NCBI GenBank assembly: GCA_964036665.1
Contig: OZ038529.1
Location: 19,416,060 to 19,480,059 of the forward strand
Source of the DNA: Gordius sp. MW1
Lineage: Eukaryota; Nematomorpha; Gordioida; Gordea; Gordiidae
Reading direction: 5' to 3'
DNA length: 64,000 nt
In this document: in pieces, positions 1-64,000 of the stretch
Position numbering within the stretch: position 1 is the first letter of the stretch
How the letters are laid out: each line of letters opens with the position of its first letter
Notes under the pieces: model-generated
The model's input: only the letters and a program-made list of their open reading frames with translations
What the model was told of the DNA's origin: nothing
Databases searched by the model: none
Translations under genes and position numbers: made by a program

Positions 1-785
1 ATTTTGTCTTAACTATCACATTGTATCTTAAATATTACATCTCTAAACTAAAATTAATTATTTTAAAGTAAAGATTATAAAATCATCAAATTTTGTTTCT
101 TTGATCAATATTCAACTTAGAAATATATATAACTTAGACCTTGAATCAACTGAATTCTCTCTAACGCATGGTCCACGTGAAATAGTCAAGTCTTAATATA
201 AATATATTACTTGAATACATATAGTAAGCAATATTTTGTCTATAATATTTGTGTTAATTTATATCGTCGGAATGATAGAACAGAAAGAATTTCACTAGTT
301 TTGACGACCAAATAAATACAACTTTTATCATCATTTTATATAAGTCACCCATAATGATATGGTATGCATAAGAATTTAATTAAATTTCTCCAGTGGCGCA
401 TTTACCTTTCGAGATATCTTCGGTGGTAATTGGAAGCGTATACAGGCAACCCTACTTTTTCCAGAGGCGATTGTAATTCCCCATCTCCACCCCTACTATG
501 CGAATCGGTGTTGCCTTAAGGTTAGGAGAAATAAACCACTACGATCATATCTTATGATTAGTTTGGAATATAAATTATTTAATTTTCAAATATTCGATTC
601 AAAATGTTTAAAACGCAACATTTTTATTATGGGCTTTTATAATGTCGTAAAAAGTTAACCTAGATCTTAGGGCCAATATAAACAAATATAAGCCTGATTA
701 AAACTAAAGCAACTTTTGTGTTTGTGTAGCTGGCCATCAGCCTAAGAAGCAAGTTAATTGTGAGTTGGGTGTTAAATCAGGCTTT
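1..785. other. AT-rich sequence without recognised gene
   Basis: No supported coding exon, RNA gene or bounded repeat was seen here. Around 400-530 there is a slightly more GC-rich patch that resembles decayed transposon sequence, but no ends or target-site duplication could be defined. Confidence 0.4.
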
Positions 786-793
786 GATGTAAC

Positions 794-1138
794 TAGAGCC
801 GTGCAAAATGGAATTCCTTCAGCCCTAGCCTGACACTTTTTATTTTATTTTGCCCGAGCCAGCCCAATACTTTTTTTTACATAAGCCCGACCCGACTTTT
901 TTGAAATAAAAGTTAATAAAAATTTTATTCAGAATACCACCCGCACCTTTCATTTGACATAAAAATATTTTGTCTCCTCTAAATAGCCTACAAATAAATT
1001 AGTAAAAAGATTTTTAGCTGGATTTTGCCTCAGGCCGGGCTCGGGGCACCCATCAGTCCCGACCCGAGCCCCGATTAAATTTTAACCCGACGTCAGGTCG
1101 AGCTGGGACGGGCTTTGGATAGCCCGTGCAGGCCTCTA
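794..1138. mobile_element. Non-autonomous hAT element, TAGAG terminal family
   Basis: The segment is bounded by an exact 8-bp direct repeat GATGTAAC (786-793 and 1139-1146). Its ends are imperfect inverted repeats, TAGAGCCGTGCA on the left and the complement of TAGAGGCCTGCA on the right. Next to both ends lie many CCCGA/CGGGC subterminal words, as in hAT elements whose transposase binds short subterminal repeats. An 8-bp duplication is typical of hAT transposition. No transposase is encoded. Other fragments of the same family occur across the window. Confidence 0.8.
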
Positions 1139-1299
1139 GATGTAACGTGTAAGCGATTTTTACCCGTGAAAATTTCGATTAACAAAGATCCAGCCGTTAC
1201 AACTTTGTCCTGATAGTAGGCCAACTTACTTAACTAACTTGACATCTATTTACTGCCCGAAAGTATTCACGCTTGATTTACATTACTTGCGCCGGTTAC

Positions 1300-1794
1300 T
1301 TAATACCGACCAAAAGTTTTACCTTTAATCTTGCTATCCCTAGATCCAACGGAAGCTTCTTGTAGCGGAAAATCTGTCGTTGTCGTAGACTCTGTAGTTG
1401 TAATTGTAGTTGATGCGTCGAAATTTTTTGGCAATTCAATTTCTAGGTAAACGTCTTCAGGCGAGGCTGTTATAATTTTTGTGTCTAACTCTTCTATTTT
1501 AGAAGTGGTGTTCCTCGTGTGAGATATTAATAAATCGGAAAGTACATTTTTTGTATTGGAACTTCCGGTTCTGCTAGTTACCCCTTTCGTTTTGGTATTT
1601 CCCTTTGTTTTCTTGATTGATCGAAATAATTCATTCAATTCGTTTTCGGTCTCATCCCTAGGCCAACTTTTGCCTACGATTTTAACGTTGGGTCGTCTTT
1701 CATTGTTAGACAATAAATCTAAAAAATCTTTTTGAACGTAGTTTATTCCTGCATTGAAAATAATAAGATAAGAATTTAGTAATGCTTTGGACAT
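1300..1794 (-). CDS. Unidentified reading frame, possible last exon
   Basis: A 164-codon open frame starts at the ATG at 1794 and ends at a stop at 1300. I do not recognise the product. The N-terminus has a weakly hydrophobic stretch (residues about 4-20), the middle is basic and Ser/Thr/Asn-rich, and residues about 130-145 are a run of Thr with Asp/Glu. No conserved domain is visible. A good splice acceptor (TTTTTGACAG) lies just upstream on the minus strand with an open frame running from it, so this could be the 3' exon of a longer gene rather than a single-exon gene. The length in AT-rich DNA argues for real coding, the composition against a folded enzyme. Confidence 0.35.
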   Translation of the reverse strand: MSKALLNSYLIIFNAGINYVQKDFLDLLSNNERRPNVKIVGKSWPRDETENELNELFRSIKKTKGNTKTKGVTSRTGSSNTKNVLSDLLISHTRNTTSKIEELDTKIITASPEDVYLEIELPKNFDASTTITTTESTTTTDFPLQEASVGSRDSKIKGKTFGRY

Positions 1795-2767
1795 GTTCAA
1801 ATTTCCTGTCAAAAACCGTTTGGGGTTGGTAGGAGGGTAAAATGGTAAAAAACCTCAAACAGGAACTTTTTTTATAAATTATAGAAAAATTCGTGTTGAA
1901 TAAATACATTTATGCATGGGTACAAAATATTAATAAAAGTTCATTTAGATTTATCAAGGATATTATATAAAAAAGGAATTACACCAATATAATAATAAAA
2001 TTTTTACTTTTTTTCTTCTTTTTGTTCGAGCGGCGAAGGATACAATCTATTCCTTGATTTTCGTTGCAACCCCCATAATTACCGCCGCAACCACCTATTC
2101 TATTGATTGAATGATTAAAATAATTAACAAAATGTAATATTAGCAAACAACTTAATTTTTAATGAATTGATATTCCTTAAGCCAATTTATTAAGTATTCA
2201 ATCAACTTACTTAAGTGTATTGTAATTAGGGAGCCGGTTACAATTTTCGTTTTGTAATAGGACACAATCTTTGATATAAACGGTCTTTCAAAATTTATTA
2301 AATTATGGCATAAAATAAATAAATACCTTACCTTTCCCAACAATCCATCGAATAAACAAATGACCTTTAATAATATTTTAAATAAAAGAAATCATTTATA
2401 AGAGATCTTAAATTTTTTTTGAAAACCATAGAATTATTTTTTAATAAGTTAAATGCTTACAAATATTATAAGGAAAATGGAATAGGAATTCATTCTCGAC
2501 AAAGTAAAGAACGATAATATAATCTTGTCGAATATCGTTATGCCCAACTTTAATACAGACATGGAAATTGAATGGTGCTTAAAATTATGTCATGCCTCCA
2601 GGCCATGTCTCACATTTAGACAAAACAAATCTATATAATTTTAACATGTCGGGCTACTAACAATGACGTAATAATTTACCGAATATATTATGCTTAAATT
2701 TACATTATTTTTTTATTTATTAAAACATATATAAAATATCATAAAATATTTTAATAATATTTACAAG
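1795..2767. other. AT-rich sequence without recognised gene
   Basis: Only short open frames without domain similarity were seen. If the reading frame at 1300-1794 is a last exon, its upstream exons would lie here, but none could be identified. Confidence 0.35.
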
Positions 2768-2921
2768 GTTTTGGACTAGGGGGGGCGGGATAACACGTTT
2801 AAAAGTTCAATTGGGAAGGGGCAAACAAATTTTTTAAATTTTTAAGGGATTTTGCATTGAAATTTTTTTTTGTTATTCAGGGGGGGGGTGGCCGCCCCCT
2901 GCCCCCCTGGCTCTGCCCATG
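2768..2921. mobile_element. Decayed MITE of the CATGGGCGTAGCC family
   Basis: The right end reads CTGGCTCTGCCCATG, one or two changes from the family end, and the G-rich start followed by a run ending in CCCCTGCCCCCCTGG matches the better copy at 40842-41002. The left terminal bases are missing and no duplication is clear. Confidence 0.5.
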
Positions 2922-3197
2922 AATATATTATCTTATGATGTTAATATCATATTTTTATAAATATTCTTGATCTCATTTTGTTCAAAATGACACATCATCC
3001 TACCCAGACATTCAAGGAAAGTTTAAGCAAATTTTAAATTGATTAGTCTCGAGGGCATTAAATTCGTTGATATTAATATATCAAATACGAAAGAAAGTCA
3101 AAATTTTATTAAGTTTCAATATTCAGAGTAAGTCTTCATTCCATATTTTAATATTTTTATATATAAGCGCCAGACTTAATGACAATATTGCTGTATC

Positions 3198-3361
3198 CAT
3201 GGGCGTAGCCAAGGGGAGCAGGGAGGGGCGACTACCCCCCTCTAAATCCTAAATTTGTCAAAATTTAACAAAATTATGGCTAAAATTTCAAAAAAATAAC
3301 CATTTTGCCCCTCCCTAAATCATTATTGCCCCCTCTAATTCCAATGCTGGCTACGCCCATG
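3198..3361. mobile_element. MITE, CATGGGCGTAGCC family
   Basis: Perfect inverted ends CATGGGCGTAGCCA / TGGCTACGCCCATG enclose about 160 bp with a G-rich left and C-rich right half. The flanks do not show a clear 8-bp duplication here, but two other copies in the window do (4076-4230 and 40842-41002), which places the family in the hAT superfamily. Confidence 0.75.
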
Positions 3362-3611
3362 GCTAAGGCTATATCATATAATAATATAATTAAGATGAGA
3401 TTTTACAAATTACTTTTAAATAAGTTTTAATTTAATATGGAAAAAAAGAAATGCTATTCTTTTAATTTAAACTTTAAAATATACCAAACTAAGAAGTAGT
3501 TAACTCGATACAAACATACTTAAGATAAAATCTCTTTTATCGACCTTTAGGGACACATAAAGATTAATTAGTTAAACATTAAAATTTGAGAAAAAGGCAG
3601 AGAATTGAAAG

Positions 3612-6600
3612 TTAGAGTCGAGAAGTTAAGATATTTTGCATCCTGTTCCTCTTCTCTTCCAGTAAATTTTGTCGATTTTTATGGATGAATTCGTTTCTGT
3701 TGGGTAAATTGCTAATGACACAAGCGCTCAAGGCGCTTCGGTACAAATTCATATCGGTAGCTTCGAACCATTCATTACTTTCGTCGTTGAAGCATTCAAC
3801 ATGGTATATGGTAGAAACGCCATTAAAACCACCCACTACAAATACCATTTCATCTATTACCTGCATAAAATTATACTATAATATGATTTGTCGCCTAATA
3901 CACTTTATTTAGTGTTTAAAAGGCACATAATATTTCATATTTTCGAGTTCTGCACGCTAAAATAATTTAAATGCTACTGATATAATTTAAAATTTTTTGA
4001 TACAATTGAGTTCAGATACATTATAAGTGGGCAATATAATAAAATAGAGAAAAACCAATTAAGCAATAGTCTACCCATGGGCGTAGCCAGCATGGGATTA
4101 GAAGGGGGCAATAATGATTTAGGGAAGGGCAAAGATTTTAGCCATAATTTCAATAAATTGTAACAAATTTTTGGATTTAGAGGGGGGGGAGCAGTCCCTC
4201 CCTGCCCCCTTCCCCTTGGCTATGCCCATGAGTCTACCTCTACACTGAGATGGCTGTGAATTTCGAAGAAACCGGCTACGTATGTATAACACGCATAAAA
4301 CTTTAGTTTACTTCGCAGGCGAAATTGCTTCGAGGATGATTCATTTCGGGCAAGGATTCCCAACTTCCACTATCGGGATCGTATCTTTCGGCCGTAGCCA
4401 TGCGCGAGATTCCATTAAAACCACCCAAAGCATAGAGCTTATCGTGTAAAGATACGACACCCACCCCGCTCCGCTTCACTTTCATAGATGATATTAGAGT
4501 CCAGGTATTGTTGGTCGGGTCGTAGTATTCGGCGCTGCACATGCATTCTTGACCATTAAAACCACCCGCTATGTATATTCGATCTCGCAAAACGGCCGCG
4601 CTAGCGTCGCTGCGCTGATAATGCATGGGAAAAATTGGGGTCCATTGGTTTCGGCTCGGATCGTACCTAGATTATAATTTGCAATGCTAAGACGACTTAT
4701 AACTGGGTGTCTTAATACGGGATTTTTCCAATCGCTGCAAAATCTTGATTCGCGTATGAATTACAAGTATAAATCGAAGTGCTAAGGCTCCTAAATTTTT
4801 ATGCGATTAAATAAATCGATTTAATAATAGGATATTGCGCACCATCGCTCCATTATATTTGTGATTAAAGAGTTAGGAGAATCTAAACTTTAATTGTGAC
4901 ATGTCTGAGAAAAGTATACAAACCCTGGTAAAAAAACGAATTAGCAAAGATCGAAAATTAAATTGAGTAAAGTTTCATTAAAGGTTGAAATAAATTTCGA
5001 CAGTATATTAAGATTTTAAATGTATAGAAAATTAGCCAACTTTGTAGGGAATAAAACCGACAATTATAATTTTGTATTTATTCTATTAGTGTCTCTGGTT
5101 AGAGCGTAAAGATGTTTTTTTGTGTTATTCTGTTCCCTAATGAACGAGAATTCAAATTATTCCATTCATAAATAAATTAAGCAAAGTTATTTTTAGCTAA
5201 AATTAATGTATATCATCCATTTACAATATTAATTCATGTTTTACCTACATGTAAATTTAATATTGTGTTGTGGCTTGTTATTAAGCTTTTTACATCAAAA
5301 TAAATAGTTAAAACCTTTCTGCCGTGTTGAGGCGGGCATGGCCATCGAAACCCCCCATGGCGTATATTGAGCCCCCTAATGCCGCTACGCTAACATAACA
5401 TCTAGCGGAATTCATAGGGGCGATTTCGGTCCACAAATCTTCTGTTCGCCTAGCCTCCCCTGCGAATCGCATTTAAAACAGCACATTCATACATTACATG
5501 GGCTTAGACAGCAATTGAATTAAGGAGGAGAGAGTTAAATATAATAATTTTCTAATTGGCAATGCAAAGTGGTTAATTATACCAATCCGAGTTTGGGTAA
5601 TATTGCTCAATCGACCAGGTTCCAGCACCTTGCAAGTATTGTAGTAATCGTCCCCGTTGAAACCTCCTATCATATATATCTTCAGGTCCAAACTGATCAA
5701 CCCGTGGTAGGCCCTGGGTTTAATGTTGGTAAACGGCTAAAAATTTTATACTTAGCCGTGCTTACAGCTAAGCCAAATTCAAGTTAATGGCTCAATTTAT
5801 ATCCTTATAATTTCCATAGATGGTCTGATTAAAAATTAGATTATTAAGTTCAATGGTGCAGCCGCTAATTTATTTTAGTTCCCGAAAATTGCTTAGAGTA
5901 AAATTTTTAAGTTAAACTATAAAAATGCGATCCAATACTCGACCTACCTCGGAAAAAATAAATTAAATCGGTGTAGAGCCTGATTAGTAGCATTGGGGCA
6001 TGCCATAAAAAATGTAATAGCCAAATATTTAATTCTCGAAAATTTAGAAATAAGTTAAAGAAATATAAAATAAGCCTAGGTTGCAGTGCGTCTGAAATTA
6101 ATATAACCTAGGTTCCCTTGGTTCTAGAGCTGGACATCTGACCCATCTATCTGCTCTAGTATCGTATGTTTCTGCAATGCTAGTAGGACTACCGCCACTC
6201 CATCCACCAATCACGAACATAATTTCGTGAGGTAATCTAGGCTTGGCAGAGGGATGCTTTAAATTTAAAGCTGTTTCACAACTACCCTCCACCTCTTCTG
6301 CTACGAGTGAATTGCTTGGGATCTGTTGTTCTGTTAGACCTGCACCTCGTTTACGTGTACCGTAATTCATTTTACGCTTATTTCTAGTCTCCTCCAACTT
6401 TGGTCTAAAGCATAAATCACATAAAGGTTAAGGTTTAATTAATATCACAGACTTACCCTAAATGATCATTTTTGTAATTTATGGTTCTTTGAAAAAAATG
6501 ATGCAGAGTCATTTGGGAAAATTATAATCATTGATGAGAGGGCTGCCATATTTATAAAGACTAAAATTATATCGGCCAACCAAAACCCAGTAATTAATGG

Positions 6601-8996
6601 CCCTAAATTATTTGCGGCCTAAATCAATTAATATTACCAACTACGACTATAGTTAAAGTCTCGGGCAAAACACTCCTAAATGAGGCATAAGTAGTGTTGT
6701 AAAAACAGCTGGGTTTTGTTTGGTAGACCTTTGGATTTAGTCGACTATACGGTAAAAAATCCAAAGGCTTAGTAAACCAAAGGCAACCAAATCAAATCCA
6801 GCCGTTTTTATAACAGGCAAAAGATGCGATGGACACGATAGGACCTTGGTACATGAAAAATAGCGGGTTTGGAGGGGGGGGGGAGCTATAACTTTAAAAA
6901 TGGAGATTGCAAATGCTCAGGATGTACCCTCTGGCTATTTAAAATTCTCAAAAAATAATATTTAAGCTCTCTTCTTTTAAAAACTTATCGTTTATAAGAC
7001 AATAAAAGTTAGTCTATGCGCATATCCAAAGATATCCTATCCTATATTTGCAAATTTTCATTAAAATATAAAACGTATTTAATGTTTTTTAAATTTTCGA
7101 AACATTACTTCTACTATTAATTCTTTAATTTAAATTTAATTATATTTAGTGTTTAAACTTGAACGTTAAAATTTCTTCTCCATCCATATCGGTGCATGAG
7201 TCATCGGCCGATGATATGGTCTTCAAATTGCATATAAATCTCATAGCCTCCTTTATTATGGGCTTACATTCTGGAATGTCCTTAATGTATGGACAAGTTT
7301 TGACCTTTTCAACGAAATAATTAATATCTATCAAGCCCAGCCTTATACTTTTCAACAATGGCACTATATGAACTTTCCTAGTGTCAGGGTCGTGATTAAT
7401 CCATCTAACTATGGCTTCAAAAGCTTTTTCTTCGCTCCTCACGTTTAGTTCCTCGCTCCGTAGCAAATTAACTAAACTGGATGACGAAATGGCCAAAAAG
7501 TCAGTGCTCCGTTCAGCTAAAGGCTGAAAATTACTCCAAACATAACCTTGAACAGCGTTTAAGAGGCGTGGGCAACTAAACCTCTGGGCAAAGCTCAGGA
7601 GACTTAAACAATTATCTATGTCGATATGGGCTATCATGTATCGAACGCAGGAGTCGAGTAGGGTTATGAAGGCAAATCGATCGGCTAGGATAAAGGTATC
7701 CTGGTAGATTTTGAAAGATTGTAAAGGAAGGTTATAATTTAAATTATTTAATATATAATAATGAAACAGTGTAATTTTTGTAAAATAAATTAACTTTGTA
7801 TAGAGTTTTCAATTATTTATAATATAAATGGTCCTATGCGGGTACAAGTGATACTCCGAAAGTCATGCGGGCCGCTTGTTAGAAGAAATAAAAACCTTGA
7901 GACTGATGATTTTTAAACATGATTTTTATTAATCATTCTTAACTTAGAAATAAATAATTGTTTTAATATAAAGTAGTATCATTTATCAAAATTTTTGAAA
8001 ACCCTCCCTGTGAGGCAATCCACGCCACTGATTTATTCTCCATCATATAAAAAAAATTCAACAGAAAGAAGGGCCAGCATCACTATATTTTTTTTCATAA
8101 ATGCTATTATTTTGAGAAGATATAGGCTATTATATATAATTAGTATATTAATTATAAAGTCATAAAATTATTCTTACTTGAACGTTATCAGTATTTATTT
8201 CGCATTTTCCCGTGTAACAGTAATTTATAAGCTTATCCATATCGAGGGAAGTCAAGTCATTAATAACTATTTCCCTGCAACAAGGATCGCAAGAATCGAA
8301 GAGGGCCCGAAAATAAGAGCTTTTGACGCTAAGCAAAAGTTTGTGGACGGGAAATATGATGTCTCCAACCTTTCAAACACAAAACATATGTGTAAATTAT
8401 TATTATGAATAGGTCAAAAATTTGTAAAAATGAATTAAACTTTGTTTAGAAGAATCTAGAAATGCATCAACACACTTGATAGACTGCTTGACCGCTCTAA
8501 AAAACCAGCTTTTAATAGCTAAACACGTGATACGACAGAGATTTTAGTTACAAGAAAACGTAAAAATTTTAACTCTATAATCGCGATATCTGTATAATAG
8601 GGACTTATTTGGTAGTGTATAAAAAATAAAGTATAGGTCTAAGTATTGTTTTAGAATGGTAGAGGTTTATATAATTGTTTTTTAGGTCCAAAACTCATCT
8701 GATTTTAATAGGGGACCTTTTTAAACCGGGGGAAATTAAATTCGGCGAGATGGTTTTCGGCGAGTTGAACATGCCTAATTTACCTTCAAAGATATATCAC
8801 AAAATTCGCCTTGGTTCCACATATCCCTAAACTCCTCCAGCATTCTCACGTTGTGAAATGAAAATGAATCTCCCCTAGATCCGGCGTTATATTTACCACA
8901 ACCACTATTTGAAGTCTCCTTAGGCCCATAAAAATCGAGATCGTTATCTTCGTGCATTGAATCAGTTGAATATCTAGACGTTGTTGCCATTTCCAT
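3612..8996 (-). CDS. KLHL10: KLHL10: BTB-BACK-kelch CUL3 adaptor, eight exons
   Basis: Substrate adaptor of a CUL3 ubiquitin ligase. In mammals and flies KLHL10 is needed in spermatids. Exons, minus strand: 8996-8784, 8369-8178, 7700-7159, 6404-6108, 5713-5616 (or 5583), 5459-5315, 4666-4312, 3860-3612. All phases agree and give 696 aa (707 with the longer exon 5); human KLHL10 is about 608. The BTB domain is in exons 1-2 (about residues 55-135) and the BACK region in exon 3. Six kelch repeats start near residue 375, each with the GG doublet (VIGGWSGG, MIGGFNGD, AMGGFDGH, IAGGFNGQ, ALGGFNGI, VVGGFNGV). The C-terminal exon, with LYRSALSACV followed by a charged tail, closely resembles vertebrate KLHL10. 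Extra length is in the N-terminus and a basic, low-complexity linker between BACK and kelch (about residues 300-370). Two MITEs sit in introns. Confidence 0.93.
4076..4230. mobile_element. MITE in KLHL10 intron 7, CATGGGCGTAGCC family
   Basis: Inverted ends CATGGGCGTAGCCAG / TTGGCTATGCCCATG are flanked by a perfect 8-bp direct repeat AGTCTACC (4068-4075 and 4231-4238). The size, the lack of coding capacity and the 8-bp duplication indicate a non-autonomous hAT element. It lies between exons 7 and 8 of KLHL10. Confidence 0.88.
6692..6815. mobile_element. Small hAT MITE in KLHL10 intron 3, TAGTGTTG family
   Basis: The left end TAGTGTTGTAAAAACAGCTG is mirrored on the right by CCAGCCGTTTTTATAACA, which has lost the last few bases. 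The flanks GGCATAAG (6684-6691) and GGCAAAAG (6816-6823) match in 7 of 8 positions, as expected of an ageing hAT target duplication. The internal sequence is about 124 bp and non-coding. It shares its termini with the much larger elements at 16855-22543 and 24000-25829. Confidence 0.7.
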
Positions 8997-10074
8997 TTTA
9001 CCGCAATATCTCGGAGCGATTTATCATCTGATTAATTGAAATACATACTATGATTGTTGAGATAATAGTGCAAATAAAGAATATGATTAAACAAGAAGGA
9101 CAACAATCATGCTAAATTTACTTAGTTTCAATATAAATTTTATGACTTTGTTTTGACAAATCCTTGTACAAAGGAGTATTAATCTGGTCAATAAAAAAAT
9201 ATGAGATCATTTGGTTGAAATTTAATTATGTTGTACCGTTAAATAACATATGCCAAAAATTGTGGTGTTGAATATTAAAGTTGCCACGCAGTTTAAACGA
9301 CAGGCGGATACCTAATTGCAGATATTTAAACGTTTGCGAAATAGATTAATTTAATAAATATAATGACAAGAATCAATTTAGTATTAAAAGAAAGGAACTT
9401 ACAGTGACATGAGCGGGAACATACGACAAATAATAAAGCTCGAATCTATTAATAGGTTCAGTTTCAAAGTCCTCCCAGGTAAACATTATAGTAATCACTT
9501 TTAAAAGCCCAAAATATTTATAAATTGAAAAAATAATTTAAATTAAATTTTTAAATAACATTTGAAATAGTATGGATCAGTATCATATTATAAACTTTTA
9601 AGATTAACAAAAAGGTACAACCCCGACCGATTAAGACTTTCCTCTGACTGCCTTATTTACTTAAAAATCTTACATAAAATTTAGTATTCATTAAAGAATC
9701 AAAAACTTAAATGTAGAATTCATAATTGCCGTGATTAGCAACTATCATGCATTAAAATTGGCATAGGGATCCTATTTGGTAATTAATTAGATTCATTATC
9801 TGCTGATAGAACAAGTGTAAAAAAATAAGTTGATAACATCAAAAATCAAAAAATTTAAAACACTTTACTCTAGACTCTAGAGCCTTAGATCGAGTTTATG
9901 ATTCCCGAAGCAAAATCTAGCTAAAGCATAACAAATTTTTAATATAAAGCAAACCCGTACAGGGACGTTCGTGAAGAGTGTTAACTTTTTTATAAATAAA
10001 TTAATAAAAGCAGGCATTTTTCGAAAACTTAAAATACTGTTGTTCTCAGACGATTGTTATTGCAAAAACTGATT
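8997..10074. other. KLHL10 upstream region
   Basis: This stretch precedes the KLHL10 start codon and should hold its promoter and 5' leader. It is AT-rich. I could not pick out a convincing TATA box, initiator or upstream non-coding exon by eye. Confidence 0.35.
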
Positions 10075-10340
10075 TTTAATTGCTATGCAATTTATGGGCT
10101 CGTTTTTGGTTGTCCGTCCGTCGTCCGTCGTCCACCAAGTTATTGGCGCCAGCTTTGTGACCTGGAGGTGTCGGGTTCAAGCCAGGGAGGAAACGAATTT
10201 TTTTTTAATTTTTTTAAATTAAATTAATATTTTGTTCTTGTTAATACCATTGATAATATAAATTTTTGACCGTCCGCTGGCTACTGACCAATGAAAAAAT
10301 GACCATTGGCCAAATAAATCGAAATTTTTAATTGCCGCAT
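10075..10340 (+). mobile_element. Helentron-like element fragment
   Basis: It begins with the shared terminal word TTGCTATGCAATTTATGGGC, followed by a GTCC tetranucleotide run and one unit of the core repeat containing GACCAATG and GACCATTGGCCAA. The same order of parts occurs in the fuller copies at 25851-27845 and 61393-64000. It is non-coding. The palindromic end, tetranucleotide microsatellite and core tandem repeats resemble Helentron-associated interspersed elements, which is an inference from layout only. Confidence 0.6.
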
Positions 10341-10430
10341 CGGAAAGAGGGTAAAAAATTAGGGGGGGGGGGCAAAACACCCCCCCCCCCCCTCCCCGGG
10401 TGAGAAAGAGGGTAAAAAATAGAGAGTACA
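10341..10430. repeat. Single dispersed unit of the G-run/C-run minisatellite
   Basis: About one and a half units of the repeat that fills 17221-22165 occur here: AAGAGGGTAAAAAATTAG, a G run, CAAAACA, a C run, and then GGTGAGAAAGAGGGTAAAAA. The G and C runs face each other across CAAAACA and would pair as a hairpin. It adjoins the Helentron-like fragment, so the minisatellite monomer exists outside the large arrays. Confidence 0.8.
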
Positions 10431-10609
10431 TATAGAATCCCATTATAACGTTAGAATAGACTCTCTCGTTGTAGTACTTACAAATGGTGGTCAAAATTGG
10501 CATCACTTTTTTAAAGCGAATGAGCAGTCTATTTAGTCTCTGGTTTAAACCAATAGACTGTGCGTGTGATTGTGTGTATGTTAGTAGGAGGAATAAGCAT
10601 ACGCATAGA

Positions 10610-11291
10610 TAAAACCCTGCACGGGCCACCCGAAGCCCGACCCGGCTCAAGCCTAGCCCACCCCGATCGGGTTTCGGGCTGGGCTTGGGCAGAATTTAAT
10701 AAAATAATGGGGCCTCGGGCTCGGGTTGGTCCTGATGAGGCAGCCCGACCCGAGGCCCGAAATTATCTTTTATAAAATAATATTTAAAAAATTCACCTGA
10801 ATAGCAAATAATCTTCGCCCAGCGTACATAATATAGCTTTCAAACTTCAGTTTTTTCACTGTGTATTTTAATATTGACCTGAATTGCAAATCTTATTCTA
10901 GTTTTATATATACACAGTAACTGTTAGAAATTTAGTATAAATATATAAATATTTCAAAAAACTTTTAAATGGATCTGATAAAATTAAAATATATTTTTAA
11001 AGTTAGATTTTTAGCTTTAAATTATTAGCTGAATAAATTGTAGGAAGTGAAAATAAATTTTTTATTTCAAAGTTATCCTAGTTGTAAATTAAGAAAGTAA
11101 ACAATTTAATTATTTAAAAAATATATGGTGAAATAATTTTCAAAAATACAAAAGTTTTATTTTAAAAATTCGAGTCGGACTTGAGCTCGGGTCGGGCCAG
11201 GAATAAAAGTATTTCGGGCTCGGGTCGGGCTCGCAAAAAAAAATTGAGACCCAGGGCTCGGGCCATATAAATTTTAATTTGCTGGGTTCTA
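10610..11291. mobile_element. Non-autonomous hAT element with CCCGA subterminal repeats
   Basis: The left end TAAAACCCTGCACGGGCC and the right end (complement TAGAACCCAGCA) are imperfect inverted repeats. The flanks CGCATAGA (10602-10609) and CGCATAAC (11292-11299) agree in 6 of 8 positions. Both subterminal regions are dense in CCCGACCC-type words, as in the element at 794-1138. There is no transposase. Confidence 0.65.
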
Positions 11292-12415
11292 CGCATAACA
11301 TAGGGATAATAGGGAATAGGTAACATTAAACGTTAAATACTTTCATGCAATGCAGTGCAGAGTGTGTATGACTGAGTAGGAGAAAATAGGCATACCTACA
11401 GATACGGGGGGGGGGGGGCGGGGGGACTCAGGACTTAATGATGAAAAAATTGTAACAGTCACAGTTCCCCTCCATTCTCAAATTGTATTGCAATATTAAA
11501 ATACTTTAAGGTAGGGAAATATATTTTATTTTTATCTTTTGAAAGTAGATTGTTATCTATGTGGTATAATACAACCTTTTGTATTGTTTTACAGTTATCA
11601 TTTGTATAAAATTAAATAAAATTAACTTTCAAATTTTATTTTTGCCACAACTAAAATGAGTTAATAAAGTAAAATGCGAAAAGTTGGAGCTGGTTATCAC
11701 ATCCCTAAGGATATGAATTAAGAATTTAAAGGAAGGGGAATTGGAATATATATTTGGGAGAATTGAAAGGAAAGATAGGGGCATAAGTTGGGAGACTATA
11801 GTCAGACGGCCGGGTGGATGGCAGGGGGAAAAGGGTAAAGGACTCCCCCAGCCACAATATACTTCTAATTCTTTAACTACATCTTTATTTCATCAACACT
11901 ACGTATATAAGTTATAATTATAATTAATGAATAAAATCACACTCGATTCAATATGTTGTGTATAAAAATCAATGATGCGTATTGATGTTGATCAATAGGG
12001 GAAGAAATACAAATACGTATAAGCGCGTGGGGGGGGGGGGGGGGGGAGGGAGAGGAAAGTGTCACACACGTACTGGAAATTAAATGGAAAAGAAGAGATG
12101 TGTATAGAGTTCTAGGAGTTCAGGCGGCGTCTATTTGATCTTTTACAATTAAAGTCTGAACAATGTATGAGATACGCAGTTCTACAACCTTTGTGTATAT
12201 AAGTTCGGGGAGGGGTGTGTGGGGGAAAATCCTTAACATCTGCACAATTAAATACGCGTACATCCGTATGTATTTACGACAGGGGTGGTGGTAGAACATG
12301 AGTATCTCCGGATACAACACTGGTAAAAATTAATGACGTAATGTTCGAATGACTATAGACAAATTTTATTTTTTTGATCGATTTGAAGTCCCGTAAGAAT
12401 TATAACTTTAAAGTC
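11292..12415. other. Gene-free stretch with long G tracts
   Basis: No gene was recognised. Two long guanine tracts stand out (11406-11425, interrupted once by C, and 12029-12046). Both follow GT/TA-rich sequence, and 11350-11405 resembles 10555-10609, suggesting an old local duplication. Confidence 0.5.
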
Positions 12416-12578
12416 CAGGCGCGTAGCCAGCATTGACTAGAGGAGGGGGATTAATGATTTAGGGAGGAAAAAAATGAACATTTTTTTAAATTTTAGCCAT
12501 AATTTTAATAAATTTCAACAAATCTTTGGATTTAGAGGGGGGCAGCCAGCTCTTCCCTCCCCTCTGGCTACACCCATG
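12416..12578. mobile_element. Diverged MITE, CATGGGCGTAGCC family
   Basis: The left end CAGGCGCGTAGCCAG and the right end CTGGCTACACCCATG are diverged copies of the family termini. The interior has the usual layout. No clean target duplication was found. Confidence 0.65.
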
Positions 12579-12768
12579 GTCCCAGGTCATTCATATACAT
12601 AGATTTCCTAATGATGATCTACCAGAGGGTTTAAAAGTTTTGTTCATTAAAACTTTTTACTAATTACTTTGCTGAGTAGGCTATTTAGAGAAAACAAAAT
12701 ATTTTTATGTTAAATGAAATGTGGGGGTGGATATTCTAAATATCAAATATTTAAATTTTAAAAGAATT

Positions 12769-12896
12769 GTGCCGGACTCGGCCTCGGGTTGGGCCTTAAA
12801 AAATATTTCGGGCTCGCTTCGGGCTCCGGGAACATAAAATTAAAAGTATCAGGTTTGGGCCGGGCTCGGGCCTACAAATTCGATTTCACAGGCCTC
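12769..12896. mobile_element. Right-end fragment of the TAGAG hAT family
   Basis: GC-rich CTCGGG/GGGCC words lead into the terminal GCCTCTA at 12896, matching the right end of the 794-1138 element. The left end was not found. Confidence 0.55.
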
Positions 12897-13398
12897 TAGT
12901 TGGATGACATCTAAGTTTGTATTTTTATTGTTTTTAAAATTAAATAAATAAAACGGCGTTTTTGTTGTAGCCAAGCGAAACTCAATATGAAGAATCATAT
13001 TTACAGCATCTGAAGACCAAATTTGATTGAACACTAATTTCGTGAAATGTACCAAATTCGGCATGTGACTTGATTAACAGATGGTTTATTTACTTTCGTC
13101 CTCCTGTATAGGGCTACCATTGATGGAGCTTTCAAATAGTACAAATAATGTCAGAAAGATTTATTATATATAGCCGCTCCTCGAAAACTATTAGATAACA
13201 ATGGCTATTGGTATACTAGAAGGAGAAGTTTTAAAAATTCTTTCTATTATAAATGCTTAAATAAAAATTGTTGTGGTAGGGGAATTCTTTATGAAAAAGT
13301 ATTTACAACCACATTACCACACACATGCATCCCTTCTTCAGGCGTAGGTGCCTTAAATTCATTTTCAGATAACATTATTTTCAAAGAAAAGTGTTTAG

Positions 13399-13590
13399 AT
13401 GGTATTTATATTTGTGCTAAATCAAATGTTGGTTAGTATTAGAAACGGATGGTTCAAATTTAAATATAAAGACCGATTATATTATAAAAGTCGGAATATT
13501 AGATGTACAGCACGAGCAATTGAAACAGATGATGAATTAAGAATAACAAAAGAGCATACAATGTGTCAACTGCCTTATCCAAAATGTTAA
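13399..13590 (+). CDS. Degenerate FLYWCH-like exon
   Basis: The reading frame contains a FLYWCH-type pattern: an aromatic/basic start (RNGWFKFKYKD), then YYKSRNIRCTARAI, then ITKEHTMC. FLYWCH fingers bind zinc through C2H2. Here the first cysteine is Ser (YYKS in place of YYKC) and the second histidine is Cys, so zinc binding is doubtful. A possible acceptor (GTGTTTAG) directly precedes the frame at 13399, and the frame ends at a TAA. No other start is compelling. It is probably an exon or relic of the gene that continues at 14099 and 15836, although I could not join the exons in phase. Confidence 0.45.
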   Translation: MVFIFVLNQMLVSIRNGWFKFKYKDRLYYKSRNIRCTARAIETDDELRITKEHTMCQLPYPKC

Positions 13591-14098
13591 CATGTAATTA
13601 ATTTGAATCTTAAAATTAACATTTAGCTTAAATCATAAAAATTATTGCCTAAAATAATTTAATAAAATATTAATTAGCCTACATGGTTTTTATTTAAAAA
13701 AATATATTATTAAAAAGTTAAACAATTAATATCATGCCTATTTATATAAATACTTTATTTATAATCCTCAAATGTTCTTAACTCTCTTGTTCTCTTTAAT
13801 TAAAAAATATAGCCCCACAAACTAATACCAAACACATGCTAGATAAGAGCACAAGTAATATTTGTTGCTGCCAATGTTATTTTTAATTTTAGATACAGAT
13901 TTAGGTAAGTCCTTTTGAAACCATTTATATCGTAATAAAAATTAAATTTTTATCTATCATTATTCAATCATTATCTATTAAATTCAAGCTGCACCAATTG
14001 TTTGCACTTCTATACCAAATCCCATTTCAGGTGAATTTTTAAAGTTTATCACAAATGCCATAACAAAAAACACCACTTATATATGATCTATTCACAGA

Positions 14099-14379
14099 AC
14101 TAATCCAAGGTCCATTTATCTTACTGACAACCCAGAGGAAACATATACTCTACATTAACACCTACCTCTATACCTTTAGGGGCTTATACAAATCATCAAA
14201 ATATTACAGATGCTACAATCGTGATTGCAAATCGGGTGGTATTTTGGTTGATGATTTATTTGAATTAAGGAAATCACATGATCCCCATGAGAATCATGAA
14301 AGATTATTCACAATTTTGTCCAATAAATATGCCCTTCAGAATGGTACTTCAAGCCGTATAACTAGTCCTAGCCCTGTAG
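14099..14379 (+). CDS. FLYWCH zinc-finger exon
   Basis: An open frame between an acceptor (ATTCACAG) and a donor (CTGTAG|GTAAAT) encodes a FLYWCH domain. It starts PFILLTTQRKHILYINTYLY, continues through FRGLYKSSKYYRCYNRDC with the C-x4-C pair, and ends with HDPHENH as the histidine ligands. A Ser/Pro-rich tail (TSSRITSPSPV) precedes the donor, which is in phase 1. FLYWCH domains are DNA- or protein-binding zinc fingers found in animal regulators and often derived from transposons. It probably belongs with the exon at 15836-16365, possibly through short exons near 15328-15364 and 15430-15466, but the phases of those do not all agree. Confidence 0.6.
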
Positions 14380-14597
14380 GTAAATATAATTTATTTTAAA
14401 GCTGCCATTTCATTAATTTTTGTATAAATTTATTGACAATTATATAACATTAAAACTTTGCTTGAATTTAAAAAATTTCGGTTATTTTAAAGTAATGTAT
14501 ATCAGAAATGTATATCAGACGCCGTTACAAAAATACAAGGCCCGATCAAATCTGCTCGATATTATTTTAATGATAGATTCGTTGCTTTGTTTAACTG

Positions 14598-14732
14598 CAT
14601 GGGCGTAGCAAGGATTGGATTTAGAGTGGGGCAAAATGATAATTTCTAGTAATTTTAGCTATAATTATATTAAATTTTTGGATTTAGAGGGGTGCAGCCG
14701 CCCCTCCCAGCCACCCCCTGGCTACGCCCATG
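14598..14732. mobile_element. MITE, CATGGGCGTAGCC family
   Basis: Inverted ends CATGGGCGTAGC / GCTACGCCCATG are flanked by TTTAACTG (14590-14597) and TTTAACCG (14733-14740), an 8-bp duplication with one mismatch. It lies in the putative intron between two FLYWCH exons. Confidence 0.82.
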
Positions 14733-15835
14733 TTTAACCGTCTGAATTTTACAAATTGTCGGAAATTTTCCTAAGGCCTAAAAGTCTACATTCTTATAAT
14801 TGCCAAAATAAATATCAAAATAAGTCATCTATTACACCGGGTGACCCGAATATATAATTTTATTCACCCTCTCAGCCCTAAAAAGATATTCACTGCTCGC
14901 ACTAGTTGAAATGCTTTTGTTTGACATTGGGCTGTCAGTGCGTGCCTCTTAATGTCTCAAATGGCTGGAAGAAATTTTTATTATTACGGCATCAGCTTTT
15001 TAGTTTATTTTAAAATTAAGTCCGAGCATACGGTTTTCATGGCAGACCTCAAGGGCAAATTATTGTCGGATATTACCATTATATCTGGTGGCAAATCATC
15101 CAAAATATTTTACTCTGGCTCTCAAAATTGGCTAAAAAGCTTAATGAAACGACTAAAAATTATAACTAATTGCAAAAAAATGGAATTGCAAAGAAAATAG
15201 ATTAGTAAAGTAAATGAGAAACGTGATAGAACAATTTACTTTAATTCACATGGTGGACTTGTACTTAAAATCTAAAGTCTTGATTTACTTTTATTTTTTT
15301 AACTCTACGTACTTTTATATATTCATAGATGACGTTGCATCAATTGAGGAAAGGAATGATGCAGGTATAAACATTTAATACAATCCTTTTAATTGCGATT
15401 GTTTTTAGAAAGGGGTCATAATTCTCAGGCATCACCCTTACCGAATATAAACTCACCAAGCGTCGGTAAGAGGAGTCTTTTTTAATAATCATGCTTACTA
15501 ATTTCTCAGGTAAAACGTTAATTTCGTAATTGTTAGTTTTTGGATATTTGAATTAATGTTATAACATGCTTTAATTTTTATTTTATCCCTTGAGGGTGAA
15601 TGACTCAAAAATAAGTCCTAAAAGGCGTATTGTAATAATTTAGGCATTCGCAAAAGAACTTTTGGCCCAAATTAAAAACTAATACAGTTTCAAATAATGA
15701 ATTTAAGAAATTTTATTTGATTGTATTCAATAAAACTGGTTTAATAAAAATCTTATGTATTAGGTAAAACTAATTTCCAACTTATTAGGCTATAATTTAT
15801 ATCAAGTTTTACTCATTTGTTTTAAGACATAGAAA

Positions 15836-16365
15836 AAGTAAGTCCCGTACCGCAATTCATGCTATCGCAAAAGGGTAAATCCTTGCTCTACGTCGATTCC
15901 TACTTCTACCACCGGACAAATGCTTTCAAGGGCAAGACATATTACAAATGTCGCACGCGCCATTGTCCGGCCCGGGGTATAATGGGACAATCATTTTACC
16001 TAACTAAGGCTCATAATCACCCCGATGATAGGGAGAAGCATTTGATCATGACTTTCGTAGCCGAAATCAAAGCTGCAATAGCTGAAAATCCCGAAAAATC
16101 ATTCAAGAATGCATACTACGAAGTTTTGGATGGAAGAGCATTGTCCGAAAGAACACTCTTAGCCAAAACGTCTTTCCACGTTATTGCTAGAAAACTCAAA
16201 AAATCTTCAAAGCGAGGCAAACCATCTGGACAATCGGCGGACGAGATCAGTGGTTCATCTGATTTTTGCAGTGAAGATGAAGCGTCTCAAAGCAATTTCG
16301 TTAGCGACGATTTGCTTAAATTATTCTCCGACAATACTACACAAACCTTGTTTGGACTCTATTAA
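15836..16365 (+). CDS. FLYWCH zinc-finger protein, last exon
   Basis: The frame is open from an acceptor near 15828-15836 (the first ATG is at 15859) to a TAA at 16365. It encodes a well-formed FLYWCH domain: VPQFMLSQKGKSLLYVDSYF, then KTYYKCRTRHCPARG with the C-x4-C pair, then KAHNHPDD with the H-x-H pair. Behind it come about 30 helical residues, a basic stretch (RKLKKSSKRGKP), an acidic Ser-rich stretch and the terminal DNTTQTLFGLY. The role is unknown; DNA binding is the family expectation. The part from 16097 to the stop is repeated at 18011 and 20051. This copy lacks a 9-bp segment (three codons after GQS) that both duplicates have. Whether it is joined to the exon at 14099 is inferred. 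Confidence 0.72.
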
Positions 16366-17220
16366 GCTTACCCAGAGATTTTTGCTTGAATATGACTGTG
16401 TTGATTATAAGATTGATGATAATTATTGCGTGCAAATAAAATGCCATTAAATTCGTATTCATACGTGAATTATAAAATATTTTAGGGAGACGCGTTCTTT
16501 TAAAATTGAATTTTATTATTAAAACTCAGAAAAGTTAACCCTTTAATTATATGAAATCGAAGGGGTTTATAATAAAATGGTGAATTTAATAAAAAGTCAA
16601 AAAGGTTCACCTTCATGACTTTTTATATTAAATATCTGAGATTACCGGAAATATATATTCTGCCCTCCCCCCTCTCTTCTGTTTTAAACCTTTTTTAATT
16701 TAGTAATGAGATGGTATACATTTTATTACAAGTTTGACATGCCATTCTTCTATAGTAAGCAGTTCGTTTTATTTTTGGAGACTCTAAAATCAACATTATA
16801 AATAGCAAATCGATGACGGCGGCTAAAGTTTCTTAAAATTTGAGTTAAATACCATAGTGTTGTTAATATGCCAAAATGCTAAAACCATAACCTGGTAATA
16901 GGCACATATTTCCTACCATTACCATCATCATAACCAGCACCATGCTGCTTAATAACCCGGTTACTAGCCTGGCAGATTATAGTTGCCATGGTTGCTGGTT
17001 GAGAGAGATGTAAGCAACTGGGAATTTGGCAGATTGGATTGATATAAACCGTGGTATTGGTATTGAGCTGGGTTGTTTTAAACAAAACATGGTTTTTAGC
17101 AAATTTAATTTTAGCTTACTATTTGAGTTGGCAGCTGACATATAATGCTAATCAATATTTTTCAATCATATATTAATCCAAAAATTGTGATAAAAAAATT
17201 AAAATATATTATAAAGAACT

Positions 17221-18008
17221 TTGCCCCCTCCCTTTTTTTGTCCCGTTAATTTGCCCTCCCCCCTATTTTTTACCCTCTTTCTCACCAAAGGGGGGGGAGT
17301 CCCTGGTGAGAAAGAAAGTAAAAAAATAAGGGCCCCCCCCTGGTGAGAAAGAGGGTAAAAAATAAGCCCCCCCCTCTGGTGAGAAAGAGGGTAAAAATAA
17401 GGGGTCCCCCCCCCCCTTTGGTGAGAAAGAGGGTAAAAAATAAGGGAGGGGGGGTCAAAACGTCCCCCCCCTTGGTGAGAAAGAGGGTAAAAAATAGGGG
17501 GGGGGCAAAACACCCCCCCCCCCCTGGTGAGAAAGAGGGTAAAATATAAGGGGGGGGGGCAAAACACCTCCCCCCCTCCCTCCCCTCTGGTGAGAAAGAG
17601 GGTACAAATAAGGGGAGGGGGCAAAACACCCCCCCCCCCCCCCCTCCCCTTTGGTGAGAAAGAGGGTAAAAAATAGGGGGGGGCCCTCCCCTCTGGTGAG
17701 AAAGAGGGTAAAAATTAGGGAGGGGGGCAAAACACCCCCCCCCCCCCTTCTCCCCTTTGGTGAGAAAGAGAGTAAAAAATAGGGGGGGCACACCCCCCCC
17801 CCTTGGTGAGAAGGAGGGTAAAAAAATAAGGGGGGGGGGCAAAACACCCCCCCCCCTCCCTTTTAATGAGAAAGAGGGTAAAAATAAGGGGGGGGGGCAA
17901 AACACCCCCTTTCCTCTTTGGTGAGAAGGAGGTTAAAAAATGAGGGGGGGGGGGGGCAAACACCCCCCCCCCCCCCCCCCCTCTGGTTAGAAAGAGGGTA
18001 AAAAATAA
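17221..18008. repeat. Minisatellite array 1
   Basis: About 14 units of roughly 45-60 bp. Each has GGTGAGAAAGAGGGTAAAAA, an A/T spacer, a G run of about 7-14, CAAAACA (missing in some units) and a C run. The first unit is inverted relative to the rest, so the array opens with a small palindrome. Most of the length variation is in the homopolymer runs. Several frames stay open through the array on both strands, but these are low-complexity and not genes. Confidence 0.92.
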
Positions 18009-18010
18009 AA

Positions 18011-18288
18011 AATCATTCAAGAATGCATACTACGAAGTTTTGGATGGAAGAGCATTGTCCGAAAGAACACTCTTAGCCAAAACGTCTTTCCACGTTATTG
18101 CTAGAAAACTCAAAAAATCTTCAAAGCGAGGCAAACCATCTGGACAATCGGATACTAGTTCGGACGAGATCAGTGGTTCATCTGATTTTTGCAGTGAAGA
18201 TGAAGCGTCTCAAAGCAATTTCGTTAGCGACGATTTGCTTAAATTATTCTCCGACAATACTACACAAACCTTGTTTGGACTCTATTAA
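18011..18288 (+). pseudogene. FLYWCH C-terminal fragment, tandem copy 2
   Basis: This repeats 16097-16365 almost exactly, with an added 9-bp segment (three codons after GQS). It lacks the FLYWCH domain and any upstream exon, and it begins directly at the minisatellite, so it should not give the parental protein. The frame remains intact to the same stop, as expected of a recent duplication. Confidence 0.85.
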
Positions 18289-19141
18289 GCTTACCCAGAG
18301 ATTTTTGCTTGAATATGACTGTGTTGATTATAAGATTGATGATAATTATTGCGTGCAAAGAAAATGCCATTAAATTCGTATTCATACGTGAATTATAAAA
18401 TATTTTAGGGAGACGCGTTCTTTTAAAATTGAATTTTATTATTAAAACCCAGAAAAGTTAACCCTTTAATTATATGAAATCGAAGGGGTTTATAATAAAA
18501 TGGTGAATTTAATAAAAAGTCAAAAAGGTTCACCTTCATGACTTTATATTAAATATCTGAGATTACCGGAAATATATATTCTGCCCTCCCCCCTCTCTTC
18601 TGTTTTAAACCTTTTTTAATTTAGTAATGAGATGGTATACATTTTATTATAAGTTTGACATGCCATTCTTCTATAGTAAGCAGTTCGTTTTATTTTTGGA
18701 GACTCTAAAATCAACATTATAAATAGCAAATCGATGACGGCGGCTAAAGTTTCTTAAAATTTGAGTTAAATACCATAGTGTTGTTAATATGCCAAAATGC
18801 TAAAACCATAACCTGGTAATAGGCACATATTTCCTACCATTACCATCATCATAACCAGCACCATGCTGCTTAATAACCCGGTTACTAGCCTGGCAGATTA
18901 TAGTTGCCATGGTTGCTGGTTGAGAGAGATGTAAGCAACTGGGAATTTGGCAGATTGGATTGATATAAACCGTGGTATTGGTATTGAGCTGGGTTGTTTT
19001 AAACAAAACATGGTTTTTAGCAAATTTAATTTTAGCTTACTATTAGAGTTGGCAGCTGACATATAATGCTAATCAATATTTTTCAATCATATATTAATCC
19101 AAAAATTGTGATAAAAAAATTAAAATATATTATAAAGAACT

Positions 19142-20048
19142 TTGCCCCCTCCCTTTTTTTGTCCCGTTAATTTGCCCTCCCCCCTATTTTTTACCCTCTT
19201 TCTCACCAAAGGGGGGGGAGTCCCTGGTGAGAAAGAAAGTAAAAAAATAAGGGCCCCCCCCCTGGTGAGAAAGAGGGTAAAAAATAAGCCCCCCCCCTCT
19301 GGTGAGAAAGAGGGTAAAAATAAGGGGTCCCCCCCCCCCCTTTGGTGAGAAAGAGGGTAAAAAATAAGGGAGGGGGGGTCAAAACGTCCCCCCCCCCCCC
19401 TTGGTGAGAAAGAGGGTAAAAAATAGGGGGGGGGGCAAAACACCCCCCCCCCCCCCCTGGTGAGAAAGAGGTTAAAATATAAGGGGGGGGGGGCAAAACA
19501 CCTCCCCCCCTCCCTCCCCTCTGGTGAGAAAGAGGGTACAAATAAGGGGAGGGGGCAAAACACCCCCCCCCCCCTCCCCTTTGGGGAGAAAGAGGGTAAA
19601 AAATAGGGGGGGGCCCTCCCCTCTGGTGAGAAAGAGGGTAAAAATTAGGGAGGGGGGCAAAACACCCCCCCCCCTTCTCCCCTTTGGTGAGAAAGAGAGT
19701 AAAAAATAGGGGGGGCACACCCCCCCCCCCTTGGTGAGAAGGAGGGTAAAAAAATAAGGGGGGGGGCAAAACACCCCCCCCCCCCCCTCCCTTTTAATGA
19801 GAAAGAGGGTAAAAATAAGGGGGGGGGCAAAACACCCCCCCCCCCCTCCCTTTTAATGAGAAAGAGGGTAAAATAAGGAAGGAGGGGGGCAAAACACCCT
19901 CCCCCCCTTGGTGAGAAAGAGGGTAAAAAATAGGGGGGGGGGGGCAAAACACCCCCCTTTCCTCTTTGGTGAGAAGGAGGTTAAAAAATGAGGGGGGGGG
20001 GGCAAACACCCCCCCCCCCCCTCTGGTTAGAAAGAGGGTAAAAAATAA
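19142..20048. repeat. Minisatellite array 2
   Basis: Same unit and same opening inverted unit as array 1, slightly longer, with one extra G-run/C-run unit near 19800-19870. Its 3' end again runs straight into the exon duplicate. Confidence 0.92.
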
Positions 20049-20050
20049 AA

Positions 20051-20328
20051 AATCATTCAAGAATGCATACTACGAAGTTTTGGATGGAAGAGCATTGTCC
20101 GAAAGAACACTCTTAGCCAAAACGTCTTTCCACGTTATTGCTAGAAAACTCAAAAAATCTTCAAAGCGAGGCAAACCATCTGGACAATCGGATACTAGTT
20201 CGGACGAGATCAGTGGTTCATCTGATTTTTGCAGTGAAGATGAAGCGTCTCAAAGCAATTTCGTTAGCGACGATTTGCTTAAATTATTCTCCGACAATAC
20301 TACACAAACCTTGTTTGGACTCTATTAA
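20051..20328 (+). pseudogene. FLYWCH C-terminal fragment, tandem copy 3
   Basis: Essentially identical to copy 2, including the 9-bp insertion, and like it cut off from the zinc-finger part. The upstream minisatellite is in frame with it for a short distance (from about 19966), which makes a chance chimeric open frame rather than a credible gene. Confidence 0.85.
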
Positions 20329-21180
20329 GCTTACCCAGAGATTTTTGCTTGAATATGACTGTGTTGATTATAAGATTGATGATAATTATTGCGTGCAAAG
20401 AAAATGCCATTAAATTCGTATTCATACGTGAATTATAAAATATTTTAGGGAGACGCGTTCTTTTAAAATTGAATTTTATTATTAAAACCCAGAAAAGTTA
20501 ACCCTTTAATTATATGAAATCGAAGGGGTTTATAATAAAATGGTGAATTTAATAAAAAGTCAAAAAGGTTCACCTTCATGACTTTATATTAAATATCTGA
20601 GATTACCGGAAATATATATTCTGCCCTCCCCCCTCTCTTCTGTTTTAAACCTTTTTTAATTTAGTAATGAGATGGTATACATTTTATTATAAGTTTGACA
20701 TGCCATTCTTCTATAGTAAGCAGTTCGTTTTATTTTTGGAGACTCTAAAATCAACATTATAAATAGCAAATCGATGACGGCGGCTAACGTTTCTTAAAAT
20801 TTGAGTTAAATACCATAGTGTTGTTAATATGCCAAATGCTAAAACCATAACCTGGTAATAGGCACATATTTCCTACCATTACCATCATCATAACCAGCAC
20901 CATGCTGCTTAATAACCCGGTTACTAGCCTGGCAGATTAAAGTTGCCATGGTTGCTGGTTGAGAGAGATGTAAGCAACCGGGAATTTGGCAGATTGGATT
21001 AATATAAACCGTGGTATTGGTATTGAGCTGGGTTGTTTTAAACAAAACATGGTTTTTAGCAAATTTAATTTTAGCTTACTATTAGAGTTGGCAGCTGACA
21101 TATAATGCTAATCAATATTTTTCAATCATATATTAATCCAAAATGGTGATAAAAAAATTAAAATATATTATAAAGAACTT

Positions 21181-22165
21181 TGCCCCCTCCCTTTTTTGTC
21201 CCGTTAATTTGCCCTCCCCCCTATTTTTTATTCTCTTTCTCACCAAAGGGGGGGGGGGGAGTCCCTGGTGAGAAAGAAAGTAAAAAATAAGGGCCCCCCT
21301 GGTGAGAAAGAGGGTAAAAAATAAGCCCCCCCCTCTGGTGAGAAAGAGGGTAAAAATAAGGGGCCCCCCCCCTTTGGTGAGAAAGAGGGTAAAAAATAAG
21401 GGAGGGGGTCAAAACGTCCCCCCCCCCCCTTGGTGAGAAAGAGGGTAAAAAAAAACCCCCTCCCCTCTCCTCTGGTGAGAAAGGGGGTAAAAATAAGGGA
21501 GGGGTGGCAAAACACCCCCCCCCCCCTGGTGAGAAAGAGGGTAAAAAATAAGGGGGAGGGGGCAAAACACCTCCCCCCCCCTCCCTCCCCTCTATTGAGA
21601 AAGAGGGTACAAATAAGGGGGGGGCAAAACACCCCCCCCCCCCTCCCCTTTGGTGAGAAAGAGGGTAAAAAATAGGGGGGGGGGCCCTCCCCTCTGGTGA
21701 GAAAGGGGGTAAAAATTAGGGAGGGGGGCAAAACACCCCCCCCCCTCCCCTTTGGTGAGAAAGGGAGTAAAAAATAGGGGGGGCACACCCCCCCCCCCCT
21801 TGGTGAGAAGGAGGGTAAAAAAATAAGGGGGGGGGGGGTGGGGCAAAACACCCCCCCCCCCCCCCCTGGTGAGAAAGAGGGTAAAAATAAGGGGGGGCAA
21901 AACACCCCCCCCCCCCCTCCCTTTTGTGAGAAAGAGGGTAAAATAAGGGGGGAGGGGGGCAAAACACCCTCCCCCCCCTTGGTGAGAAAGAGGGTAAAAA
22001 ATAGGGGGGGGGGGCAAAACACCCCCCCTTCCCCTTTGGTGAGAAGGAGGTTAAAAAATGAGGGGGGGGGGCAAACACCCCCCCCCCCCCCCTCTGGTTA
22101 GAAAGAGGGTAAAAAATAGGGGGGGGGGGGAGCAAACCAACGGGACAAATAAAGGGAGGGGGGCA
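21181..22165. repeat. Minisatellite array 3
   Basis: The longest of the arrays, with the same unit. Unlike arrays 1 and 2, its last unit continues past the junction point into the right inverted arm of the transposon, beginning with CCAACGGGACAAATAAAGGG, the complement of the array's own left border. Confidence 0.92.
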
Positions 22166-22799
22166 AAGTTATTTATAATATATTTTAATTTTTTTATCAC
22201 CTTTTTTGGATTAATATATGATTGACAAATATTGATTAGCATTATATGTCAGCTGCCAACTCTAATAGTAAGCTAAAATTAACATTGCTAAAAACCATGT
22301 CTTGTTTAAAACAACCCAGCTCAATACCAATACCACGGTTTATATCAATCCAATCTGCCAAATTGCCGGTTACTTACATCTCTCTCAACCAGCAACCATG
22401 GCAACTTTAATCTGCAAGGCTATTAACCCGGTTATTAAGCAGCATGGTGCTTGTTATGATGATGGTAATGGTAGGAAATATGTGCCTATTACCAGGTTTA
22501 GCACTATACAAGCAGAACCAATTTGAGCAGATTAACAACACTAAAATACCAGATATGTAAGCATGAAATTGAAATTCGCTTATTGGTAGCACCAGGGTTT
22601 AATGTACCTCGTTACGGCTAGATAACCTTAGTGGCTTCAATTCCTTAAGGCACCATTGATACCATATTTTACTCAGATCGATTTGTACATCAGTAAATTA
22701 ATAATAACATTGAACAATTATAATTTTGTGCCTGGTCCGATTTGTATATAATGTTTTGTGGCCACTTAAAGAAAACGGCTGCAGATAGACATGCTTGTA

Positions 22800-23330
22800 A
22801 ATTTTAATGTTTTTAGTTATTTAATAAGGGAGCGTGGAATGGAAGACCATCCATAGAGTTTGAAGAGAACAATTGGCAAGAACTGTTCTGTTGGATGAGG
22901 ATGACGCAAAAACGCAACAACGACTTGCGGATCAACTAAAAATAACATGAGATGTCGTTTTTTTATTGGGAAAGATCCAGAAGATGAAAAATGGGTTACA
23001 CATGAGAAAGTGGCACTGGGGAAATTGAATAATAAGCGAAATATGCTAGCGAAAATAAAAGAAAGTCATTTCTATATAAAATTGTGATTTGCGCTTAAAA
23101 GTTTTAAAAGTTCTAAGCCTAAAAGAATAGGGGTATCTCCAGGCTAATTTGACAAATAATGGCTCTTCATGATCTATTTAAACTGCTAAAACCTGACGTA
23201 ACTGTTAATACTTAAAGCTCCCATACCTAAGCAAATTATTTATCACAATGTGGTTTTGCTTCATGATTATATTACCACCAGCACACTAAACAAAACTGAT
23301 CACAAAACGAATGATAGTGTGATATTCTTT
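22800..23330 (+). pseudogene. Decayed mariner transposase
   Basis: Pieces of a mariner (Tc1/mariner, DD34D) transposase appear in order but in different frames with stops between them: LLDEDDAKTQQRLADQLKIT (N-terminal helix-turn-helix region), GKIQKMKNG, KSFLYKIVIC (around the first Asp block), PKRIGVSPG, LLKPDVTV and YHNVVLLHDY (second Asp block). The third catalytic region is not visible, and inverted termini could not be found. It is an old dead copy, useful only as a repeat annotation. Confidence 0.75.
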
Positions 23331-23990
23331 TGCATCTGTGGGTTAATCATCATACTTGGCTCCGTGTTTGGATCAAGGGCTACACACTGCTGAGCAGGGC
23401 TTCATTTCTTAGAAAAATAAAAGGGTTTGCCTCAAAAGGGTAACGATATTTTTGTTGTTAAATTCAAATTACCAAATAGATGAAATAAAAAAAAACTTAG
23501 CTAGTCTATACGCGAAAGCAAAATAAAAGTTTTTTACAGAAGCATAAGTTTCCACAACCATGAAAAATCCGTTTGAGTTTTTACAGCAATTAAATTACAT
23601 TTTGGACAGGACAGGACGGATAACCAAAAGCGAGTCCATAAGTTGCATAAAAACATTATTTGCTAATTTATTGTCACCGTGGATTTTATAAATATGCAAT
23701 AATTTATGTAAAATCTTTTAGGCCGAGCTCGTTGGCAAGACATTTTTGAAGATGAGCCTGGACGGGCCTAAGTTAATTATCAATAATAAATCTAAACCGG
23801 TCTTAAACTGACTAAAGCTTAAAATTAATTAATTTGATTTTATTTTTTTTCATGTATGACTAATTTACAAAAAAATAATTTTATGACTATAAAGATATTT
23901 AATTAACGCTTTTAATTTTAACAAATGGCATTGATCCGTATATGGAAATGGAAATTGCGTTATTATTTATTATATGCGCTTATTTAGGAA
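23331..23990. other. Repeat remnants
   Basis: No gene. Around 23590-23660 there is a diverged inverted copy of the Helentron-like terminal word and its GTCC-type microsatellite. Around 23715-23800 a GC-rich scrap (GAGCTCG, GACGGGCC) resembles the CCCGA hAT families. Confidence 0.4.
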
Positions 23991-23999
23991 CATTCCTAG

Positions 24000-25829
24000 T
24001 AGTGTTGTAAAAAACCAAGGTTTTAGATTGGTCGCCTGCAAGGTTAGCGTTTTTTCCCACCAAACCCTTTCAGTGTTAGGTGAATTTTTTTGGTTCACCC
24101 TTGGTGTTTGGCGCTTTTTACACCCATACACCAAGAGTGTTTGGGTGAAATTTTTTGCCCTTGGTGTATTGGCGCTTTTCACACCCATACACCTTTCGTA
24201 ACCTTTTGGTTTGGTTTTGGTCGTTTTGGGTTGTGTATGGAAATATGTGAAGTCTTTATAATTTTTGTATTTAATAGTTATTTATTTATGTAATGAACTT
24301 TTATTGATGGGAAATATGAAATGACGTCACTAAGATAGTTATAATCAGCCTATAATTTGTTCCAATTGGTATGCGATACATCATTCATTCAGAGCAGATC
24401 ATTAAGGTGTATTATGAAAATATTTTTTTTTATTTTTCTAAGGTGAAACAGATGACAAATGTCAAAATCTTTAATATCTATTGAAATGAATATTTTTTCT
24501 TGGAAATTGGTTCATTATATCACTAAAACAAGTTTTAAACATGAAAATAATATTTTTTCACCTGTTTAATGTGAAACAGGTGATAAATTCCAAAATCATT
24601 ATTATCTATTGAAATGAATACTTTTTTTTTGAAATTGGTTCATTATATGACTAACACAACATTTAAACATGAAAATAATATTTTTTCACCTGTTCAATGT
24701 GAAACAGGTGACAAATTCCAAAATCTTTAATATCTATTGAAATGAATAATTAATATATATTATTTTCATGTTTAAAACTTGTGTTAGTCATATAATGAAC
24801 CAATTTCCAAAAAAAAATTCATTTCAATAGATATTGAAGATTTTGGAATTTGTCACCTGTTTCACGTTGAACAGGTTAAAAAATATTATTTTCGAGTTTA
24901 AAACTTGTGTTATGAACCAATTTCCAAAAAAAAATTTCATTCTAATAGATATTAAAGATTTTGGAATTTGGCACCTGTTTCACATTGAACAGGTGAAAAA
25001 TATTATTTTTGAGTTTAAAACTTGTTTTAGTCATATAATGAACCAATTTCCAAAAAAACATTCATTTCAAATTCAATAGATATTAAAAATTTTGGAATTT
25101 ACCACCTGTTTCACATTTAACAGATAAAAAAATAATATTTTCATGTTTAAAACTTGTTTTAGTCATATAATGAACCAATTTCCAAAAAATAATATTCATT
25201 TCAATAGATTTTAAAGATTTTAGAATTTGTCACCTGTTTCACATTGAACAGGTGAAAAAATATTATTTTAGAGTTTAAAACTTATTTTAGTCATATAATG
25301 AACCAATTTCCAAAAAAAAAATATTCATTTCAATAGATATTAAAGATTTTGACATTTGTCACCTGTTTCACCTTAGAAAGGTAAAAAAAATATTTTCATA
25401 ATACACCTTTAATGATCTGCTCTGCATGAATGATGTATCGCATACCAATTGGAACAAATTCTAGGTTGATTATAACTAGCTTAGTGACGTCATTTCATAT
25501 TTCCCATCAATAAAAGCTCATTACATAAATAAATAACTATTAAATACAAAAATTATAAAGACTTCACATATTCCATACACAACCCAAAACGACAAAACCA
25601 AACCAAAAGGTTACGAAAGGTGTATGGGTGTGAAAAGCGCCAAAACACCAAGGGTGAACCAAAAAATTTCACCCAATCACTCTTGGTGTATGGGTGTAAA
25701 AAGCGCCAAACACCAAGGGTGAACCAAAAAAATTCACCTAACACTGAAAAGGTTAGGCGTAATTTATACACCAATTACCAAGCTTGGCAACACGCTGGGA
25801 AAAACCAGCCAGCCGTTTTTACAACACTA
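24000..25829. mobile_element. Fold-back hAT element, TAGTGTTG family
   Basis: The ends TAGTGTTGTAAAAAACC / TTTTTACAACACTA are inverted, and the flanks carry a perfect 8-bp duplication ATTCCTAG (23992-23999 and 25830-25837). Nearly the whole 1830 bp is one giant inverted repeat centred near 24755. Within each arm a block of about 110-130 bp is repeated in tandem, and it contains its own palindrome of the type CACCTGTTTCACATTGAACA. There is no transposase. Short open frames on both strands are products of the mirror symmetry. Confidence 0.88.
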
Positions 25830-25850
25830 ATTCCTAGCAATCCTCACTTT

Positions 25851-27845
25851 TAATTGCTATGCAATTTATGGGCTCGTTTTTTGTTGTCCGTCCGTCTGTC
25901 CGTCCGTCCGTCCATCCCTATCTATTTGCATTGGGTATATTAGGTTATCGATTTTTTAAATTAATGCATGAGAAAGAGGTGCCCCACCCCTCATCACTAT
26001 CTCCCTCGCTGTGTTATTTTTTAAATTAATGCATAAGAGGTGCCCCACCCCTCATCTCTATCTCCCTCGGTGTGTTATATATAAGATTTGTTAAATTATC
26101 TATTATATAATAAACATAAATAAAAGTTGTTTACTTTTAATTGCTACTTTTAATTGCTATGCAATTTAACTAGTTATATAATAAACATAAATAAAAGTTG
26201 TTTACTTTTAATTGCTATGCAATTTAACTAGTTATATAATAAACATAAATAAAAGTTGTTTACTTTTAATTGCTATGCAATTTAACTAGTTTTTGTTATA
26301 TAATAAACATAGATAAAAGTTGTTTACTTTTAATGCTATGCAATTTAACTAGTTATACAATAAACATAAATAAAAGTTGTTTACTTTTTAATTGCCATGC
26401 AATTTAACTAGTTTTGGGGTTAGAATCCCGGAGTTTTTTTGACTCTTATGATTGTTCTTGTTACAATCATTGATAATAAGAATTTTTGGCCGTCCGCTGG
26501 CTGCTGACCAATGAAATAAATGACCATTGGCCAAAATGTGAATCGAAATTATTTTTTTCGTTTTTTTTGACTATTATGATTGTTCCGGTTTCTACCATTG
26601 CTATTATGACTTTTTGGCCGTCCGCTGGCTGCTGACCAATGTTATATAATAAACATAAATAAAAGTTGTTTACTTTTAAATGCTATGCAATTTAACTAGT
26701 TTTTGGGTTAGAATCCCGGAGTTTTTTTGACTCTTATGATTGTTCTTGTTACTATCATTGATAATAAGACTTTTTGGCCGTCCGCTGGCTGCTGACCAAT
26801 GAAAAAAATGACCATTGGCCAAAAGGTGAATCCGATTTTATTTTTTCGTTTTTTTTTGACTATTATGATTGTTCCTGTTACTACCATTGCTATTATGACT
26901 TTTTGGCCGTCCGCTGGCTCCTGACCGATTGAAAAAATGACCATTGGCCAAAATGTGAATCGAAATTATTTTTTTCGTTTTTTTTGACTATTATGATTGT
27001 TCCTGTTCCTACCATTGATATTATGACTTTTTGGCCGTCCGCTGGCTGCTGACCAATGGAATAAAATGACCATTGGCCAAAATGTGATTCGAAAACTTTT
27101 TTTTTTTTGACTATTATGAATTTATATCTATTTTTAACGTGTCCTGGCTGCTGACCAATGGAAAAAAATGACCATTGGCCAAAATGTGATTCGAAAATTT
27201 TTTTTTCGTTTTTTTTACTCTTATGAATTTATATCCACTTTTACCGTGTGCTGGCTGCTGACCAATGGAAAAAAATGACCATTGGCCAAAGTGAGCATCA
27301 AAATTTTTTTTTCCGTTTTTTTGGCTATCATTGGCTTATAGAGTATCTGTTGGTACTGACCAATAGAGAAAAGTGACCATTGGCCAAATTTTTGATTTTT
27401 TTAATTAAAAATTGTTCAAATTCAACAAAAAATTTCTCCCAACAATTCTGCAAATTCTTAACATTGTGTTGTTTTATAATATAATGTTTGTTAGACCCAT
27501 AATCACTAAAGGCCATAAAAACTAATGTAATACGCAACTAGATGCAAACACTAAATCTAACCCTAACCCTTGCCTATATTACATTTTGCCTTTATTACAT
27601 TTTGCCTATAATGGAAAATTTGTATAAATAATTAATTAATCATTAGGCATTTAATACCTCCCTAGAGGCATTCTCGCCCCTTCCCACCTTTCTCGCCCAT
27701 AAATTGCATAGCAAATATGATACATTTATACGAAGTACAGATGAGTCGTCCCCCCTTCCCTTCCCCTCTTCCCTTCCCTTCTCCCCCTTCCCACGAGGGC
27801 CGAAGGCCCGAGTTTTCATTTATTTAGCATCGCGCTATATTAATT
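25851..27845 (+). mobile_element. Helentron-like (HINE-type) element
   Basis: It opens with TTGCTATGCAATTTATGGGC (25854-25873), and the exact complement stands at 27695-27714. In order it contains a GTCC tetranucleotide run, a duplicated segment with CGGTGTGTTAT-type sequence, about five or six tandem units of roughly 62 bp (TTAACTAGTTATATAATAAA and following), then a core minisatellite of roughly 105-135 bp with GACCAATG and GACCATTGGCCAA in each unit. Downstream, a C-rich tract is followed by a compact hairpin GGGCCGAAGGCCC (27797-27809). Subterminal inverted repeats, core repeats and a 3' hairpin fit non-autonomous Helentrons. The exact ends are not fixed. Confidence 0.6.
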
Positions 27846-29946
27846 TTACACAATCTGCCTGAAATTATTTTTATTTTTCAATGTTTAACTTCACTTTCAC
27901 ATCACATACATAATAAAAAAGCTTTTCTGTTTAAAATTAATTTTATTAATGGTGTATAATCTATTTTAAAATTAATATTTTAAAAATAGACAATAAAATT
28001 TATGCAGTAGTTTAATGCAACTATTAATTTTTGCTAATTTTAGATGATATAAAGTATCACACTTAAAAAGACTTTGTATCAGTCTCAGTACTAAGGACAT
28101 GGGGAGCTCTAACTAAAAAAATATCCCTTTTAACGCTTAACTCATTTTCGAAAAAGTTTTGTTTGCAACCCCATTTTTCACCAAAATAATCTGGGTATAG
28201 CATTAAATATGAGATGTTGAACCAATTACAACTTTAGAAGTTACTGAAATTTTTTTTTATCATTTTTTACGCATTAAGGTGCAAATATTGTAAAGCCTTT
28301 TAAAACTCAATGACTCAAGTGCTCGAGACATCTTGCTAATAATATCAGTAAATTGGGATTATAATTATTTTTCGAATGGCTGGGCATGAAATACAATAAA
28401 TGATGGGCCCGGGCTAAGTTTTAAATTTTCTAAACGGGTAGGGGTCACATGGAGTGAGCCTTTAAGTTATCAAAAAATACGCCCTGTTGCAGATCTTCGA
28501 TAGTTACTTAAAACATAAAATTATTTTTGACTTAGCTTCTGTCAAATAATACTCTAAAATTAGTTCGGAGAATACATAAGTTATTAATTACTTGATTAAA
28601 TTTGTGTGTAATCAATAATCACGCTAGACCTTAGGGAGTTTGAACATTTAAGTGCTTAATAATATTGTATTCCCTGTTAGCCTTAATTGAAACTGATGTT
28701 ATCGGCAATATTTAATTAACTAGGCTAACTTAATTAAACCGATTGGGGAATGGACAGCCTTGAAAAACATGTGACTGTATTGTATTGGATAACAAACGTA
28801 GTGGGAAAAGTTTGCAGTTTAGTATCTTATTATCCCTTAGCCTACTTTCTCCGATACACAATGAAAAACTTTTTATTATAATTAAGAAAATTAAAATCAA
28901 GACTAAATTCTAATATTTTATATATAGCTATAGTGCTTTTAGTTTTTACAATATATATAATTCAAAAACATACAATTTAAAAGCGCATATGATTTTTCTT
29001 GACATCAAACATACATTTTTAAGTAAATAAAATTAATTATGAATTTATTTTAATTGTTTTTTATGTCGAGCCCTGGTATAAGTTTAGTGCAAAATATAGC
29101 ATTAGTTTGGTCTCTATGGTAACACTTTCCGTCTAATCGATAAATTCTAGTTATATTGATTGCTATGCAATTTTTGGGCTCACTTTTAAAGAAAATCGAA
29201 GTTTATCGGTCGTAGTGTCTTGTCCAACTTGTTATTCATAAATACTTAAATAATAAGTTTCGATTTGCAAAATTTTTTATTTTTATGTGAAGATCGACCG
29301 GGCACTCTGGAACGAGATAACTGCCTTAATGTTTTAATCTTTTAATAAGACAGTTATATTGAATCTCAAGTTTTATATTATTTCTTTCAAATAATTGTTT
29401 ATATATAAAAAATGTGTGATTTTAACGTGTAGCGCGGATGTTGGGCAATAGAAAAATTTTCACATTTTTGAAACTGAGAACAAATTTATTAAATTTCAAG
29501 TTTTTTCGTGTTTTAGCCAGTCCAAGTTTGGTGAGGTATTCTAAGCTCGGATCCTCATTCCTGATTCTTTTTTAACAGAAAGTCAAATATTTCATACACG
29601 TATCTTATGTGCAAAAAATAATATAAAGGGCATAGCTAGGGGGCCTTAAGAAGAGCACTCCCATTTCTTAATCCTAATTTTTTTAAATTAATGAATCAGT
29701 GCCAAAATAGAAAAAAACATTATTTACTTTAACTATACAACTACCTCTGAGCCAGTGTAAATGAAATTTATAAATGGACATTCTAGCTATTATTGTAGAA
29801 TATACATGGTGCTCAAAAAATGTTTACGGGTTTTGGAGCGAAAAAAATTAATCCCTTCGCCTTTTTTATAACTTTCCCGTCAATTAATAATATAGGGTAA
29901 AAAAGGACGAACACGTCACTACAATTTTTACAGATTTTATTATAAC
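27846..29946. other. Gene-free stretch with repeat fragments
   Basis: No gene was recognised. A hAT scrap with GGGCCCGGGCTAAG lies near 28395-28450, a Helentron-like end word (GATTGCTATGCAATTTTTGG) near 29158-29200, and a MITE-like start (GGGCATAGCTAGGGGG) near 29629. Confidence 0.45.
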
Positions 29947-30300
29947 TCAATCGCTACTTGCAATAACGAGGACAGGATATACTATATTTCTATACATTTC
30001 TAAATTAACAAAGGGGTTTATAACATCTCCAGCAGGGAACTTCGAATTAAGTGCCTTTTTTCGGATATTTAACATAACTTGGTCTCTGGCATGCTTTTTT
30101 ATTTTATAATTTATCTTTACTTTCAGAACCTCAAAGCTTGGACATTTCGACAAAATTTCATAAAGTCTCTGCCAACTACTAATAAATTTTTATTTTTTCG
30201 AGTATCCCATATAATCAATGAAGGCACTACATTTCCAATTGTTCAAGATGCAAGTAACCTGAATGCCCTCATCTTTATAATTCCCTACTTTTTAAGCTTT
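29947..30300 (-). pseudogene. Unidentified coding-like remnant
   Basis: On the minus strand a frame ending at 29947 (68 codons from 30153) can be extended upstream to about 30270, with one in-frame stop after MGYSKK. The residues (for example WQRLYEILSKCPSFEVLKVK, then HARDQVMLNIRKKAL) look like ordinary globular protein rather than random translation. I do not recognise the family. It may be an exon of an unknown gene or a transposon remnant. Confidence 0.3.
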
Positions 30301-30698
30301 TTCCAATCCACATATGATTCTGATAACAAACTCAGTGTATAAAATAATTCATAGAAATCGACTAACCCGTATTACTTAATCCATTGTATGTAAACATACT
30401 GTAAGTAAGGCAAGATGCATTAAAAGCATATTAAAACACTGACAGGCTCCCCTTGCCCCGCGTTTAAGCAGCAAAAAATACTAAGCCGAGTGAGGTTTTG
30501 CTAAACAATGGCAACGCATAATAGGTGGGGGAAAATTTGCTAGATTAGCTTTTAACATTTTCAAATTAAGTCCGGTTGTCTTAAACAATGGTTAATTTCA
30601 TTGTTTTACAACTATTATAACCAAACAAAAATATTCCTGATTGAAATCACATTCGAAAATTTGGCATTCCATAATCAATTCGTAATCAGCAAAAGATC

Positions 30699-31102
30699 AT
30701 GAATAATAATATATGCGTCAGGTGTGGTAAAGTGGTTTATACATTGGAAGAATTGAGTCTGATGAAAAAGGTATATTATTTATTGTTTTGATAAACCTAA
30801 AGTTATTCTTTAATATTTTAGATTTGATTGCATTTTATTTTGGTTTTTGGATTAGATTTGGCACAAAAATTGTTTTCGCTGTACCGAATGCGGATGCGTT
30901 TTAACGCTGAAAACGTACAAAGGCTTCGATAAGTTTCCCTATTGCTCTTCGTAAGCTATATTCCTAAATAGTTAAAGTATTTCATTTTCAGATTAAAACT
31001 TAGACTTTAAAATTGTAAAATAAATGCATTTATATATTTTATAGGCATTGCCCTAAGGATAAGCATATTACAATGTCGGGCCACCAAAAATCCTTTGGAT
31101 AA
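30699..31102 (+). CDS. LASP-type single LIM-domain protein
   Basis: Three exons, 30699-30770, 30856-30950 and 31045-31102, join in phase with GT-AG introns of 85 and 94 bp to give 74 aa. The product is a single LIM domain. The zinc ligands seen are C6, C9, H27, C30, C33, C36, C54 and H57, the LIM spacing. Local sequence (CGKVVY, then WHKNCFRC, YKGFDKFPYC) is closest to the N-terminal LIM of LASP1/LIM-nebulette, actin-associated cytoskeletal adaptors. Those proteins continue with nebulin repeats and an SH3 domain. Here a TAA follows soon after the LIM and I found no downstream exons, so this is either a stand-alone LIM paralogue or a shortened gene. The 3' end is followed by a duplicated segment with AATAAA. 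Confidence 0.85.
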
Positions 31103-31231
31103 AGTCTTGTTGTACTTGTGCGATGTTTTACCCACTTTTTTAAATAAAATTTATGAAAATATAAATGTTATTCTTAAGTCTTGTTGTACTTGTGCGATGT
31201 TTTACCCACTTTTTTAAATAAAATTTATGAA
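31102..31231 (+). repeat. Tandem duplication of the LIM gene 3' end
   Basis: A 56-bp block beginning AAGTCTTGTTGTACTTGTGC occurs at 31102-31157 and again at 31176-31231. Each copy contains TAAATAAAATTTATG, so the likely polyadenylation signal is duplicated. A second short word, ATAAATGTTATTCTT, is also repeated (about 31160 and 31270). Confidence 0.9.
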
Positions 31232-32803
31232 CAAAGATCAGTTGATTACATTTTTTTAAAGTGACACTAAATATAAATGTTATTCTTGTAGCCTTATTTA
31301 ATTATATAAAAATATACGATTAAAATATTTAACAAATGCATTTGGGAAATATTTCTCTTTTTAAAAAGTCTCTAGTGACCACCTTTAGTAACAATAAAAC
31401 ATAATTTGTTAGCACTTTTTGGTCAAACTGAATCTAGGCTAATATTCAAGTTGAATGTAATCTAATACAAATGCTTGTAACTTGGTTCAAAAAATCAATT
31501 TTAAGTAAAATTAGCAATTAACACATGATATCATTATATTCATATCCATCAAATACTCTTTAAAATGTTGAATCTTTGAGTCTATTGGGAAGCCTTTATC
31601 TCACATAAAAATGCATATTTCTTAATTTTAAAAGGGACCAACACCTAATAGTGTAAAAAATATAGCCTGCGACCTTGCCATTTATCTGAATCGCATAATA
31701 GCAAAAAATACAATATTTTATAAAAATTAGATGATAAAATAAAGAAAGACTTCTCTCTTCTATACATTTTTGAATTACTAATTTAATTCTACATTATAAC
31801 TCCTTTCTTCTTAAGCCTACTGCAGGAGCGCCAAGGCAACCCCCTCCCTTTTAGCAAAAATTTAAAATTTTTCTTTTGAATAAGTCATTGAATAAATTAA
31901 GATTTTAACTTAAATTTCGACAAAACGGGCTTAATCAGCAATTCCCATTTTCCGTCACTTGTTCATTTGCCAAAATAAACTTGATTGAGCATCTTCTCCA
32001 CAAAATTACTTGGTCGTCCATCATGTGGTAATTTATTTCGGCAATCTGAATTCTGAATATCTGATTTCCCTTTTATATCGTGATAAATTATTCAGCTATG
32101 CATCCTTACTATGCAAACAATTGCTAAAAATTTGACATACAACAGGTGATTTTACTTGCAGATATGTAACTCAAACAAAATTTATAAGAAATAGTGTTGA
32201 CGAACACGTTTTTAACTAAAGCTACTTTATATGTTGAATCTATACCTCGATTTGTTAAGAGGCAAAATTTGCTAATATTTTAACTAAATGGGGTTTATTT
32301 AATTTAACAAATTTTATCTCCTTGCTCGATTCCTTCATTATACAAATTAATGAACGATTTTTGATAAAAAACAAGTTAGAGCTAACTTATAATCCTGTTT
32401 TAGCAAGATCCGTAACTATTGTGTTAGAAACTCAGGAAAAATGTTATTGGCAGTATTTTATTGAAGTAATTTAATTTACACAAACATCAACTAAAATAAA
32501 ATAGTTGACTTTGTCTCAAACTTAAAAGACCTATCGTTCCAAGGATGCTCTCGACGCCCTAACAGCATACAAAATTCATTTTAAAAACCAATGCTTAATA
32601 TAGCCACACCTTTTTGTCTCACCATAACCACATGCACCACTGAACGAAATTTTCTTCCGGAGACTGAAAACTTATAGAATGAATTGACATTATTATTAAC
32701 AATTTATCGGGAATAATCTACCACAGATCAAATTCGGGATGGTAAATCCTTAAACAAAAGAAAAATTAAAAAGGTTTATGTTTTATAAACAAAATTTATT
32801 CTT
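31232..32803. other. AT-rich sequence without recognised gene
   Basis: No exon, RNA gene or bounded repeat was identified. A C-rich patch near 31830-31850 may be a transposon scrap. Confidence 0.4.
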
Positions 32804-33255
32804 TAGAGGTCTGATTTGTTGAAATTTTTTGCCCGATCCGATTTTATAACTAAATTCCCCGCCCGGGCTCGCTTAAAGTCTTTTAAGAGTCCGCCCGACC
32901 ATGCTCGGATTATTAAGCTGCCGGCCCGAAATAAAATTATTAGTAGTAATTTCGTTATATTTTCGAAAACTCCTTATTATAGATAAGAAAAAACACTTTT
33001 AATAGATATTATACAGCGATAGAAAAAGATGACAAAATAATTCACATTTTTATAGATAAGAAACACGTTCAATAAATAATATTGAACAATAAAATAAAAA
33101 GGTGACAAAGCAATTCACATAAACATAATAAAACACTATTAAAAATCTCATTAGGCTCGAATTGCCCGAATCTCGTTATGGTACCAGCCCGGGCTCGCCA
33201 TAAAATCTAATTTTACGCCAGTGGCCCGCTCCCAACCCGTATAGGCCGAATTGGA
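32804..33255. mobile_element. hAT element remnant with CCCG subterminal words
   Basis: It starts with TAGAGGTCTG, close to the TAGAG family end, and carries GCCCGA/CCCGGGCTCG clusters at both sides (32830-32935 and 33155-33250) around an AT-rich centre. The right end has decayed (CCCGTATAGGCCGAATT) and no target duplication could be matched. Confidence 0.5.
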
Positions 33256-36200
33256 TAATTTTTTTTCATATTTTATCTTTATTATACTATAAATAAAAAT
33301 TTTGAAAAAAAGTGGAAAATCCCCCCTATTGACAAAATTCTAACTACGCGTCTGACCTAGTGAAATTTAAACACGGCATATTAATTGGTATCTAATTACG
33401 CTACACTATTTTTCACATATTCATTAATTTAAATATTCGTAAAGCAAATTATTTGGCAATACAATTAAAAATATCTTATGTGTATTCTGCATCGCGGCAC
33501 TAATCTTTAATTTAAGTGATTTGTGTAAACTTCTTTGTTTTCTAAGCATGACTTTGTTGTGGGGGGGGGGGCTTCCCCCCGGAGTGTAAACCCCTCTTCG
33601 TCGCCCTCCATAGTTGATGAAATAAAAAAGAATTATTGACAGTCCTAGAAATTTAAAATTTATATTCGAAGACTTTTATTAAATTGGTGAGCCAATTACA
33701 CAAAATCTGAGCCCAAAAATTAATGAAGTTTTGCCTTTTTGAATAATAAGCATCTTATATTCTGTTTCCTTATAAAAAAAATTTCCCCACTTTTTAATTA
33801 ATATTTTACATTATAATAGTCAACCGTTTAAAAATGTCAAATTTCTTAGGTCAATTAAAATCCATATATATATTTTTTTTATTATTAAGCTCATCAGATC
33901 CCTTGAGGGCTTTGAGATTTTCGGACGTAATAATTTATGTAAAAAATGAATTAAAATCTTAAAGTTATTGTTAACAGTGTTTTACCTAGTGTCTCATCTC
34001 ATGTGTTTTAGCCTAACAACAACTAAATAAAAAAGACAAAATACTTATGTAAGTAAACCTTAGCTAATTTTTCTAATAACTATTTAAAAAATGTTTGAAC
34101 ACAAATTAGGATCCTTTTTTTACTATAATTTTGTAGATTGAATTCTACTCCTTAAAAATTAAAAAGAAACAAAAGCATATTTTTAAATGTTTATTAATAA
34201 ATAACGAGAACTTTGTAATTTTTGGCGTCCGATTGCAATCTAGAGAAATGGAAGCGCCTTGTCTAAATTTATAGGTGTTAATTGAGAATTTTGACCTCCA
34301 AGTTGCGGACGCCACTGGCTTGCTTTTAGCGACAAATGAGGTGTCAAAAAAGCAGAATAACAAATTGTGAAACGTTTTTTCCTGCAAAATATCACAAAAA
34401 GGAAATGTTACGAAGAAAAAGGGGGAGGGAGAAAATAGCTCGGGGAAATTGATATAAATTTTTGCAAAAAATCATAATATTTTAAAGAGGTATGATTGAG
34501 ATTTAAGACGACAAAAATGGTCGTTTATTTTTGGCAGATTTATCAATTCTTTATAACTCCCCATATATAATTCGTGTAATTTAAATGTAAGTTATGTATA
34601 TAAATTGTTGCGATTTTAATAGTTCTTTATTATCTATGAGCTTTGGAAATTCCTAGTATAATAAAATACTTAAACATTTAAAAATTTTATCATTTTACTT
34701 AATTAATTAATGTTATACAAATATCATATAAACTTTCATATTAAATTGTATAATTTGAAATCAAATTTTAGAAGAGCACCGGTTATCATGATATCCAAAC
34801 TAAAAAGCTTCAGCGTATATTGGGTAGGTAAACCTATAAACCCGAATAAAAATATTTTAAAAAGCTGATTTAGCTATAAACTATAATATTATTTTTTTAA
34901 TTAATCTTAGAATAAAATTATCGTATATATTCATATTTGGCTTATGTCAAATTTTATGTGCACATAAATATTATTATATACACTCTAATAGGTTGGTGTA
35001 ATTATTCTCATAAATAATTCCGCAACACATTTTAAAGGACAGAATGGTATAAATAACATTTTGGCTATATTTTTATAAATTATGTCTATCAAAAAACGAT
35101 ATTATTTTTTTTTGGATTAAAAGTATTGCTCACTATCTTTTTACATAGGCTAATAAATTTATGCTTTATGACTTATTCTCTATTGTAATCTTAAAATCAA
35201 CTGAGTAAGCTCTGTCAAGAATTATATAATATTAAAAGACGAAAAATGATTTATGTATGGCAAATTTTGCCTCATTTTCAGTTCTCGTTGTTCTTAATTA
35301 AAAATTTGTCATAGTTGATTTAAAGGCCTTGTAATGAAGAACTATAATTTGGGGACTTAAAAGGGTACTAAATTGACAGAAGGTAAAACGCTTTGTTATC
35401 GGTTTTGTTAGCATAACTAATAAATAAAAAAACGTTAAAAACTTTGAATTAAAATTATATATATTTCTTAGTTACAATCGAAGTGATCGGTAAAATGACT
35501 ACATCTAATAAAACTTTGCGAGATTGCACAAACACTGTGAAGGAATGTGATATAATGAAAGCACCAATTTTGCAAACTCAGTACAGTCTATCTGGGAAGG
35601 CAAGGCTCTTATACACCGTTCTTTTTTGATTTGAGTTTTAAATAGGTTGAAGACGTGATCCAATATTCAAGCATAACAATTTACAACGTATCCAACAGCA
35701 AATGATACTTGAAAACAAAGGTAAATCATGGGTCAAGTCAGGGGGGGGGGGCAACCAGCTCCCCCCCCCCTTCTCAAATTAATTTGTAAAAATATAGAGA
35801 TTATCTTCATTTTACACTATCTGAATCCTCATGGACAATCACTCAAATAAAGTTTTAAGCTATGATGATCACTATTCGCAACAATATCGACGTATATTTA
35901 TATTTGCACTATTGTCTACGGCGTCGGCATAACATTTGTTGTAAACTTTATTTCAAAAACTAATAGATTATACTGTATATTTAATCTATTTTCCCTCTAA
36001 TTACTTTATCAATCCAAACCCGCCGATACAAAATAAAATATATGAATATACCTCATTCCTTCGAACTTAGTCCGTGGCTTCGTCCTGGACCTAAGCTGGT
36101 TTTTCTGCTGAACCTTAAACCTAGGCTCTTCTACACTACGTAGAGAAGCATTAATTTATTTGCCATGCAATTCGGAGGAGGGGTAGGGTGAAGGGCGTTT

Positions 36201-36563
36201 AAATTGCATAGCTATTTATATAGGTATATTTTAGAAGATTTTTACCCTCATATTCAATATTTTTCAAGGATAGATTATCGGGATTTTTCGATCTATTTAT
36301 ATTTATTCTATTTTATTTAACTTTATTATACTTATCTGAAGATGTTTTTTATGAAAACGAAATATTATAATAATTATAATATTTTTTTAACACCCTGGAA
36401 AAATCCCGATAACCTATCCTTGAAAAATATATAGGTATAGATCAGCTAATATTACATTCCCTTAATTTAATTTAAAAGTTTTTAAGTTTCGGAACTTTTA
36501 ATTTAATTAAAAACGTTGAATACTGCTGTTAAACCGCATATAAATCAATAACAAGTTAGTAAG
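33256..36563. other. Long gene-free stretch
   Basis: About 3.3 kb of AT-rich DNA with no supported gene. A possible MITE scrap starts near 35728 (CATGGGTCAAGTCAGG) and includes an 11-G run, CAACCAGCT and a 10-C run (35741-35770). Near 34215-34320 the words GGCGTCCG and CGGACGCC face each other as a weak inverted pair. At 36165-36225 a short Helentron-like palindromic scrap (TTGCCATGCAATT and AAATTGCATAGC) occurs. Confidence 0.45.
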
Positions 36564-37024
36564 TGTTGTAGTCGCTGACTACATTATGAGTAGAAAGCAC
36601 AGCTGCGCTTGCAAGAGAGTACGGGAAATGTATGCTCTTTGTGGAGAATGTTGTATCATGGCACACTCACACAAAACACCCCCCCCCCCCTCATCTTAGT
36701 TTGCATATTTATTAAAGTCTGTATACGCATAGTCCCTCTCCCCCTCCCCATTGCTCTTACGCTTTTAACTCGGATCTATATCCAGACGCGTAGATATACA
36801 TCACGTGTAGATGTAGATATCCATACGCGCGTTATTATTGGTCAAATTATAATCTTTTGTTCAGAACATAACATATGATGTGGTTTTTTTCTCGTTATAA
36901 CATATAATATTCCTCGCCGATTCTTATTGGGAAAATAAATTATTCTATGAAATAAATTATGAGTAAAGTAATTGTAAGGTAAGAAACAGACATTGTCTTT
37001 ATAATAATAACGTAGGTTATTAGT
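36564..37024 (+). repeat. Left long terminal repeat
   Basis: Matches 38313-38771 almost base for base; the only clear interior difference is the length of a C run near 36677. Its last two bases are GT where the right copy has CA. Confidence 0.8.
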
Positions 37025-38312
37025 GGTTAATGAGTTTGGTATTTTGAAATTTAAATTTAAACGTAAATTTTAGGGTAATATGTGATTTAATGAAATGAGT
37101 TTGGAAGTTTGAAATTTTATAATTAGTACTTAAGTCCCAATAGAATCGCGCGAAGGTAATCATTTTTTATAATGCATGTTTTATTCCTTCAAATTTTTCG
37201 CTTTTGCTTTTTTTTCGCATGGAATTCATTTAATATTTTTTAAATATGATTGACGCGCATGTGACCGTCAATCGCTATCCGTCATTGTCCTTGATTGATC
37301 AGCTGGTATCTGATAGTGCGAAATAGAGCGCCGAGAGTATGTGATTCCGGTGCTGTAGAACGCTATTGCAGTTCTGGAAAATTCTGTCGGTACCTGCTGG
37401 TGGACAAGATGACGCTGTGGTATTTAACGTGTAGAACGAGGTTTCGGATATGCATGAGCGCACGTATACCCAGAAGCGAATTAATTAGTTTTTCGACGTA
37501 ATCGTCGGTACATCTACGGATGTGGCGCCTACGGGTGCGGCGTCTCTGGCGCATTGTAATTAATTCGGAGGCTTAATGCCTGTTATGACCTGTTGGCTTT
37601 ATGCCGTATCACCTTTAATTAGGTTTGATGAGGTCGAGTTTTCTGGGTGGGCAAATTGCCCGTGCGCATGATTGATTAATTTGTTGGAGTTAATTACCTC
37701 GCATGTGCGAAGGGAAGTTAATACCATCGTTGTCAGGTCCAAGGTTACCGTTATGGAGTTCATAGCTCCCAGGTGATTATGGTAGGCGGAGTTGCATTTA
37801 TGCGAGATACGCCTGATGACAGTTTTTTTACACTTAGTGATGTCGCTGGTGCCTATGTCGGCGCCGATAGCTGATATGTGGTATAGCGACGTCACCTATA
37901 ATTTACCGGAGATATCGTACGCTTTGGTCGAGAGGCTAGCGGCTCTTATAGAGGAGCGGCCTGGACGACTTAGAGTGACGACGATGTTTCTGTCTTGCTC
38001 GTATGGGGGAAAATCAAAGAAACAATTGGGGTGAAGTATCTTATCCCGAACCCAACGACGCTCAGATGCTCTGGCCAAAACGCTCTCCCCCTAGCAAGCT
38101 TGAAGGGTATGGTGCGTTTGCGTTTCAAGTTTATGGTCAACTGCGTTTCAATTTTTATGGTCAACGATGAAATCCAATCGAGAAAACCAATTAAAAACCG
38201 AACAAAACGATCCTGGTAACGTTCAATAGAAATCGAGGTCAACAACTCAAATTCGACGACAGGGCTTAGAAGTTAACGATCAGGTCGGTGGAGGTTATCG
38301 TGAAGGGTATGG

Positions 38313-38771
38313 TGTTGTAGTCGCTGACTACATTATGAGTAGAAAGCACAGCTGCGCTTGCAAGAGAGTACGGGAAATGTATGCTCTTTGTGGAGAATGT
38401 TGTATCATGGCACACTCACACAAAACCCCCCCCCCCCTCATCTTAGTTTGCATATTTATTAAAGTCTGTATACGCATAGTCCCTCTCCCCCTCCCCATTG
38501 CTCTTACGCTTTTAACTCGGATCTATATCCAGACGCGTAGATATACATCACGTGTAGATGTAGATATCCATACGCGCGTTATTATTGGTCAAATTATAAT
38601 CTTTTGTTCAGAACATAACATATGATGTGGTTTTTTTCTCGTTATAACATATAATATTCCTCGCCGATTCTTATTGGGAAAATAAATTATTCTATGAAAT
38701 AAATTATGAGTAAAGTAATTGTAAGGTAAGAAACAGACATTGTCTTTATAATAATAACGTAGGTTATTACA
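38313..38771 (+). repeat. Right long terminal repeat
   Basis: Starts TGTTGTAG and ends TTATTACA, next to the target repeat GTAAG (38772-38776). The preceding bases GTGAAGGGTATGG could be a weak polypurine tract. Confidence 0.8.
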
Positions 38772-39010
38772 GTAAGGAACATGTTATAGGCAGCTCGCAT
38801 TTCTCCTTAATTAATGATAGGTTTTATGTCAATCTATCAGATTGTTAAATATTATTAATTCCATTTTAGTATCCTAAATGAACGATTTTATAGCTAAAAC
38901 TATTTTACAAAGAACACATGACTTAAAGATGATAAAACTTTGAATTAATCTTATAGGGATTTTATAACTTTCGTGTAGATCAATATATTTTTAATAAAGG
39001 TGTTACATAT

Positions 39011-40395
39011 TATTAAAAATAATCAATAATATCTAATCTAAGGATAATCATTTATTAAGTAAAGATAAAGATAGTATAATGATATTTTATAGATTAGGAG
39101 AAGTAATAACTAGGGCCGGGGTGGGGACTCTATATATATGAATAACAAAAGAAAGATTAATTAGATAAAAACATATGTTCCTTTTCGCCAACTCGGATTT
39201 GGCTTACAATATTCAATCATATAATCTGTATACAATGATATACCAATATACAACAACACATATACAATATCATATATATATCACATATATAACATCTTTC
39301 CCCTTAAAGAATGAATCACCAATATACAAGATCTTTCCTCTTAAAGAATGAAGGTTCCTCCTGGTTTTGTTCTTCGAGCATTCACTCCAACAACAATGTT
39401 TAACATTCCATAACTTTAAAAGTGGGCTAGCTGTAAGGGTGAGATGGGATGGAAATTATCAGTAGGGAAATCTGTAGGTTTGAGGGTGTGGACTTGGCTA
39501 CGTGGATTCTGGGGATGCTATTTCCAAGAATGGATTAGCTGGGAAGGTAAGATGGGATGGAAATTGTCAGAAGGGGAAATATGGGGGTTTGAGGGTGTGG
39601 ATTTGGACAAGTGGATTTTGGGGAAGCTAGTGGCAGGGTTAATTTCATATGTTGTTTTCTATTTTAAGTTGGGCAAACTCCTATCCTCCCATATCCATAG
39701 ATTAATGAATTAACATCCTGATATGATCTCCCTAGAATAATGAATTTACATCCTGAATTCTTATTATCCTTTAAATTCTCATTGAATTAACATAATTATC
39801 CCCACATCCATAGAATAATGTTTCCTTATCCATCGAATTAACATCATAAGTTCTTATTATCCCTTGAATTCTCTTTGAATTAACATCATAAGTTCATATT
39901 ATTATGAGATAATAATGTTCCTTATTTATCAAATTAACATCATAAGTTCTTATTATCCCTTGAATTCTCCTTGAATTGACATCATAAGTTCATATTATTA
40001 TCTCTTTTCCTCCTTAGAATTAAGCATTGAATTTTGAATTTCTTCTTCACTCTTTTTGTCCAATTACCTTGGTTTAATTGAGGCTTGAGTTCTTCTTTCA
40101 CTATCACCATTTATTAAAAATAATCAATAATATCTAATCTAAGGATAATCATTTATTAAGTAAAGATAAAGATAGTATAATGATATTTTATAGATTAGGA
40201 GAAGTAATAACTAGGGCCGGGGTGGGGACTCTATATATATGAATAACAAAAGAAAGATTAATTAGATAAAAACATATGTTCCTTTTCGCCAACTCGGATT
40301 TGGCTTACAATATTCAATCATATAATCTGTATACAATGATATACCAATATACAACAACACATATACAATATCATATATATATCACATATATAACA
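39011..40395 (-). mobile_element. TRIM-type miniature LTR retrotransposon
   Basis: Two 284-bp direct repeats (39011-39294 and 40112-40395) look identical by eye and are flanked by CATAT (39006-39010 and 40396-40400), a 5-bp target duplication. Read on the minus strand, each repeat starts TGTTATATATGTG, and the base before the 3' repeat follows AAGGGGAAAGA, a good polypurine tract. TGGTGATAG lies two bases inside the 5' repeat as a possible primer-binding site. The repeats end ATTTTTAATA rather than CA. The 817-bp interior has no gag or pol, only tandem repeats at 39420-39640 and 39720-40010. Identical repeats suggest a recent insertion. Confidence 0.82.
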
Positions 40396-43300
40396 CATAT
40401 CAGCTTGACTTTAATGTTTTTAGCTCGAACCCGATTCGACCCCAAAAAATAAAATGTGTCCCGACTTGACACAAGTAGAAAAAATGCAGTGTAATAAATT
40501 TAATCGATTTATAAAATTATCAACCTTAACAAACTAATCAATGTTGCAAATTTCGGGTCTATCCAAAATTTTGGGTCGCAAATTAGCTCTTCCCTCTCAT
40601 AATTCGTCCATTTATTGAAATTAACCTCTAGCTTGTTAATAAGAATACAGGAATGGCTATGAAATTACGAGATAGGAGCATTAAAATTGGATATTTTCAA
40701 CCATAACTTTTCATTTTCTCACTCAATATTACATTGTATCCAACCAAAATAGAAAAAATATCTTACCCTAGCGCACTTTTTGATTAAAACATATTTTAGC
40801 CCTAAGTGCAATAAATAGCTTATAAAAAGAACAGTCAAAGTCATGGGCGTAGCCAGGTAGGGGGGCGGCTGCCCCCACCCTAAACAAAAAAAATTTCAAT
40901 GCAAAAACTTTGAAAAATTAAAAAAAATGTTTTGCCCCCCTCTAATTAAACTTTTTAACGTTTTGCCTCCCCCCCCCAATCCAAAACCTGGCTACGCCCA
41001 TGGTCAAAGTTCATATTAAATACGAATGAATCATATCCATAGTTCAATTTTAAATACCTATTAAGTTTGGTAAATTTCAATTTGGTTTTAAATCATAGCT
41101 TCCCAACCTGAACCGACACTTTTTCACTCCGATCCAAAAACCCCAAAGCATTTCAAAATTTTCAATTCGAGCGGTCGGGTTTCACTTCACCCATGCAGGC
41201 TTATAAGTATAACAATTATTTATTAGAAAAAATTTCAGCTCTTTAAACTAATTTCATATTTAATTTAACCTAAAATTTTTATCCATAGTACAAAAGTTTT
41301 TTGGGACAACATTTTGCATTATATTACCTATCAATTTATCAGAAAGGAATTTTAAATTATAGCAACTCATTTGCATCCTAAGCAAAGTTAGCACGAAAAT
41401 TAAATTTAATATTCCACATTTAATATAAGCGCGTACAAAGTGGTAAATGAGGAGGGAAATCGATAAAAAATAGATGATGAAAATATTTCTATAATTCGAT
41501 ACATTCTTAATTTCCATACATAAAAGCTGCGTAAGAAGTCATTTATTAAAACATTTATGTTATAAATTATGGCACTGAGTTATTACTTAAAGATTGCATT
41601 GCGGAGAGAATACCAAATGTACAGGATTGAAGTTACTTTTGAAATTGACCATTATATGGCAAAAAATTAATAGTTTCCTGCCCACATAGTTTAGGTTCCG
41701 CAAAACAAACGTTAATAGAATACTAATATTAGAACCGGACAAAAACAATTTACCATAACTGCTGTTTTACCTTTGTGTAAAATAAAGTCATATCAATAAA
41801 TGTGTTGTATTACGATTTTTGAAACCAACAAAACAAACCACACAAAATTTTTAATTTAATTGTTTTTAGGGTTCGTACTTTTGTCAAAGTTTGATTAGAA
41901 AGATGGTCAAGATAAATTATAATTTTAGTTATTAGAAAAAACTATGATTTAACACTCTGGATCTGAATAAAACTCGTAGTATGTTATTATAATTAATGAC
42001 GTATTTTAATATATTAATTTTGCATCTCAAATGTGTATAAAAAAATTAGCTGCTTATATAATTTCTAAGCGATTTAACTTACAACAAATGGCCATTTAGA
42101 CAATCACTTTAAACTTTTGATAATAATCATATTGCAATCGTAGACTAGATAAGATTGGCTCCATGATAACACAGTATAATGTCATTAATAATTATGTTTA
42201 AAAACTAATAATGCCTGAGACCCATTTCTGATCATTTGTACTCAAAAATTGCTAGTAGTAATAATAATAAATTCTGGTTTTGGTGGGTTAATTTAATGAT
42301 TGCGGTATAAATTATTCAAAAATATATTTACAGTATTCCTCCTGGGTATTAAACTTTATGTCTCAAAGTCAATGACCAAACTAGGACGAGACGTCGAGGG
42401 ACAATGGTCAATGGTTATATCAAAACCATCTCATATCTCACAGATATGATATGTGGCAGGCAGCACCGTTAGTTTTATTGGTTAAAATGCATCTGCAAGG
42501 CACACAAATCGTGCGAAAGCGTCGATTTAAGGCGTCGTTGTCATTTTAAACCAAATCGATAAATGGGAATTTTCGGAAAATTTAAACAGACTCACTGATC
42601 CTGATTTCAAATGATGCATATAGTACTAATAATTTTGGCATGAGCTAAGATTTTAAATTGAAAAATTGTGATTAGGCTCATATTTTAAATAAATTGGTCA
42701 TGAAGAACCCGAGTTAAGAATTTAATTAAAAAGTGTGAATAGGCTCATATTTTAAATGTTTTGGTCAATGGTGACATAAACAAAGCACTGGAAATGAACT
42801 TGAGCCTACCTAATCATTTAACAATTTTCAAGCTTGTTTTTATACCTAAATACAGATCTTTGTAAGGTAGACACTAATCAGTTTAGCTTTAGCCCTTGGT
42901 ACACCATATTACAATAAGTTCCTTTGTTAAAATTGAAATCTCTGAATTTTTCATAATAGGTTTATTATTAATTACTTTGCACCATTTATAAGCTGGATTG
43001 ATGTATCCTTAATTAAATTAAGCATGGATTAGAGCAAAATAGGCCACATCAATCATGGGAGATGATACAAGTTGAGATCCAAAATAAAAGGTTGCATTGC
43101 ACGTCGAATAAATAGAAAAATCAATAAATATTTCGCCTTCCCTTACCTCTAAATATCACACTACACTGTAAGCCATACTCGGTAATAAGAAAAAACGTGA
43201 CCTACACAAACACATTATGATATAGTATACAAAGTTATTTCTTCAGTTGTTTTCGAGATTTATTAATTCATTTTTTATTCTCAAATTGTCTCTTACAAAT

Positions 43301-44081
43301 TTGTTACATTTCGCGTAATAAATAAGACAATGTTTCGTTTTACCTTGGTTGTCACGCGTTAAAGGCTTTGACATCTCATTAAAATTTGCCAATACCATGT
43401 TTTTATTTCCAATTTACAGTTTCAGAATTGCGCTAGCTTCAGTGTTTAAACTTATTACCATGTATATATACTAATTTTTAGCTCTAATGGGTTATAAGAA
43501 TGCAGGGAAAGATGGCATCCTAAATTGCATGCCAAAAATGTCCTTTATAATGTAGCCCGACCCTACGCGTTACTTATCCGATATCTCATTATATTTAAGG
43601 GCCTACTCTCCACTTTCAGGGTCTCTCTCTCACATCGCTTCCTGCTAAAATTAGTATCGGCTACACTATAATTTAGATAGTTTGTTTGAGCGTAGGCTGG
43701 CGAAAGGGGCGAGAGATAAAGGTTCTTTAGCAGCCATATTTTCCAATTTCCTATCGATTTTTTGCTTCCCATATTATTAAATCCTTAGCAAATTTGGCCT
43801 CTTCCTACAAAAAACATCATCCCCTCCCCCATACCTAAACACTATGCCATAGCCAACTTGATGGAATAATGAAATTATTATCAGTGTTCTCGCGGACCCC
43901 GATAATAATTTACACCGCATCCGATAATATTTCGGGGGTAAAAATATAGTATCCCGTTTGTTATACAGAGTTAATCATTTTTTTATCTTCTCTTCCCTGT
44001 TCTTTTTTTGACAAATAGCTCGTCGCTATTGGTACGCGAATAAAATTTTGAGTATCGCTAAATTGTGGAGCCTATAAAGTT
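40396..44081. other. Gene-free stretch upstream of the RIIa/IQ gene
   Basis: No supported exon. It contains one MITE (listed separately) and two hAT-like scraps with CCCGA words near 40425-40460 and 41100-41205, the second ending CCCATGCAGGCTTATA. The last few hundred bases before 44082 should include the promoter and leader of the RIIa/IQ gene. Short minus-strand open frames at 41260-41517 and 43563-43772 lack recognisable domains. Confidence 0.4.
40842..41002. mobile_element. MITE, CATGGGCGTAGCC family, intact
   Basis: Inverted ends CATGGGCGTAGCCAGG / CCTGGCTACGCCCATG are flanked by a perfect 8-bp duplication GTCAAAGT (40834-40841 and 41003-41010). It is the best-preserved copy in the window and sets the family definition: about 160 bp, no coding, 8-bp target duplication as in hAT elements. 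Confidence 0.92.
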
Positions 44082-47000
44082 ATGAGCGGACAAACACTAG
44101 ATTTGCAATCTTCTATCAATCGGAGTAGTGGTAATGGGGAAGGTAAAAAGGGGACCCGTAAAATGAAGATAAACGTTCCACCGGCCTTGCCGACCCTACT
44201 TGAACAAATAGCTAAAGCCATACTAATTCACCAACCGGCAGATGTCTTTCTGTTTGCTCGAGATTATTTGGACGCTTTAATTGCTGATAGATTGAGAGGT
44301 GACGCTGATCAAGATTTTTCCAGTCCTCAACAATCACTCCCAGGTATGCACAAATCACAGTTATAATATTAATGCATTATCGTTACTCACTATATTATTA
44401 TTATAATGGATGGCATTACTTTTAAAAGGTTATGTTAATAAAACAGTGAACAAAATTATTTAACCAGCAATTTTCTGCTAGTTTTGATAGCAAAATAGAA
44501 AAAATGGTTATTTTTTATTATCAATTTGAAACAAAGTATACTACCATAGGGAATTGAACTTAATTTTGGGGTATGATTTGGTTATTTTCTTCTAAATAAC
44601 ATTTTGCATTTGTAATATTAGACTACGGCCTTAAAAGAAAAAAAATTGAACTTATATATTTAAAAATCGTATTTTATTATATTTTAACCAAAATATCATA
44701 AATATTTATTTTAAATGTTTTTACATTCATGTATTAGGAGTAGAGTTGTTATAGTTAATTTTCCAAAGGAATTGGTTAGGTCACAGTTACTTTAAAAAAT
44801 ATGTAACTAATTACGGTTATAGGTACTTTTTAAGGCTTGTCTAATATCGAATTTTGCTGCGCAGCAAAAATCGTCGTACGGGTTATAACATAGCCGTGTC
44901 TTAACTTCAAATTCACAGCAGATTTACATTTAAGACGCATAACATAACAGCGATTTTGTAAGATGCAAAATTTTCCTTAAGCTTAAATGTTGTATTTTAA
45001 AGTTTTGAGGTATTAGCAAAGTTTGGATTTAATCAGAGTTGAAATAAACAAAAAAACATTTTTAACTATCAAAAAACGAAAATTTTAATAATTACAACCT
45101 AGTTTGAAACATGGAATTGAATTAAATATTTAAACAAAGATAAATTCGCGCGATTTGAATCTGAATCCGATAAGACAAGAAGCCCTTAAAGTAACTGAAT
45201 GAAGTTCCACTTACTTACCTTCAGGAACTAGTTACATTTAAGGTTGCTTAGTTAAATTGTTAGAACGATTATATGGTAAATCCATTTCAACAAGACATTG
45301 CCAATCTAATAACCTAATGAGCTTTTCACTGAATCTAGACTAAAAAGGCGCTCGACGGAGGCGTGGATGTTGGTGGTATATATAATTTAATAGTTGTTTC
45401 AATTTTGTAAAACTATTATAAATGCTTAAGGAACTTTTATTATTATTTAAATATTAAAAATGGAAGAGAACGGGGATAGAATAGATAGCAATGCAAACAT
45501 GGTCATATTTTACCTATTACAAATATAATATGGGTCTTTGATAACCTGCCTTATGCACCCATAAAAACGGATTCTACGATGGGAAAAGTCATTTAATAGC
45601 ATTTTTATGTATAATAATAATATTAATCTATTTCTCCTCCTAATAACACTAAGTTAAAATATCAAACGAAGTTTCTGTTTCTTAAATTTGTCTTATTGAG
45701 GTATCTTTTAACCTTTTATTAATGGACCGACCATTAAAAAACCCTCAGGGAAATTAATACCATTAACAAATTTACCTTGAAATTTTTAAATTATATACTT
45801 ATTCTTTCCTTTACTTGCAATTTTATTCGCGATAAATAAAAATATTGCAATATCTCAGTATCCCCGCTACAAAAGCAGCAAATAAAAAAATTACAATTGC
45901 AGGTAGTCTCTTATAAGAAAGGATCCTAAGTTTGAGGTTGGAATTTATTGATTACATAATTTTTATTAACATTTGTAACGCATACTTATTGTTTAAACAT
46001 TTCAGTAATAGTAGTATAATATAGAAAAAGTAAAATTATTTTTTTTTTAAACAGGCTCGGGCCGACACGGGCTTTGTATAAATGTAGCGGACCGGGCCTC
46101 AGGCGATCATTGATTTTTTTGGCGGCTCGGGCTTTAAAATATTTGTAACAGGCGGTTCGATTGACCTAAACACGCCCGTTGCCGGTCCTATGGTACAGCC
46201 ATAGACTGCTCATGCCATATGTTTTATATGGTGAAATCTGTAACAATAAATCCACCATATTGAATTTAACATTCTCCCACGTCTTTTTGCAGCGTCCCCC
46301 ATTATTTAATCAGAAAAAGTGAATCTAACTTTCTCATTAGTTCATAGATTAAAAAGAATATGATAAAAAGATTATTTAATAAGCTGCTGCTTTCACTAAA
46401 TTTCTATAACATCTTTTTATTTTTATAAATTTTGTAAATGATATATATGTTAAAAGTTTTTAATGTTTAACTAGTTCAATATTTTTTTAATTACGTTTTA
46501 AAAACATTTTAATTAACCAAAATCACTAATAACATTTCCTTATTTGTGCACATTTAAAAATGGCGGAAAAACGGTAACACTTATTTAACGTTGATGAGTA
46601 GTCCATCTAGGCTATGGGTACACCCATTCGCACCTCAGGGACGTTTCTAACAACGCTTTTGTTGTTTTAATGATAATTTGACGAGTCTAATTATTTTTAT
46701 TAAGAAGCAGGTTTTTATTTTATGATATAACTAACATAAACTAGCCCCTTTTAAGTGATTTTAAAAAATTAAATATTAAACACTGCCATTATATTAACCA
46801 CTAATTCAAACTTTTACAATATTTAATGATTTAATAACTCACTCGCTAATTTAAATTAAGCAAATACTTATACGTTTCAATATTTAGCTTTGCACTCCTA
46901 TTCAATTTTGCAGCAGATGAGTTTCTTAAAGTTGATATAGAAAAACAAGCCTTTACATATGCAGATATAGGTGTTCTATAGTCCTGACTCACAGTTCCTA

Positions 47001-50000
47001 TAATTACATAAATTATTCATGTTAAAACACACTAAAGCCAACATATATATTAATAATGAATTCTCATAGTAATGAAAATTATAAATTAATTAGTTTTAAA
47101 TATTTGATGGTATAATAAAAAGCACCCGAAGTGATGTTCGCTCATTCCCCTTTATAACATAGTTTCGATATTTCGACCTAGTTGTTACATTATTAAATTT
47201 ACTTTATATTTAAGGGTAGACATGTAATATAAAAAAATAAAAAGTAGAATTTCTCTTTGTCCTTTAGATATTGATTTAAAAGTAAAGGTACGTTAATATA
47301 TTTGTTAAGTTTAATGAGACGTTTGGTGAAAACACTTTGAATATAAACAAAATGTTTTGTACCTCATTAATTTTTTATGTAGTGCTTTATCCAATGTAAG
47401 ATTTAAATATTCCTAATACAAGCATAACATTTTAATCAATTTTTGCAGACAAATACGGATGGCAAGGAAAGTCAATGGGTGATGGTTATGGCGGTAATAA
47501 AACGGAAGAAATTGCTTCACCTATGATAAGGAGTGTTGGGGTAATTACTTTTAAGCAGTACCTATGAGATGTGAGCAGATGTTTAGGCTTTACCCGTCCC
47601 CTATTAATTTCTCTAATGACCATCTGTCCACTTTATATTATCATTATTAAGCGCTTTACATATCCCATCTTTTATATTTTAGTTATTTTGAAATAGGCAT
47701 ATTATAATTTTACAAAAACTATATCCTATCAGTAATAAATATTCTGCAGGTCTTCATTCAGTCCTTAAAAATTTTTTCATTGTCTATATCTAGTAAAATT
47801 GGGTAACTTTTTGATTTCTAACGTAAAATAAGGTTATAGGTGATAAAGAAGCGATCAAAGATAATAGGATGTCGGCGTCTCAAAGGGGAAAGGGCGATAG
47901 CTTAGATTCTGGCCTAAGTCGATCCAATGATTTTTATGGGACACGTTCTGGCGAAGAGATTTATCTACCCGGTCAAACAATAGGTGACAAATCTCTGATA
48001 TATCACAGCTCAAGTCCGCTTCTTGAAAATAAGGCGGATGAAGAACAGACAGAGAAAAAAATTGGTAGGTAATGTTAATAATTTACAGGCTACATAAAAA
48101 AGTATCCCAAACTTGCATTTGCAATTTTAACTATTAAAATTTCTTTAAAAATTGTCACAAATTAAATTTGTGTGTCTCATAGTTATTTCCTAAGATAATA
48201 AAGATCCTGGATTTAACTAAAAACAATAATATTTTGCTTAATTATTTTTAAAATAATTAATCACTTCTGCTTAAAAATTATGAAAAATTCATACTAAATG
48301 GTGCCTAAACAAATACCCACTATGCCACCACGCTCCAGATTAAAGTAATGTAAATAATAAACCATAATTAGAGCTTGCAGGTTCAATACCGCCTCTGGCA
48401 CTTATTTCAAAGATTAAAAATATCTCACATCGGCAACACGGCTGTCAGGCCTGGCTGGTGGAACAAAGACGGGTAACGCCTGGTCAAATTGAAAAGCAAG
48501 TTTTACAAATAATGGTCAGGCAACAGAAGTGAAGAAAGATTGGCATATGTGAAGGCTAAAAATGAGGCAAAGCGATGTGTGGCCAATGTTGAAACGAATG
48601 TCTAAGAGGATTTGAACGCCAAGTTAACTAGTAAAGAAGGGGAAAGAATGATCTACAAAATCGCAAAGACCAGGGCAAGGAACTCAAAGGATCTTAAAAA
48701 CCATAAAAAACAAGGATGGCATCACTCTAACTCTATACCATCATATCATAGATCGTTGGGAAGAATACTATAAAGAAATTAACATTGAAAATGGGTTTTC
48801 GGACTACTGCGAAAACAAGGACTATGAATATGACCCAGAGTTAGAAGTGACATAAGAAGATGTTGACCAGGTGCTTAACAAGATAACAATGAGTAGAGCG
48901 GTGGAACCTCATAATATACCTATTAAATGTACTACTTGCAAAGTTGTTTAATAAAATACTTGAAACTGGTATGATGCCTAATGAGTGGAGGGAAAGCTAT
49001 GTTGTACCAATCTATAAAATGAAGGAAGATGTACAAGAATGCAATAACTATCGGGGTTTAAACTTAACGAGTCACGTAATGAAGGTGTGGGAAAAGGTTA
49101 TAGAAGCTAGACTTCTAAAAATAATCTCAATAGATGAATGACAATTTGGGTTCATGCTTGGAAAGTCAACTTCAGATGCAATACAAGGTCTCAGGAGACT
49201 TATAGAATTACATAAGAAGAAACAAAAGGATCTTCATATGTGTTTCATCGATCTTGAGAAAACTTTCGATAAAGTGCCAAGGCAGTTGATATGGGATAGC
49301 CTAAGTTCCAATGGTGTACCCGAAACTTATATAATGTTAATAAAAGATATATATAAAAACGCAAAAACTAAAGTACGGACATCCAATGGTACATCGAAGG
49401 GATTCAGTCTAAATGTCGGTGTGCATCAATCGGCACTAAATCCATTGCTCTTCATAACTATACTGAATTCAATAAATAAAGACCTGAAACGCGATTCACC
49501 TTGGGCAATGTTCTTTGCGGATGATATAGTGCTGTGCGCAGGTTCATATGGGGAATCAGCAGAGCCAATTAAAAGTGTGGATGGATCAAATCGATAGCAA
49601 AGGCCTTAAAGTCAACCGAGATAAAACTGAATATGTATGCATGGAGTTGGGAAGTGAATACCAAGAAACACACCTGCAAATCGATGACTTGCGTTTAAGC
49701 AGTAGGAAGAATTTCAAATATCTTGGTTCTAGCCTACAATGTGATGGGGGTGTGGAAAACGAAAGGCAAGAAAAGAATAAACGCAGGCTAGCTGAAATTC
49801 AGGGAGTTGAGTGGTGTACTATGTGACAAACACATACCGCTCAAATTGAAAGGTCGATTACATAACACCGTTTGTACCCACGGTATTGTATGGAGCGGAA
49901 ACCTGGGCAATTAAGGCAGAAGAAGATCAAAAATTGGCTACAGATGCGATTGTTAAGATGGATCTTGGGAATAAGCAAAAGGACCATATAAGGAATCAAG

Positions 50001-53000
50001 GCATAAGTGATAAACTAAATGTAGTTCCGATTCAGAGAAAGTTGGTTGTAAGAAGATTAAGATGGTATGGCCATTTGGAGAGACAGGAAGAAAGTCACCT
50101 GGCAAAATGTATCAAGAAAGTGCAAGTCAAAGGTAAACGAAAGAGAGGGAGGCCTAAACTGACATGGAAACATAAAATTGATATGGACTTGAGAAGGTAC
50201 GAGCTAAAGCGAAGCTGGTGTAACTGCAAGAATACGCGAAAAAACTACTCGAAGGAGCTGACCGCTTGTGACAAACAGCTTTAGGAAAATTTTACAATAC
50301 TTTAATCTTTACTTAACTTTCAAATCTATAAAAGCATTTTTGTAAACAGTTGTATGGTTATAATAACAATAATGTTACTATATATTATAAATCATTTTTT
50401 ACACATTTGCCTTAGAAAAAACAATATTTTTTCAACTAACATAATTGAAATAAATGTAAGATTGATAATTAATATTTCGATTAATTTTTAATTATGAATT
50501 ATGAGGCTTGTCATTTGTTTGATTAGCAGGGAAAACGGAAGCCTATCAGCAAGGAAAAATACTGAATGAACGTGAACCAATTAAAGGTCAAATTTCTGCT
50601 AGCCCTTCATCTCCTACCAAAATATTGCATGAAAAATCGCCTAACGAAAACTTAACAAACGACTATGACAAAAGGAATGCTTTTAAAAGCAATCAACTCG
50701 GCCCTCTTCTATTTGAAGATGAAAACGACCACATCCCATTTCAAGGTTTACTCTATACTACAACTGGGGAATTACAAATTTTAATTACCGTTTAAAAACA
50801 TATTAGCTAACCTGATTTAAAAGAGAGCAATTTGGATATATGTACCCATTATGCTTAAGGGCCATTTTCGTTTAAACTAATTAATATGACCATATTAGCA
50901 AATTACATGCGTAGGGTCAAGAAATAATACTCCTCATACTATAAGAAAAATTAAAGCCATAAAAAAGGATTCTACCGCAACCTAAGAATAATCAATTTAT
51001 CTCTGGAGTATATTTTAATTTCATATAATTTATTACTTAGATAACTATAATCCACTTAATCAATTGGAAGATGTTAAGATGATAGAAGCATCGATAAATG
51101 CTTTACGGCAAAAATCGTCGATAGATATAAGTAGTGAGAGCGGTGAGGATTATGTGCCTGAAGAAGATGAGATGCAACTTAGACTGAAAGAAGAATCTTT
51201 CACGCGAGACTATACATGTGGACCAATTTCTGAGGAGGAAGAGGAGATCAAATTGACTCACGCACAAACTAATAGTCAAAGCAAAAATAAGGATCAACAT
51301 TTTATTCCTACCGGTTATTTCTTGTCCTTATATTTTTTGTCGTAATAATTTATTTATTTACCCACAATGTATAACTGGTATACTTACATATTTTTATTGA
51401 AGGTTTTAATTCACGCTCTAGTCATAAACAAAGCACCACCAAAACTCTTTGAATACATCATAACTTGGCTCAACTATTAATAAAATTTAAAAATAGCCTT
51501 TTCTATATATTAATTGTATATTTAGCCATTTAAGAAACAAGCTAAGTTTGAATGAAGAAACTAGTGGCATTTGTATATATAAGATTGGCTATTCATACCA
51601 TATATAATGTAAAATTCCGCTAATGACTATAAAAAAAGCATTTCTCCCATTAAAATTTTGAAGGATTGATGGCTGCTACTACTACGCTCGCCCACTCTCT
51701 ATTCCCCAAAAGGACTTCCGCCGTCTCCCCCTCACTGGACAACGAGACCAAACGGGGTGGAGAAGTAAGTAACGATCGCATGCCACTTATGGAATCATCA
51801 TACCCGGAAAATTTGAAGGAGGCATCAGATGAACGCGGTAGTTTTGAAATTTCGGGATATACTCGGGAAGAAACATCCAGTCTTGCCCGCTCTAGTGCTT
51901 CATCGCCTTCCTCGTCAGTTATAGATGACAAAGAAAACACTCCGTTTAATGCAACCCCCGATATGGGGAGCCCTAGAAGAGATAAATGTAAAAATAGCCG
52001 TTTTGATGATATACTCGATCACGGATTTACAAAAGAAGAAGATGAAGAACAAGACAAACCATTGGTGCTAGAAGAATTTTCGGCAAAAGGTAATAAAGCA
52101 AATAAAATAATAAATCTATCTTCAGAATGGTGCGATAGATTTGTTCTGAAATGTATACAAGCCAATGAGATTTGTATGTGGCATATAGCGATTATTTCTT
52201 TTATTGTTAGTAGTCGACATATTAAATTTACTTTGAGATAGACACCTCCCATTATTAAGAATGGGAATATCGCTTTATTTTTTAGGCAACAAGAGTACTC
52301 ACTGAAAATAATACACATTTCTGACGGCTTTTTAATTTATATCAAATTCATATCTCTTTAATTTTACCTTTTATATAGGAATTGAGGAAGTCGACGATGC
52401 TTCTGCTGCAGAAGAGAAAGAGCCACAGAGTTTGAAATATGAAAAATTGATAGAAAGTCCTCTTACGGACGGAGACGTTAAGGCCATTCACGATATGTTC
52501 GCTTCTTATAAACCCCTTAATTTAGTTAAAGGCAGCGAGGTTACAAAAAAACATTTGTTTTCTGATCAAATCTTTCAAATCAATACTGCTATCCTTTACA
52601 GAAAGTTTTATATTTATATCTTAGGATCGCTTATCTAGTTGTGCAGGCGATACACCGGGTGACAAAGCTTATGGTATTGATAACCATGGTTTCAAACATT
52701 CGCAAGAAATTCATGTACCATTGCATCCCAATGAAATTTCTTCCAAAAATGAAGAAAAAGATAAGCCTTTTGAGATTAATGAACAGTCAGAAACCAAGTT
52801 TGACGAAGAAGAAAATGCTGCCGCGTTGCTTATACAAGCCATGTACAAAGGGTATAAGGTCAGAAAAGAATTGTTTGGGGGTAAGACTCTGTACTTTAAT
52901 CGTGATCTGTATTACTAATACTTTTAAGCTTTTCAACTAATGAAATGTTAATTTTTAATCGTAAAAGTCTACAAGGTACATCACAACAAAGTTAGGGAAA

Positions 53001-54477
53001 ATTTATGACAAAAAAATGATTTTTTAACATTGTCTTTGGTTTTAACTCTAGATGAATTAAGTAGTGGAAAATTATCACCTGAACATAAAAGACGACATAC
53101 CGAAGGATACGCTAAAGTTAACAGTCCCCAATTGGGGCAAATATCAAGTGACGAATATTTCAGGCCTTTCGACGGTGATCTAATACACAAGGCTGCAGCT
53201 AAAATTCAAGCTGGCATCAAGGGCTATCTCACGCGCAAGGACATGAAAGATTTTTTAACCACCCTTCCTCCTAATGACCATAGATTTGATGCCCTCAAAA
53301 AAGATCTTTTGAAAGAATCACCAATGGTATTTTTTGTATAAAATAATAAAGATTTAGCATTATTAAAATGATGCTAAGATAAAAAGCTGGAGGTGTTATC
53401 AGAGGCTTTTTTAATTAAATTGAGTTAATTATGGGTTATGGTTTATCACATATATTCAAGTAAACAAAATTAAGGGCCGTTAATAACCTGAACACTATAT
53501 GTATATTTGTCTCTGCACTTCTTATGATGATATGACGCTTGAAACCTCGATTAGCACTCAATAGAGGCATTCGTTTTTGGTCCTAACCTAAATATTTGAA
53601 GTCCCTTTTAAATTTCTTATAATTATTAAACAATAACAAAATATAGGGAAGATCAGACTCTTTAGACGCCCAATTAGATGTAACTTCCATTCGTGAACCT
53701 TTGGATGATGAAAAAACCATGTCTCAGTCTTTAAGCAACTCGCCGCATAGCCATCAAAGCCTCGTTTCAGCAAGTGCAAAAGCTGCCAAAACTCTGGACG
53801 ATAATACGAACAAACCATTAAACATGGGTGAAAAATTTTATGATGTTCAAGAAGAAATAATAACTATACCCAAGGCGTCGGCTAGTAATGATTACGCTTT
53901 GAATGGTGGGTTTGAACAAGATAGTAAAATTGTCAGCCAAATAGATAAGAAAGATGACAATAATACATTTGACTATCCAGATTTTTTAGACTCAGCAGCA
54001 TCCGTCATTCAATCTGCGTTTAAATCTTTTATACATTCTAAGAAGAAGTCAAGCACGGGTGAGAGTGAAGTGTCACCTGTTAAAGCACTTCCTGATCAGA
54101 CCAAAAATGATAAGCAGAAATTGATTAAAGACGTGCAAAAACCCTCCATATCGGACGAGGATTCTGATACCGGTACTATTAAATCTATGTCCCGTCCATC
54201 TATGGAAGAGGAAACAAATACTCATACTAAACATGAAAATCCCCCCCATATTATCAAAAATGAGGGTGATACTAGCAACCAGATTAATACCAATAATGAA
54301 ACCAATCAACCTTCCAATTCTGATGTTAGCTATGTGTACAGAAATTTGAATCCTCTGCTGACTTTCCGAACTGATGACGGAGTATTTCTTTATGATAGTA
54401 AAGCTGATTCAGCAAGTAACCTTTTAGATCTATCTCATACTTCAACCGATAAAGATCACCACCCATTCCTTAATTAA
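44082..54477 (+). CDS. SPA17-like protein: RIIa docking domain plus three IQ motifs
   Basis: Eleven exons: 44082-44343, 46914-46970, 47449-47532, 47840-48064, 50530-50745, 51041-51313, 51664-52089, 52379-52539, 52625-52880, 53052-53326, 53647-54477. They join in phase to 1021 aa; most introns are phase 1. The RIIa (R2D2) domain is at about residues 33-70 (PALPTLLEQIAKAILIHQPA, then FARDYLDALIADRL). This fold dimerises and docks on AKAP-type helices. IQ motifs, expected to bind calmodulin, lie near residues 633-652 (LLIQAMYKGYKVRK), 700-720 (AAKIQAGIKGYLTRK) and 861-880 (SVIQSAFKSFIHSKK, weaker). The rest is acidic, Ser-rich and probably disordered. RIIa plus IQ recalls sperm protein SPA17 (about 150 aa), but this is far longer. 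The exon 3 donor is a non-ideal GTGTTG chosen because it keeps phase. Intron 4 holds a dead retrotransposon. Confidence 0.85.
46040..46195. mobile_element. hAT-like fragment in intron 1
   Basis: GC-rich CGGGCC/GGCTCGGGC words (from CAGGCTCGGGCCGACACGGG) stand out in AT-rich intron sequence and resemble the subterminal regions of the CCCGA hAT families. No ends or duplication could be fixed. Confidence 0.45.
48440..50283 (+). mobile_element. Dead non-LTR retrotransposon (RTE-like) in intron 4
   Basis: Reverse-transcriptase blocks appear in order in the sense direction: VVPIYKMKEDVQECNNYRGL, LTSHVMKVWEKVIEARLLK, QFGFMLGKSTSDAI, HMCFIDLEKTFDKVPRQLIW and the catalytic box MFFADDIVLC. The C-terminal part has LRWYGHLERQEESHLAKCI and KRKRGRPKLTW, typical of RTE-type elements. 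Stops break the frame, for example just before QFGF at 49139-49141 and again near 49595 and 49823, and the N-terminal half is badly decayed. No active endonuclease domain can be seen. It sits in the same orientation as the host gene. Confidence 0.85.
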
Positions 54478-55200
54478 GGCACCGATTCAGATACGCTTTA
54501 TATGGTTTGAGTTTTTAACCTATCGTGGATTAATAATTTAAGCCATTTATAAATCGTTTGCCTATCTCGTACCTTCGATATAGTTATATAGGGTAAAATA
54601 AAAATGATATTGTGATATAATTTCCCTGCTGCTTTAGGTCATAATTTATACTGTTAGTGATGTCGATATTAAAATATAATGACGTGTTATCATAATATCT
54701 ATTACTTTATGGAAATCGTTTTGTCACAAAAATTTTGTGTTATCTAATTGCCAATGTATTAAATAAAATTAAAATTGCCTCTGACTATAGTATAAATACA
54801 TAAAATGTTAAGAGTAGCGTTTTATACATTCAATATCTTTAAGTCATGTCCTTCTATTTTTAATAAAATAAACATGGTAGGTTTTGATTACATTTATTTA
54901 GGCTTACCGGGCCATGTTTTGCTCTTATAATAATCATATTTTTTTAAATTAAACTAAAATCTAGCTTAAAAGAATTGTGGAAAATATTTGTGGCAAAATA
55001 AGTATGCTTTTATATAACTTGAAAACGTTGTCTAAAATGTGCCTAAACGTCTTATAAGTCGCAGCCAATGAAAGTTAAAGTAATAAAACCGAAAATATTC
55101 TCACAACCATATTAATTATAAAGTATAAAATAACAAATTACAAATATCCTTAAGGGTTAATTCAATGCTATTTAATAGCAATTATTAACTCCCATCGAAT
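54478..55200. other. 3' flank of the RIIa/IQ gene
   Basis: AT-rich sequence with several AATAAA words (for example near 54596, 54762 and 54862) that could serve as polyadenylation signals. No other gene was seen. Confidence 0.5.
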
Positions 55201-55204
55201 GGAT

Positions 55205-55513
55205 CCTATTATGGTGAAGTATATCAAGTGAAACGTGCGACAAGAAAACGACAAATATGTTGAATGCAAATTTTATATAAGGGTTGTAAAACCTGTGTTA
55301 TCTTATGGAAGTGAAACAAGGGCGTTTAAGTATACGGAGGAAGAGTTATTACAAGCCACGGAGGTTAGAATGTTACGCTGGAGCTTGGGGTATACTAAGT
55401 TAGACCATATAATGATGGACTGTCCAAGGGTAAAAATGGGTGTTCAACCTATAATTTACTTGATAGACAAAAATCGGCTGAGTTGGTATAATCTCAAAAG
55501 ACAAATGAGATAA
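55205..55513 (+). pseudogene. Fragment of non-LTR retrotransposon ORF2, C-terminal
   Basis: The frame (92 codons from 55235) includes VVKPVLSYGSETRAF and LLQATEVRMLRWSLGYTKLD, the region after the reverse-transcriptase domain of RTE-like elements. It differs from the copy in intron 4, so it is a separate insertion or a related family. Both ends are lost. Confidence 0.75.
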
Positions 55514-56679
55514 ACATCGGATAATATTTTTCTGTCATTATTAACTTTGCTCACTTTAAAAATAAAATTTGAAATATATATAAAATATGTAATCATAATT
55601 ATTATAAAAATATTTTAATTGTACCCGCTTCACTTTTTAGGCAATTTTGTTTTTTCGTTAAGATGAACCCCGAAAATTAATACAAATTCTCTTTACCTAT
55701 AAAATTGTATTTTTAAAATAATTTAAATTTATTCATAGTAATTAATGATTCATATTAAAAGTTTTTAAATTAAATAAATATTTTGCTTGCGAAAACACAG
55801 TAAATGACTTGTCTTTTTACTATTGATTCAAATATACATCTAAGGATAAAATCAATATAAGAAAATCTAGATAATTAGTCAGATCAATATAATGAAATAA
55901 GTCCTCCCAAGTTATTATTTTATTAAGTTACAATTTATAACATAACGGGGCGTTCTTAAATAATCAAATTTGTTTATTGAATAATCGCATAAGTAAATTT
56001 GTAAGCGTAAATTCATGTGAGGTTTGCACATAAGATTTCATAACAGGGGTATATACTCTTATTACAAAAATTATCATGATATTTATTATTTTTTATTACT
56101 TTTACAATTTTTTTTCGCCATTTCTTGAAAAAGTAAAAAAAGGACTCAATTTTGTACCTAATTGCACTCCTAGCATATAATTTTCAATCAGGGATGAAGA
56201 AACATATTTGATTTATTTGTTCAGATTGTCCTGCTAGGACATAAAATTCTCAATCATTTATATATTTTCATGTTAATCTATGAAAAAATTATAAAACCAT
56301 AATAATGCCTTTGTTGTCCAATGTGATTCAAAATATAGTCTTCTGTTAATTCTTAATTAGAATTACAGCTTATACAATTAGATTAATATTTTTTTATTAT
56401 TATATAATGTGTAACTAAAATGATAAAATCCCTGAACTGCATGGTTAGCCATTTACTCGGTTACGATCATTACTAATATCATGACATAAATGAAATTAGA
56501 AATAGCTAGTTAAAAATAAGTAGATATATAAAGGAAGCATATGAAGTCCTCACAAAAAATTTTTTTTAAGTATATTTCTTTAAAGCATTTCTTTATCACT
56601 AGTACTATGTAAAAAAATTATCATTTAAAGACAAATAAGGTTTTATTGATGGCAGACATGGGTCTATATGGCACATGCA
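55514..56679. other. AT-rich sequence without recognised gene
   Basis: No exon, RNA gene or repeat boundary was identified. Confidence 0.4.
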
Positions 56680-56825
56680 TTGAGACCTGCACGGACCACC
56701 CGAAGGTCGGAGATTTAAAGGATGAAAACTGTGGGGATATGTATTTTCTAGTTTCACGACCATACACAAAACGACCTGCCATTTAGAAAATTAAGCTCGG
56801 CTCGGAGTAAATATTTTCCAACGTA
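56680..56825. mobile_element. Left-end fragment of the TAGAG hAT family
   Basis: TGAGACCTGCACGGACCACC closely resembles the family start (TAGAGGCCTGCACGGGC), and a short CGGCTCGG scrap follows at about 56798. The right end is not recognisable. Confidence 0.5.
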
Positions 56826-56888
56826 ATTATAAAAAGCTTCTAAAAGTAATCAACAGTTTAAGTCTTTCATTCCGTGAAAAAAAGATTA

Positions 56889-58461
56889 TCTATATATATA
56901 AAGTAAAGTGTATATATGTATGTAAGGGCTAATCTCTGAAACTACCGGCCCGATTCGCGCGAAAATTTACCCCTAGGTTCCCAGGGCGGCCAGGGGTAAA
57001 ATAGCTTTTTCAGATTTCTAAAATTCCTTTTAATTTTCGAGATATTGGGTTTTATACGTTTTGACGTTAAATAAAATGTCAATCAAACGCACCTCCTCGC
57101 GTTCGTTGAAAATTTGAATATACAGACAGTTCTGTAGTAAAAGTGTATCACTTATAGTAGTTTGTAAAACGTAATCTTTTCTTAACGGTGACAACATAAA
57201 ATTTATGAATTAAATTTCTTAAACGTCATCTTTTCTTAACGGTGACAAGACAACATAAAATTTATGAATCAAATTTCTTAAACGTCATCTTTTCTTAACG
57301 GTGACAAGACAACATAAAATTTATGAATTAAATTTCTTAAACGTCATCTTTTCTTAACGGTGACAACATAAAATTTATGAATTAACCTGAAATAAATAAA
57401 ATTATAGATTATTTGAGAAAATATATAGGTGAAGAAGATGAATTTTTCTCATTATCATTAAATGAGATATTTTAAATGAGAAAGATGAAAGTATATATAA
57501 TTTAAATGTAATATAAAATAGTCCAACCTTGATTATTCTGAGTAAATGCTATTTATATATAAATGTCATTATTTATCTATCATTAATTTTTATTAAATGA
57601 GAATAAATTCTGAAACTACCGGCCCGATTCGCGCGAAACTTAACCCGTAGGTTTTCAGGGCGGCCAGGTGTAAAATAGCTTTTTCAGATTGCTAAAATTC
57701 CTTTTAGTTTTAAAAATATCGGACATTTCTCGGCCTTTTGGTTTTAAAAAAGGGCTAAATTCTGAAACTTCAGATCCGATTCGAGCGAAAATTTAGCCGT
57801 AGATGCCCAGATAGGCCAGGGGTAAAATAGCTTTTTCAGATTCCTAAAATACTTTTTTGTTTTAAAAATATCTGACATTTCCCGTCCAGTTTTATTTATA
57901 GCAGCATATACAATAATGACGTCATACATACAAAGCTGAAGTTTTCTCGAATTAGATATTTAAAAGTATAATAAAAATGTTACAGTATACGGTTAAAATT
58001 ATTGGGGTTTAACAGACTATTTAAATTAAATAAACAAAATTTAAATTATGCAGTTTTTGTCATTATTATCACGTGGTCGATCATAGAAGCATATTTTTAA
58101 TAATTATCCATCCTTCAATTAATTATTTTATTATATTAAAGAAAATTGTATTTCAAATAAATCAGCTAACTAGAAAAATAAAATAACGGTATTATTGTAT
58201 AATAAGTAACAGCATTAATAAGCAATTTTTTCAAAAACATTTAATTTTAGTCGGATTTGATGACTAAAACAGAATTTGCATTTGGTTTGTCTCATTATAT
58301 AAATATATACTAAAAATAGTGGGTTCATAAAATCATTCGGACCTTTCACATTATAAATTATTTCATATATGACCCCATTTTAGATAAGTCTTATTAATAG
58401 CTTATACTTAATTAACCACTTAAGGACTGAGCCAAAGCAACGCTTGGCCGGGCACAGCTAG
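56889..58461 (+). mobile_element. Non-autonomous Helitron
   Basis: It starts TCTATATATATAAAGTAAAG and ends CTAG (58458-58461), inserted between A and T. Just before the end, GCCAAAGCAACGCTTGGC forms a hairpin followed by CGGGCACAG and CTAG, the usual Helitron 3' arrangement. After the 5' end comes a block with CTGAAACTACCGGCCCGATT, repeated at about 57608 and, more diverged, at 57760. A block of roughly 55-60 bp with CATCTTTTCTTAACGGTGAC is repeated four times at 57170-57380. No Rep/helicase is encoded. Confidence 0.82.
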
Positions 58462-59941
58462 TTTTTAAATAAAATAATGGTTAATTAAAATTAATTAGTA
58501 TTGTTTGCTCTACATCTATCGTCATTTTGTCTCAAAGCATTAAAAAGATTTCTTTCAAATTTGGAAAAAATTCTTACTGTTAAGGTGAATTGCCTTAGAA
58601 AGAGTTTAGTATAGAAAATTTCCTTTCAGTCTTGATAAACCGGATATAAAATTGCCTATTTGTTTAATAACCATAGAGATATGTTGTAACCTGCAACTCT
58701 TGTGTACCAAGAAAATTATTCCTCTATCCTTTTAAATAGTTCATTCTTAAACGTGTAATAATTTTTATGGCCAAATTAATAAAAATTTATTTTAAAATTC
58801 AATATTAATACCTTGACATATAAGTATAATAATATTTTAGATTTATTGCTGGCTGTAAACCTCTTCAGAATTTATTAACATCTAAAGTCTTCTAATTGAA
58901 AATTGGCAATTCTTTGTACAGCTATCTACTTTACAAAAAGTGGGTGTTTCAGTTTCTATATGTCCTATCAAATTTTAGTGAATCATAATAAATTTATTCT
59001 CTTCTTTTGACCCCTAAGCAGTAAAACAGCAAAAATCCAAACCCGGCTTTGGGCCTGGCCTCAAATTAAAATTTTAAACGGATCCGGGCTTCGAAATTAC
59101 CTAGTTTCACCTAAATATTGATTATTAAAGAAAAATAGTCAGTTGTTTAAGGTTAATTTGCACAGCAAATTATATCATCATAATTTTATTTCAGAAAATT
59201 TTCATACTTTATTAATATTTTTGAATAAGAGTAAGAAAGCAATACTTTGAGAACAGAAACTTAAAACGCAAAGAGTTCATTTTTGAGAAAAAGAGCGATG
59301 AGCCGAAACTTGTCTATTTTTTGAAAGAACTCTTACAACTTTCGTTCTAACAAACTACACATAATACCCCCAGACACTTTCCTAGAGCCCATTAGGCCAC
59401 CATGTCAAAATTATAAATAATGATTTGGTTGGCACCATCCCCGCGTAAACAGTCCTCAAAGAAAATGTAGTTGACTAAAAAGGTTTGATTATTTAGAAAA
59501 CATTTTTAATTAATTGAGGTACGCTCATCCGCGCTCAGGAGCTAATAATAACACTATGTAAAGCATTATAATCTTGGGATAATTTTCTATAAATAATAAA
59601 TGAGTTTCATAAATTACATATAATTAAAATTAAATGTAATATAACACTTATGTTTTCACTTTAGTCTGTATAGAATTCACCTGCTAAAATATTTTTAGCC
59701 TAGGGTTTAGGTTTAAACTAAAATTATGGTCAGCAAAAGCGTCAGATTAGGTTATTTAGGAGTAAAGATTTTTCTTCATAGTTTAATGTACAATAACAAT
59801 TTAAGAAGTAATAAGACTCATATGTAAACAATTTTTTGTTTTAATTCTTCTTAAATTTGTTAAGCATAAAATAAAGTTTAATTTTTATTATGTACCTAAT
59901 TTTTAAAAACATTTAGTTTGCAAACAGATGATAATTCTAAA
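58462..59941. other. BAG1 upstream region
   Basis: AT-rich DNA without a supported gene. A CCCGG/GGGCC scrap of the hAT type lies at about 59038-59095. The last few hundred bases should contain the BAG1 promoter, which I cannot define. Confidence 0.4.
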
Positions 59942-60795
59942 ATGGAAATTACTGTCCTTTTTGGTAACCTTTATTTATCGTTCTTTTAACTTTTATATAG
60001 GTCATGATAAATTTGTTATTCTCTTTCCGACTAAGTTATTTAGCACTTTGACTGTCGAACATTTAGCATGTGAAATTGAAAAAAAGGTTGGCATACCTTT
60101 TGAAAAGCAAAAACTGATTTTTAAAGGTAGTTTTTTTGTTTCATTTTATATTTTAGCTAGGTAAATGCTTGCAGGATAAAACTTCTTTGTTAGAAGGCTA
60201 TGGAATAAAGGCTGGTAGCAAAATTATGATGTTAGGACGAAAAGTATTTAATTTTGTTTATTTTTAAATTAAATAGAATTATATAGAAGAAGATAACCTT
60301 TTAAAAAGCATAGAAGATATAGAAAAACAGGTTACAAAACTCGAAAAAACTCTTGAAGATTTTTCTAAGACATCTCAAGACTTAGAAAATGTTTGTCATT
60401 CAAATTTGTTTCAAGATCTTATACTTAATATTCTACTAAAATCTCTAGTATTATTATTAATGTTTAGGGTTGGCTAGAAGGATCATTAAAAGATGAATCT
60501 ATAGACAGACTTGGAACTAATCTTGAAGTTAATATAGAGAAATGTATGAAACTTGTGCATGAATTAGATGACATGCAAATGCTTGAGCATTATGTTGCAG
60601 CACGTAACAAGCGTAAAAGGACAATTGATAGGATAATGGTATTTTATTAAGACAAATTCTAAATCTTTTAAAATTTTAATATTGTTTGTCTTGAATGTAT
60701 TATATCAATTCTATTTATAGCAAGATTTATCTGAAGCTGACAAACTTTTTGAAATCATCAACCGAATAAAACTTGATTGTATGTCAAAAAAGTGA
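59942..60795 (+). CDS. BAG1: BAG1: ubiquitin-like and BAG domain HSP70 co-chaperone
   Basis: Six exons, 59942-59963, 60001-60126, 60161-60243, 60277-60390, 60468-60638 and 60721-60795, join in phase to 196 aa. Introns are only 33-82 bp. BAG1 is a nucleotide-exchange factor that binds the HSP70 ATPase domain through its BAG helices and links it to the proteasome through its ubiquitin-like domain. The ubiquitin-like part covers about residues 1-77 (VGIPFEKQKLIFKGK, then LLEGYGIKAGSKIMMLGRK, as in BAG1). A charged helix follows, then the BAG domain at about 110-190 (ARNKRKRTIDRIMQDLSEAD in the HSP70-binding helix). Length fits the short mammalian isoform. The ATG at 59942 was chosen because it keeps phase and starts the first beta strand; an upstream ATG at 59928 is out of frame. 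AATAAA follows at about 60869. Confidence 0.93.
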
Positions 60796-61392
60796 CCTAC
60801 AAAGCTAAATTTGCCTAATGTTATCGATTTAAAGCTCTGGAATTTGTTATATTAAACCATTTTATTAAATAAAGACTTTCCAATGTTTATATAGCATGCC
60901 TATAAAGGTAAAGTAGCATAGTTCTTGTTTAAATGCTTGCAATTGTGATTTTACATTATTTTAATATGGCTTTAAGCAAAATAATTTCATATGGCTTGCC
61001 CTTTGTTGGTCTTCTACATTAGTTTTAGTATCATTGGTTAATATGAGTTACAAGTTGAACTCACTATAATTTTAAGATCTAAAGGAGTTTAAATGTGAAA
61101 ATTTATGCTTATGCCATTTGAACCTTCACACATGAGCCTATAAATTTTTTAAGTTCACATTTTGCAGCCTTTGATAGGGTAATAAACAAAATTATAAGTC
61201 ATATTTGTGTATACCATTTTTTATTTGCTCCAAAATTTAAGATATTTCTGATATTAAAAAATTGACACTTGATAAATTATAAGAAAAAAGAATTGAGGCC
61301 ACAAAAAACATCAATTTTAACGATATATTTGTAAAAATATTACTAATATACATTTTTACATAATGGTTGGTTTTTTATTTTTTTGGTCATGT
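60796..61392. other. BAG1 3' flank
   Basis: Contains the probable BAG1 polyadenylation signal (about 60869) and otherwise AT-rich DNA with no recognised gene. Confidence 0.5.
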
Positions 61393-64000
61393 ATTAATTG
61401 CTATGCAATTTATGGGCTCGCTTTTGTTGTCCGTTCGTCCATTGTCCAAACTTATAATTTTTGCATAATTGCCATGGAGATTTTTTAATGACTGTGGACT
61501 TATGCATCTGTAAAGACTTTTATTTGGCAGCTTATGACTGCCGGTTGGCTTTAATCTTTTGACCTCGCCCGAGCCCATTATTGTTGTTGTGCCCATCTGA
61601 TTAGCCTTATACCTAAATTTCTTAGGACAACTTGTCTAGGTTATTGCTATATATCGGATAATTGCGAAACTGGCTAAATGATGATTCTTAGCAAATCATG
61701 ATGATCGTTGCTTACTTCTACTTTATCTGACCTCGGCCAGAGGCCAAAATTCTGGTTTATAGATATTTATATTTGCTGTTTTGTGAATTTCTTTTGACAA
61801 TTTGTCTAGGTTGTTGCTTTATAACGGACGCTTGGGAAATTGGCTAAAAAATCCCTGCAAATTAATGATGACCATTGCTCTAACTAAATTTGACCCCGGC
61901 TAAATGCCAAAATTATTAATTTGGTTAATTGCTATTTTTATTGTATATTTGCTGCTTTGCAAATTTTTTTTTCTTTTTGTTATTAACCTAAATTTTGCAT
62001 TGATGATATATTGTTCTTTTTAATAAGATCAAACATAAATGCAAAATATGACCAATGGCCAAGTGTGACTGGAATTTTTTTTCGTTTTTTTAATATTTGG
62101 CCCTCTTGACCGTCTGCTGAATAATGACCACTGGCCAAATGTATATCGAATTTTTTTATATGTTATAATTTATAGGCTATTTGGCCGTCTGTTGGCTAGT
62201 TACCAATGGAAAAAATGACCACTGGCCAAAGTTTGATTGGAATTTTACTTCGTTTTTTTAATATTTGACCCAGGGGTTTGAACCCGCCCAAAATAAAATC
62301 GGGTTCGTGTTCGGGTTTGGCATAAATTTTGAAATCTGGTTCGTGTTTGGGTTCAAGGAATTGGGTTCGGGTACAGGTTCGGGTTTAAGAAATTATATTA
62401 TATCAATTATATATATACTACTTACAAATAATTCTTGAGAAAATTAGTATCGATTAATAAATGAAAAATGCCGGAAACATAAAAATATAGAAATTACAAT
62501 CGTATGGTTTTCGTTACATTGTCATGATAGAGAAAACTGAAATATTCAATTCACAACATATTTTTGAATTAAAAACCCGAACCCGAACCCTTATTTGTAT
62601 TCATCGGGTTCCGGTTTTAAGGGTATTTTTAAAAATGGCTTAGGGTTTGGGTTCGGGTTCTGTAAAAGATCGGGTTTTACCGGGTTCGGGACAAACCCCT
62701 GGTTTGAACCCATCCAAAATAGAATCGTGTTCGGGTTTGGCATAAATTTTGAAATCGGGTTCGTGTTCGCGTTTAAGGAATTGGGTTCGGGTTCAAGAAA
62801 TTATATTATACTAATGATACATTTTTACCTTTAAAAAATTATTGAATAGTTAACTTAATTTTTAAATAGCAGTTAATTTAATTCACATGCCAATTATTTC
62901 ATCTCATCGTGCATATGTATTTATTGAATTTTTAATGTTCTAATTTATTTTTGGATTTTAAAGCAATAAAAATATAATTATAAAAGCCATACCATATTAT
63001 AAATTACACAAAAATATTTTTAATACAGTTGACACATAAATTATGTATATAATTTTGATATATTATTTAATCTTACAATTTAAAACATCTTCTAATATTT
63101 GATCAGTCATTTGTGATCGATAAGTTGATAGAATAAATTTTAATGAGAAATGAATGAAAAATGCCGGAAACATAAAAATATTGAAATTACAATCGTATGG
63201 TTTTCGTTACATTGTTATGATAGAAAAAACTGAGATATTCATTTCACAATATATTTTTGAATTAAAAACCCGAACCCTTTTTTGTATTCATCGGGTTCAA
63301 GTTTTAAGGGTATTTTTAAAAATGGGTTGGTTCTGTAAAACATCAGGTTTTACCCGGTTCGGGTTCGGGACAAACCCCTGATTTGACCCTTATGTATTTA
63401 GACGCTTTTTGACCGTCTGCTGACCATTAAAAAAATGACCACTGGCCAAAGTGTATATCGAATTTTTTTTTCTATATTATAATTATAGGCTATTTGGCCG
63501 TCTGCTGGCTACTGACCAATTGAAAAAATGACCACTGGCCAAAGGGGGATTGAAATTTTTTTTTTCTTTTTTTAATATTTGGCCCTTATGTATTTAGACG
63601 CTTTTTGATCTTCTGCTGACCATTAGAAAAAATCACCACTGGCCAAAGTATATATTTATTCTTTTTCTTCTTTATTATAATTATAGGCTATTTGGCTGTC
63701 TGCTGGCTACTGGCCAACGGGAAAAATGACCACTGGTCAAAGTTTTTTTTTCGTTTTTTGGCCTTATGTATTTAGACGTTTTTTGACCTGCTGACCGCTC
63801 TTATATAATTTCTTTCCAACTTCTCACCGCACCCCAAACCCCTTACAAGGTTCTTTATATATAGCTTTACAAATTGGTTTTCCCCGTCCTTTTTTGCTAA
63901 TAAAACCCCTACCCACTAACCTAACCCTAAATTAGTGCAAAGTTTTCACCTTCATTTTACCGTCGTATCTAATATTTGCACCCTAATCCATTCTTTTATT
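61393..64000 (+). mobile_element. Helentron-like element, interrupted, running off the window
   Basis: It begins TTAATTGCTATGCAATTTAT and continues with a short GTCC-type tract, as in the copies at 10075 and 25851. From about 62050 it holds the core repeat with GACCAATG and GACCACTGGCCAAA, on both sides of the inserted hAT dimer (62271-63380). Near the end, CTAACCTAACCCTAAATT resembles TCTAACCCTAACCC after the core repeats of the 25851 copy. The right terminus lies beyond the window. Confidence 0.6.
62271..63380. mobile_element. Dimeric non-autonomous hAT element
   Basis: The outer ends CAGGGGTTTGAACCCG / CGGGACAAACCCCTG are flanked by a perfect 8-bp duplication ATTTGACC (62263-62270 and 63381-63388). 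Inside, a complete right end (ACAAACCCCTG, ending 62701) is followed at once by a second left end (GTTTGAACCCATCC) that lacks its first bases. Two units of 431 and 679 bp therefore lie head to tail, sharing one pair of outer duplications. Unit 1 lacks about 250 bp present in unit 2. Subterminal CGGGTT/AACCCG words are abundant. There is no transposase. Confidence 0.88.

Follow-up and report, generated by a model that had tools for sequence, protein, structure and literature searches.

How does the end of a gene come to stand three times in a row, each time fused to the same half of a transposon? The question is raised by a 64,000-nucleotide stretch of contig OZ038529.1 of Gordius sp. MW1 (hereafter the window), in which the last exon of a FLYWCH gene opens a series of direct repeats of about 2 kb. 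Self-alignment pairs 16094-18007 with 18008-19932 at 96.2% identity and finds a third copy, 90.4% identical to the first; at such length and identity the repeats are not due to chance.

Anatomy of the array

Each unit runs from the tail of the FLYWCH exon through its 3' flank into one arm, the left, of a palindromic, apparently hAT-type element and closes with a minisatellite of G/C runs (Table 1). An earlier note, made from the letters of the window, had described this block as present three times and the right arm once, and self-alignment agrees, with the single right arm ending the array at 22543. The repeated exon part, placed by the note at 16097, starts at 16094. Units 1 and 2 measure 1914 and 2040 bp, and the three minisatellites hold 14, 16 and 17 repeats, unit 1 having lost about two; the equivalent of the duplication endpoint in unit 3 is 22118. 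The arms are inverted relative to each other (for example, 22085-22498 versus 16889-17297, 93.5% over 414 bp). The element spans 16855-22543 and, as the note had it, begins 490 bp past the FLYWCH stop codon at 16365.

Table 1. Features of the array, in positions of the window
Feature	Position	Strand	Remarks
Last FLYWCH exon, open frame	15826..16365	+	179 codons up to stop codon; only tail from 16094 repeated
Unit 1 (type a)	16094..18007	+	exon tail 16094-16365, 3' flank 16366-16854, left arm 16855-17289, minisatellite about 17290-18007
Target duplication, left copy AAATACCA, 8 bp	16847..16854		copied also inside units 2 and 3
Left arm of putative hAT-type element	16855..17289	+	terminal TAGTGTTGTTAAT
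Unit 1/unit 2 junction	18007..18008		minisatellite to exon, blunt, without microhomology
Unit 2, putative recombinant	18008..20047	+	exon tail and flank type b (= unit 3); left arm (from 18776) and minisatellite type a (= unit 1)
Putative crossover switch interval, type b to type a	18651..18747		b-type variants end at 18650, a-type variants begin at 18748
Unit 2/unit 3 junction	20047..20048		sequence same as first junction
Unit 3 (type b)	20048..22127	+	exon tail 20048-20328, flank, left arm from 20816, minisatellite
Right arm of element, single	22128..22543	-	ends in ATTAACAACACTA
Target duplication, right copy AAATACCA, 8 bp	22544..22551		sequence match to left copy

The exon frame matches the Pfam FLYWCH domain (E 5e-10, residues 11-65), and the full-length exon is present once, its next best match reaching 36% identity. 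A search of the 212-Mb assembly with 16097-16800 returned no exon copy beyond these three; its two extra hits, 48-bp matches on the reverse strand, lie inside units 2 and 3. The 9-bp difference by which the note had set units 2 and 3 apart from unit 1 is real, ATACTAGTT being absent from unit 1.

The palindromic element, which the note had assigned to the hAT transposons, is flanked on both sides by the 8-bp target duplication that it had reported. Among nine other copies complete within a fetched locus, the duplication is exact in six (including L047) and matches at seven of eight positions in three; it is also exact in a sister element, L086. Short terminal inverted repeats, TAGTGTTGTTAAT on the left and its complement on the right, run through the family, occurring in the window and, slightly changed, in other copies; searched with up to three mismatches, this end pattern has 208 left and 72 right matches, against 3 and 0 for a reversed-pattern control. 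A larger relative, L087, with 7.2 kb between its ends, has the same arms and minisatellite together with a 29-residue piece that matches Dimer_Tnp_hAT (E 6.3e-8). L087 is decayed. Its second piece, of 124 aa, matches nothing in Pfam at E up to 1, and its flanks (CCTATAAC and GTATATAG) do not match, leaving no target duplication. hAT domains are common in the assembly (150 matches scored from 3413 candidates), and the piece in L087 could, strictly, belong to a nested foreign hAT. Together, the target duplications, the shared ends and the dimerisation piece support the assignment, and we consider the element, as part of the whole account given below, to be probably a non-autonomous hAT-type transposon, originally of about 1.7 kb, with two long arms around a minisatellite core of G/C runs.

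One junction and a mosaic middle unit

According to the earlier note, each junction joins minisatellite to exon at a short A-rich match. The minisatellite-to-exon join stands; the match does not. Both internal junctions are identical across the 40 bases compared and so go back to a single novel join that was copied afterwards. At this join ...GGGTAAAAAATA meets AAAAATCATTC bluntly, without overlap: both A tracts are whole, concatenated rather than merged, which rules out microhomology.

The middle unit is split. Across the exon and the 3' flank up to 16729, all five variants separate unit 1 from units 2 and 3, whereas from 16827 to 17289 nine of ten pair units 1 and 2 against unit 3; the lone exception, a T at 17124, is private to unit 1, with A in 19 of 19 other left arms. 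When the order of the 15 variants is permuted, 30 of 5005 orders give as good a split (P 0.006, in a test that treats variants as independent and was chosen after the data were seen). The pattern continues through the minisatellite as far as 17890, where ungapped differing columns join unit 2 to unit 1 in 24 cases and to unit 3 in one, with seven private to unit 2 and two different in all units; TTTTAATGAG and TTTCCT repeats are common to units 1 and 2 only. Over the last 117 bp (17891-18007) the automatic alignment reverses (19 columns pair unit 2 with unit 3 and four with unit 1, six are private and one differs throughout), a reversal that we attribute to unit 1 lacking about two repeats, because by eye the last repeats (TTTCCT) pair units 1 and 2; this last stretch is ambiguous, and a second switch near 17890 is possible. 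The switch upstream lies in unique 3' flank, within a 97-bp interval 29-125 bp ahead of the element in unit 2, and not in the minisatellite.

Internal junctions that match, together with a middle unit of hybrid make-up that switches type once, the final 117 bp being ambiguous, are on this alignment the hallmark of unequal crossover in an array of two units, a-b, yielding a, b/a, b. We therefore read the locus, with good though not complete confidence, as one accidental duplication with a breakpoint in the minisatellite, followed by ordinary homologous unequal crossover. An element of about 1.7 kb would have inserted 490 bp after the FLYWCH gene, and an origin of the array after that insertion is supported. 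In the first step the last minisatellite repeat would have suffered a break or a stalled fork, at the equivalent of 22118, and been linked to position 16094 in the exon on a sister or homologous chromatid, through end joining or template switching without microhomology. Two units, a and b, would have resulted, the right arm standing solely at the far end. Later, with the chromatids out of register, unit b on one would have paired with unit a on its partner, and a crossover in the unique 3' flank would have given a - (b/a) - b. The break, the repair pathway, the partner chromatids and the crossover origin of the mosaic are what we infer; the sequence itself shows the anatomy, the junction common to both joins, the mosaic state of unit 2 and the order and relative ages of the steps. 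Growth in two steps, which the note had proposed, is supported.

Aligning and dating the units, as the note had advised, gives the two steps different ages. Across 1191 sites, 11 substitutions separate units 1 and 3, a figure that may overstate the age of the first duplication if a and b were already differing alleles; since the crossover, 1 substitution has accumulated in 1106 sites. Arm variants polarise in both directions, with three derived states in a (16980, 17019, 17186) and about five events in b. At most polarised sites one other arm has the minority state, a different arm each time, the exception being 17180, where four arms do. The exon variants are not polarisable, because no other copy was found in the assembly.

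Three units might instead have come first, for instance by rolling circle or by reintegration of an extrachromosomal circle closed at the minisatellite-exon junction, with gene conversion producing the mosaic afterwards. A circle would put one junction in all units, conversion within an existing three-unit array leaves the same mosaic, and the possible second switch would suit conversion; this course, however, requires one additional event, and a single switch outside the minisatellite is what crossover predicts; we think it unlikely. An assembly artefact, in which a one- or two-unit locus was expanded through a graph loop or merged haplotypes, we also hold to be unlikely, the unit number being as reliable as the assembly that gives it. 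A loop through a-b would likewise give the order a, b/a, b, none of the variants outside the minisatellite is private to unit 2, and G/C runs are difficult to sequence; yet unit 1 has its private substitution at 17124 and its missing repeats, the array sits within a 25.9-Mb contig, and the assembly search found no second haplotype copy elsewhere. Unit 2 also shows changes of its own within the minisatellite, such as GAGGTTAA close to 19472 and GGGGAG close to 19585, which could be sequencing errors in G/C runs and are not decisive.

The earlier note had favoured repeated exchange primed by a hairpin-forming minisatellite, which would add each unit separately. The unit 1 minisatellite does fold better as single-stranded DNA than its shuffles (-182 versus -148 kcal/mol, z -6.1, 20 shuffles), the first duplication has one end in the minisatellite, and a second family copy, L059, joins a minisatellite repeat to upstream arm. 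Endpoints could vary within such an array, however, and the junctions are nonetheless identical over 40 bases; only the first duplication has a minisatellite breakpoint, and the second-step switch in unique flank removes repeated priming from step 2, making it very improbable as a whole. That the element captured the exon and moved it by transposition can be dismissed almost entirely: exon pieces do lie between element ends, but no breakpoint falls at any element end, host flank and left target duplication were copied too, and the search of the assembly found no copy elsewhere.

Known systems and other family copies

Our preferred reading, duplication followed by crossover, would make the locus a clear instance of a process already known, not of a novel one. 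Tandem duplications such as Bar in Drosophila grow and shrink by unequal crossover. Bar likewise has a transposon, a roo element, at the junction of the tandem duplication (PMC13322080), but there the first step was a crossover between two roo copies, and here it was apparently a homology-free join in the minisatellite of one element. Long inverted arms, in some cases with internal tandem repeats that vary in number between copies, are described for the Foldback-like elements Galileo (PMC3573991) and Tetris (PMC4079207). The Tetris report gives alleles with three and four arm repeats that, its authors suggest, could result from unequal crossover (PMC4079207); Tetris amplifies its own repeat, here a neighbouring gene end is amplified. 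Membership in Foldback/Galileo is not supported: Galileo, of the P superfamily, makes 7-bp target duplications (PMC3573991), whereas those here are 8 bp and a relative carries the hAT dimerisation piece. Satellite and minisatellite MITEs are also non-autonomous elements with internal tandem repeats, but the amplification described for them in a review is that of the element's repeats and not, as here, of host exon and element together (PMC9659126). Our literature search turned up no hAT element with a minisatellite core amplifying a gene end, which does not prove that none is in print.

The note's proposal that a transposon can seed gene-end amplification describes the present locus; the survey of the family does not make it general. 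The left-end survey covers 100 of the 208 matches, three of them the window's own, and by eye the 97 others among the matches listed include no same-strand pair within 12 kb; of the 72 right ends, all of them listed, none has a second copy on its own strand within 12 kb. Arm mapping took in each of the 27 fetched element loci (L039-L065), and two rearranged ones, L059 and L061, were followed through their whole sequence. L059 has a direct duplication of inner arm and minisatellite plus an inverted right arm, with a minisatellite repeat joined straight to upstream arm sequence; L061 has, upstream of its left arm, an arm-like copy that has diverged (75-79%) and is not an amplification. Conceivably, this hAT family carries a fragile site in its minisatellite core, and ends broken there recurrently join upstream unique DNA and seed direct duplications, this locus, with its two extra gene ends, and L059 being two outcomes of one process; we offer this only tentatively and think it rather unlikely. 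What can be separated at this locus is the role of the transposon, which would have supplied the first breakpoint, from array growth by ordinary crossover in duplicated flank. One sequence yields an illegitimate first join, a later homologous step, a switch placed to within 97 bp and relative ages, making the array an unusually readable fossil of amplification.

FLYWCH exons, with tandem exon repeats, are reported for mod(mdg4)-like acceptor loci (PMC4667647). The FLYWCH exon is a likeness to such acceptors, though not one that establishes membership; a difference is that a search for a donor of the mod(mdg4) type close to the present locus found none, the BTB matches listed for C3 18.9-19.5 Mb including only one, in the kelch-type gene of the window. 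The copied tails, of 93 codons, have kept their frames open, and nine in-frame bases are all that sets them apart from the gene. They show 0 substitutions in 272 coding sites against 2.5 predicted from the rate over all 1191 sites, a signal of selection that is not significant (P 0.058). Directly ahead of each junction lies an acceptor-like sequence, a C-run with GGTTAG, from which, as part of the fragile-site reading that we think rather unlikely, the copied tails may be spliced.

Structure of the array

Self-comparison of the window, which lies inside a 25.9-Mb contig of the 211.8-Mb, 12-contig Gordius assembly, revealed tandem repetition starting inside an open frame that encodes a FLYWCH domain. 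In each of the three units the exon tail is followed by 3' flank (about 490 bp), a hAT-type left arm starting TAGTGTTGTTAAT and a minisatellite of G/C runs, with 14 repeats in unit 1, 16 in unit 2 and 17 in unit 3; AAATACCA flanks the element directly outside both ends. These features bear out the layout described in an earlier note: three tandem units with a right arm present once, an 8-bp target duplication and an element some 490 bp past the FLYWCH stop. A search of the assembly found no copy of the exon plus flank beyond the array. Most minisatellite repeats hold GGTGAG, which is 5' splice-site-like, and the final repeat ahead of each junction is a C-run plus CTCTGGTTAG, which is 3' splice-site-like.

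Positions of the array, its neighbourhood and related loci (no prefix, window positions; C2–C8, assembly contigs)
Feature	Position	Detail
Open frame with FLYWCH domain	15826-16365	E 5e-10
Unit 1	from 16094	
Unit 2	from 18008	
Unit 3	from 20048	
Minisatellite repeats, unit 1	17338-18007	
Minisatellite repeats, unit 2	19260-20047	
Minisatellite repeats, unit 3	21297-22127	
Right arm, single	after unit 3, ends 22543	
Separate tandem repeat downstream of array	24414-24748	128 bp, 2.6 copies, 87% alike
L059, rearranged copy of the element	C6:6032990-6036345	
L086, sister element	C2:8460400-8463600	
FLYWCH match examples	C3:10961151 and 10962978	
FLYWCH match examples	C4:18008296 and 18013242	
FLYWCH match examples	C8:22139338 and 22144016	
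FLYWCH frame cluster	C3:18.96-19.21 Mb	mostly minus strand
BTB exons	C5:20.20-20.37 Mb	five, similar

The complete gene frame is preserved in unit 1. The exon tails of units 2 and 3 are open and identical to the gene save nine in-frame bases (QSADEIS versus QSDTSSDEIS in the protein); coding change in these copied tails is absent, but the deficit falls short of significance (P 0.058). At 16437, unit 1 reads AATAAA and units 2 and 3 AAGAAA, and two further AATAAA words lie downstream in every one of the three flanks.

A mosaic middle unit and the order of events

Alignment of the three units yields 15 variants outside the minisatellite. At the first five, between 16238 and 16729 (a 9-bp indel, three substitutions and a 2-bp indel), unit 1 stands against units 2 and 3, the 9-bp difference being one already noticed; from 16827 onward, nine of ten set unit 3 against units 1 and 2. 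The tenth, at 17124, is T in unit 1 and A in units 2 and 3; because all 19 other left arms and all but one of 14 right arms also have A, the T represents a later change in unit 1. Permuting variant order gave an equally good split in 30 of 5005 arrangements. With unit 1 designated type a and unit 3 type b, unit 2 is type b through 18650 and type a starting at 18748.

Within the minisatellite up to 17890, ungapped differing columns pair unit 2 with unit 1 in 24 cases and with unit 3 in one (seven private to unit 2, two all different), whereas at 17891-18007 the counts reverse to 4 and 19 (six private, one all different). A second switch in this interval is possible; we read the reversal as misalignment, because about two repeats are missing there from unit 1 and inspection of the terminal repeats by eye groups unit 1 with unit 2 (TTTCCT) against unit 3 (CTTCCC).

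The two internal junctions are identical in sequence: ...GAGGGTAAAAAATA followed by AAAAATCATTC. Unit 3 at the corresponding place runs on as ...TAAAAAATAGGGG, and the exon ahead of 16094 reads ...CCCG; the join is therefore blunt, with no base in common and both A tracts intact, rather than placed at a short A-rich match as had been suggested. The identical junctions and mosaic unit 2 do agree with the proposed growth in two steps: a single blunt minisatellite-to-exon join would have given an a-b pair, after which b would have paired unequally with a, one crossover between 18651 and 18747 producing a, b/a, b while retaining the junction sequence and keeping the right arm single. A loop in the assembly graph could imitate such a mosaic. 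Against this stand the changes seen in unit 1 or unit 2 alone, although any that fall in G/C runs could be errors.

Divergence between units 1 and 3 is 0.92% (11 of 1191 sites, 95% interval 0.46-1.65%), and change since the crossover amounts to 1 of 1106 (0.09%, interval 0.002-0.50%). Polarisation against 19 left and 14 right arm copies, a comparison that covers the arm variants, assigns three derived states to a and about five events to b, so both lineages changed after separating; at most polarised sites one other arm deviates from the majority, a different arm each time, and at 17180 four do. Taking an insect rate of 2.8e-9 per site and generation, a and b would have parted about 1.6 million generations ago and the crossover would date to about 0.16 million, with wide intervals that meet. 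The two types may already have been alleles before the duplication.

The element, its family and its role

The left arm has at least 43 genome matches, four within the array (40 scored of 417 first-look candidates). At up to three mismatches, the left-end pattern matches 208 times (reversed control, 3) and the right-end pattern 72 times (control, 0). Nine other copies, complete in fetched loci, are 1.2-1.8 kb long with 8-bp target duplications, exact in six and agreeing at 7 of 8 bases in three; the minisatellite repeat occurs in their cores in either orientation, left-type 1-7 times and right-type 1-9 times, the window copy being lopsided at 1 left-type versus 14 to 17 right-type. A 7.2-kb relative, L087, shares the arms and has minisatellite at both sides of a decayed interior, which holds one stretch of 29 residues matching the hAT dimerisation domain (E 6.3e-8) and another of 124 residues with no Pfam match; the ends of L087 show no matching target duplication. 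From sequence, the window element is best assigned to a hAT-type family, as a non-autonomous member whose arms are foldback-like. The sister element L086 has a longer two-sided minisatellite core, an exact 8-bp target duplication, CTTCAGCT, and the left end TAGTGTTGTTAAAATGCC, a variant frequent among the left-end matches listed.

Repeated minisatellite-primed exchange, as first proposed, is not supported: the element's minisatellite, whose folding potential in unit 1 is strong (z -6.1, 20 shuffles), provided one end of the first join, but not the second switch point, which lies outside it. Minisatellite breaks may recur in the family, since at L059 the inner arm and minisatellite are directly repeated past such a break, the right arm being inverted. 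Among 97 further matches listed, of the 208 left ends, inspection by eye found no same-strand left-end neighbour within 12 kb; the broader idea of the transposon as a general seed of gene-end amplification is thus unsupported as a family habit.

FLYWCH and BTB loci elsewhere

FLYWCH has at least 146 genome matches (150 scored of 455 candidates). Many share a score and a frame length, at 105, 209 or about 207-227 codons; several form inverted pairs 1-18 kb apart. In scores, frame lengths and positions, it is as if FLYWCH genes were carried in transposons with long inverted arms. The C3 cluster precedes the window by about 0.2-0.5 Mb and may represent expansion of a FLYWCH gene family or locus. 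The C5 interval is possibly a BTB-FLYWCH gene region; a FLYWCH match there (C5:20268763) lies about 2.7 kb from a BTB exon (C5:20265833), on the exon's 5' side.
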